Below, one piece after another: positions 1 through 39,654 of a stretch of DNA of 39,654 bases. Under the pieces are notes generated by a model, which worked only from the letters and a program-made list of their open reading frames with translations, made no database searches and had not been told where the DNA came from. This DNA is from an uncultured Lachnospiraceae bacterium (lineage in GTDB: Bacteria; Bacillota; Clostridia; Lachnospirales; Lachnospiraceae). Every line of letters starts with the position of its first letter. Position 1 is the first letter of the stretch. A program made the position numbers and the translations under genes. The stretch spans positions 1-39,654 of the forward strand of contig CALWSC010000094.1 in NCBI GenBank assembly GCA_944384105.1, given 5' to 3'.

Positions 1-68
1 GGAGCTTTTGTAATCCATCGGAAAGACTGGTCTGGTACGATAGAGACAGGAAAAGGAGGCAAAGTATC

Positions 69-743
69 ATGAAAGAAATTTTGAAAACAGAACATTTGTG
101 TAAATATTACGGAAGAGGCGAGAATCAGGTAAAAGCGCTCGATGAAGCTTCGCTGTCCGTCCGGCACGGAGAATTTGTCGCTGTTGTCGGGAAATCCGGC
201 TCCGGAAAGAGTACGCTGCTGCATTTGCTCGGCGGTCTAGATACTCCTACGAGCGGAAGCGTTTTTGTGCGTGGGCAGGATATTTCCATGCTGAAGGAGG
301 ACGAGCTTGCAGTGTTCAGGAGAAGGAAGATCGGTTTTGTATTTCAATCTTTTAATCTCATATCCTCAATCAATGTCTGGGAGAATATCGTCCTTCCTCT
401 GGGACTGGACAACAAGAAGCCGGATGAAAGCTATCTGAAAGACCTTATCACCACTCTGGGAATTTCCGAGAAGCTGCATAGTCTTCCCTCTCAGCTCTCC
501 GGCGGACAGCAGCAGCGTGCCGCGATCGCCAGAGCGCTCTCGTGTCGTCCGGACATAATTTTAGCTGATGAGCCGACTGGAAATCTCGACAGTCGCGCCA
601 GCGATGAGGTGGTATCGCTTCTGAAATCCTCATCCGAACGGTACGGGCAAACAGTTGTGATGATCACGCATGATGAGGAGATCGCTCAGATTGCTGACCG
701 GATACTGGTGATTGAAGACGGAAGGGTGGTGGAGCGCGTATGA
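69..743 (+). CDS. ABC transporter ATP-binding protein (LolD/MacB/BceA type)
   Basis: A 224-residue ATPase that would power the FtsX-type permease encoded next to it. All motifs are intact: Walker [10 protein letters not shown] at residues 41-49, Q-loop in VFQSFNL near 91-97, signature LSGGQQQR at 143-150, Walker B IILADE at 163-168, and the H-loop histidine at 201 in MITHDEE. The ATG follows AAAAGGAGG with good spacing. The stop overlaps the start of the permease by 4 bp (ATGA), so the two are translationally coupled. Family knowledge: such pairs export or sense antimicrobial peptides or cell-wall drugs, or act on envelope proteins. The substrate cannot be read from sequence. No adjacent two-component system is seen here, unlike the second ABC region of this window. 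Confidence 0.95.
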
Positions 744-3172
744 ACAGGACAATTCGCATGCTTGCACTGTCAAAGGATAGGCAGAATAAGGTGAGGAGCC
801 TTCTGATCATGCTTACGATATGCCTTACCACTATGCTGCTGACGGCAATCTTTTCCATAGGGTACGGCGCGCTTGACTTTGAACGGCAGAACGCGGAATT
901 GCTCTATGGGGGATATTACGGTGCGCTGTCGCGTCTGTCCGCCGGAGAGGCAAAGGCTGTAGCAGAGAGAGGAGAGGTTGCCGATTCAGGGCTTTCTGCA
1001 TATGCCGGTGAGGTGCAGACCGACGAAAAGCTTTTGCTTAATCTGGTCTGGACAGACGAGGCGTGCCGCAGGATGAGCGGAACGACCGCACGTCTTGCCA
1101 GCGGCTCATACCCGTCAGGGGGAAATGAAAATGAAATAGCTGCCCAGCCCGGCTTTTTCCGCGCGATTGGCGCTGGAGATGTCCGACCAGGCGATACAGT
1201 TACTATGATGGTGCGGCGTGATCTGGATTCCTTTTATGAGCCCGTAACATTTACTGTCAGCGGAATTCTGGAAGAAAACCCGGGGGAACGCGCCGTCAGA
1301 GGCTATGCGGCATTCGTGTCAAAGGAATTTCTTGAGAGTTTTCAGAAAGCTGAGAATCTGCAGTATACGGTGTATTTTACAGTACACGATACGGTAAAGA
1401 TGGACAATAATAACTATACGGACGTTTTAAAGAAACTCGTATCCAACTGGGGCTTTGATCCGGATCGGCTGGCAGTCAACTCTACTTATCTGCGATTTTC
1501 TCTGGATCCGGGATTTGAGATGCTGGCAGGATGCTTTCTGATCGCAGCAGTGGTAATCCTGTTCTCCGTGCTGGTGGTGTACAATATCTTTCAGGTTGGC
1601 GTTGCTCAGAGCATCCGGGAATACGGGAAAATCAAAGCCGTGGGCGCTACCCGCGCACAGCTTCGCAGGCTGATTTTCTGGGAGGGCATGGCGCTTTGTA
1701 TCCCAGGCATCCTGCCGGGACTGGCGGCGGGATGCCTCATTCCATGTCTGCTTCTGCCATGGCTTACGAAGCTCCCGAAGACAGATGAAGAACTTGCGCA
1801 GATCATTCCTGTCTATCCGTGGGTTCTTGTGCTTGCAGCGTTTCTGTCACTGGGAACTTCAGTGCTGGGCGTAATGCGCCCCATGCGCGCCGTCGGAAAA
1901 ATCAGCCCGATGGAGGCAATACGCTATCAGACCGGGAACTGCCCGGCAGGAAAGTGCAGAGTGAGAAAGGGGTACCGAACGATGTCTGTCTGGCACCTTA
2001 CGCTGTCGAATATCGCGGCGAATAAACGCCGGACGGCGGCGACAATTCTGACAATGGGGCTCTCTTGCGTGCTCTTTATCACGCTTTCCGCTTATGCAGG
2101 AAATATCGACGAGGAGTATGAGGCTCGAAAGGATGTGCGTCACGGACAATTTGCGCTTTCCCTTGACTATTCTCTGTCCGACAGCGCATATCCTGAAAAT
2201 AATCTCGATCGTGTACTGGGTGAAAAGCTGCTTGGAAATGGGATGATAGAACGCATCCGACAGATTCCCGGAGTGACCTCTATTACATCGCAGCTCTGGA
2301 TGGCGGGAAAAAACAGCGGAGAGCTCGAGAGCGTATCTGTGCTCTCGCGGAATGAATTTGAAGCGTATGCCGATGAGGACAGCTATCTGGGAGAAAGAGA
2401 TTACAATGAAATTTCCCGGGAAGGCGGAATTATATACGGACGTTCTTATTTCATGGAGGAAAACGGCTATGTACTTGGAGATGAGATAAGCCTTGCACTC
2501 ACAGACGGAGAGCAGGAGAGGGAATTTACGGGCCCTTTGGCAGGAGCTGTCCTGCTGGGAGATACGACATGGATGATCACGGAGGATACCGTAAGAGAGC
2601 TGTCCCTGTCCGGCGAATCAATCGGCCGGATCTGGATTGACTGCGCTCCGGAAGATGTATCCGAAGTGGAAACGGCACTTCAGGAACTGACGCTTGGCGC
2701 TGCCCATCTGTCGATGGACAGCTATGCGGATGCGCTTGATCTGGCAAAGGCGTCATCATCTATGCTAAGGGTGTTGATTTACTCTGTTCTGGGACTTTTG
2801 GGGCTGATTGGCTTCTTCAATATGGCAAACACGCTGATCGTTAGCATCATTACCCGCCGGAGAGAATTCGGAATTCTCCAGGCGGTCGGTATGACCCGCC
2901 GTCAGATGAATATCAGTCTTCAGCTTGAAGGAATTCTTTTTACCGCCGGAACCAGCCTGACCGCTCTTCTGGTTGGTATTCCTGCAGGGTATGCCCTGTT
3001 TTTATATGGAAAGAGCAAGGCGCAGTACGGATTAAATGAATTTCATCTTCCGTGGACAGAGATTGTTCTGTTTCTGGCGGCCGTATTTCTGCTTCAGCTG
3101 GTACTGTCCTGGGTGCTGAGCAGAAATCTGAAGAGAGAATCGGCAATTGAGAGAATAGGCGGACAGGAGTAG
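740..3172 (+). CDS. FtsX-family ABC transporter permease
   Basis: An 810-residue membrane subunit paired with the ATPase just upstream. Hydrophobic segments lie near residues 18-42, in three helices between about 258 and 385, in one near 430 that starts the second half, and in three at the C-terminus. This is the duplicated FtsX layout of about eight helices, with two large extracytoplasmic domains (about 45-255 and 455-675). Such long double-FtsX permeases are common in Clostridia beside BceA-like ATPases. The ATGA overlap with the ATPase supports the start. The gene is convergent with the following LysR gene, with only 18 bp between the stops and no clear terminator there. The substrate is unknown. 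Confidence 0.93.
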   Translation: MNRTIRMLALSKDRQNKVRSLLIMLTICLTTMLLTAIFSIGYGALDFERQNAELLYGGYYGALSRLSAGEAKAVAERGEVADSGLSAYAGEVQTDEKLLLNLVWTDEACRRMSGTTARLASGSYPSGGNENEIAAQPGFFRAIGAGDVRPGDTVTMMVRRDLDSFYEPVTFTVSGILEENPGERAVRGYAAFVSKEFLESFQKAENLQYTVYFTVHDTVKMDNNNYTDVLKKLVSNWGFDPDRLAVNSTYLRFSLDPGFEMLAGCFLIAAVVILFSVLVVYNIFQVGVAQSIREYGKIKAVGATRAQLRRLIFWEGMALCIPGILPGLAAGCLIPCLLLPWLTKLPKTDEELAQIIPVYPWVLVLAAFLSLGTSVLGVMRPMRAVGKISPMEAIRYQTGNCPAGKCRVRKGYRTMSVWHLTLSNIAANKRRTAATILTMGLSCVLFITLSAYAGNIDEEYEARKDVRHGQFALSLDYSLSDSAYPENNLDRVLGEKLLGNGMIERIRQIPGVTSITSQLWMAGKNSGELESVSVLSRNEFEAYADEDSYLGERDYNEISREGGIIYGRSYFMEENGYVLGDEISLALTDGEQEREFTGPLAGAVLLGDTTWMITEDTVRELSLSGESIGRIWIDCAPEDVSEVETALQELTLGAAHLSMDSYADALDLAKASSSMLRVLIYSVLGLLGLIGFFNMANTLIVSIITRRREFGILQAVGMTRRQMNISLQLEGILFTAGTSLTALLVGIPAGYALFLYGKSKAQYGLNEFHLPWTEIVLFLAAVFLLQLVLSWVLSRNLKRESAIERIGGQE

Positions 3173-3190
3173 AAGCAGAATGACAGGAAC

Positions 3191-4084
3191 TCATGCACCT
3201 GCTTCTAACATCTCCTGCAGGTACTGCAGAAAAAGTTTTGCAGCTTTGGAAAATACCTGATACTTTTTCCAGACAATAAAACCGTGAGCCTTCAGCTGCG
3301 GTGAAAAAGGACGAAAGCATAGATTGGTTCCCTGAGTATTGATGAGCTTATCATAGCACAGGGCATATCCAAGTCCTTCATCCACCAATAGAGAAGCGTT
3401 AAAAATAAGATTATAGGTGGCAACAATATGCAGCTTTGATTCTTCCCGCTGAAGCCAACGTCCCAAATAGAGATCGTCCCCCTTTTGATGGGAAACGATT
3501 AACGGTTTATCCCACAGATCCTCCGGACAGATGGTTTCTTTTTCAGCTAAGGGGGAATCCCTGCGCATTAAAACGCCCCAGGTGTCCTGGATGGGAAGCG
3601 GAATTGCCTCATATTTCTGAGTATCAATTTCCGTAAAAAGCAGCCCGAAATCAATAAGACCTTTATCCAGATATTCCAACACATGTTCCGCATTGCCGCT
3701 GGAAATGTGGTACTGGATATCTGGATATTTTTTTTGCAGCTTTTTGGCAACGATAGCGAATAAACGTACAATTTCGGTCTCCCCCGTTCCGATAAATACA
3801 TTGCCGGCAATCGTCTCATCGGATTGCATGATCTCATTTTCTGTCCGCCTGACAAGCGAAAGAATTTCCTCGGCCCGTTTGCGAAGAATCATCCCTTCTT
3901 CTGTCAATATGACTTTGCGTGAGCCTTTCACTCCCCGGATGAGAAGCTGTTTTCCTAACTTATCCTCCATGTTTTTTAATTGAGTGGACAATGCGGGCTG
4001 AGAGATGTGCAGGGATTCTGCCGCTGCGGTAATATTTTGCTCTCGTGCTACCGCTAAAAAATATTCCAATAAACGCAGTTCCAT
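3191..4084 (-). CDS. LysR-family transcriptional regulator
   Basis: A 297-residue LysR-type regulator. The N-terminal winged helix (residues 1-60) carries the typical helix-turn-helix NITAAAESLHISQPALSTQL, followed by a linker helix and a periplasmic-binding-protein-like effector domain from about residue 90. It is transcribed divergently from the DUF3737 gene. LysR proteins usually control the divergent neighbour and themselves, and a 15-bp direct repeat in the shared upstream region offers candidate binding sites. The ATG is preceded on its strand by GCAGGAGGCG, a good ribosome binding site. The effector is unknown. Confidence 0.93.
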   Translation of the reverse strand: MELRLLEYFLAVAREQNITAAAESLHISQPALSTQLKNMEDKLGKQLLIRGVKGSRKVILTEEGMILRKRAEEILSLVRRTENEIMQSDETIAGNVFIGTGETEIVRLFAIVAKKLQKKYPDIQYHISSGNAEHVLEYLDKGLIDFGLLFTEIDTQKYEAIPLPIQDTWGVLMRRDSPLAEKETICPEDLWDKPLIVSHQKGDDLYLGRWLQREESKLHIVATYNLIFNASLLVDEGLGYALCYDKLINTQGTNLCFRPFSPQLKAHGFIVWKKYQVFSKAAKLFLQYLQEMLEAGA

Positions 4085-4152
4085 TTGGATCGCCTCCTGC
4101 CATCAGTATAGAGAGAATTTCCATAAAAGTCAATTATGAAAATTGATAATGA

Positions 4153-4259
4153 ATAAGTATTTGATATAAAACTGCAGACGTTTGTCCTGTTGGCGGAAAA
4201 ATAAAGATAATTACATTTGATTTTGTTATGGAAAACAATAGAACATAAGTATTTGATAT
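4153..4259. repeat. 15-bp direct repeat in LysR/DUF3737 divergent promoter region
   Basis: ATAAGTATTTGATAT occurs exactly at 4153-4167 and again at 4245-4259, 92 bp apart. A TCAATT/AATTGA inverted repeat lies at 4130-4146. This 307-bp divergent region (4085-4391) is AT-rich and holds nothing else coding. The repeats are candidate binding sites for the adjacent LysR protein: one copy lies near the regulator and one near the DUF3737 gene. The regulatory role is inferred from position only. Confidence 0.5.
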
Positions 4260-4391
4260 TTACCTTTTCAGATGTTAAACTAATGGTATAAAAGGATTCC
4301 TTTGGCTTGGTACCTTGCCGGCCGCAGAAAGCTTATCTGCTTTATCAGAGACAAAACAAATAATTAGAAAAAATAAACAGGAGGTTTCCAT

Positions 4392-5261
4392 ATGAGAACA
4401 ATTCAGAATCAGACTTTTGACGCAGAGAGAGCCCTTTATGGCAGCAGCGATATTTTGGTAAAGGACTGTTCCTTCGACGGTCCCGCAGATGGGGAGAGTG
4501 CTTTCAAAGAATGCCAAAACGTGCAGGTGGAACACAGCTTTTTTAATCTGCGATACCCTTTCTGGCATGACCATGGCCTTACCAGCCGGGATTCGGAGAT
4601 GACGGAACTTTGCCGGGCGGCACTGTGGTATTCGGATCATATCACGCTGGAGTGTACAAAGCTTCACGGTATCAAAGCCCTGCGGGAATGTGCCGATGTA
4701 AAGATGACAGGCTGCGACGTTATTTCTCCGGAGTTTGGCTGGTCAGTCCATCATATCGAGATGGAGGATTGTGACGCAGAGAGTGAATATTTTATGATGC
4801 GCTCTTACGGTCTGCACTTTACGAATGTACGCATGAAGGGCAAATATTCCTTCCAGTATATTGAAGATTCTGTTTTTGATAACTGTACCTTTGACACTAA
4901 GGATGCTTTTTGGCACGCCAAAAATGTCATTGTCCGCAACAGTGTTGTAAAAGGCGAGTACCTGGCCTGGTACTGCGAGAATGTCACTTTTGAAAACTGC
5001 AGGATTATCGGCACGCAGCCTCTGTGCTACTGCAGGGGATTGAAGCTCATAAACTGTGAAATGATTGACTGCGATCTGGCCTTTGAGCGCAGCGAGGTAG
5101 AGGCAGACATTACGACGCCGGTTATAAGCATTAAAAATCCTCTTCCTGACAGCCGCATTATTGTACCGAGTGTTGGAGAAATCATCCGGGATATTGAGGA
5201 AGGAACCGGAACTGTAGAGGTGCGCAAACAGGAGGCTGAAAACGCCGGTGTCTGTGCATGA
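4392..5261 (+). CDS. DUF3737 family protein (beta-helix-like)
   Basis: A 289-residue protein recognisable as the DUF3737 family by its N-terminus (QNQTFDAERALYGS) and by the repeated short strands with N-C, D-C and E-C pairs (for example VFDNCTF, VTFENCRI, LKLINCEM). These suggest a right-handed parallel beta-helix with roughly 20-residue rungs. It has no signal peptide, so it is probably cytoplasmic. Members are widespread in Firmicutes without a proven activity and often sit next to a LysR regulator, as here. The ATG follows CAGGAGG. It is monocistronic: a strong terminator follows the stop closely. The fold is inferred from the repeat pattern; no function is assigned. Confidence 0.85.
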   Translation: MRTIQNQTFDAERALYGSSDILVKDCSFDGPADGESAFKECQNVQVEHSFFNLRYPFWHDHGLTSRDSEMTELCRAALWYSDHITLECTKLHGIKALRECADVKMTGCDVISPEFGWSVHHIEMEDCDAESEYFMMRSYGLHFTNVRMKGKYSFQYIEDSVFDNCTFDTKDAFWHAKNVIVRNSVVKGEYLAWYCENVTFENCRIIGTQPLCYCRGLKLINCEMIDCDLAFERSEVEADITTPVISIKNPLPDSRIIVPSVGEIIRDIEEGTGTVEVRKQEAENAGVCA

Positions 5262-5272
5262 GAGAGTAAAGG

Positions 5273-5295
5273 GGAGACCTCAGGGTCTCCTTTTT
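5273..5295 (+). terminator. Rho-independent terminator after DUF3737 gene
   Basis: GGAGACC (5273-5279) pairs with GGTCTCC (5284-5290) around a 4-nt loop and is followed directly by TTTTT. It lies 11 bp after the stop codon. Confidence 0.85.
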
Positions 5296-5418
5296 GACGG
5301 GACCGGGGTTTTCAGCGGCGGATTTTTTGTCAGGCTGTTTATTGAAAGATACATTGCAAGTTTTCCCAACTCTGTGGTAAACTACTGAAAAAGGTATAAA
5401 AAGGAGAAGGAATGAAGT

Positions 5419-7020
5419 ATGGGAATTACAGAAATCAGAGATGAAATTGTAAATGGAAGTACCTTCCTTGGAATCGAGTTGGGGTCGACGAGGATTAAAG
5501 CGGTTCTGATCGACAGCCGTCATGCACCGGCTGCGTCGGGAAGTTATGCGTGGGAGAACAGCTATGTGGATCATATCTGGACATATCCGCTTGAAGAGGT
5601 CATTAGCGGACTGCAGGCGTGCTATCGTGATCTGGCTCAGAATGTGGAGCGTCAGTATGGAGTGCCCCTTCAGCGCGTGGGAGCGCTTGGAGTCAGTGCG
5701 ATGATGCACGGATATCTCGCGTTTGACAGAAACGGCAGGCTGCTGGTACCGTTCCGTACCTGGAGAAACAGCATTACCGGTGAAGCTGCAAAGAAGCTCA
5801 CAGAACTGTTCGGATATAATATCCCACAGCGCTGGAGTATAGCTCATCTGTATCAGGCGGTCTTAAACGGTGAAGAACACGTTGCGGATATTGACTATCT
5901 GACGACGCTGAGCGGATATATTCACTGGAAGCTTACGGGACGCAGGGTGCTTGGCATCGGGGATGCATCGGGAATGTTTCCAATTGACACCGGGCGGAAA
6001 GACTATCATGCAGCGATGCTGGATCAGTTTGATCATCTTGTGGAGGAGAAAAATTATCCGTGGAAAATCCGCAGACTGCTTCCCCAGGTGCTGACGGCAG
6101 GGGAAGATGCCGGCACGCTATCCGAAGAAGGGGCACTGCTGCTGGATCCTACCGGAGCCCTGCAGCCCGGTGCCATGCTGTGTGCGCCGGAAGGGGACGC
6201 CGGAACCGGGATGGCTGCAACAAACAGCGTTGCCGTGCGTACGGGAAATGTCTCTGCCGGAACTTCCATATTCGCAATGCTGGTATTGGAGCGCGAACTT
6301 ACGAAAGTATATCCGGAACTGGATCTTGTGACAACACCCGCGGGCGATCTCGTCGCGATGGTACATGCGAACAACTGCACTTCGGATATCAACGCCTGGG
6401 CCGGAATTTTCCGGGAGTTTGCCCGCGATATGCACATGGAGCTCTCAGATGACAGGCTATTTACCTATCTCTTTGAGAAAGCTATGGAAGGAGATGCCGA
6501 CTGCGGACAGCTTCTGTCTTATTGCTATCTCTCCGGAGAGAATATAACCGGTGTGGAAGACGGCAGACCGATGTTCGTGCGTATGCCGGACAGCCGGTTT
6601 ACGCTGGGAAACTTCATGCGCACACACCTGTATTCCGCGCTTGGAGCTTTGAAAATAGGCATGGATATTCTCTTTAAGGAAGAGCACGCCTCTCTTGACC
6701 GTCTGATGGGACACGGAGGATTCTTTAAGACTCCGAAAGTCGGACAGCAGATCATGGCGGACGCCATGGAAGTGCCCGTAAGCGTCATGGAAACAGCCGG
6801 TGAGGGCGGTGCCTGGGGTATTGCGCTGCTCGCCGCATACCGAAAAAACCATAAGGACGGCGAGACGCTGGATCAGTATCTGAACAGCCGTGTATTCTCA
6901 GGGGTAAATGGCTCCACCGTGATGCCGGATCCGGAAGGCAGCGCTGGATTTTGCTCTTTTATGGAGCGTTACCGCCGTGCACTGCCGGCACAGCGTGCGG
7001 CTTCCGAGACATTATATTAA
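5419..7020 (+). CDS. FGGY-family carbohydrate kinase (ribulokinase-like)
   Basis: A 533-residue sugar kinase of the FGGY family. The N-terminal phosphate-binding segment [15 protein letters not shown] is at about residues 18-32. The C-terminal lobe carries GHGGFF (about 433) and a glycine-rich [17 protein letters not shown] segment near 460. It phosphorylates a pentulose or related ketose in the cytoplasm. Because araD follows 21 bp downstream, L-ribulose is the likely substrate, giving L-ribulose 5-phosphate. It differs from the classical enteric AraB length and sequence and resembles the clostridial alternative ribulokinases. No isomerase, transporter or regulator is adjacent, so the sugar is an inference. 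Start: ATG after AAGGAGAAGG. Confidence 0.88.
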
Positions 7021-7041
7021 ATCGACAGGAGGAATACTACA

Positions 7042-7731
7042 ATGCTGGAGAAGTTAAAGCAGCAGGTATACGAGGCAAATATGCTTCTGCCGAAGTACGG
7101 CCTTGTCACTTTTACCTGGGGAAATGTAAGCGGTATCGACCGCGCATCTGGACTTTTTGTCATTAAGCCAAGCGGCGTGGAGTACGAAAAGCTCACGCCT
7201 GAAAGCATGGTTGTGGTCGATCTGGAAGGAAAGGTGGTGGAAGGAGATTACCGCCCGTCCTCAGATACGCCCACCCATGCAGTACTGTACCGCGCATTTC
7301 CGAAGATCGGCGGTATCGTCCACACACACTCCCAATGGGCGACAAGCTGGGCGCAGGCGGGGCGTTCGATTCCCTGCTATGGAACAACGCACGCGGATTA
7401 TTTCTATGGGGAGATCCCCTGTGTGCGCACTCTGACAAAAGAGGAAATTGAGGAGAACTACGAGAAAAATACGGGCGTGCTGATAGCAGAGTATTTCAAA
7501 GACAGGGACTTTACGGCAGTTCCGGCAGTTCTCTGCAAAAATCACGGACCGTTTGCATGGGGAAAGGATGCGCATGAGGCGGTTCACAATGCAGTTGTTC
7601 TGGAGGAGGTTGCGAAGATGGCGCTTCGCTGTGAGCAGATCAACCCGCAGGTGCGTCCGGCGCCGCAGGAGCTGCAGGATAAGCACTATTTCCGCAAGCA
7701 CGGAGCAAATGCATATTACGGACAGAAGTGA
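7042..7731 (+). CDS. araD: L-ribulose-5-phosphate 4-epimerase
   Basis: A 229-residue class II aldolase/AraD family protein. It interconverts L-ribulose 5-phosphate and D-xylulose 5-phosphate, feeding pentoses into the pentose-phosphate pathway. Visible features are the N-terminal TWGNVSGID, the phosphate-binding KPSGVEY segment, and the zinc-ligand histidines in [17 protein letters not shown] plus a later His in CKNHGPFAW. The length is normal for AraD. The ATG follows GACAGGAGG. It lies 21 bp behind the FGGY kinase, so the two form a small operon ended by a long hairpin. Confidence 0.93.
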
Positions 7732-7740
7732 ATCCATCAC

Positions 7741-7777
7741 CATGAGGGGCAGCTCTAACAAAGAGCTGCCCCTCATG
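7741..7777. terminator. Strong bidirectional hairpin between araD and phospholipase-like gene
   Basis: A perfect stem of about 16 bp: ATGAGGGGCAGCTCT at 7742-7756 pairs with AGAGCTGCCCCTCAT at 7762-7776 around an AACAA loop. The C7741-G7777 pair extends it. It lies between convergent genes (araD stop 7731, next gene ends 7805), so it probably ends both transcripts. The T-rich stretch after it on the + strand is broken (GGTTTCTTTG). Confidence 0.8.
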
Positions 7778-7804
7778 CATTCGGTTTCTTTGTGAATATT
7801 TGGT

Positions 7805-8404
7805 TTACAGGAGCACTCCTGGCAGGAAATACTCCAGACAGCCGTGTTGTGCGCTTAAAAGCTGTGCTTCCAGACGTTCTCCGGAATCCGCTGCAAACAG
7901 CCGGACTTTCTGGGAGAGCAGCGCGTGCTGCAGCTCCGCATAATTTCCGGCAAGTGCGAAAAGCGTGCGGACTTTTACACCCTTTTTGCTTTCGGATTTT
8001 TTCAGATGCCGGCGCAGCTGCCTGACCGTCAGATTGCCGTACAGCGCTGCAGCCGCATGTAAGAGTACCTGATCCGTATGAAGTGCCGTCCTGCGGCGGA
8101 AAAAGAGAGGATGAACTTTATCCTGCTCCATATAATAACGGGTAAAGTCCTGATCTTCCCCGAAAGAAATTCCTGACTGCATCCAGCTTTGCTCAAGTGA
8201 TTCATGGCAGATCAGCCCCAGAAGGTATGCAAGCTGCACCGCATTCTGCGGCTCTTTCAGCTCTCTTACGCTTCTGTGATCCGGCGTCCCATACAGTCCC
8301 AGCTCGAACGCATCTCTGTGTTCACGCGCTGCCCTTGCAGGCGTTTCGGGAAAACACTGCAGCATCTTTTCTCCGAATTTTCTATGAATATACATCGATG
8401 GCAT
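7805..8404 (-). CDS. Zinc-dependent phospholipase C-like protein, shortened
   Basis: A 199-residue protein resembling the clostridial zinc-dependent phospholipase C family (PF00882-like, often starting MPxxYAHxxFGxxV). Here the start is MPSMYIHRKFGEKML. The segment FELGLYGTPDH matches the family's GLxGPD motif, and AYLLGLICHESLEQSW matches YLLGFICHFALDS. The metal-ligand pattern is incomplete: the family Asp after ICH is Glu here, and about 30-40 residues usually found between these motifs seem to be missing. No signal peptide is visible. Activity is doubtful. Start: ATG preceded by GAGGGG. The family call rests on motif resemblance only. Confidence 0.6.
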   Translation of the reverse strand: MPSMYIHRKFGEKMLQCFPETPARAAREHRDAFELGLYGTPDHRSVRELKEPQNAVQLAYLLGLICHESLEQSWMQSGISFGEDQDFTRYYMEQDKVHPLFFRRRTALHTDQVLLHAAAALYGNLTVRQLRRHLKKSESKKGVKVRTLFALAGNYAELQHALLSQKVRLFAADSGERLEAQLLSAQHGCLEYFLPGVLL

Positions 8405-8522
8405 AGTATCTACCCCTCTGTCTTTTGTTGCCTTATTCTACCGCATTTATACGCATGTTTTCATGAAGAAGAGTTTAAATATATGTAAAAGATGGCTGAA
8501 GTTTCCATTTCTGCAAGCGCCG

Positions 8523-8531
8523 CATATAGTA
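8523..8531 (+). promoter_or_regulatory. Possible sporulation sigma (SigK/SigE) -10 element upstream of dpaA
   Basis: CATATAGTA matches the CATAnnnTA -10 consensus shared by mother-cell sigma factors SigE and SigK. It lies 22 bp before the likely ATG of dpaA. No good -35 element is seen at the right spacing, so this is tentative. In Bacillus subtilis, dipicolinate synthase is made in the mother cell under SigK. Confidence 0.35.
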
Positions 8532-8553
8532 ATTGAGAGATCACAGTAAATGG

Positions 8554-9498
8554 ATGTCAGTGCATGTGAAAACAGATTTCTATAGATTTTCCGTCCTGGG
8601 CGGCGATATGAGGCAGGTATACCTTGCGAAACTTCTGGCACAGCAGGGTCATGACGTGACGGTATACGGGCTGTGCGCACCTGCCGGGGATTCCCATGGA
8701 CGGATGGTGACAGAAGTTAAGACATTAAAGAAGGCAGCAGAGGCCGCCGATATTCTGCTGTGCCCCACGCCGTTTCTGAAAGCGGGGAAAGTCTTTTTTC
8801 AAAATCCTGAAGATGCAGCTTGTCCGGAAGAATTTCTTTCAGAGGTTTGTTCCGGAAAACTGATAATTGCGGGCGCAATTTCAGAGCAGCTGCGGGAAAA
8901 AATGCGGGAACAGGGAGCCGAATGCTTTGACCTGATGGAGGATGAGACGGTCGCTGTGCGAAACAGCATTGCGACAGCAGAGGGAGCGATAGCAGAAGCA
9001 ATTATCCAAAGTCCCTATAATTTGAGTGAGAGCCGCTGTCTGATCCTCGGGTACGGCAGATGCGGCACGGCTCTCGCCGCATATTTAAGATGCCTCTGCC
9101 GCAGCCTTACAGTGTGCGCCCGCAGTCCGGCCGCGCGCGCCAAAGCCGCTGTCTGCGCGGATGAGGTCACAGACTTTAAGAATCTCTATCGTGTGCTGAA
9201 GCGCTCTGATCTGATTTTCAATACGATTCCCTGTGAAATCTTAAACCGCCATATGGTAAAGCATATTCCTTCGGAAAGTCTGATTCTCGACCTGGCGTCA
9301 GCTCCGGGCGGTGTAGATCTGGATGCCGCAAAAGAGTGCGGCGTCCGCGCAGCTGCGTGCCCCGGGCTTCCGGGAAAATATGCACCTGCCGCATCAGCCT
9401 CTGTTCTCGCCGATGCGGTTCTTAAAATACTCTCCGGGCGGGATTATCCGGCGTATGCCGGCGCCGGCAATATGGCCGCCGGCGCTCCCGCAGATTGA
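8554..9498 (+). CDS. dpaA: Dipicolinate synthase subunit A (SpoVFA/DpaA)
   Basis: With dpaB it oxidises dihydrodipicolinate, from the lysine/DAP pathway, to dipicolinic acid, the calcium chelator of the spore core. The family is recognised by SVLGGDMRQVYLAKLL at the N-terminus, the second nucleotide-binding fold CLILGYGRCGTALAAYL near residue 170, and the C-terminal LDLASAPGGVD and CPGLPGKYAPAASASVLADA. I chose ATG 8554 (about 314 residues). An upstream in-frame TTG at 8533 has no ribosome binding site and overlaps a possible promoter. The site for 8554 is also weak, so the start is uncertain. dpaB follows 31 bp downstream. Confidence 0.93.
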   Translation: MSVHVKTDFYRFSVLGGDMRQVYLAKLLAQQGHDVTVYGLCAPAGDSHGRMVTEVKTLKKAAEAADILLCPTPFLKAGKVFFQNPEDAACPEEFLSEVCSGKLIIAGAISEQLREKMREQGAECFDLMEDETVAVRNSIATAEGAIAEAIIQSPYNLSESRCLILGYGRCGTALAAYLRCLCRSLTVCARSPAARAKAAVCADEVTDFKNLYRVLKRSDLIFNTIPCEILNRHMVKHIPSESLILDLASAPGGVDLDAAKECGVRAAACPGLPGKYAPAASASVLADAVLKILSGRDYPAYAGAGNMAAGAPAD

Positions 9499-9529
9499 TG
9501 TTAAAGAATAATTACTGGGAGGGCTTCTT

Positions 9530-10108
9530 ATGTGTCTGAAGGGAAAAACCATTGGAATCGCTTTTACGGGCTCGTTCTGTACGTATGCAAAAGCATTTGA
9601 ACAGCTTGCAATACTGGCACAGACAGATGCCGAAATCCAGACGATCTTCTCGAATGCGTCGCAGAGCTTTGACAGCCGCTTCGGGAAGGCGGAGGATTTT
9701 ATAAAAAGAGCGGAAGAGATCACGCAGCATCCGCCGATTCTGACAATCCCGGATGCTGAGCCGATCGGGCCGAGCGGGTGTCTTGACCTGCTTGTTATTC
9801 TGCCGTGCACGGGGAATACGATCGCCAAGCTTGCAAACGGCATCACGGATTCACCGGTGCTCATGGCAGCAAAGGCGCATCTCAGAAATGAAAAGCCTCT
9901 GCTCTTATCCGTGTCCACGAACGATGCGCTGGGCATGAATATGAAAAATATCGGGCTTTTAATGAACACGAAAAATATTTACTTCGTCCCGTTCGGACAG
10001 GATAACCCCGCAAAAAAACCGAATTCTATGACAGCCAGAACCGATCTGCTGCTGCCATCCATCGTCGCAGCATTAAACGGAAGGCAATACCAGCCTGTTA
10101 TTCAGTAA
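9530..10108 (+). CDS. dpaB: Dipicolinate synthase subunit B (SpoVFB/DpaB)
   Basis: A 192-residue flavoprotein-like subunit that partners DpaA in spore dipicolinate synthesis. Diagnostic segments are GKTIGIAFTGSFCTYAKAF at the N-terminus, LDLLVILPCTGNTIAKLANG in the middle and KNIYFVPFGQDNP near the C-terminus, as in the SpoVFB family. The length is normal. The ATG follows GGGAGGG. It sits in tandem with dpaA, and asnB begins 34 bp later with no terminator between, so the three genes are likely co-transcribed in sporulating cells. Confidence 0.95.
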   Translation: MCLKGKTIGIAFTGSFCTYAKAFEQLAILAQTDAEIQTIFSNASQSFDSRFGKAEDFIKRAEEITQHPPILTIPDAEPIGPSGCLDLLVILPCTGNTIAKLANGITDSPVLMAAKAHLRNEKPLLLSVSTNDALGMNMKNIGLLMNTKNIYFVPFGQDNPAKKPNSMTARTDLLLPSIVAALNGRQYQPVIQ

Positions 10109-10142
10109 ACCCATATGCACCTGGTAAAAGGAGGAATTGCTT

Positions 10143-11993
10143 ATGTGCGGAATCAGCGGCTTCTGCCGCATTGGCGGCGGATTTGACAGCGAGCCCGAAC
10201 GGTGGCTGCGCTGCCTGGAAAATATGAACCGCACACTAAAGAGAAGAGGGCCTGACGATGATGGCGTCTGGCTGGGAGAGCACTGCGGGATGGGGCATGT
10301 CCGCCTGTCTATTATCGATCCTGTGACCGGGCACCAGCCTATGGTGCGCACCAGGTCGGGACGCACCTGCGCACTGGTGGTGAACGGAGAAATTTATAAT
10401 ATGGCATCACTGCGGCGTGAGCTTGAGCGTGAGGGAGCTGTGTTTGAAACGGCAAGTGATACGGAGGCATTGCTGCACGGATATATGCTTCAAGGGGTTT
10501 CTTATCTGGAAAAACTGAATGGAATCTTCGCGGCCGCGCTCTGGGATTCAGCATGTGATACGTTCTATCTCTTTCGGGACCGTCTGGGAATCAAGCCGCT
10601 GTTTTATACCATGCAGGATGATACGCTGGTCTTCGCCTCGGAATTAAAGGGAATTTTGGCGTATCCCGGCACAGAAGCTGTGCTGGATCAGGACGGACTG
10701 TGTGAAATCTTTGCGCTCGGTCCGGCGAAAACGCCCGGCAAGGGAGTATTTAAGGGAATGTATGAAGTTCTGCCGGGTCATTATCTGGCTCTTTCACGGC
10801 AGGGACTCCGTGATATCTGTTACTGGAAGCTTCACAGCCATCCCCATGAAGATTCCTTTGAAGAGACAGTGCATAAGACCTCATATCTTGTGGAGGATGC
10901 CGTAAAGCTTCAGATGCTTTCCGACGTTCCGATCTGTACTTTCTTATCCGGGGGAGTCGACAGCAGCATCGTCACTGCAGTCTGTGCCCGCGAGATGAAG
11001 AAGCAGGGTAAGATACTTGATACTTTTTCCTTTGATTTTGAGGGAAACGGACAATACTTTAAGGCTAATGCGTTCCAGCCCAGCCGTGACCGCCCGTATG
11101 TGGAGCAGATGGCAGAGTTCTGCGGGACGAATCACCGCTTTCTCGAATGCGGAAACGAGGAGATGATTTCCTGCCTGTATGATGCTGTCAGAGCGCGCGA
11201 TCTGCCGTGTATGGCGGATGTGGAGTCCTCGATGCTGTATTTCTGCTCCCAGGTTGTAAAATACGACAAGGTGGCACTGACCGGTGAGTGCGCAGATGAG
11301 ATTTTCGGCGGTTACCCGTGGTTCCATACAAAAGAGGCATTCGAGACGGACGCCTTCCCATGGTCGCAGACCATAAAGCCGCGTCAGGCGCTTCTGTCCG
11401 ACGAGCTGCTCGAAAGCCTTCCGATGGAAGCATATGCCCGCGCCGCCTATGAGCAGACAATCCGGGAGACGCCCGTCTGCACGGAGGACAGCGCGGAGGA
11501 AAAACGCCGCCGGGAGATTGCATGGCTGAATCTGAGGTGGTTCATGGCAACGCTTCTGGACCGGATGGACCGCACGAGTATGTATGCAGGACTGGAGGCG
11601 CGTGTGCCTCTGGCAGATCACAGAATCGTGGAGTATATCTGGAATGTGCCGTGGGATATGAAGTGTCCCGATGGAACCGTCAAGGGGCTGCTGCGCCATG
11701 CAGCCAAAGGGTGGCTGCCCGATGAGATCCTCTGGCGCAGAAAGAGCCCCTATCCGAAGACATACCACCCGGATTACGAGAAGACACTCGGGAAGATGCT
11801 TCTGGAAGTGCTTGCAGACCCGAACGCGCCGCTTCGTCCCCTGGTGGATCTGCAAAAGGTGCACGCCTTTTTGGAAAGTCCCTCTGACTACGGAAGACCG
11901 TGGTACGGACAGCTCATGGCAGGGCCGCAGATGCTGGCATATCTGCTGCAGGTCAACGATTGGATGAAGGAGTACAATATTCAGATTGTGTAA
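10143..11993 (+). CDS. asnB: Asparagine synthase (glutamine-hydrolysing)
   Basis: A 616-residue class II glutamine amidotransferase/asparagine synthetase. ATG 10143 is the start because Cys2 (MCGISGF) must become the N-terminal nucleophile; it also has AAAGGAGG at ideal spacing, whereas an in-frame TTG 6 bp upstream would block the Cys. The glutaminase domain (RRGPDDDG, VNGEIYN) is followed by the PP-loop synthetase domain with LSGGVDSSI and GECADEIFGGY. It makes asparagine, or amidates another carboxylate, from glutamine and ATP. Its position behind dpaAB is notable: some Firmicute AsnB homologues act in sporulation or amidate meso-DAP of the cell wall. The true acceptor is unknown. Confidence 0.93.
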   Translation: MCGISGFCRIGGGFDSEPERWLRCLENMNRTLKRRGPDDDGVWLGEHCGMGHVRLSIIDPVTGHQPMVRTRSGRTCALVVNGEIYNMASLRRELEREGAVFETASDTEALLHGYMLQGVSYLEKLNGIFAAALWDSACDTFYLFRDRLGIKPLFYTMQDDTLVFASELKGILAYPGTEAVLDQDGLCEIFALGPAKTPGKGVFKGMYEVLPGHYLALSRQGLRDICYWKLHSHPHEDSFEETVHKTSYLVEDAVKLQMLSDVPICTFLSGGVDSSIVTAVCAREMKKQGKILDTFSFDFEGNGQYFKANAFQPSRDRPYVEQMAEFCGTNHRFLECGNEEMISCLYDAVRARDLPCMADVESSMLYFCSQVVKYDKVALTGECADEIFGGYPWFHTKEAFETDAFPWSQTIKPRQALLSDELLESLPMEAYARAAYEQTIRETPVCTEDSAEEKRRREIAWLNLRWFMATLLDRMDRTSMYAGLEARVPLADHRIVEYIWNVPWDMKCPDGTVKGLLRHAAKGWLPDEILWRRKSPYPKTYHPDYEKTLGKMLLEVLADPNAPLRPLVDLQKVHAFLESPSDYGRPWYGQLMAGPQMLAYLLQVNDWMKEYNIQIV

Positions 11994-12000
11994 GCGGACA

Positions 12001-12033
12001 GCGGGAGAGACGTAAGTGCATCTCCCGCTTTTT
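12001..12033 (+). terminator. Rho-independent terminator after asnB
   Basis: GCGGGAGA (12001-12008) pairs with TCTCCCGC (12021-12028), then TTTTT. It lies 7 bp after the asnB stop and closes the dpaA-dpaB-asnB unit. Confidence 0.88.
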
Positions 12034-12152
12034 CAGGCTCCGGAGACGGATACTATAAGAAATGTGTTTTGGGGCTTTTCTTTTTCTCAGAGAGGCGTAT
12101 AATAAAAAATTGATTTGCATTATCTATATTTTTACATACGGAGGAAAGTATT

Positions 12153-13487
12153 ATGCAGCATATGTTCTCGAACAGAGATTTGAGAAAGCTTCTTATCCCT
12201 CTTGCCATTGACCAGCTATTGAATACAATGATGGGAACTGTGGGTACACTGGTTGTCAGCAACCTGGGGTCAGCCGCAATTTCTGCGGTCAGCCTTGTAG
12301 ATTCAATTAATATTTTAATCGTGCAGGCCTTTTACGCTCTGGCAGCGGGAGGAACCGTTATCTGCTCTCATTATCTGGGCTGCTCCGACCGGGAGCACGC
12401 GAAAAAGGCGGCAAAGCAGTTGATTTTTATTACTTTTGTGTTGTCCGTTATCATAGCGGCGCTGTGCATTGTGTGCAACCATGCGCTGCTGCATCTGATC
12501 TTTGGCGAAGTGGAGCAGCAGGTCATGGTCTATGCCCGCCAGTATTTTCTGATTTCCGCGATCTCGTATCCGTTTATAGCACTGTATGATGACGGCGCGT
12601 CAGTCCTCCGCGCCCAGGAAAACAGCCGGCTGCCGATGCAGATCTCGCTGTATTCCAATCTGATTAACATCGCGCTGAACTTTCTGTTTGTATGGGGAAT
12701 GCATTTGGGCGTCATGGGTTCTGCGCTTGCGACGCTCTCGGCGCGTATTTTTTCTACCGTATTCGTACTTGTCTGCCTGAGATCCCCGAAATTGGCAATC
12801 AGCCTGGAACATTACCTCGATATCCGACCGGACTGGGGGCAGATTAAAAAGATTCTGTATCTTGGTATTCCGTCCGGTATCGAAAACAGTATGTTTCAGT
12901 TCGGAAAGCTTGCGCTGCAGTCTACGGTCTCGCTGATGGGTACAGCGGCAATAGCGGCACAGGGAATGGCAAATACGATGGAAAATCTGAATGGTATTCT
13001 TGCCATTGGTATCGGCATAGGTTCCATGACTGTGGTAGGTGAGTGTCTGGGAGCAGGGAGAAAAGATGAGGCGGTCTATTATATCAGAAAGCTGAGCTGG
13101 ATAGCGGAGATAGTCCTGGCTGTCAGTTGTCTGGTGCTTTTTATTCTGGTACATCCGATTACAAATTTCGGCGGTATGGAGCCTGAGAGTGCAGAAATGT
13201 GCATATTCATGGTGACATGGATCTCTATCATTAAGCCGATCGTATGGACGCTCTCTTTTATCCCCGCGTATGGTCTCCGTGCGGCAGGCGATGTAAAGTT
13301 TACCATGCTGGTTTCTGCGGCATCAATGTGGCTGTGCCGCGTAAGTTTGGCCATTTTCCTGGCGCGTGTGATGGGATTTGGACCGATTGCGGTGTGGATT
13401 GGCATGTTTGCGGACTGGACAGTGCGCGCAGTTATTTTCTTTCTGCGTTTTCACAGGCGGAAGTGGCTGAATCACAGGGTAATATGA
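12153..13487 (+). CDS. MATE family efflux transporter
   Basis: A 444-residue membrane protein with about 12 hydrophobic segments in two repeated halves, typical of MATE (MatE/NorM-like) drug or metabolite exporters coupled to Na+ or H+. The N-terminus RDLRKLLIPLAIDQLLNTMMGTV and the mid-protein segment LGIPSGIENSMFQFGKLALQ are characteristic. The ATG follows CGGAGGAAAG. Possible -10 boxes lie at 12098-12103 (TATAAT) and 12133-12138, both with weak -35 elements. The gene for an LD-carboxypeptidase follows 57 bp downstream in the same direction; whether they share a transcript is unclear. The substrate is unknown. It is distinct from the second MATE gene later in this window. Confidence 0.93.
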   Translation: MQHMFSNRDLRKLLIPLAIDQLLNTMMGTVGTLVVSNLGSAAISAVSLVDSINILIVQAFYALAAGGTVICSHYLGCSDREHAKKAAKQLIFITFVLSVIIAALCIVCNHALLHLIFGEVEQQVMVYARQYFLISAISYPFIALYDDGASVLRAQENSRLPMQISLYSNLINIALNFLFVWGMHLGVMGSALATLSARIFSTVFVLVCLRSPKLAISLEHYLDIRPDWGQIKKILYLGIPSGIENSMFQFGKLALQSTVSLMGTAAIAAQGMANTMENLNGILAIGIGIGSMTVVGECLGAGRKDEAVYYIRKLSWIAEIVLAVSCLVLFILVHPITNFGGMEPESAEMCIFMVTWISIIKPIVWTLSFIPAYGLRAAGDVKFTMLVSAASMWLCRVSLAIFLARVMGFGPIAVWIGMFADWTVRAVIFFLRFHRRKWLNHRVI

Positions 13488-13544
13488 CGTGACCGTTCCG
13501 TCAGGCTGAATTGTTTACAATAGTTAAGAGGGAGGCTTATAATT

Positions 13545-14393
13545 ATGAGACTAAATCGCAATGACAAGGCGGCTGTTACGGCATGTTCAAATCCACCCGG
13601 ATACGGGACACTGCAAAGTCTGCCGCGGCTGGCGGATAAACTGCGGAAGCTTGGGATTGAGCCGGTAACAGGTGAATGTGTGCGCACCGCTCATCCGACG
13701 GCACATGAACGCGCGGACGAGCTCATGCGCTTTTATCGGAATAAGGAAATCCGCGCAATATTTGATATTTCCGGCGGCGATCTTGCCAATGAGATCCTGG
13801 AATATCTCGATTACGATGTGATAAGAGACAATCCAAAGCCTTTCTGGGGCTACAGCGATCTGACGACTGTGTTAAATGGGATCTATGCCCGGACAGGCAG
13901 CAGCGGCTGCCTCTACCAGATTCGGAATCTTATCGGTGAAGATGAGGAGCACCAGACGGAAGCATTCAATAATACGGTACTGGAAGGCGGCGGAGAACTG
14001 TTCGGCGCCTCGTGGAAATTTGTACAGGGAAGCTCTGCGGAGGGGATCGCGGTGGGCGGAAATATCCGCTGCCTGCTGAAGCTCGCCGGAACACCGTATT
14101 TTCCGGATATGAGAGGAAAGCTTTTGTTTCTCGAAAGCAGAAGCGGGAGAGAACCGCTGATGCGTGCGTTCTTTGCACAGCTTCGGCAGATGAATGTTCT
14201 TTCTGAGATCTCTGGACTTCTGCTTGGAACATTCACAGAATATGAATCCGATCCCGGAAACCCACCCATTTGGGAGCTGGCTCGCACAGCGGCATGCCGT
14301 GCAGACCTGCCGATCGCAAAGACACAGCAGATCGGGCACGGCAGCGACTCCAGGGCGCTTGCGCTCGGTGAACGTATCTTCCTACGCGCTTAA
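13545..14393 (+). CDS. S66 family LD-carboxypeptidase (LdcA/MccF-like)
   Basis: A 282-residue serine peptidase of family S66. The likely triad is Ser104 in GYSDLT, Glu197 in LLFLES and His265 in QIGHGSD, matching the family order and spacing. LdcA members trim the terminal D-Ala of muropeptide tetrapeptides in the cytoplasm during wall recycling; MccF members cleave microcin C-type peptide-nucleotides and give immunity. Sequence alone does not separate the two. No signal peptide, so cytoplasmic. Start: ATG after GAGGGAGGC. Its stop shares the palindrome TTAA with the stop of the convergent transglycosylase, a 4-bp overlap with no terminator between. Confidence 0.88.
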   Translation: MRLNRNDKAAVTACSNPPGYGTLQSLPRLADKLRKLGIEPVTGECVRTAHPTAHERADELMRFYRNKEIRAIFDISGGDLANEILEYLDYDVIRDNPKPFWGYSDLTTVLNGIYARTGSSGCLYQIRNLIGEDEEHQTEAFNNTVLEGGGELFGASWKFVQGSSAEGIAVGGNIRCLLKLAGTPYFPDMRGKLLFLESRSGREPLMRAFFAQLRQMNVLSEISGLLLGTFTEYESDPGNPPIWELARTAACRADLPIAKTQQIGHGSDSRALALGERIFLRA

Positions 14394-15055
14394 GTCAGGA
14401 AGCCGGCATGCTGCATCTTTCTCAGAACCTGCTGCTGGCGTTCTCTGGCAAGCCGGGGATTATCAATGGGATTGTACACGGACGGGGCGTTGGGGACTCC
14501 TGCCAGCAGAGTCGCCTCGTCATCCGTCATCTCAGCCGGCGGCTTCTTAAAATACCCATAACTCGCATCCCATACACAGTAATATCCATTCCCAAAATAA
14601 ATGGAATTCAGGTACAGCTCCAGAATTGTATCCTTATCATACGTCTTTTCAATGTCAAAGGCCATGAACATCTCAGAAACCTTGCGGAACAGATTTTTGT
14701 CCTGGGTGAAGAACTGATTCTTGGCAAGCTGCTGCGTAATTGTGCTTCCTCCCTCAACAAATGCCCTGGCCTGAATATCGTGAATCAGCGCACGCCCGAT
14801 AGCAATCGGATCAATGCCAAAGTGCTTATAGAACCGCTTATCTTCAACCGAGAGCACCGCATCGATGTAAATATCCGGAAGGTCATCAAGCCTGGTATAG
14901 TGTTCCTGCGACTGAATCCTTTCACCCATTTCCTCTACACTCATAACCTCAAGCGCATCCCGGTAGCCCTCATATCCTTTATAAACCACAAAGCCGCCGC
15001 TGATCAGAAAGAGCAGCAGAAGTGCTGTTACAAGACGTCTGATGATTTTTCGCAT
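14390..15055 (-). CDS. Monofunctional peptidoglycan glycosyltransferase (GT51)
   Basis: About 221 residues. An N-terminal membrane anchor (residues 5-28) is followed by a GT51 domain with the catalytic Glu in SVEDKRFYKHFGID (E71) and the conserved GGSTITQQLAKN and ELYLNSIYFGNG motifs. There is no transpeptidase domain, so it polymerises lipid II into glycan strands without cross-linking. ATG 15055 is preferred over an in-frame ATG nine codons upstream because AAAGGAT lies at good distance before it. A TATACT -10-like box lies at 15126-15131 on this strand. It is convergent with the LD-carboxypeptidase gene, another wall-related enzyme. Confidence 0.92.
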   Translation of the reverse strand: MRKIIRRLVTALLLLFLISGGFVVYKGYEGYRDALEVMSVEEMGERIQSQEHYTRLDDLPDIYIDAVLSVEDKRFYKHFGIDPIAIGRALIHDIQARAFVEGGSTITQQLAKNQFFTQDKNLFRKVSEMFMAFDIEKTYDKDTILELYLNSIYFGNGYYCVWDASYGYFKKPPAEMTDDEATLLAGVPNAPSVYNPIDNPRLARERQQQVLRKMQHAGFLT

Positions 15056-15218
15056 ATCGCACCATCCTTTTCTTTCGTGCATGCCATGACAGGCATACGG
15101 TATCGTTCTCCTGTTTACGGCTTTTAGTATACAGGATTTGCGGTGCAGCTTCTATGGGATTTTCCTTACAGTTTTTTGGCAGTCTCTTACATTTTTGTAA
15201 GGCAAAAGAGAAGAGGGG

Positions 15219-16301
15219 TTACTTCTTTCCTGTCTCTGCTGGCGGCTCTTCACGCAGTTTTACCGCAGATGCAGCCATCCTGCGTCTGGCATCATCCATG
15301 GCTGCGTAGTGCTTTTTTGTGGTATTGACATCTTTATGCCCCAGAACATCAGCCACGAGGTAAATATCACCCGTCTCATGATAGAGTGCTGTACCGTATG
15401 TGCTTCGCAGCTTATGAGGCGTAATTTTCTTCGTGGTTGTAACTTCCCTGGCATATTTCTTTACCAGATTTTCCACTGCTTTGACACCAATGCGTTTTCT
15501 TTGGGCAGAGTAGAAGAGTGCGTGTTCATGCCCGGTGACAGGGGTAATTGTTTCACGAACTTCGAGATAATTTTTCAGCGCCTTCTCGACTTCGGGACCA
15601 AAGTAGATGATCATCTCATTTCCGCCTTTTCTTGTGACCTTGATGCCGTCATTTTTAAAGTCCACGTCTTCCACATCGAGTCCGACACATTCCGACACAC
15701 GGATTCCAGTGCCGAGCAGAAGAGTAACAATGGCGATGTCACGTTCTTTATTCTTTTCATAATATACTTTTCGTTGACCTGTCAAGTATTCCCCGCAGTT
15801 CTCCATGTAGTCAAGCAGCAGTGCAACCTCGTCGACGTCGAGACGAATAATAGCCTTATCGTGAATCTTAGGCATATCAATAAGAACCGTGGGATTTGTC
15901 TGAATTGCTTCACGTTTGTAGAAATAGGCATAGAAGCTGCGAAGCGCGGACAATTTCCGTTTTAAACCGCGTTCGCCGTTTGTAACAACCTGGTTGTCTG
16001 TGTCTTTGTAAAGCTTGAGATATTCCATATATTCCTCAATATCCACGGATTTGAGCTGATCGAGAACGTCAACAGTAAATTGATCCATAGAATAGTTATG
16101 AAACAGAGGATTTTCGTCAATCAGGAACTGAAAGAAAATTCGGATGTCATAGGCATAGGAAATTCTGGTTTTTGTCGTTGTGGTTGCTTCGATGGCCCGA
16201 AAATAATCGCGCGCAAATACAGGAAGGCTTTTTAAGACTTCACGGAGCTTTAAAATATTTTCCCTGTCAGTCTGTTCGTGATAAGTAGTGCGTTTGTCCA
16301 T
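15219..16301 (-). CDS. xerS: Tyrosine recombinase, XerS-like
   Basis: A 360-residue tyrosine recombinase. The N-terminal SAM-like core-binding domain spans about residues 25-135. The catalytic domain has the full set: Arg201 (GTGIRVSE), Lys225, His296 and Arg299 (PHKLRS), His322 (LGHKD) and nucleophile Tyr332 (KHYAAMDD). The length and the N-terminal extension fit XerS, the single recombinase that resolves chromosome dimers in streptococci, better than XerC or XerD. No excisionase, attachment core duplication or phage gene lies nearby, which argues against a mobile-element integrase. The ATG has AAAGGAA upstream. A dif-like palindrome lies about 90 bp upstream of the start, as in the streptococcal xerS-difSL arrangement. 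Confidence 0.85.
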   Translation of the reverse strand: MDKRTTYHEQTDRENILKLREVLKSLPVFARDYFRAIEATTTTKTRISYAYDIRIFFQFLIDENPLFHNYSMDQFTVDVLDQLKSVDIEEYMEYLKLYKDTDNQVVTNGERGLKRKLSALRSFYAYFYKREAIQTNPTVLIDMPKIHDKAIIRLDVDEVALLLDYMENCGEYLTGQRKVYYEKNKERDIAIVTLLLGTGIRVSECVGLDVEDVDFKNDGIKVTRKGGNEMIIYFGPEVEKALKNYLEVRETITPVTGHEHALFYSAQRKRIGVKAVENLVKKYAREVTTTKKITPHKLRSTYGTALYHETGDIYLVADVLGHKDVNTTKKHYAAMDDARRRMAASAVKLREEPPAETGKK

Positions 16302-16337
16302 GATGAAAAATTCCTTTCTTTATTAATTATAAAAAAT

Positions 16338-16447
16338 GAGTGATCCGGTGTAAAATCAGAATTCGGACCTCGGTAGGAAGGTCTGGAAATCTATTCGCCA
16401 AACACATGTTTTTCGAATAGATGACTGTATTTTACCACAGATCACTC
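16338..16447. repeat. Long imperfect inverted repeat upstream of xerS
   Basis: Outer arms of 19 bp: GAGTGATCCGGTGTAAAAT at 16338-16356 and its imperfect reverse complement at 16429-16447 (16 of 19 match). Inside sits the 34-bp palindrome 16389-16422. The left half carries about 26 extra bases (roughly 16362-16387) with their own small hairpin, GACCT 16366-16370 and AGGTC 16379-16383. The region 16302-16718 contains no gene; from 16448 to the anti-sigma terminator it is AT-rich and I see nothing definite. Confidence 0.7.
16389..16422. other. Candidate dif site (difSL-like) for XerS
   Basis: Left arm ATCTATTCGCCAAAC (16389-16403), 4-nt centre ACAT, right arm GTTTTTCGAATAGAT (16408-16422). Thirteen of 15 arm positions are symmetric. 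Read on the minus strand, the first arm ATCTATTCGAAAAAC differs at two positions from the start of streptococcal difSL as I remember it (ATCTTTCCGAAAAAC). Position next to xerS matches the known arrangement. Alternative: an operator for the recombinase promoter; the core 16399-16412 also matches 12 of 14 positions of the Bacillus-type LexA box. Confidence 0.55.
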
Positions 16448-16707
16448 TTCAAAGCAACCAAAAAACGTTGAGTTCCGGGATTTTCACTTTTTCATGTTTT
16501 TTGATGTATTTGCAGGCTATTTTCCATCCTCTTCCGCAATCAATATTTATGTTGTAACAGACTGCAGAACTTTGCATTTGCCGCAATACGGATTGCATCT
16601 TATTATTTTCATGTACAGAATCTTGTTCCTAAATCAGCCATCGGCTGGCAAATTGTTTTCTGCCTATGAAATAAATCACAATTTATACCTACAAATGTAG
16701 AAAACAA

Positions 16708-16740
16708 AATCAGGGAGGTTATGGATTGAGTTCCCTGATT
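16708..16740 (-). terminator. Terminator of the sigma/anti-sigma operon
   Basis: On the minus strand AATCAGGGA (from 16740) pairs with TCCCTGATT (ending 16708) and is followed by TTGTTTT. The first arm lies inside the last codons of the anti-sigma gene, so the terminator overlaps its coding end. Confidence 0.75.
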
Positions 16741-17657
16741 TCCCTCTTCCATCTCCATATATTATGCGCCAACAGAAAGCCGCTGTACAACAGGATGGAT
16801 AAAAAAACGATCAGGGAAAAATCACGGGGCAATGAATAAGAAGCCCAGTTTATACCCGATACAATACAATGGCTGATGATATAAGCAGCCGGATACAATC
16901 CGATACGCTCTGTCCAGACACGCACCTCTGCTTTCTTTCGGGTGAAAAACCATACAACGGTCAATACAATCAATGCCGCCGCTGCGAGGATCAGGAAGTA
17001 TCCAAGCGACAGTCTCGGCAGAACCATTGTTCCCTCGCAGTCCGCGCGTTTCTCAATTTGGTTTTCGCCATTCGGATTATACGCTGCGATACAGATATTT
17101 TCACTTCCGTCATTTGGAACATAAACAGCAATTACAGGTTTCGTGTGCTGTATTGAAACTGTTGCCGATAATGTTCCTTTTCCCGTAGAAAACCATTTGT
17201 CCCAAAGAGAAGTCCACGCTTCTATCTCACAATAGCAGAAATCTCCTCCATCAGGATCATCATAGACTGTGTAATCAAAATCGGTTACTTCTTTATCAAA
17301 GGTGAGGCGTATACCCTCGCCGTCAAGCCATTCGGCTGTGACAAGTCCTTCGGAATACGGAAAATAGATGGGAGCACTCAGCACAGCAAAGGCCGATACA
17401 AGCAATGCTATCGCAAATATGGCAGTCAGGGCGATCGTCTGTATTTTCTTAACCTTCATCTTACGGCTGAGTTTTAATAGCGGCGCAGTCCCGGATATTT
17501 TCTGAGACGGCTGAGGTTCTTTGATTCTTTCATACTCCTTTCTGCAGGATTCACAGCTTTTCAGGTGTTCCTCAACAAACACTACGGTATCAGAGCTTAC
17601 CATCTTTTCCGCATACAGAGGTAACAGATCTCGTATAATGTTGCACTCATTTCTCAT
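16719..17657 (-). CDS. Membrane anti-sigma factor with zf-HC2 domain
   Basis: A 312-residue protein. The N-terminal ZAS/zf-HC2 zinc-binding module has an early Cys (NECNIIRDLLP) and HLKSCESC (HxxxCxxC), followed by a transmembrane helix near 75-98, an extracytoplasmic domain of about 110 residues, and three further helices in the C-terminal third. It probably holds the co-encoded ECF sigma factor inactive at the membrane until a signal releases it. It overlaps the sigma gene by 11 bp, so translation is coupled. It is longer than typical anti-sigma factors because of the polytopic C-terminus, whose role is unknown. Confidence 0.85.
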   Translation of the reverse strand: MRNECNIIRDLLPLYAEKMVSSDTVVFVEEHLKSCESCRKEYERIKEPQPSQKISGTAPLLKLSRKMKVKKIQTIALTAIFAIALLVSAFAVLSAPIYFPYSEGLVTAEWLDGEGIRLTFDKEVTDFDYTVYDDPDGGDFCYCEIEAWTSLWDKWFSTGKGTLSATVSIQHTKPVIAVYVPNDGSENICIAAYNPNGENQIEKRADCEGTMVLPRLSLGYFLILAAAALIVLTVVWFFTRKKAEVRVWTERIGLYPAAYIISHCIVSGINWASYSLPRDFSLIVFLSILLYSGFLLAHNIWRWKREIRELNP

Positions 17658-18150
17658 AGGATTTTTCCTCCAGTCTTGATTTAACCATTGCCTTAGCCCG
17701 GTGGTAGGTCACGCAGGCCCAATTTTGCGATTTACCGAATATTTGCCCGATTTGTTTGAAGCTCAGCTCTGCAAACACTCTCCACATAAAGACCTCCTTA
17801 TATGGTTCCGGCACATTATGCAAAACCATTCTTAACTGTGCAGCCTCTTCCTGTTCCATATACTGTTCCTCTAATGTACATCCTTCAGAGGCCATTTCCG
17901 ACAGTCTCGCATCGTCAATACTTTCCGTTGGTTTTGCCTTTTTCAGATAGGAATAATAACAGTTTTTTGCAATCTGACAGAGCCACACACGGATATCACA
18001 ATCCCCGCGAAAACCTCTGATTGCGCGCATGGCTTTGAAGAACGCTTCGCTTGTGATCTCTTCTGCTATATTTTCATCCCCGGACAGTCTGCGGATATAC
18101 AGAAACACATCATCAAAATAAGTTCTGTATATTTTTTCAAACTCCGTCAC
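17647..18150 (-). CDS. ECF-type RNA polymerase sigma factor
   Basis: A 167-residue sigma-70 family protein with region 2 (YIRRLSGDENIAEEITSEAF, about 18-37) and region 4 (AELSFKQIGQIFGKSQNWAC, about 128-147). It lacks regions 1 and 3, as ECF sigmas do. It directs RNA polymerase to a small regulon, probably including its own operon, when freed from the anti-sigma factor encoded directly downstream. The start is GTG at 18150, backed by AGGAGGTGA 4-12 bp upstream, a near-perfect anti-Shine-Dalgarno match. The transcript probably starts near 18303. Confidence 0.92.
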   Translation of the reverse strand: MTEFEKIYRTYFDDVFLYIRRLSGDENIAEEITSEAFFKAMRAIRGFRGDCDIRVWLCQIAKNCYYSYLKKAKPTESIDDARLSEMASEGCTLEEQYMEQEEAAQLRMVLHNVPEPYKEVFMWRVFAELSFKQIGQIFGKSQNWACVTYHRAKAMVKSRLEEKSYEK

Positions 18151-18224
18151 TCTATCACCTCCTCACTTATAAGACTTCGCAGACTGAGAAACCTTACAAA
18201 GAATTAAAAAAAAATTCATAGAAA

Positions 18225-18260
18225 CAGCGGCGCTCCGGCTCAAACGCCAGGTCGCCGCTG
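18225..18260 (-). other. Leader hairpin (attenuator or small-RNA terminator)
   Basis: CAGCGGCG (18225-18232) and CGCCGCTG (18253-18260) form an 8-bp stem. An inner CTGGC/GCCGG helix extends it. On the minus strand it is followed, after about ten bases, by a run of nine T residues (18206-18214). It lies between the promoter at 18310-18338 and the sigma start at 18150, inside the 333-bp non-coding stretch 18151-18483. It may attenuate the sigma operon or end a short RNA. Confidence 0.5.
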
Positions 18261-18309
18261 TCCGATAATTAATTGTTCGTCACATACGTTGCTTTCTGCT
18301 TATGATATA

Positions 18310-18338
18310 AACATAAGTTGTCCGGTCATTTTTGTCAA
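18310..18338 (-). promoter_or_regulatory. SigA-type promoter of the ECF sigma operon
   Basis: Minus-strand TTGACA (18338-18333), 17-bp spacer, TATGTT (18315-18310). A CTTATG/CATAAG inverted repeat (18299-18304, 18312-18317) overlaps the -10 and start site and could be an operator. The predicted start near 18303 leaves a leader of about 150 nt before the GTG. Confidence 0.65.
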
Positions 18339-18483
18339 GATAAAAAAACAAGACCTTCTTCTTATTATTGTTTTACGGTATTACTAAATAGTGAAAGCAA
18401 GTTTCCATTTACCTGTTCTCAATTATAATTTGCCATAGTATAATAATGCCAGCGACTTATTGGAATGCCTAAGGAGAAAGATT

Positions 18484-18826
18484 ATGGAATTAATACAATA
18501 CCCGCAAAAGAACAATGCTACAAAAATAGCAGATGAAATTATTTCTTTAGAAAATACCGCATGGCCTCAAGATACAGAGGATACCATTTTCCCTTCAGCG
18601 CCGAACACCTATGTGACATCTTTTGTCTTGATGGAGGATAACATGCGGTTGGGAAGCTATGCCAGGGACTTGTTTTGTAGGCGGTACAAGAGAAAAACCA
18701 TTTCGCAGTGACAGTATGAATTTAATGACTATGATGATGTTTCTTTCCGCTAAAAGCAGGCAGAACAGAGAAGATTTTAGAAATACAGATATAGTTTTTG
18801 AATTAGGAGAAAATCAACTTTGGTAA
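18484..18826 (+). pseudogene. GNAT acetyltransferase pseudogene with central deletion
   Basis: ATG 18484, after AAGGAGAAAG, opens a reading frame whose start (MELIQYPQ, then YVTSFVLMEDNMRLGSYA) resembles the N-terminus of a GNAT N-acetyltransferase. The frame stops at 18711. In the next frame, from about 18667, the sequence reads FVGGTREKPFRSDSMNLMT and ends NTDIVFELGENQLW before TAA at 18826, which looks like the C-terminus of the same protein. The central part, including the acetyl-CoA loop, is missing (my estimate is 70-80 residues), and the two ends are out of frame. The join lies near 18655-18672. The remnant cannot be a working enzyme. Confidence 0.7.
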
Positions 18827-18873
18827 ATCCCCGGCTGCCGGTTTTAAAACCATAATTTTTCTTGCCACAATTC

Positions 18874-18931
18874 AAAAGGAGTTCCTTCTCTTTCCGGATT
18901 ATCTGCCGTTCAGAGAAGAAACTCCTTTTTT
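18874..18931. terminator. Hairpin terminator between acetyltransferase and reductase remnants
   Basis: AAAAGGAGTTCCTTCTCT (from 18874) pairs with AGAGAAGAAACTCCTTTT (ending near 18930) with one mismatch. On the + strand it ends in TTTTTT. It lies between the acetyltransferase remnant and the convergent ahpC unit and could serve both. Confidence 0.75.
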
Positions 18932-18947
18932 ACATGCACTGACTATT

Positions 18948-19079
18948 TTATTCCATCAGATTCGCTGAGCTGCTGTTACCAGTTCCGGGCATACGGTGCC
19001 TGGCACGGGCAAGATAAAGAGCTGCTGTCAGACCCGCAGGTCCTCCGCCTATACCGGTCACATCATAAAGATTATCCAT
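18948..19079 (-). pseudogene. Truncated thioredoxin-reductase/AhpF-like stub
   Basis: A 43-codon reading frame starts 11 bp after the ahpC stop. It begins MDNLYDV and contains GIGGGPAGLTAALYLARAR, the FAD-binding GxGxxG segment at the start of TrxB/AhpF-type flavoproteins, then stops after about 17 unrelated residues. In the neighbouring frame the tail reads VCPELVTAA, which faintly resembles the C-terminal part of such enzymes, so an internal deletion is possible. The intact enzyme would reduce AhpC. A complete gene is about 300 codons, so this is a non-functional remnant. Confidence 0.7.
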
Positions 19080-19089
19080 ATTCTCCATA

Positions 19090-19653
19090 TCAGAGCTGTC
19101 CCACTAAATCAAGACTCGGCTTAAGTGTTTGTGCACCCGGCTGCCATTTCGCCGGGCACACTTCGTCCCCATGCTCATGGACAAACTGGCATGCCTGAAG
19201 CTTCCGTAAGAGTTCATCCGCGTTGCGGCCGACATTTCCCGCATTGACCTCATAAGCGACAATCTTTCCGTCCGGATTTACTATAAAGGTTCCGCGCTCT
19301 GCCGCTCCATCTTCCTCAATATACACTTCGAAGCCTTTGGACAGAACATGTGTCGGATCTGCAAGCATCGGGTAACCGATCTTCTTAATCCGCTCAGAGA
19401 CATCATGCCACGCCTTATGCACAAAATGAGTATCACAGGAAACAGAATATACTTCACAGCCGACCGCCTGGAAATCTGAATACTTGTTTGTCAGATCCTC
19501 CAGCTCGGTGGGGCAAACAAAGGTAAAGTCTGCCGGATAAAAGAAAAATATGCTCCATTTTCCTGTCACATCTGCTTTGGAAACAGTTTTAAAAGAACCT
19601 TGATGATATGCCTGAACAGTAAAGTCCGCAATTTCCCTGTTGATTAGTGACAT
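19090..19653 (-). CDS. ahpC: Alkyl hydroperoxide reductase C (2-Cys peroxiredoxin)
   Basis: A 187-residue typical 2-Cys peroxiredoxin that reduces H2O2 and organic hydroperoxides. The peroxidatic Cys47 lies in FTFVCPTE and the resolving Cys166 in EVCPAKW, at the same positions as in enteric AhpC, and the GGLG-like/C-terminal region is complete. The ATG follows AAAGGAGGA. The gene for its electron donor, expected next, is only a 43-codon stub, so reduction must come from elsewhere. The promoter is a perfect SigA consensus and overlaps a PerR-box-like sequence, suggesting peroxide control. Confidence 0.96.
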   Translation of the reverse strand: MSLINREIADFTVQAYHQGSFKTVSKADVTGKWSIFFFYPADFTFVCPTELEDLTNKYSDFQAVGCEVYSVSCDTHFVHKAWHDVSERIKKIGYPMLADPTHVLSKGFEVYIEEDGAAERGTFIVNPDGKIVAYEVNAGNVGRNADELLRKLQACQFVHEHGDEVCPAKWQPGAQTLKPSLDLVGQL

Positions 19654-19697
19654 AAGTAGTCCTCCTTTACTTAATATGATTAGCTATAACTAACTAA

Positions 19698-19726
19698 ATT
19701 ATAATTAATACTTCTGTCACTGTCAA
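19698..19726 (-). promoter_or_regulatory. ahpC promoter with PerR-box-like sequence
   Basis: Minus-strand TTGACA (19726-19721), 17-bp spacer, TATAAT (19703-19698): both hexamers are perfect. Overlapping the -10, AAGTATTAATTATAA matches about 10 of 14 defined positions of the PerR box TTATAATnATTATAA, with one arm complete. Peroxide repression by PerR is therefore plausible. Confidence 0.7.
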
Positions 19727-19779
19727 GAACTTTTTTACTGCAGGTTTTCTCATTAAACACCTGAGTATCTGTTAAATAC

Positions 19780-19816
19780 GTGAATCCCCTTTGCGTTCAC
19801 AGCAAAGAGGATTCAC
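19780..19816. other. Hairpin in ahpC/reductase intergenic region
   Basis: GTGAATCCCCTTTGC (19780-19794) pairs with GCAAAGAGGATTCAC (19802-19816), 14 of 15 positions, 7-nt loop. Neither side has a strong T run. It may end the upstream reductase operon. A further palindrome, GTTCGGATC-AG-GATCTGAAC, lies at 19845-19864. No gene lies in 19654-19893. Confidence 0.5.
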
Positions 19817-19893
19817 ATAAAACAAAACAGCGGGCGGAAATGATGTTCGGATCAGGATCTGAACCGGGCCGCACAGTAATTTTATTCAAAGTA

Positions 19894-20445
19894 TTACTGA
19901 ATGGATTTTCCAAGTTCAAAGGCTTGCTGAATTTCCGCTTTTCCTTTGATATCGCCAACGTCCATATTTCCGCCTGCTAACACATGACCAAGGTTTTTCC
20001 ACCGCAAATGTTCCATCAGATGGTCAAAGTAAAGTACAGCGTCATCGAAGCCATGCCCTTCTGCTGCCATCAAAAGAGCGGAAGATCTCCCGTTCCCTCT
20101 GAGAAGGTTGCCATCGCCCTCCTCCAGAGCAAACAGACGGTCAAGAGCTGTTCTGATCTGGCCGCTCATTGTCCAATAATACAGCGGGCTGGCCAGCACG
20201 ACCACATCACATTCTTTCACTGCGGGATAAATCTGATCCATGTCATCTTTCTGAATACAGGGACATTCCCTGCTGCTGTGTCCGCCAAAGCAGCCCTTGC
20301 AGCCGTGAATATTCATGCTGTCCAGAAAAAACTCTGTTACTGTATTGCCCGCACTTTTTGCTCCTTCCGTAAATGCTTTCACAAGGGCAGAGGTATTACC
20401 GCTTTTGCGGGGGCTTCCGTTCAGAATCACAATTTTCTTGTCCAT
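19894..20445 (-). CDS. Flavodoxin-fold NAD(P)H-dependent reductase
   Basis: A 183-residue flavoprotein of the NADPH-dependent FMN reductase/flavodoxin-like family. The FMN phosphate loop is NGSPRKSGNTSALV (about 9-22); a second FMN-contacting segment, SPLYYWTMSGQIRTALDR, follows near 86-103. A cysteine group (GCKGCFGGHSSRECPC) sits where iron-sulfur flavoproteins bind a cluster, but the third Cys of the usual pattern is absent, so a cluster is doubtful. Such enzymes reduce quinones, nitro compounds or free flavins. It is the second gene behind a related reductase (11-bp gap) and is probably controlled by the divergent HxlR regulator. Confidence 0.88.
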   Translation of the reverse strand: MDKKIVILNGSPRKSGNTSALVKAFTEGAKSAGNTVTEFFLDSMNIHGCKGCFGGHSSRECPCIQKDDMDQIYPAVKECDVVVLASPLYYWTMSGQIRTALDRLFALEEGDGNLLRGNGRSSALLMAAEGHGFDDAVLYFDHLMEHLRWKNLGHVLAGGNMDVGDIKGKAEIQQAFELGKSIQ

Positions 20446-20456
20446 AATAATCTCCT

Positions 20457-21002
20457 TTATATTTTATCCGCAAGTGCGGCGGCCTGCTGACAGCCGTCTG
20501 TTTTGTAAATATCACCCGCATTTAAAACGCCGGGAATCAGCACAGTCCCTGCCATTTTCCATTTGTTTAAAGCGGCTGAACGCTCGATGGGTATACGCAC
20601 CCCGTCTAACACGGTCATATCGTCCTCCTCACAGCAGGCAATCAGGGCGCATTCTTTCCCTGCAATGTTCTTACCGCCTACAACCAGAGAATAGATGCGG
20701 TCAATCACTCCCTTAATCTGGGAAGGGATCGAATACCAGTAAACCGGCATAGTGAATACAATAGCATCCGCCTCCAGAATAGCCGGAGCGATCTTATTAA
20801 AATCATCATCAAAGGAACAGGCCTTCCCTGTCTTAAAACAGGTTTCGCAGGCATGACAGCCGCCAATTTTCATCATAGCGGCATCAAAGCGGGTTATTTC
20901 ATGTCCCTTGGCTTCGGCTGCCCTGATAAAGGAATCAGTCATTGCAAAACTGTTTCCGTTTCTGCGGGGACTTCCGGTTATTACGACAATTTTCTTACCC
21001 AT
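20457..21002 (-). CDS. Iron-sulfur flavoprotein-like NAD(P)H reductase
   Basis: A 181-residue flavodoxin-fold protein with FMN loop TGSPRRNGNSFAMT near residues 9-22 and MPVYWYSIPSQIKGVIDR in the middle. It has CHACETCFKTGKAC, which fits the compact CX2CX2CX4-7C cluster motif of Isf-type iron-sulfur flavoproteins. It probably reduces quinones or other electrophiles, or shuttles electrons. It is the first gene of a two-gene operon transcribed away from the HxlR regulator, the usual arrangement for HxlR/YodB-type electrophile sensors and their reductases. Start: ATG preceded by GTAGGAGGAATG, with AGGAGG 5-10 bp upstream. Confidence 0.88.
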   Translation of the reverse strand: MGKKIVVITGSPRRNGNSFAMTDSFIRAAEAKGHEITRFDAAMMKIGGCHACETCFKTGKACSFDDDFNKIAPAILEADAIVFTMPVYWYSIPSQIKGVIDRIYSLVVGGKNIAGKECALIACCEEDDMTVLDGVRIPIERSAALNKWKMAGTVLIPGVLNAGDIYKTDGCQQAAALADKI

Positions 21003-21140
21003 AATACATTCCTCCTACTATTTTAAAAATGTCAGGCAGGAAAGCAGACAGCCATAACAGGAGATTTCTCCGCCTTTTCTTGTTTGGTTGACTTTTCCTG
21101 CTGCTTATACTAGAATTGTAGCAAGAATAAAAAGAAAAAC

Positions 21141-21188
21141 AAGTACGCACATTAAAGTGCGATACTTACAACAATGTTAAATACTTAC
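21141..21188. promoter_or_regulatory. Putative HxlR operator region
   Basis: Inverted repeat AAGTACGCAC (21141-21150) against GTGCGATACTT (21157-21167), with one unpaired base, and direct repeats of ATACTTAC at 21162-21169 and 21181-21188 (19-bp period). It lies between the divergent reductase operon and the HxlR gene, where HxlR/DUF24 regulators usually bind. Assigned by position and symmetry. Confidence 0.5.
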
Positions 21189-21205
21189 CTTAAGGAGAGT
21201 GTAAA

Positions 21206-21577
21206 ATGAGTAAAAGATGTATTTCCGATGAGTGTCTTGGTTCCACCGGATTCAGTTACACGCTGTCGCTGATTAACGGAAAATATAAAATGACCATCCT
21301 TTATACTCTGATGGAATTTGGCGTAGTCCGATTCAATGAGATGAAAAAATATATCGGCGGAATTTCCTACAAGACACTTAGTTCCACCCTGAAGGAGTTA
21401 GAAGCTGACCAGCTTGTTCATCGGGAGGAATACCCTCAGATTCCGCCAAAAGTGGAGTACAGCCTGACGGAGAGAGGGAAATCTCTCATCCCCATTCTGG
21501 ACGGCATGTGTGAATGGGGAGATAAGAATAGACTTCCGATTTCCGTCCCTAATCGTCCAGATTCAGCCGATGCGTAA
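21206..21577 (+). CDS. HxlR-family winged-helix transcriptional regulator
   Basis: A 123-residue HxlR/DUF24 family protein. A conserved early Cys (Cys10, in SDECLGSTGFSYTLSLI) precedes the winged helix RFNEMKKYIGGISYKTLSSTLKELEADQLV. In YodB and related regulators an N-terminal Cys senses quinones and aldehydes, so a redox or electrophile switch is plausible. It is divergent from two flavin reductases. The ATG follows TAAGGAGAG. Its last 29 bp overlap the end of the convergent fused ABC gene, an unusual tail-to-tail overlap. Confidence 0.92.
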   Translation: MSKRCISDECLGSTGFSYTLSLINGKYKMTILYTLMEFGVVRFNEMKKYIGGISYKTLSSTLKELEADQLVHREEYPQIPPKVEYSLTERGKSLIPILDGMCEWGDKNRLPISVPNRPDSADA

Positions 21578-24500
21578 TACTGTCCTTCTCTGTAACACAA
21601 AGACAGAGAACAGGCAGCACAATCGCCAGAACAAGTAAGGCAGTGATAAGAACATGTGTAGGCATCAATGTGAAATGATAGGTATACGCCCATTCCTTTC
21701 CGCTGGCATAGTAAAACTGCATTATCGGTCCGGATGATAATGCTGAGAGCGGGTAGATTATCACAGCGATCAGCAGGGTATAAAAGATACTCTCCAAAGT
21801 CACAAGCTTTAAAAGCTCCTGTCTGCTCATGCCCAGGCTTCGATAAACTGCAAACTCCCTGCTTCGAGCCAGCGTGCGGTGCAGGATCAGATTCACAAAT
21901 CCGATTAGGGCGATAATAAATAAGATCACTGCCGCGATATAGACATATCCAAATGTGGACCACACGGAAGCATATCCCCCTTCGTAATACATCTGGCGGC
22001 TTACAATGTAAAACGTGTACCCCATCTCATTCTGGTAATCTTCCAGAATCTGATCCACAGCAGCGTCCTGGCCATCAGGCGCTGTCAGGCAGATTTCTAC
22101 AGGATTCCGGTCAGGATACAGCTCCAAAAAAGTCTCCATAGGTAGAAAACACTCCAGAAACAAAGTATCATCCGGCCGGACAAACATCGCGTTGTTGGGA
22201 GTCTGCCCGGTTCCCATAATGGTATAAGTATGTCCTTCCAGAGCAATCCTCCCGCCGGCTTCCGGAAGGGGCTGGTGATAATCCGGATCGTTTATATTTC
22301 CGCTGTTTTTATCCACTCCGGTGATATAGACGTAAGAACCTGTCTCAAACTCCTGCTGGTCATAGGTACCGGTCAGACCGAAATTACCGGTCATAGTCCG
22401 CATAAATTCCGGCTCAACACCATAAACAGCCATTGTCATCTGATGCTCATTTTTCAGCCTTTCATAGGCACTGTCAAAATCTCTGTATTCATATAGCTCC
22501 TGATATTCTTCCAGATTTCTGTTATAGTAGGAAACAATCTTTTCCCACAAATCCCTGTCCAGCGTAAGTTCTGTTTCCGCGTAATAAACACGGCTGATAT
22601 TTTCACTGCCCACAGCATTGCTTAAACGCTGATACAGTTCAGGAGTCAGACTCTTATCATCCGGATCATAGCTCATCGTATAAGCCTGTCCATCTCCTTT
22701 TATCAGATAGTCAAAAGAAAACTTATCTCCGACGAATTTTTCAATATCAAAACTGGAATACTGGGTGGCTGCAGCGCAGGCAAACATAGAGGCAATCATC
22801 AAAGCAGTGAGCGACAGAGTCATCCTGCCCCGTTGGCGCAGCATACCGGACAGAGCCAAACGCCCAATGGAATTGCGATGTCCTCCCGGCTCTTCCCTTT
22901 TGTGGGAATTTCTCGTTCCCGGATTTGTCCTGCCGTATTTCCGTACGGAAACAGCTCCATGATAACGGACCGCATCTGCAGGCTCCATACGGCTCACACG
23001 AAACGCCGGTATCATCGCTGCTAAGAAGATCGTTATCCAGGCTGCCAGCAGAGAAAATACAAAATCGGCAGGAGCATAGACCGCATCAGCCAGCACAAAA
23101 TTGCTGTCATTTAAATAGAAGATACCGGATACCAGGCGAGTAAGTCCGATTCCGCACAGCCACCCCACAGGGACACTGCAAATGGTTAAAATCGCTGCCC
23201 AGTAGTACACAACCCTCCGCATCTGAAACGGCGTCATCCCCAATGTTTTCATTCTGCCGTAGAAGCGGATATCCAGCTCCGCGGACATCTGGAAAACAGC
23301 CAGAAAGATAAAAAAACCGCACAGAAAGATGACCGGCAGTACATACCGGATGTATCGGGTATAATTATGAATCGCGTCTTGTGAACTTTCTGAAAATACC
23401 TGGTTGATCTGATAATTCTCATTCGATGTTCCAATGGCTCCCGCCAGTGCCATGGCATCTTTTTCAACATTTCCGGTTCTCCACAATGTTACGCCGGCAG
23501 TTATATTTGCCGTTTCCCCGGAAGGCGCATATTGCTGGGCAAAGGAATCCGATACCCACATGATATAAGAATACATTTCAGAATCCCAGGTGCCCACCAA
23601 TGTAAATTCCTGCTGCACCTGCTCCCTGGCGTTTACCGGAGTCCATGTCAGTGTGACCGTCTCTCCTACCTGACTTTTTCCAAAAAGACTATAGGCGGAC
23701 TGCACCTCCATAGCTATTTCATTCTCGTTTTCAGGGAGCCGTCCCCGAACAGGAATGGCCTCGGTCGTCTGTGCGTAGTCCTCCGAATAAGCGGCTAAAG
23801 AATATTGAATTCCATCTTTTCTTGTCTCCCCTACCGTCTGATACCATGCTGCGGTGTCTACAACAGGCTGCGCCTGTAATGCGGAAACCTGAGAATATGT
23901 CAATCCGGTAAAGAGAATATCAGCCTGAGTATTGGAGTATGAACGGATCTGCCGCTCATATCCGGCTTCCTGAGAGGAAATCAGGAATAATGCAAAGGAA
24001 AACAATGCAGCTGTCAAAACAGCAGAAAGAATCGTCAAAAAACTTCGTATTTTATGAAACCGTATTTCACGAATTGCCAGTTTCAGCGAAATAGCCGTAT
24101 TCTTTTTTTCAAACATGGGTAAAACCTCCCATGTCTGCCGGTATGTACTGACACACTCCCGCAGCAGCCCCGCTACATTCTGACTGTTCTTTATATCCAG
24201 ATTGCCCGTCGGTTCATCAGCAAGGATTACCGCAGGTTTTGCAGCCAGTGCTCTGGCAATTGCCACTCTCTGCTGCTGCCCTCCGGAAAGCTGATGGGGG
24301 TAGTCCCGAAGACGCTCCTCAAGGTGTAACATCCGGATAATCTCTCCTACATATTCCTTATCTGCCTTCCGACCGTCCAGGTCCAACGGAAATACGATGT
24401 TTTCATAAAGATTCAAGGTCGGCACCAGGTTATAACTTTGAAAAATAAATCCGATTTTTTTTCTGCGAAAAAGAGAAAGCTCCTTATCCTTCATCCCGGT

Positions 24501-24713
24501 AATGTCTGTACCGTCAATGATCACTGAGCCGCTTGTGGGATGATCCAAACCTCCCAGCATATTTAAGAGCGTAGTCTTCCCGCTGCCGGATGTTCCAAGC
24601 ACAGCATAAAAAGTAGATTTTTCAATGGTGAGATTCACATGGTCAAGCGCTGTGATCTCATTGGAACCATCACGGAAAACTTTTGTCAGGTCTTTGGCTT
24701 CTAATACACGCAT
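21549..24713 (-). CDS. Fused ABC transporter ATPase-permease (deletion-derived fusion)
   Basis: One open frame of 1054 codons. Residues 1-194 are a BceA/MacB-type ATPase with Walker [10 protein letters not shown] (40-48), signature LSGGQQQR (142-149) and Walker B VILADE (162-167). The normal ending with the H-loop (ITH..) is absent: the sequence passes from TYRQT directly to [11 protein letters not shown], the untranslated lead and N-terminus of an FtsX permease with about eight helices (200-1054). The ancestral permease ATG (24116) and its GGGAGG ribosome site remain intact inside the frame, which shows that two genes were joined by a deletion. Without the switch histidine the ATPase is likely impaired. 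It lies downstream of the BceRS-like pair. Confidence 0.88.
24114..24130 (-). other. Buried ribosome binding site and start codon of the permease half
   Basis: On the minus strand GGGAGG (24130-24125) stands 8 bp before ATG (24116-24114), followed by codons for [11 protein letters not shown], a typical N-terminus of this permease type. It could still give a separate 855-residue permease from the fused message. Confidence 0.65.
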
Positions 24714-24809
24714 ACGCTGCTCCTTATGTCATTTATAGTCTATTACCATCACATTTCGAGTCCATATATCACTGAGAATGACATGGCATATTTACTGCCA
24801 TTCAGCCGG

Positions 24810-25883
24810 TTACCGGATATCCCTGAACTCATGGAAGTCCGGATTGGGCAAATACACGGAGAAGGTTGTACCTCTGCCGACTTTTGATTTTACACTGATG
24901 TATCCGTTCTCATAGGTGACAATTTCCCTGGCAAGGTACAGCCCGATGCCGACGCCCTTTTGCGAAGCAGCCTCCTCCCCACGGTAAAATCTTTTAAAAA
25001 TGTCATGGTAATGCTCTTCTGAAATTCCGATACCTGTATCTTCAATATCAATCCGCATAAAATACTGCCAGGACCGGACAGTGACAGATACGCTGCCGCC
25101 ATCGGGTGTGTACTTTACTGCATTATCCAAAATATTACCCAGAGCCTCCGCTGTCCATCTAGGGTCATGCAGAGCGATGAGATCACTGCCGCAGTCGGCA
25201 GACAATTCAATATGCTTCTCTTCCGCTTTCACCAGTACCACATTCAACGCCTGAACAATGGTATCATATAAAGGCGCTGCCTTTACTGACAGAGTGACAA
25301 TCCCGGTCTCTAAACGCGACATCTTGATCATGGACTGCATCAGAAAGTCCAGCTTCTCTATCTGCCCGTTCAGCTGATCAAGAAACTCTTTTTTTGTTTC
25401 CTGCTCCAGTTCATGGTTCTGCAGGATACCGGAATAAATTTTAATATTCGCAACCGGTGTTTTAACCTGATGAGAAATGTCGGAAACTATTTCCTGGATT
25501 GCCTGCTTTGCTTTCATCGAATCCGCCTGTCGGTCAGTCATAACATCATAATATCGGTACAGGCTCTCCTTTACCCGTGTCTGGGCGGCGTTGTCTGTAC
25601 CGTCAATGTGAGGCACTGACTTTTCCGTGCTGAGCCGATCAATGGTGTCACAAACGGAATCAGAAAACCGGATGGTCAGATACTCCAGATAACGGGACCA
25701 TAAAATACCGATCAGTAATAGTACGAAAATACCGGCTGACATCAGATAACGCGGCAATGGATTTGGCACAAAATACCACAGACCAAAAAACAAAGCAGCC
25801 GTAATAAAAATCGAGCATATCCAGGGAATCCAGCGCGGGATATAGATTCCCTGTTTTTCTCTTATTGTTTCTTGCCGATCCAT
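24810..25883 (-). CDS. Intramembrane-sensing histidine kinase (BceS-like)
   Basis: A 357-residue sensor kinase. Two transmembrane helices (about 19-39 and 46-63) are separated by only a few extracytoplasmic residues, so it has no real sensor domain. This is typical of BceS-type kinases that take their signal from a partner ABC transporter. It continues with the H-box ISHQVKTPVANIK (His138), N-box LGNILDNAVKYTP and G-boxes DTGIGI and GVGIGLYLAREI. Its start overlaps the response regulator gene by 22 bp. The fused ABC gene follows after 96 bp and an intact ABC pair lies divergently upstream; either may be its sensory partner. Confidence 0.92.
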   Translation of the reverse strand: MDRQETIREKQGIYIPRWIPWICSIFITAALFFGLWYFVPNPLPRYLMSAGIFVLLLIGILWSRYLEYLTIRFSDSVCDTIDRLSTEKSVPHIDGTDNAAQTRVKESLYRYYDVMTDRQADSMKAKQAIQEIVSDISHQVKTPVANIKIYSGILQNHELEQETKKEFLDQLNGQIEKLDFLMQSMIKMSRLETGIVTLSVKAAPLYDTIVQALNVVLVKAEEKHIELSADCGSDLIALHDPRWTAEALGNILDNAVKYTPDGGSVSVTVRSWQYFMRIDIEDTGIGISEEHYHDIFKRFYRGEEAASQKGVGIGLYLAREIVTYENGYISVKSKVGRGTTFSVYLPNPDFHEFRDIR

Positions 25884-26551
25884 GCGTAGCCCATCCCCCG
25901 GACCGTTTTGATATAGGAATGTCTGTCATCCTCAATTTTCCCGCGCAGCCGTGTAATATTGACGGTAAGCGTATGATCATCAATAAAATTACCCTCCACG
26001 TCATAGATATGATCAAGAATCTGTCCGCGGCTGACAATATTGCCGGCATTGGCAATCAAAATCCTCAAAATTTTGTATTCATTTGGCGTAATGGCAAGCT
26101 TTTCCCCTTTCCGGACCGCAATCATTTTATCGAGATCAATTTTCAGATTGCCGTCATCAAAAGTAACGGTATCCTTCCTGCGGCTTCCCTGTCCTCGCCG
26201 CAGAAGGATACCGACCTTTTTGACAAATACGCTGGTACTAAAGGGCTTTGTAATATAATCTTCCGCTCCCATGTCCAGCCCGCTCAGAATATCTTCCTCC
26301 AGATCATTGGCGGTTAAAAAGACAACCGGAAGTTCCGGATGCCTTGCCTTTATCATCTGACACATATCAAATCCATTTCCATCCGGCAGATGAACGTCCA
26401 ATACAACAAGCGAAAATACATCCGTTTCTAATAAAAATTCTGCCTTTTTACAGTTATAGGCAGGCACGGAAAGATAACCTGCCGCGTCTAATTCAAAACA
26501 CAACCCTGCACTGAGCGCAAGATCATCCTCAACAACTAAAATTCTATCCAT
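25862..26551 (-). CDS. OmpR-family response regulator (BceR-like)
   Basis: A 229-residue response regulator. The receiver has acidic residues Asp9-Asp10, phospho-acceptor Asp52 (VVLDVHLPDG), Thr80 and Lys102 (YITKPFS). The C-terminal winged helix (about 125-229) carries TPNEYKILRILIANAGNIVS. ATG 26551 (MDRILVVEDD) is preferred over an in-frame GTG five codons upstream, since GAGG lies suitably before the ATG and the protein then starts as the family does. It is phosphorylated by the overlapping kinase and likely activates the ABC genes on either side. A perfect palindrome in its upstream region is a candidate site. Confidence 0.94.
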   Translation of the reverse strand: MDRILVVEDDLALSAGLCFELDAAGYLSVPAYNCKKAEFLLETDVFSLVVLDVHLPDGNGFDMCQMIKARHPELPVVFLTANDLEEDILSGLDMGAEDYITKPFSTSVFVKKVGILLRRGQGSRRKDTVTFDDGNLKIDLDKMIAVRKGEKLAITPNEYKILRILIANAGNIVSRGQILDHIYDVEGNFIDDHTLTVNITRLRGKIEDDRHSYIKTVRGMGYAWIGKKQ

Positions 26552-26638
26552 ACAGAGGTACCTCACAACAATATATACGAATTATTATACCATATCTCTT
26601 TTTTCTCTGCACGGAATATTATCAGATTTATATCATGC

Positions 26639-26660
26639 AACGTTTCAATATTGAAACGTT
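26639..26660. promoter_or_regulatory. Perfect 22-bp palindrome between response regulator and ABC genes
   Basis: AACGTTTCAAT (26639-26649) is followed directly by its exact reverse complement ATTGAAACGTT (26650-26660). A TATAAT -10 for the rightward ABC operon is at 26691-26696 with a poor -35 region, so the palindrome ends just upstream of the expected -35 position. That is where an OmpR-type activator would bind. The palindrome could also take another dimeric regulator. Confidence 0.6.
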
Positions 26661-26734
26661 CGCTGCACCTTTCCGGTAACATTGAGACTGTATAATAAAG
26701 GTAAATCAAAATAATACCAGGGAGGACAGATAAT

Positions 26735-27457
26735 ATGAATGTTATTCTTCAGACAAAAGGACTGAAAAAATATTACGGATCCGGTGAAGCGCTCGTACGG
26801 GCGCTCGACGGAGTGGATCTGCAGATCAAACGCGGAAAATTTACAGCGATCATCGGAACCTCAGGCAGCGGGAAGTCCACGCTGCTGAATATGCTCGGAG
26901 GTCTCGATACACCAACTGCCGGAACCGTCATCGTCGGCGGTACAGAACTGTCAAAGCTGAATAACGAGTCTGCGACTATCTTCCGGCGCCGGCAGATAGG
27001 ATTTATATTTCAAAATTATAACTTGATTCCAGTGCTCAATGTATGGGAAAATATCGTATTTCCGATCTCGCTGGATAATCGCAGACCGGATGAATCCTAT
27101 ATCATGCAACTCGTAAGACTGCTCGGACTGGAGGGAAAATTAGATCGTCTGCCGAATAATCTTTCAGGCGGTCAGCAGCAGCGCGTGGCTATCGCAAGAG
27201 CTCTTTCAACCAAACCATCCATCATACTGGCTGACGAACCTACCGGCAATCTGGATACAAAGACGAGCTTTGGCGTGATTTCTCTGCTGCGCCGGACAAG
27301 CAGGGAATTCAGTCAGACTATTGTCATGATCACCCATAATCCCGAAATCGCGCAGATGGCAGATCGGGTCGTACGGATCGAGGACGGCAGGATTGCAGGG
27401 GACGGTCTTGCATCAGAAGATAAGAAAGTAAAAGGGGGATACCGTGATGAGGTCTGA
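26735..27457 (+). CDS. ABC transporter ATP-binding protein (BceA type)
   Basis: A 240-residue ATPase with all motifs: Walker A GTSGSGKST (41-49), signature LSGGQQQR (about 143-150), Walker B IILADE and H-loop His201 in MITHNPE. It is close in sequence to the two other ATPases of this window, but unlike the fused one it is complete. The ATG follows CAGGGAGGACAG. It overlaps the permease gene by 11 bp. It is divergent from a BceRS-like two-component system, the usual layout of bacitracin- or lantibiotic-resistance modules, where the transporter both detoxifies and signals to the kinase. The drug is not known. Confidence 0.95.
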   Translation: MNVILQTKGLKKYYGSGEALVRALDGVDLQIKRGKFTAIIGTSGSGKSTLLNMLGGLDTPTAGTVIVGGTELSKLNNESATIFRRRQIGFIFQNYNLIPVLNVWENIVFPISLDNRRPDESYIMQLVRLLGLEGKLDRLPNNLSGGQQQRVAIARALSTKPSIILADEPTGNLDTKTSFGVISLLRRTSREFSQTIVMITHNPEIAQMADRVVRIEDGRIAGDGLASEDKKVKGGYRDEV

Positions 27458-29996
27458 GACAATCAGCAAAACAGCACTCCGCCATGTAGAAAAAGGCATG
27501 ATGGCGGCAAACCGGGTTAGAAATCTATTCGCCGTGCTCGCGATCGTGCTGACAACATTTATGATCTCCACCGTTTTCAGTCTTGGATTCAGCTATGTTA
27601 CAAACATGAAGCTCTCTCAGGTACGCCAGGCGGGAACTTCAGCGAATGCTTCTCTCCCGCTTCCGTCTGCAGAACAGGAAGAACAGATAAAGGCGCTTGA
27701 TTATGTCGAGTCTGTCGGTCATCAAATTGAAATTGGAGCGGTCAGCCAGCTCAATAATGCCGGCAATCCGCTGACCATAGCAATCAAATATTATGATACA
27801 GCAGAGTGGGAGAAACACTATCAGGAGGCAGTCAGCGATATCTATGGAGCTTATCCAAAAGCAAAAAACGAGATTATGCTGAACCGGGAAGCGCTGTCGC
27901 AGCTTGCGATTGACTCACCGTATGTCGGTATGGAGATTCCTCTGACATATACGGACAAGAACGGGGAACATACAGATACGTTTCTTCTAAGCGGATGGTT
28001 TAAAGATTACTCAGGAGCAGGAATTGCATTTCTTTCCGATACCTGGTGCCAGGCTGCCGGTTACAGCGCAGAAACGGACGGAAGCCTTTCCATCCGGCTG
28101 CAGGATCCAGAATTTACCCTGACCCGTCTTGCGGCAGATGTGCCGCTCCGGGAAGGCCAGAACATCGGAGGAACTTTTTCTCTTGCCTCCGGCGGAAATT
28201 CAATGGTGATTATGGCTGCTCTGTTAATACTATTTATCATAGCCAGCGGCTATCTTCTGATTTACAATGTACTGTATATTTCCGTCACAAAGGACACCCG
28301 CTTTTACGGACTGTTAAAAACAGTAGGGACATCGCAGGCACAGATCAAATCTCTCGTAAAGCGTCAGGCGCTCCGTTTTGCGCTCATCGGCATCCCTACA
28401 GGAACCGTACTTGCAGCGCTTGTCTCTGTGTTCCTTGTGCCTTTTGTGTTGGAAAACGGCGGATTTACAGGGATTGTTTCCGGCTCGGATGCAGTTGTAT
28501 CCTTTCAGCCGCTGATCTTCCTGTTTTCAATCGTGTTCTCCGCCTTCACAGTCTGGATCAGCTGCAGCCTTCCGGCAAGGTCAGCATCCAGAATCTCCCC
28601 GATGGAGGCGCTGCGCTACCAGAACTTTGTACCTAAAAAACGGAAATCCCGCAGTTCCAGAAACGGCGGCAATCTGCTCGTCATGGCGTACCATAATATC
28701 TTCCGTGACAAGAAGCGCGCTCTTCTGGTATTTCTTTCCCTGTTCATGGGAACCGTCACGATACTTGGCGTTAACGGCGTCCTGGGAAGTATGACGGCAG
28801 AAAATTATATTAAGAAGTATTCAAATTATACCTTTGAGTTTCTGGATGATCAGTTCTATTCCCTTTCCGGGCAGGGAGGTGACTTCATCCCGCAGTACGA
28901 CGCGAAATTTGTCTCTCAGATTGCGGAAACAGACGGTGTCTCGGATGTCCATGTGAGATATGGAACCTTCGCAGATCTCACATTTGACGAGGAACAGTTT
29001 CGCCCTGTACTCGACGCGGCTTACAATGAATGGTATGCCCCAGCAGAAAAATCACGGGAAGAGATGGACAGTGACCTGCAGGCTCTGATTGACAGCGGCA
29101 GATATGGAGCATATATTTTCACTGTGGAGGAAAGCAAAGTAGAAGCGTATAATAAGAGCCACAAAGATAAGATCGACCTGGACGCTTTCCGCCGGGGCGA
29201 TACGGCGATTGTATCGGGGCTGTATTACTACAGCGAGCTGGTGGGAAGAGATCTCTCCTTTGCTGCTGAAGATGAAGACGGCAAAACAGCATCCTTCCAT
29301 GTGGACGGATACTGGTCATACGAGGACTTCCGCAATACCTTCTTCCCGGAAAGCCGGTATGAAGGGCTGAGTATTGTTGCGCCGGAGGCAGTCATTGTCA
29401 GCGAGGAGGGAATGAAACGGCTGACCGATCACGCGCTGATCTGTGATATAGGCGTGGATATCAGCAATATTTCCCAACTTGACCGTGTGGGTGCAGAACT
29501 TCAGGAGCTGGCAGGCACACTGACCGGGGAATATGTGAATCTCGTCAGTACAGCAGACCAGAGAGATACATGGAATACCTTTTTCTCCAGTCTCTCAGTG
29601 CTCGGAAACGGTGCCTCCATCCTCTTAATTCTGATCGGTCTGATCAACTTTATCAATGTGATGCTCACCGGCGTTATTGAAAGAAAATATGAATTTGCGA
29701 TTATGGAAAGTGTGGGAATGACAAAAAAGCAGATTCAAAAAACCCTCACCATGGAAGGCGGTCTGTATGCTCTGATTACCGCCGGACTGATCATGACGCT
29801 CGGCAATGCATTTTTGCTTCTGGTCAAACATGCCGTCCCAGGAATTGCAGACTATGCGCAGTTTACATATCCGGTGTTCCTGGTAATCGGACTGATAGCG
29901 GCAATCTTTGCAATCTGCCTGGCAGTCCCGCCGTTCGTGTACAGCTTTGTATCCAAAGAAACCGTAATCGAGCGGCTGCACAGCTTTGAGAACTGA
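27447..29996 (+). CDS. FtsX-family ABC permease (BceB-like role)
   Basis: An 849-residue membrane partner of the preceding ATPase. Helices lie at the N-terminus (about 22-48), in a middle cluster (about 255-380, containing SGYLLIYNVLYISVTKDTRF), at the start of the second half (about 425) and in a C-terminal cluster. Two large extracytoplasmic domains fall between, as in duplicated FtsX permeases. I use ATG 27447, preceded by AAAGGGGGAT; an adjacent GTG three bases upstream is less likely. Overlap with the ATPase implies coupled translation. In this family the large external domain contacts the peptide or lipid target. A terminator follows at about 30.06 kb. Confidence 0.93.
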   Translation: MRSETISKTALRHVEKGMMAANRVRNLFAVLAIVLTTFMISTVFSLGFSYVTNMKLSQVRQAGTSANASLPLPSAEQEEQIKALDYVESVGHQIEIGAVSQLNNAGNPLTIAIKYYDTAEWEKHYQEAVSDIYGAYPKAKNEIMLNREALSQLAIDSPYVGMEIPLTYTDKNGEHTDTFLLSGWFKDYSGAGIAFLSDTWCQAAGYSAETDGSLSIRLQDPEFTLTRLAADVPLREGQNIGGTFSLASGGNSMVIMAALLILFIIASGYLLIYNVLYISVTKDTRFYGLLKTVGTSQAQIKSLVKRQALRFALIGIPTGTVLAALVSVFLVPFVLENGGFTGIVSGSDAVVSFQPLIFLFSIVFSAFTVWISCSLPARSASRISPMEALRYQNFVPKKRKSRSSRNGGNLLVMAYHNIFRDKKRALLVFLSLFMGTVTILGVNGVLGSMTAENYIKKYSNYTFEFLDDQFYSLSGQGGDFIPQYDAKFVSQIAETDGVSDVHVRYGTFADLTFDEEQFRPVLDAAYNEWYAPAEKSREEMDSDLQALIDSGRYGAYIFTVEESKVEAYNKSHKDKIDLDAFRRGDTAIVSGLYYYSELVGRDLSFAAEDEDGKTASFHVDGYWSYEDFRNTFFPESRYEGLSIVAPEAVIVSEEGMKRLTDHALICDIGVDISNISQLDRVGAELQELAGTLTGEYVNLVSTADQRDTWNTFFSSLSVLGNGASILLILIGLINFINVMLTGVIERKYEFAIMESVGMTKKQIQKTLTMEGGLYALITAGLIMTLGNAFLLLVKHAVPGIADYAQFTYPVFLVIGLIAAIFAICLAVPPFVYSFVSKETVIERLHSFEN

Positions 29997-30061
29997 TGAA
30001 AAGGCGCTGCTGAGGGAAGAAACGACATAAATTATCCCTGCAGCCGCTCCGTATAATATGG

Positions 30062-30105
30062 CAGGCAGCTTCGTTGGAAAAACGAAACTGCCTGTGATTC
30101 TTTTA
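30062..30105. terminator. Terminator between ABC permease and convergent reductase
   Basis: CAGGCAGCTTCGTT (30062-30075) pairs with AACGAAACTGCCTG (30081-30094), 13 of 14 positions, with a short A-rich loop and GATTCTTTTAT after it. It can serve both convergent genes. Confidence 0.78.
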
Positions 30106-30131
30106 TAAATCCATCTCTGAATGAAGAATAA

Positions 30132-30665
30132 CTACAGCTGATTTCCGAGTTTATACGCCATTTCCGGATACGGGCTGCGTTGTGTCATCGATGGAGTTCC
30201 ACATCCCCTTCCAAGCACCATACCCTGATCCTGCAGATTCAGATATCTGACCAGTGTACGATAATGACTTTCCAGTGCGTCAAATGTCCAGTTGTCGCTG
30301 TTCCATGCAACAGTGAGAAGAGCCGATTTCATATGCTTTCTGGTAATACTGCTGTTATAGGCGCAAAACCGGTCAATCACGATTTTAAGCTGTGCCGACA
30401 TTCCATAGTAATAAAGCGGTGTCGCAAAGACGATCATATCAGCGTCCAGGACAGCTTCCCTTATTTTCTGATTATCGTCATGCAATATACAGGGACCCTC
30501 ATATCCGCATGTTACGCATCCGGTACATGGACGGATATGCATATTCTCAAGATCGAACCTTATGACACTGTGCCCTGCTGCTTCCGCTCCCTGACTGAAA
30601 TTCTCAACTAAAATATTTGTGGATCCCTTTTTATTCGGACTTCCCTGTAAAATTACAATCTTCAT
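30132..30665 (-). CDS. Iron-sulfur flavoprotein-like NAD(P)H reductase
   Basis: A 177-residue flavodoxin-fold protein. The FMN loop is QGSPNKKGSTNILV (about 6-19). The motif CTGCVTCGYEGPC near residue 50 fits the compact CX2CX2CX5C iron-sulfur pattern of Isf proteins. ATPLYYYGMSAQLKIVIDR (about 85) is the second FMN-contacting segment. It is related to the two reductases near 20-21 kb but stands alone, without a regulator. It is probably an electron-transfer or electrophile-reducing enzyme. Start: ATG after AGGAGGAGGCTGCAG. The intergenic stretch 30666-30872 holds no gene that I can support. Confidence 0.88.
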   Translation of the reverse strand: MKIVILQGSPNKKGSTNILVENFSQGAEAAGHSVIRFDLENMHIRPCTGCVTCGYEGPCILHDDNQKIREAVLDADMIVFATPLYYYGMSAQLKIVIDRFCAYNSSITRKHMKSALLTVAWNSDNWTFDALESHYRTLVRYLNLQDQGMVLGRGCGTPSMTQRSPYPEMAYKLGNQL

Positions 30666-30872
30666 CTGCAGCCTCCTCCTTTTTGCTGTCGGTCAGCTAT
30701 GCTTTGTCATTCCGTAATATTTTATGATTCTATCCGTGCAGCATTGGTACCCGTTATTTGATTACTTAGAAGCTGACCTCCTGCCCCTATATTATCGGGT
30801 TTATTGTAGTCCGCGCTCCATTTTCCCGGAAGAGTTTAAAGTAATTTTTTCTGTCTTTATTCCAGCGATGAA

Positions 30873-31220
30873 TTATGAATCCTGCAAAGGCTGCCGCCCC
30901 GAATAGTAGGGTATGCACAGATATGTGCCCGACTGTATGGTGTCTGAGGAGATCCGGTTTAACTGCTTGATTTCCTTAATATAAGCTCCGATATCGGAAT
31001 ACTCCTTGGTCCAGTGTTCAGAAGCAATGCTCCAAAGACTGTCACCCTGACTTACATAAATGCTTGTGTAATATTTATATCTGCCGCCATCATAAGTTCC
31101 GTCCGCATTCGCCGGCTTAGCAGTAAAACATGTGATCAGATAACCAATGATCAGAACTGCCGCGGCAATTCTCTTTGGATAATATTTCTTCTTTCTGCTT
31201 CTGTGCGGTTCGTGCGCCAT
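30873..31220 (-). CDS. LysM-domain SOS cell-division inhibitor, YneA-like
   Basis: A 115-residue membrane-anchored protein. A basic N-terminus (SRKKKYYPKR) leads to one transmembrane helix (about 18-36), then a short LysM domain (YVSQGDSLWSIASEHW to GTYLCIPYY). This is the architecture of Bacillus YneA, which blocks septation during the SOS response. ATG 31220 (MAHEPH) is preferred: GGAGGG is well spaced from it but nearly touches the ATG two codons upstream. It has a perfect SigA promoter with two LexA boxes and lies beside lexA, as yneA does in Bacillus. The function is inferred from architecture, control and neighbourhood. Confidence 0.85.
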   Translation of the reverse strand: MAHEPHRSRKKKYYPKRIAAAVLIIGYLITCFTAKPANADGTYDGGRYKYYTSIYVSQGDSLWSIASEHWTKEYSDIGAYIKEIKQLNRISSDTIQSGTYLCIPYYSGRQPLQDS

Positions 31221-31252
31221 ATTCATCCCTCCGTGATTAATTAATGCCGAAT

Positions 31253-31266
31253 CGAACGTGTGTTCT
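31253..31266. promoter_or_regulatory. LexA box near the YneA-like transcription start
   Basis: CGAACGTGTGTTCT matches 13 of 14 positions of the Bacillus-type LexA box CGAACRNRYGTTYG. It lies just downstream of the -10 element of the YneA-like gene. Confidence 0.85.
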
Positions 31267-31276
31267 ATACAAGGAT

Positions 31277-31305
31277 ATTATATATTCCGAACATACGTTT
31301 GTCAA
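31277..31305 (-). promoter_or_regulatory. Promoter of the YneA-like gene with perfect LexA box
   Basis: Minus-strand TTGACA (31305-31300), 17-bp spacer, TATAAT (31282-31277): full SigA consensus. The spacer is covered by CGAACATACGTTTG at 31288-31301, a 14 of 14 match to the LexA box CGAACRNRYGTTYG. A strong promoter fully covered by the repressor fits tight SOS control. Confidence 0.93.
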
Positions 31306-31319
31306 TAAGGATTTCTGTA

Positions 31320-31354
31320 CACAAAAAGAACGGGCGGTACATGTATACCGCCCG
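31320..31354 (-). terminator. Terminator after the small membrane protein gene
   Basis: On the minus strand CGGGCGGTA pairs with TACCGCCCG (+ coordinates 31346-31354 and 31331-31339), followed by TTCTTTTTG. It separates the small membrane gene from the YneA-like gene. Confidence 0.8.
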
Positions 31355-31370
31355 CTTTGGGATGATGATG

Positions 31371-31700
31371 CTATTTCAGAATTTTAAGATTATAGCCTTT
31401 CTTTTTTGTATAACTCTTTTGGAAAAGATCGTTTCGGTTTCTGAGCTGATCCCGGTGAGATGTATGCGGCTCCTGGTTCAGGTTGGGATGGTAGCTTCCG
31501 AAAATATGTGCCATCTTTTCCCTTGTATAGTTCCATCCACATCCGATTGCCATACAGGTTTTCAGATATGCATGGAAAAGGAGGTCCCCCGCTCTTCGAA
31601 TCAGCCCGCTGCTCTTACCGGCATATGCTCTCATGAGGAGATAAAAACCGATAACAAGAATACATGCCAAAATCAAAATATTGCGAATCAGTTCTAACAT
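31371..31700 (-). CDS. Small membrane protein of unknown function in the SOS locus
   Basis: About 109 residues from ATG 31700, which has AAGGAGG nine bases upstream; an in-frame TTG three codons earlier is unlikely. One N-terminal transmembrane helix (MLELIRNILILACILVIGFY) precedes a basic, Cys- and His-containing cytoplasmic or external tail with no motif I recognise. It lies between lexA and the YneA-like gene and has its own promoter (31745-31773) and terminator. Its promoter carries no LexA box; the nearest boxes are about 45 bp upstream, over the lexA promoter. No function is assigned. Confidence 0.7.
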   Translation of the reverse strand: MLELIRNILILACILVIGFYLLMRAYAGKSSGLIRRAGDLLFHAYLKTCMAIGCGWNYTREKMAHIFGSYHPNLNQEPHTSHRDQLRNRNDLFQKSYTKKKGYNLKILK

Positions 31701-31744
31701 ATATTTCAACCTCCTTTTCTAATTGTTCTTCTTTAATTGTCTTT

Positions 31745-31773
31745 ATTTTAAAACTTTTATTGAAAATAGTCAA
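31745..31773 (-). promoter_or_regulatory. SigA-type promoter of the small membrane protein gene
   Basis: Minus-strand TTGACT (31773-31768), 17-bp spacer, TAAAAT (31750-31745). One mismatch to consensus in each hexamer. No LexA box overlaps it. Confidence 0.6.
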
Positions 31774-31815
31774 TATATTTATTAAAAATTTTTGATTTTT
31801 CTGTCATGCCATAAC

Positions 31816-31869
31816 CGAACAAACATTCCCGAATATTTGTTTGCATTTTTATCCCGCCTGTGTTATGAT
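31816..31869 (+). promoter_or_regulatory. lexA promoter region with two abutting LexA-box-like sites
   Basis: CGAACAAACATTCC (31816-31829) and CGAATATTTGTTTG (31830-31843) each match 12 of 14 positions of CGAACRNRYGTTYG and lie end to end. The second overlaps the -35 region (31841-31846) of a promoter with -10 TATGAT at 31864-31869, spacer 17. Weaker boxes than those of the YneA-like gene fit leaky autorepression of lexA. Confidence 0.7.
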
Positions 31870-31896
31870 AAACATAAAATCAGGGAGGATATACCT

Positions 31897-32517
31897 ATGG
31901 CATATGGAAAAATCACAACTAAACAGGCGGAGATTCTGGACTACATAAAAAACGAGATTGCGAACCGTGGATTTCCTCCCGCTGTGCGTGAGATCTGTGA
32001 GGCGGTGAATTTAAAGTCCACCTCGTCCGTACATTCCCATTTGGAGACGCTCGAGAAGAACGGCTATATCCGCCGTGATCCGACCAAACCGCGCGCGATT
32101 GAGATCGTGGACGATAATTTTAATCTTGCGCGAAAGGAGATCGTGTACGTTCCGGAAGTTGGACGCGTTGCGGCGGGAGAACCGATTCTGGCAGTCGAAA
32201 ATATCGATTCGTATTTCCCTCTCCCATCGGAGCATGTACCTAAGGGAGAGACGTTTCTGTTAAAGGTCAAGGGAGACAGCATGGTGAACGCCGGAATTTT
32301 CAACGGTGACCACATTCTGATTGCAAAGCAGCCCACTGCAGAGAACGGCGAGATCGTCGTTGCGATGATTGACGATTCCGCAACTGTAAAGACCTACTAC
32401 AGAGAGGAAGATCATATACGGCTGCAGCCGGAGAACGATTATATGGATCCCATTATTGTGCGGGAGAATCTTCAGATTGTCGGAAAAGTAGTTGGGGTAT
32501 TCCGGTTCATGAAGTAA
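31897..32517 (+). CDS. lexA: LexA repressor
   Basis: A 206-residue SOS master repressor. The N-terminal winged helix carries AVREICEAVNLKSTSSVHSH (29-48). The self-cleavage site is Ala93-Gly94 in GRVAAGEP, and the latent protease dyad is Ser128 (KGDSMVNAG) and Lys165 (ATVKTYY). RecA filaments trigger cleavage, which frees the LexA boxes. ATG 31897 follows CAGGGAGG and gives the standard LexA N-terminus; the open frame extends further upstream but runs through the operator. It is divergent from a small membrane gene and, beyond it, the YneA-like SOS gene. Confidence 0.97.
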   Translation: MAYGKITTKQAEILDYIKNEIANRGFPPAVREICEAVNLKSTSSVHSHLETLEKNGYIRRDPTKPRAIEIVDDNFNLARKEIVYVPEVGRVAAGEPILAVENIDSYFPLPSEHVPKGETFLLKVKGDSMVNAGIFNGDHILIAKQPTAENGEIVVAMIDDSATVKTYYREEDHIRLQPENDYMDPIIVRENLQIVGKVVGVFRFMK

Positions 32518-32521
32518 ATTA

Positions 32522-32569
32522 GGGGGAAGGCGCCGTTGAAGCGTGCTTCCCCTTCATTCTCTTTTTATT
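32522..32569 (+). terminator. Terminator after lexA
   Basis: GGGGAAG (32523-32529) pairs with CTTCCCC (32546-32552), with GCGC/GCGT extending the helix, followed by TTCATTCTCTTTTTATTTT. It lies 5 bp after the lexA stop and may also serve the convergent membrane gene. Confidence 0.7.
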
Positions 32570-33350
32570 TTCCCCGTCGATAGCGAATAATAAAATAGAT
32601 CATGACCCAAATTGCCGCCGTATCTGCTCCAAGACATGGAAAATAGACAGTCTGCGGAAGTCTATTAAAATTCGGGTGGCTGAAGACGCAGATTGCACTG
32701 AAAAGTATTACAGCGATCAGACTGATCAGAATTCCCGCAGGGCTGTAACGCTTCTCTGGCTCAAAAGATGCTCTCCAGCGCAGCTTTCTTTCCAGCATGA
32801 ACAGGAGCGCATCCTCATCTTCATACCCCTTTGCAAAGGTCATTGCTGTATTTCCCATCTGTCCGTTTGGATAGCGTACCTGGCAAAGCAGTGAGTAAGA
32901 ATCAGAGCGCTCCGTGATCTTATCCGCACTCAGAATTTCCAGAGCTGAGGGAGGCACACTTTTCTCCTGCTCAGCTTGCTGCCGGATCCGGGGAATCAGG
33001 TTCCGAATTTCTGTCAGCATCGCTGCCATGCCGAACAGTCCTTTTCTATACCTGATCATATCCCGGATATCCAGCACATACAGCCGTCCGCTTTCATCCT
33101 GAAAGAAGATAATAGACGCTATCATCAGACGACATCCCATCTTAGCGGAAAAAGTAATAACAGTTACGACTGTAAGCAGGCACATTGCCAGAGAAACTGC
33201 CGCTTTATATTCTTCTTTGGCGCAGATCGTAAGAACAGCCGCAGCAGCCGTCATTCCGGCGGCGAGCACAGCTATCCCGGCAATGCCTGCCCAGATATAA
33301 ATGGGAGTTCGATTCTTCTTGCTCTGTGTATCCTGCATCCAAATCTTCAT
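32565..33350 (-). CDS. Membrane protein of unknown function
   Basis: A 261-residue protein with two N-terminal helices (about 18-42 and 52-70), a soluble middle domain of about 130 residues containing IIFFQDESGRLYVLDIRD and FAKGYEDEDALLFMLERK, and two C-terminal helices (about 207-225 and 238-255). I do not recognise the family. The ATG overlaps the stop of the metallophosphoesterase gene by 4 bp (ATGA), so it is the second gene of a two-gene operon. The overlap supports this start over an in-frame ATG four codons later. Confidence 0.75.
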   Translation of the reverse strand: MKIWMQDTQSKKNRTPIYIWAGIAGIAVLAAGMTAAAAVLTICAKEEYKAAVSLAMCLLTVVTVITFSAKMGCRLMIASIIFFQDESGRLYVLDIRDMIRYRKGLFGMAAMLTEIRNLIPRIRQQAEQEKSVPPSALEILSADKITERSDSYSLLCQVRYPNGQMGNTAMTFAKGYEDEDALLFMLERKLRWRASFEPEKRYSPAGILISLIAVILFSAICVFSHPNFNRLPQTVYFPCLGADTAAIWVMIYFIIRYRRGK

Positions 33351-33829
33351 ACATTCTCCTCACGAATTACGATCTTTTCAATCCCCAGAATCTTCCCATC
33401 CGCTACAGTCATCACTGCCATGGTCAGTTCCCCGCCAAATCGTTTCCTGCCGCAGCTGCCCGGATTCAGCCACAGTCTTCCTCCGATGACTTTCTGCGCA
33501 TACTTATGTGTATGTCCATACACCACCACCTGCGCTCCTGCAGCCTGTCTTCCCGCATCCCTGCGGTCATGCACTGCCAGAAACGAAATCCCTGCAAGCG
33601 TACATGCAAGCGTCCTTCTCAGATACCCAAGAGCAATGTCATTATTCCCGCGCACCACATAAATATTAGTCAGCCCGCGCATCTCATCCATCACCCGTTC
33701 ATCTGTTACATCCCCTGCATGAACCGCCGCATCACACGACTTCAGAATTTCCTTCACCTGCGGCAGCAAAACATCATGCGTATCCGCCAGAATTGCAATG
33801 CGTGTTGGATTCAAATTTTTCTGCTGCAT
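33347..33829 (-). CDS. YfcE/MJ0936-type metallophosphoesterase
   Basis: A 160-residue calcineurin-like phosphodiesterase. The metal ligands are all visible: Asp16 and His18 (LADTHD), Asp40 (HAGD), Asn in RGNNDIA (61-64), His87 (AVHDRR) and His106/His108 (YGHTHKY). These proteins hydrolyse phosphodiesters in vitro; the natural substrate is usually unknown. ATG 33829 is chosen because AAAGGAGAG precedes it and the family motif begins 15 residues later; the open frame extends 35 codons upstream without a ribosome site. It is translationally coupled to the following membrane protein gene. Confidence 0.9.
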   Translation of the reverse strand: MQQKNLNPTRIAILADTHDVLLPQVKEILKSCDAAVHAGDVTDERVMDEMRGLTNIYVVRGNNDIALGYLRRTLACTLAGISFLAVHDRRDAGRQAAGAQVVVYGHTHKYAQKVIGGRLWLNPGSCGRKRFGGELTMAVMTVADGKILGIEKIVIREENV

Positions 33830-33945
33830 GTTCTCTCTCCTTTGTAATCCAAAATTATATATTGTTGAGCCTGCCGCGAAACCGTGCCAGATTGCCGTGA
33901 AAACCTGCTGGATTTTAGCTCGCTTTCCCTTCATAATAACCCCAA

Positions 33946-35322
33946 TTAAAGGGAACTCGTCTGATACCTCTTCATCCAGTTGCCCTTCTTATAATAAATC
34001 GTCATCATCACTGCACATGTTGTCCATGTCAGAATATAGCTCAGGAACACTATCGTGATATCATGAATAAACATCGGCATCACGCTAAGCCAGATAACCC
34101 GGAGCACACAGAAATTAAACACCATAATAAGCATCGGGATTGTCGTCTCGCCCGAGCCGCGGATAACACCGCTGCATACATTGGAAAATCCGCAGAGCAC
34201 ATAAAAAGGAGCCATCCACCGAAGCTGCATTGTACCGAAGCGGATAACTTCAGCATCTGAAGTAAAAACACTTAAAATCTGACTTCCGAAGAGATAGATC
34301 AATACGGAAATCAATACCGTAAAGACCGTGGAAATCAGGAAACTGGTGCGCGCGGACTTCTTAACTCTGTCCCACTTCTGCGCTCCGATATTCTGTCCAA
34401 CGAACGTCGTACTCGCAAGGCTGATACTCATAAACGGCAGCGTGACAAACGCGTCTACCTTTGTGTAGGCTCCGCATCCTGCCATGGCCGCAGAGCCGAA
34501 GCTATTGATATGAGACTGTACGATAACGTTTGAGAAGGCGATGACGGACTGCTGAATGCCGGCAGGGAGTCCCACGCGGATAATCTGTATCAGATACCGC
34601 TTTCTCACGCGCAGATCTCTTAAAACAAGCCGATATACATCTGTCTCCTTCATCAGAGCGCGGACGGTCAGAACCGCAGACAGAAGCTCGGATAAAATGG
34701 TACCGAGCGCCACGCCAAGTACTCCAAGTTTTAAAAACAGCACGAACACAAAGTCCAGCACAACGTTTGTAAGACTCGCTGCAATCAGGTAATACAGGGG
34801 ACGTTTCGCATCTCCGACAGCGCGCAGGATACCAGCGCCCATATTGTACACCATCAGGAAGGTGATCCCGATGAAGAAAACCCTGAGATATAAAATAGAG
34901 GAGCTCTGAACCTCCTTTGGTGTTCCGATCAGCCGGATAATCACCGGGGTCAGAAAAATACCAAGGACGGTGAGCAGCAGACCGCTGAATACCATTGCCA
35001 TCATGCCGGTATGTACCGTATCGTGAACGCTCTTTTCATCCTTGGCTCCGAAATACTGCGATACAAGCACACCGGCACCTGTTGCAAGCCCCATGAAGAA
35101 TCCGATAATCATATTGATAATAACCGAACTGGAGCCGACCGCGGCAAGCGCGTTTTTGCCGACGTAATTTCCAACAATGATGGAGTCGGCTGTATTATAG
35201 AGCTGCTGGAACAGATTCCCGACCAGCAGAGGAGCGGCAAACAGCAGAAGCTGCTTCCAGATCACGCCATCTGTGATCGCATTATACGGCACCGTTTCCG
35301 GTGCCTGCTTCGTATCTTCCAT
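33946..35322 (-). CDS. MATE family efflux transporter
   Basis: A 458-residue polytopic protein with about 12 hydrophobic segments in two halves. LLFAAPLLVGNLFQQLYNTA at the N-terminus, VGKNALAAVGSSSVIINMII and LGIFLTPVIIRLIGTP are typical MATE/DinF-like motifs. It exports a cationic drug or metabolite using an ion gradient; the substrate is unknown. I use ATG 35322 (MEDTKQAPE), since upstream codons run back into the NUDIX gene and show no membrane-protein character. The gap to the NUDIX stop is 62 bp and both face the same way, so a shared transcript is likely. Confidence 0.92.
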   Translation of the reverse strand: MEDTKQAPETVPYNAITDGVIWKQLLLFAAPLLVGNLFQQLYNTADSIIVGNYVGKNALAAVGSSSVIINMIIGFFMGLATGAGVLVSQYFGAKDEKSVHDTVHTGMMAMVFSGLLLTVLGIFLTPVIIRLIGTPKEVQSSSILYLRVFFIGITFLMVYNMGAGILRAVGDAKRPLYYLIAASLTNVVLDFVFVLFLKLGVLGVALGTILSELLSAVLTVRALMKETDVYRLVLRDLRVRKRYLIQIIRVGLPAGIQQSVIAFSNVIVQSHINSFGSAAMAGCGAYTKVDAFVTLPFMSISLASTTFVGQNIGAQKWDRVKKSARTSFLISTVFTVLISVLIYLFGSQILSVFTSDAEVIRFGTMQLRWMAPFYVLCGFSNVCSGVIRGSGETTIPMLIMVFNFCVLRVIWLSVMPMFIHDITIVFLSYILTWTTCAVMMTIYYKKGNWMKRYQTSSL

Positions 35323-35384
35323 AAGATAAATCCCTGCTTTCTCTAGTAATATTTCTGCGGACTGAGCAATGCCCGCAGCTCTGC

Positions 35385-35924
35385 CTATGACTGCGGCAGC
35401 ATCAGAAGTTCTTCTGTGACAATGCAGTTTGGGAATCCGTTTGTCTGCACCAGATGGATACACTCTGAAAGATTCATCCAGAGTACGCCGGAAACTTCTT
35501 CCTTCTGCAGCGTAAGCTCCTCAGGTTCTGCATCATGCCACAGGCAGTAAACATTGCTCACCTGCCAGTCATGAAACGGTTTTCCGTGAAATACATCATC
35601 CCACCGGATTGTCCTCTGCCCGCAGTATATCAGATCCCTGCTGTCCGCACTGATCCCGAGCTCTTCCTTCAGCTCCCGAAGCGCTGACTCCACGAACCCT
35701 ATACCTGCTGGGATATGCCCCGCACTGGATATATCATAGCATCCGGGATAGGAATCTTTCTGTTCGCTGCGCTTCTGGAGCAGTACCTCCACGCCTGAAT
35801 CTCTTCTGCGCAGAATCCACACATGTGATGTCCTGTGCCGGATCCCTGCAGCATGAGCCGTCTCCCGGTCCACCGTCTCCCCGGTAGGGTTGCCGTGCTC
35901 ATCCACAATGTCCAGTAATTCCAT
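35385..35924 (-). CDS. NUDIX hydrolase (IDI/YfcD-like)
   Basis: A 179-residue NUDIX protein. It starts MELLDIVDEHGNPTGETVDR, the typical opening of the subgroup related to isopentenyl-diphosphate isomerase and YfcD. The Nudix helix is present as LRELKEELGI with the catalytic REx2EE pattern, but the first conserved Glu (GX5E) is Ile, in HIPAGIGFVESALRE. Metal binding by REx2EE should be kept. Substrates are usually nucleoside or other diphosphates. ATG 35924 follows GAGGAGG; an in-frame ATG seven codons upstream precedes that site. It has an extended -10 promoter and probably leads an operon with the MATE pump. Confidence 0.9.
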   Translation of the reverse strand: MELLDIVDEHGNPTGETVDRETAHAAGIRHRTSHVWILRRRDSGVEVLLQKRSEQKDSYPGCYDISSAGHIPAGIGFVESALRELKEELGISADSRDLIYCGQRTIRWDDVFHGKPFHDWQVSNVYCLWHDAEPEELTLQKEEVSGVLWMNLSECIHLVQTNGFPNCIVTEELLMLPQS

Positions 35925-35959
35925 ATTTTTCTCGCCTCCTCGCATTATTTCTAATTAAT

Positions 35960-35968
35960 ATTATAGCA
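35960..35968 (-). promoter_or_regulatory. Extended -10 promoter of the NUDIX-MATE operon
   Basis: Minus-strand TGCTATAAT (35968-35960) is an extended -10 element (TGnTATAAT). The -35 position (TTTTCC) is weak, which the extended -10 can compensate. Confidence 0.6.
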
Positions 35969-36001
35969 CACATCCCGGGATTGGAAAATTCCTATCAAAA
36001 C

Positions 36002-36595
36002 TTATTCCAAACCCAACGCGTCCATCTCTGTGCGCACACGCCCCTCACAGGAGCGCATCGCCGCGAGTGTCTTGTCCATCAGTTCGTCGAGAGTCCAGCC
36101 CAGTCTCTCAGCCCCGGTGAGAATGATCTCACGGGAGCAGCCAGCCGCAAATCGCTTATCCTTGAATTTCTTTTTAAGGCTCTTTAACTCCATGTCCATC
36201 ACACTCTTTGACGGGCGCATTTTTGCCGCTGCCCAGATAAGCCCCGTCAGTTCATCCGCAGCGAAAAGGATTTTCTCCATCTCATGTTCCGGTTTTACCT
36301 CGCTGCAGATGCCATAGCCGTGGCTGCACACCGCATGGATAAGCTCCGGCTCAGCGCCCGCCTCTGCAAGCAGTTCAGAAGCCTTCTGGCAGTGCTGTTC
36401 AGGATAAAGTTCAAAGTCAATATCATGCAAAAGACCGCAGACGCCCCAAAAATCAGCATCCTCCCCGTATCCGGACTCCTTCGCAAACCAGCGCATACAG
36501 CCCTCCACAGTAAGTCCATGCAAAATGTGAAACGGTTCCTTATTATATTTTCTCAACAGCTCCAGCGCTGATGTATGATTAAATTTAGTCTGCAT
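36002..36595 (-). CDS. HD-domain hydrolase
   Basis: A 197-residue HD-superfamily protein. Metal ligands are His26 (HILHGL), His57-Asp58 (GLLHDIDFELYPEQH), a later His in HAVCSHGYG and Asp in FAADELTGLIW. This resembles the clostridial HDIG-type hydrolases that carry no extra domain. It is presumed to be a phosphohydrolase acting on a nucleotide or similar compound; the substrate is unknown. The ATG follows AGAAGGGAGAAAA. It stands between the NUDIX and debranching-enzyme genes with only short gaps, all on one strand. Confidence 0.87.
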   Translation of the reverse strand: MQTKFNHTSALELLRKYNKEPFHILHGLTVEGCMRWFAKESGYGEDADFWGVCGLLHDIDFELYPEQHCQKASELLAEAGAEPELIHAVCSHGYGICSEVKPEHEMEKILFAADELTGLIWAAAKMRPSKSVMDMELKSLKKKFKDKRFAAGCSREIILTGAERLGWTLDELMDKTLAAMRSCEGRVRTEMDALGLE

Positions 36596-36662
36596 TTTTA
36601 TTTTCTCCCTTCTGTAAACATCTGACGAAAGTATAAGACCTTTCAGAAAAAAGCCAAACGCG

Positions 36663-38792
36663 TTAAAGCTTCACAGCAAGAAACACCGCCGTTGTGCGCG
36701 GCTGTATCACATAGCAATTTTCAATGTATTCTTCCCTTCGGGCGACGGCATCCGCACCGCGAAACGTATCCGCAGCGACCGTCCAGCGAAACTCCTGCGG
36801 CAGAGCGGGCAGCGATATGCTTATAGGTTCCCAGTACGCATTGATTCCGATATAAATCACATCATCCTCCTGCTCCTTTATCCCTGCATACATTACGCCG
36901 ATTACTTTTGTCTCCCAGGTATACTCTCCTTCCCACGGGTTGACTCCGTGCAGGCTCACATTTGGGAAACCAAGCGAACACTGAGGTGTATCGCCCCGCA
37001 GAATCGGATGCTCCCTGCGGAAGTGAATCATAAACCGGAAGAATTCCCAAAGCTCCCGGTTCTTTTCCATAAGACTCCAGTCAAGCCAGGAGATCTCATT
37101 GTCCTGGCAATAGGCGTTATTATTGCCGAACTGCGTATTGCCAAACTCATCTCCCGCGAGAAACATCGGTGTCCCGCGGCTGCACATAAGTACAGCACAG
37201 GCATTCTTAACCATCCGCATCCGAAGAGCCAGAACATCCCGGTCGTCCGTATCTCCTTCCACACCGCAGTTCCAGCTTCTGTTGTCGTTTGCCCCGTCAG
37301 TATTGTTCCATCCGTTTGCCTCATTATGTTTTCCGTTATATGAGTACAGATCCCAGAGCGTAAATCCGTCGTGGCAGGTCAGGAAATTTACGGACGCATT
37401 CTCACCGCGCTGCTTCGGCGGATAAAGATCCGGTGAGCCGATGATACGCATAGCTGCCGCTGCCGCCATCCCGTCGTCACCCTTTAAGAAGCTTCTGAGA
37501 TCATCCCGGTACTTTCCGTTCCACTCCGCCCAGCGGTTCCATGAAGGAAAACTGCCGACCTGATAGAGTCCTCCTGCGTCCCACGCCTCGGCAATGAGAT
37601 CTGCACTGTAAAGGATAGGGTCATAAGCAAGACTCTCCAGCAGGGGCGGCTTGTTCATCGGCGACGCATCCTCGCTCCTTCCCAGTATGGAGGCGAGGTC
37701 GAACCTGAAGCCGTCGATGTGATACGTAATCACCCAATAGCGCAGGCAGTTTAAAATCAAATCCCGCACCATAGGGTGGTTACAGTTAAGGGTATTTCCG
37801 CATCCGCTGAAATTATAGTACGAGCCGTCCGGCGTCAGCATATAATAAATATTGTTATCTATTCCTTTAAAGGAAAAATACGGACCCTGCTCATTCCCCT
37901 CTGCTGTATGATTAAATACAACGTCAAGAATGACCTCCATGCCATTTTGGTGCAGCTCTCGAACCAGTGTCTTTAACTCTTTGCCCTCACGGTTATACTC
38001 AACCTCTGAAGCATAGCTCGTATTCGGCGCAAAGAAACAGACTGGATTATACCCCCAGTAGTCAAGCAGCTTCCTGCCGTTCACCTCGCGGCTGCCTCTC
38101 GTCTCATCGAACTCAAAGACCGGCATCAGTTCCAGCACATTTACACCGAGATCCTTTAAATACGGGATTTTCTCAATAATTCCCGCAAACGTACCGGGAT
38201 GCATCACACCGGAAGTATCACTCTTTGTAAATCCGCGGACATGCATCTCGTAGATAATACTGTCCTTCAGAGGGATTGCAGTTCTCCGGTTCTCCTCCTG
38301 CCAGTCGAAGTTATTGTGTACGACGCGTGCCTTATAAAATGCGCCGTCTGAGAGCTGTCTGCCCCACTCGCTCTGTCCGGTCACCGCTTTTGCGTAGGGA
38401 TCGAGCAGATACTTCGTCCGATCGAAAATCAGCCCCTCTTTCGGCTTCCACGGTCCGTCCATGCGGTAGGCGTACTCGAATTCGTGAATCTTCAGCCCGA
38501 ACACAAACATGGAATAGACATTCCCTACACGGTAATTTTGCGGAAACGGAATCACAGCATACGGCGTCTGTTCCCTGCGATGAAATAAGAGCAGCTCACA
38601 GGACTTTGCCGAATGCGAGGTAATCGTAAAATTCACGCCGTCCGGCAGTGCGCTCGCACCATTGATCTCATAAAATCCGGGGCGTACATAATATCCTCCG
38701 ACATAGTCCAGGGGCTTTAGGTTTTCCTCCTCCACACCGCCGAAATCCTCCAGAAGCAATACTTCCTGAGGTTCCTGAAAAGTATTTGCCAT
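36663..38792 (-). CDS. Glycogen-debranching enzyme, isoamylase/GlgX family
   Basis: A 709-residue GH13 enzyme. An N-terminal CBM48-like beta domain (about 35-165) precedes the catalytic barrel with DVVFNHTAEG (290-299), nucleophile Asp365 in GFRFDLAS, acid/base Glu402 in IAEAWD and CHDGFT (His474-Asp475). A C-terminal beta domain completes it. It cleaves alpha-1,6 branches in glycogen or related glucans in the cytoplasm; no signal peptide is seen. GlgX and isoamylase cannot be separated by eye. The ATG follows GAGGAGAAAA. No other glycogen gene is in the window. Confidence 0.92.
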   Translation of the reverse strand: MANTFQEPQEVLLLEDFGGVEEENLKPLDYVGGYYVRPGFYEINGASALPDGVNFTITSHSAKSCELLLFHRREQTPYAVIPFPQNYRVGNVYSMFVFGLKIHEFEYAYRMDGPWKPKEGLIFDRTKYLLDPYAKAVTGQSEWGRQLSDGAFYKARVVHNNFDWQEENRRTAIPLKDSIIYEMHVRGFTKSDTSGVMHPGTFAGIIEKIPYLKDLGVNVLELMPVFEFDETRGSREVNGRKLLDYWGYNPVCFFAPNTSYASEVEYNREGKELKTLVRELHQNGMEVILDVVFNHTAEGNEQGPYFSFKGIDNNIYYMLTPDGSYYNFSGCGNTLNCNHPMVRDLILNCLRYWVITYHIDGFRFDLASILGRSEDASPMNKPPLLESLAYDPILYSADLIAEAWDAGGLYQVGSFPSWNRWAEWNGKYRDDLRSFLKGDDGMAAAAAMRIIGSPDLYPPKQRGENASVNFLTCHDGFTLWDLYSYNGKHNEANGWNNTDGANDNRSWNCGVEGDTDDRDVLALRMRMVKNACAVLMCSRGTPMFLAGDEFGNTQFGNNNAYCQDNEISWLDWSLMEKNRELWEFFRFMIHFRREHPILRGDTPQCSLGFPNVSLHGVNPWEGEYTWETKVIGVMYAGIKEQEDDVIYIGINAYWEPISISLPALPQEFRWTVAADTFRGADAVARREEYIENCYVIQPRTTAVFLAVKL

Positions 38793-38897
38793 AATTTTCT
38801 CCTCTTTCTGATACGGTTAACATGTACAAGTACTATTATATGTCTCCTATCCTCTCTCCGTCAATCAACCCCATGCATAATTTCCTCCCGGAAACGG

Positions 38898-38926
38898 TTG
38901 TCAAACTACCGATTTCTTATTATAAT
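38898..38926 (+). promoter_or_regulatory. SigA-type promoter of the ABC-F gene
   Basis: TTGTCA (38898-38903), 17-bp spacer, TATAAT (38921-38926). One mismatch in the -35. Transcription would start near 38933, at the foot of a leader hairpin. Confidence 0.78.
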
Positions 38927-38930
38927 ATGT

Positions 38931-38965
38931 TGGGTATCTGTCCGAAACAGACCGGACGATGCCCA
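38931..38965 (+). other. Leader hairpin before the ABC-F gene
   Basis: TGGGTATCTGTCCG (38931-38944) pairs with CGGACGATGCCCA (38953-38965), leaving one bulge and one mismatch. It starts at the predicted transcript 5' end and lies 33 bp before the ATG. It may protect the 5' end or take part in leader control, as known for some antibiotic-induced ABC-F genes. No T run follows. Confidence 0.55.
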
Positions 38966-38998
38966 TTCTATACATAAGAAAATGACTGGAGGATTATT

Positions 38999-39654
38999 AT
39001 GATTCTGTCATGCAGTAATATAAAAAAATCTTTTGGTGAAAATGAGATCATCAAAAAAGCATCCTTTCATATCGAGGATCACGAAAAAGCCGCTCTGATC
39101 GGCATCAACGGCGCAGGCAAGACAACGCTTCTGCGCATGATTATCGGAGAGCTCGCCCCGGACGAGGGGGAGGCTGTGCTCTCCCGCGGCAAGACGCTGG
39201 GCTATCTGGCTCAGCACCAGGATCTTATGAGCAGCCGCTCAATCTATGATGAAATGCTCGAGTCCAAAAGGGAACTCATTGCGATGGAGGAAAAGATGCG
39301 CGCCATGGAGGAAGAGATGAAGAAGCTCTCCGGTGATGCCCTCACCCAGCTTCTCTCCTCCTATACAAACCTGACGCACGCATTTGAACGCTCGGACGGA
39401 TACGCTTACCGAAGCGAGGTCACGGGCGTTTTAAAAGGACTCGGTTTTACAGAGGACGAGTTCGGCAAGGACGTCTCAAAACTCTCCGGAGGGCAGAAAA
39501 CACGTGTAGCTCTCGGCAAGCTGCTGCTCACGAAGCCGGATATTATTCTGCTTGACGAGCCGACGAACCACCTGGATCTTGACTCGATTCGCTGGCTGGA
39601 GACGTATCTGCTTAATTATCCGGGGGCTGTTCTGATCGTCTCCCACGACCGGTA
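38999..39654 (+). CDS. ABC-F family ATPase, 5' part (cut by window edge)
   Basis: The first 218 codons of a soluble ABC-F protein, open at the right edge. It starts MILSCSNIKKSFGENEI after CTGGAGG. The first ATPase domain has Walker A GINGAGKTT (about 36-44), a coiled region rich in Glu/Met/Lys (about 80-105), signature LSGGQKTR, Walker B IILLDEPTNHLD typical of ABC-F, and VSHDR. No membrane helices. ABC-F proteins bind the ribosome E site and aid translation or protect against antibiotics; which applies needs the missing linker and second domain. Confidence 0.93.
   Translation, partial: MILSCSNIKKSFGENEIIKKASFHIEDHEKAALIGINGAGKTTLLRMIIGELAPDEGEAVLSRGKTLGYLAQHQDLMSSRSIYDEMLESKRELIAMEEKMRAMEEEMKKLSGDALTQLLSSYTNLTHAFERSDGYAYRSEVTGVLKGLGFTEDEFGKDVSKLSGGQKTRVALGKLLLTKPDIILLDEPTNHLDLDSIRWLETYLLNYPGAVLIVSHDR

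Follow-up and report, generated by a model that had tools for sequence, protein, structure and literature searches.

What is the function of a near-symmetric palindrome that lies directly upstream of a tyrosine recombinase gene in an uncultured Lachnospiraceae bacterium? The window, by which we mean the whole stretch of DNA analysed (39,654 nucleotides of contig CALWSC010000094.1, assembly GCA_944384105.1), encodes a predicted XerS-like tyrosine recombinase of 360 amino acids on its minus strand (15222-16301; stop codon 15219-15221). Upstream of the ATG at 16301, across a gap of 87 bp, lies a 34-bp dif-like candidate recombination site (16389-16422, no strand assigned; ATCTATTCGCCAAACACATGTTTTTCGAATAGAT) with two imperfect inverted arms and a short asymmetric centre. 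A sequence-only reading had described a near-palindrome here with 13 of 15 arm positions symmetric, about 90 bp from the recombinase start, and both descriptions were accurate. No other 34-mer in the window reached 13 symmetric arm positions out of 15. When folded as a single strand, the palindrome did far better than its own shuffles (z -6.5 and -7.1), and its letters were identical in the window and both congeners (3/3). In the genome of origin, a draft of 2.93 Mb in 123 contigs that is 78% complete, a 24-position palindrome pattern with up to three mismatches matched this place only, whereas a looser 28-base pattern with two mismatches matched one more (G000:C42:792-819), at a level where control matches were common; uniqueness in the genome thus held for the first pattern but not for the second. 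We consider it very probable that the palindrome serves as dif, the site of chromosome dimer resolution, and that the XerS-like protein encoded next to it is the recombinase acting there. As a conclusion drawn from sequence, the presence of a dif-type site beside an XerS-like recombinase at the terminus is well supported, by conservation beside orthologues, a switch of GC skew and co-occurrence across genomes.

Conservation was assessed in 80 named-record loci carrying the recombinase (the best 80 of 586), whose titles were mostly Lachnospiraceae or genera placed there, some only Clostridia, and one Oscillospiraceae. Using a 34-column matrix refined on these loci, 75 of the 80 had a site that outscored every reversed-sequence control (maximum 11.2), and in 64 the matching 34-mer lay no more than 300 bp upstream of the start of the recombinase match. 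The palindrome is therefore conserved upstream of xerS homologues, a check that the sequence-only reading had proposed, and it is adjacent to the gene, as in the XerS/difSL module. Since the refined matrix had been trained on the same loci, we repeated the search without training sites that differed from the tested site by six changes or fewer. Again 75 of 80 loci exceeded the best control (11.7) and 64 sites were within 300 bp, where placement alone predicts 1.6. With an earlier 16-seed matrix, 53 of the 80 exceeded the best control (20.3) and 70 a second control (16.2), and the two matrices agreed on site placement in 73 of 75 loci. No site was found in five of the 80, three of which (L131, L172, L185) offer only 115, 291 and 1 base of upstream sequence; the other two (L135, L184) retain the recombinase with no site in 10 kb of upstream sequence.

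The 76 flanked sites, window included, comprised 44 distinct 34-mers. AAA (positions 12-14) and TTT (21-23), six bases apart, were invariant in all 44 cores, and two position pairs co-varied: 15/20 (CG in 29, TA in 8) and 2/33 (TA in 34, AT in 5). Conservation had a sharp edge, with 1.5 and 1.7 bits at positions 1 and 34 and approximately zero at their outer neighbours. Outside the 34 bp, some information was seen at three positions immediately ahead of the site (0.6-0.7 bits) and at a single position ten bases beyond it (0.8 bits), so that strong conservation was almost confined to the 34 bp. This pattern would fit two recombinase subunits bound to arms of 14-15 bp. Near-palindromes were usual among the 44 cores, and the earlier description of the window site's symmetry as unusual was not supported. 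Site orientation relative to the gene was plus in 65 and minus in 10 of 75 loci (minus in the window); orientation relative to the terminus is uninformative because the terminus is symmetric.

By GC skew, the site lies at the replication terminus, another feature shared with the XerS/difSL module. The predicted terminus region of the window (14495-16422, no strand) extends from the cumulative GC-skew maximum at 14,495, which is 1.9 kb from the site, and includes a switch of the prevailing strand of long open reading frames. In a one-contig genome sampled all round (G057), the sign of the skew went from positive to negative in the interval 2.14-2.30 Mb, and in a scan reaching 100 kb to either side the peak (2,281,484) was 157 bp from the site (2,281,641); in G007 the distance was 1.0 kb. 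Sixty loci had 4 kb of sequence to either side of the site; 48 of them switched from positive to negative there, none showed the reverse, and 12 fell under the 0.03 rule and were scored as undecided. The median distance from peak to site was 1,041 bp, with 42 of 48 peaks within 2 kb. Site and gene were separated using every genome from the site-pattern searches of the 61 relatives and the 293 Clostridia in which they lay more than 4 kb apart on one contig, leaving out closer pairs such as those of G005 (3.6 kb), G041 (2.9 kb) and G098 (2.6 kb). In seven such genomes, with site and gene 4.2-27.7 kb apart, the distance from skew peak to site was 19, 34, 142, 390, 408, 1,282 and 3,418 bp, and that from skew peak to recombinase gene 4.3-28 kb; in an eighth (G048), where the gene lies 52 kb away, peak and site were 29 bp apart. 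The skew peak thus follows the site when the gene is elsewhere, indicating that the site and not the gene marks the terminus, and the predicted position of the palindrome at the skew switch was confirmed. As a candidate FtsK-orienting motif, the heptamer GAAGAAG pointed toward dif 57 times against 12 in G057 and 121 against 25 in G007; other purine-rich octamers were equally skewed, and gene strand bias alone could give this result.

The distribution of site and recombinase was also correlated. Recombinase matches at E<=1e-60 were present in 54 of 293 Clostridia, 40 of them outside the order of the window. The site pattern with one mismatch was found in 18 of the 293 (backwards control, 5 of 293), and 17 of these 18 also had the recombinase, the exception being G210 (Fisher p 4.9e-13, or 2.5e-12 without the genome of origin). 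Besides that genome, 16 had both site and recombinase, 13 with the two on one contig and 10 with them within 1 kb. The remaining 37 of the 54 recombinase-bearing Clostridia had no site match at one mismatch. Allowing two mismatches, the search became noisy, with the pattern in 46 of 61 relatives and the backwards control in 27. Judged by these matches, the recombinase/dif system spans Clostridia, which extends beyond what the sequence-only reading had suggested.

The alternative that survives best is that the palindrome acts purely as an operator for the recombinase gene, bound by the recombinase or another regulator, and is not a recombination site. It draws on a promoter survey of the 67 loci with a site within 300 bp of the gene (including the window and two congeners), in which 53 had a promoter-like sequence with a score of at least 10, compared with 2.65 for shuffled flanks; with a looser score, such sequences also appeared in 65% of shuffled regions. 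Of the 53, 48 fell into two registers relative to the site: in 26 the -35 lay between -48 and -27 relative to the site, with the predicted start close to the edge of the site (16 distinct cores), and in 22 the -35 lay at site position 33-37, abutting the site (10 distinct cores); the other five lay elsewhere. As these registers were defined after the first survey, more weight falls on the excess of promoters. An operator does not, however, explain why the eight genomes with the site 4-52 kb from the gene keep it at the skew peak, and 17 of the 18 Clostridia matching the site pattern at one mismatch had a single match. We regard a purely regulatory role as improbable.

A dif site, the reading we prefer, could nevertheless double as an operator. 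The position of the site in one of two preferred promoter registers suggests autorepression of the recombinase gene by its product at dif, since in either register the bound recombinase would hinder RNA polymerase. In the window, the candidate xerS promoter (16429-16457, minus strand) has a -35 of TTGCTT (16452-16457), a 17-bp spacer and an extended -10, TGG-TAAAAT (TAAAAT at 16429-16434), and its predicted start falls close to the first base of the palindrome. Its register is class A of the other loci, and with boxes placed and scored by hand it scored 9, compared with 10 and 11 in the same register of congeners L003 and L004. A second promoter-like sequence between site and gene (16326-16354, minus strand; TTTACA at 16349-16354, 17 bp, TATAAT at 16326-16331) had the window's best score of 11 and was absent in this form from the congeners. 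The weakness of the class A promoter, with the best one nearer the gene, argues against the window being a clean case of autorepression.

A second alternative is that the palindrome is the attachment site of an integrated mobile element and the recombinase its integrase. A tyrosine recombinase beside a short palindrome has this appearance, and relatives of the recombinase are found on plasmids as well as in two phage records that are unverified. Against this, recombinase matches at E<=1e-80 were found in 56 of the 61 genomes of the relatives set (genome of origin counted), and recombinase and site sit together at the skew switch in loci that are 61-82% alike. Two narrow 32-base dif patterns gave no matches in viral contigs, and the draft genome of origin held no second strong site. 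An attachment site is thus very unlikely, still more so than a pure operator. The phage records (MT835555.1, L270:8118-8151; MT835478.1, L271:8623-8656; both unverified 'Bacteriophage sp.') encode recombinases of 72% and 59% identity with a strong upstream dif-like site, and are probably misfiled bacterial terminus DNA.

The palindrome is nested in a larger inverted repeat, whose arms (16338-16356 and 16429-16447, no strand) are complementary at 16 of 19 positions, as the sequence-only reading had noted; this level was reached by 0 of 400 shuffles of both flanks. The second arm shares bases with the candidate promoter, in its spacer and -10. In the two congeners the arms paired at 7/19 and 5/19 in the register of the window, and at fewer than 15 in any register, whereas the overlapped promoter was kept despite the lost pairing. 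As the outer repeat has been lost in both congeners, it is no conserved part of the module, and the proposal that it is an accessory or regulatory element was not borne out; on this comparison, it belongs to the window sequence and not to the lineage. Flanking arms of 16/19 were seen among 78 loci in the window and L116 only. We gave next to no credence to a further reading, that the nested repeat forms a three-way-junction RNA leader of the recombinase mRNA, and rejected it because Rfam returned three matches far below gathering scores (E 2.6-8) and the outer stem is not conserved in the two congeners, although the 116-nt stretch does fold (z -6.4 on the strand of the gene and -5.7 on the opposite one); its 5' outer arm would moreover be untranscribed if transcription starts from the candidate promoter at 16429-16457.

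The tyrosine recombinase catalytic set (R, K, HxxR, H/W, Y) was complete in all eight aligned members of the recombinase family. R201, K225, H296, R299, H322 and Y332, which we take to be the catalytic residues, were invariant among them. All eight matched the XerS model (NCBIfam NF003462, an equivalog with a curated cut-off of 267 bits). The window protein scored best against XerS (207.3 bits), followed by XerC (169.2), archaeal XerA (163.3) and XerD (154.5), each below the cut-off of its own family; its designation as XerS-type was therefore right as to the nearest family, but the protein misses the XerS cut-off. In a tree of 39 proteins, built without XerH, the window protein grouped with 20 clostridial relatives, two proteins annotated as XerS from plasmids (of Streptococcus salivarius and Lactobacillus) and four plasmid recombinases, while E. 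coli XerC and XerD and ten XerD of the relatives lay on the other side of a split with 100/99 support; the program flagged long branches and most inner forks were weak. One genome (G005) has two XerS-type genes 2.8 kb apart (C2:103222-104241 and 107061-108098), with a dif-like site at 99612.

Excerpts of the literature describe XerS/difSL for streptococci and lactococci (PMC5357621, PMC2731167, PMC3025954) and assign XerCD to almost every other bacterium, including Firmicutes (PMC5357621; PMC3025954). In its excerpt, PMC3025954 mentions a Lactobacillus helveticus XerS for which no site was found, and limits dif prediction to genomes with XerCD orthologues. The clostridial system resembles XerS/difSL in having a single recombinase (356 residues in XerS, 360 in the window) associated with a dif-like terminus site. 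As had been proposed for the minus-strand arm, the window half-site resembles the left arm of difSL as quoted in the excerpt of PMC5357621, TTTCCGAAAA. The sites differ in length and centre: difSL is described there as 31 bp with an 11-bp centre, whereas the window site has 34 bp and a short centre. By these review descriptions, the six-base spacing of AAA and TTT in 44 of 44 cores likewise departs from the 31-bp, 11-bp-centre form. The window protein is also only 32% identical to the XerS of the Streptococcus salivarius plasmid. Because the protein is below the XerS cut-off and the site differs from difSL, we refer to an XerS-like/dif module. XerH/difH of Helicobacter and Campylobacter, as outlined in the excerpts of PMC2731167 and PMC5357621, similarly combines a single recombinase of similar size with a site often near the gene and a hexanucleotide centre; however, XerH comes from a different phylum and was tenth of 11 structure matches to the window protein (46.5 bits, compared with 100.7 for XerA). 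Among the matches listed (titles and abstract openings, with most subscription journals outside the scope), no report of XerS-like/dif in Lachnospiraceae, Lachnospirales, Clostridia, Firmicutes, Blautia or Dorea was found.

XerCD/dif of Escherichia coli and Bacillus subtilis shares with the module a two-arm terminus site with a short centre, a tyrosine recombinase and the presence of FtsK. It differs in that the tree parts its E. coli proteins from the window group (100/99, long branches flagged), and in the apparent lack of XerC and of a standard dif. No XerC scored above cut-off in the 61 genomes, a cut-off passed by only 2 of 14 control genomes. A 22-base search pattern for the standard 28-bp dif, which we take to represent the Firmicutes dif, gave no match with up to three mismatches in the 78%-complete genome of origin. 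Across the 61 genomes this pattern gave 48 matches compared with 59 for the control, and we rejected a standard dif on this count; G059 had a match with one mismatch and also a XerD, and some relatives may have a second Xer system. XerD-type genes above cut-off were present in 20 of the 61 relatives, including both congeners, where the gene is whole (G001:C62, G002:C66). The match in the genome of origin (G000:C87:4224-4766) reaches the end of contig 87 (4,768 bases), which indicates a gene cut by the assembly. A lone XerD thus appears to coexist there with the XerS-like/dif module. The sequence-only reading had proposed a single-recombinase system, to be refuted by separate XerC/XerD with a standard dif; one XerS-like enzyme is indeed linked to the site, with no XerC above cut-off and no standard dif in the genome of origin, but the enzyme appears not to be the only Xer protein. 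In B. subtilis, XerD is cited as unloading SMC at dif, according to an excerpt of PMC13342612, and by analogy SMC unloading is a possible reason to keep a lone XerD.

From these data we infer binding, cleavage, control by FtsK and dimer resolution as follows. Each site would hold two identical recombinase subunits, one per arm, and four subunits would bring together the two dif sites of a chromosome dimer. Exchange of strands within the short, asymmetric centre, presumably activated at the septum by FtsK (an FtsK with a gamma domain is encoded), would then yield two monomers. We tentatively extend this to a broader model, which we consider possible but somewhat short of probable: most Lachnospiraceae and several other clostridial families would use one XerS-like recombinase and a near-symmetric 34-bp dif that doubles as operator, so that the enzyme is self-metered by site occupancy, and some, lacking XerC and a standard dif, would keep a lone XerD for another task at the terminus such as SMC unloading. 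If this is true, many Clostridia, gut Lachnospiraceae included, use a one-enzyme system instead of XerCD, and the site gives an exact mark of the terminus in such genomes. The module would also serve to study the order in which a single recombinase carries out two strand exchanges when its site is nearly symmetric, and would allow the idea of dif as an operator to be tested. The role of a lone XerD in Clostridia would become a question in its own right.

Related sites were also seen on plasmids. The Streptococcus salivarius plasmid NZ_CP018188.1 has a clostridial-type site, ATCTATTCGGAAAATAAGTATTTGTTGAATACAC (L267:1406-1439), 55 bp upstream of the annotated XerS start; XerS/dif modules of their own may be present on large plasmids. 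Plasmids of Jeotgalibacillus (L274:600-633) and Brevibacillus (L275:1827-1860) have weak dif-like palindromes with TTCCGAAAA arms near XerS-related recombinases; these scored 10.1 and 2.4, under the control maximum of the refined matrix. Some genomes have more than one site, which counts against the dif reading; one of the same order as the window (G053) has five dif-like sites (C81:3540-3696, C221:748-1035 and C227:7628-7655), including two pairs 130 and 260 bp apart, possibly from elements that use dif.
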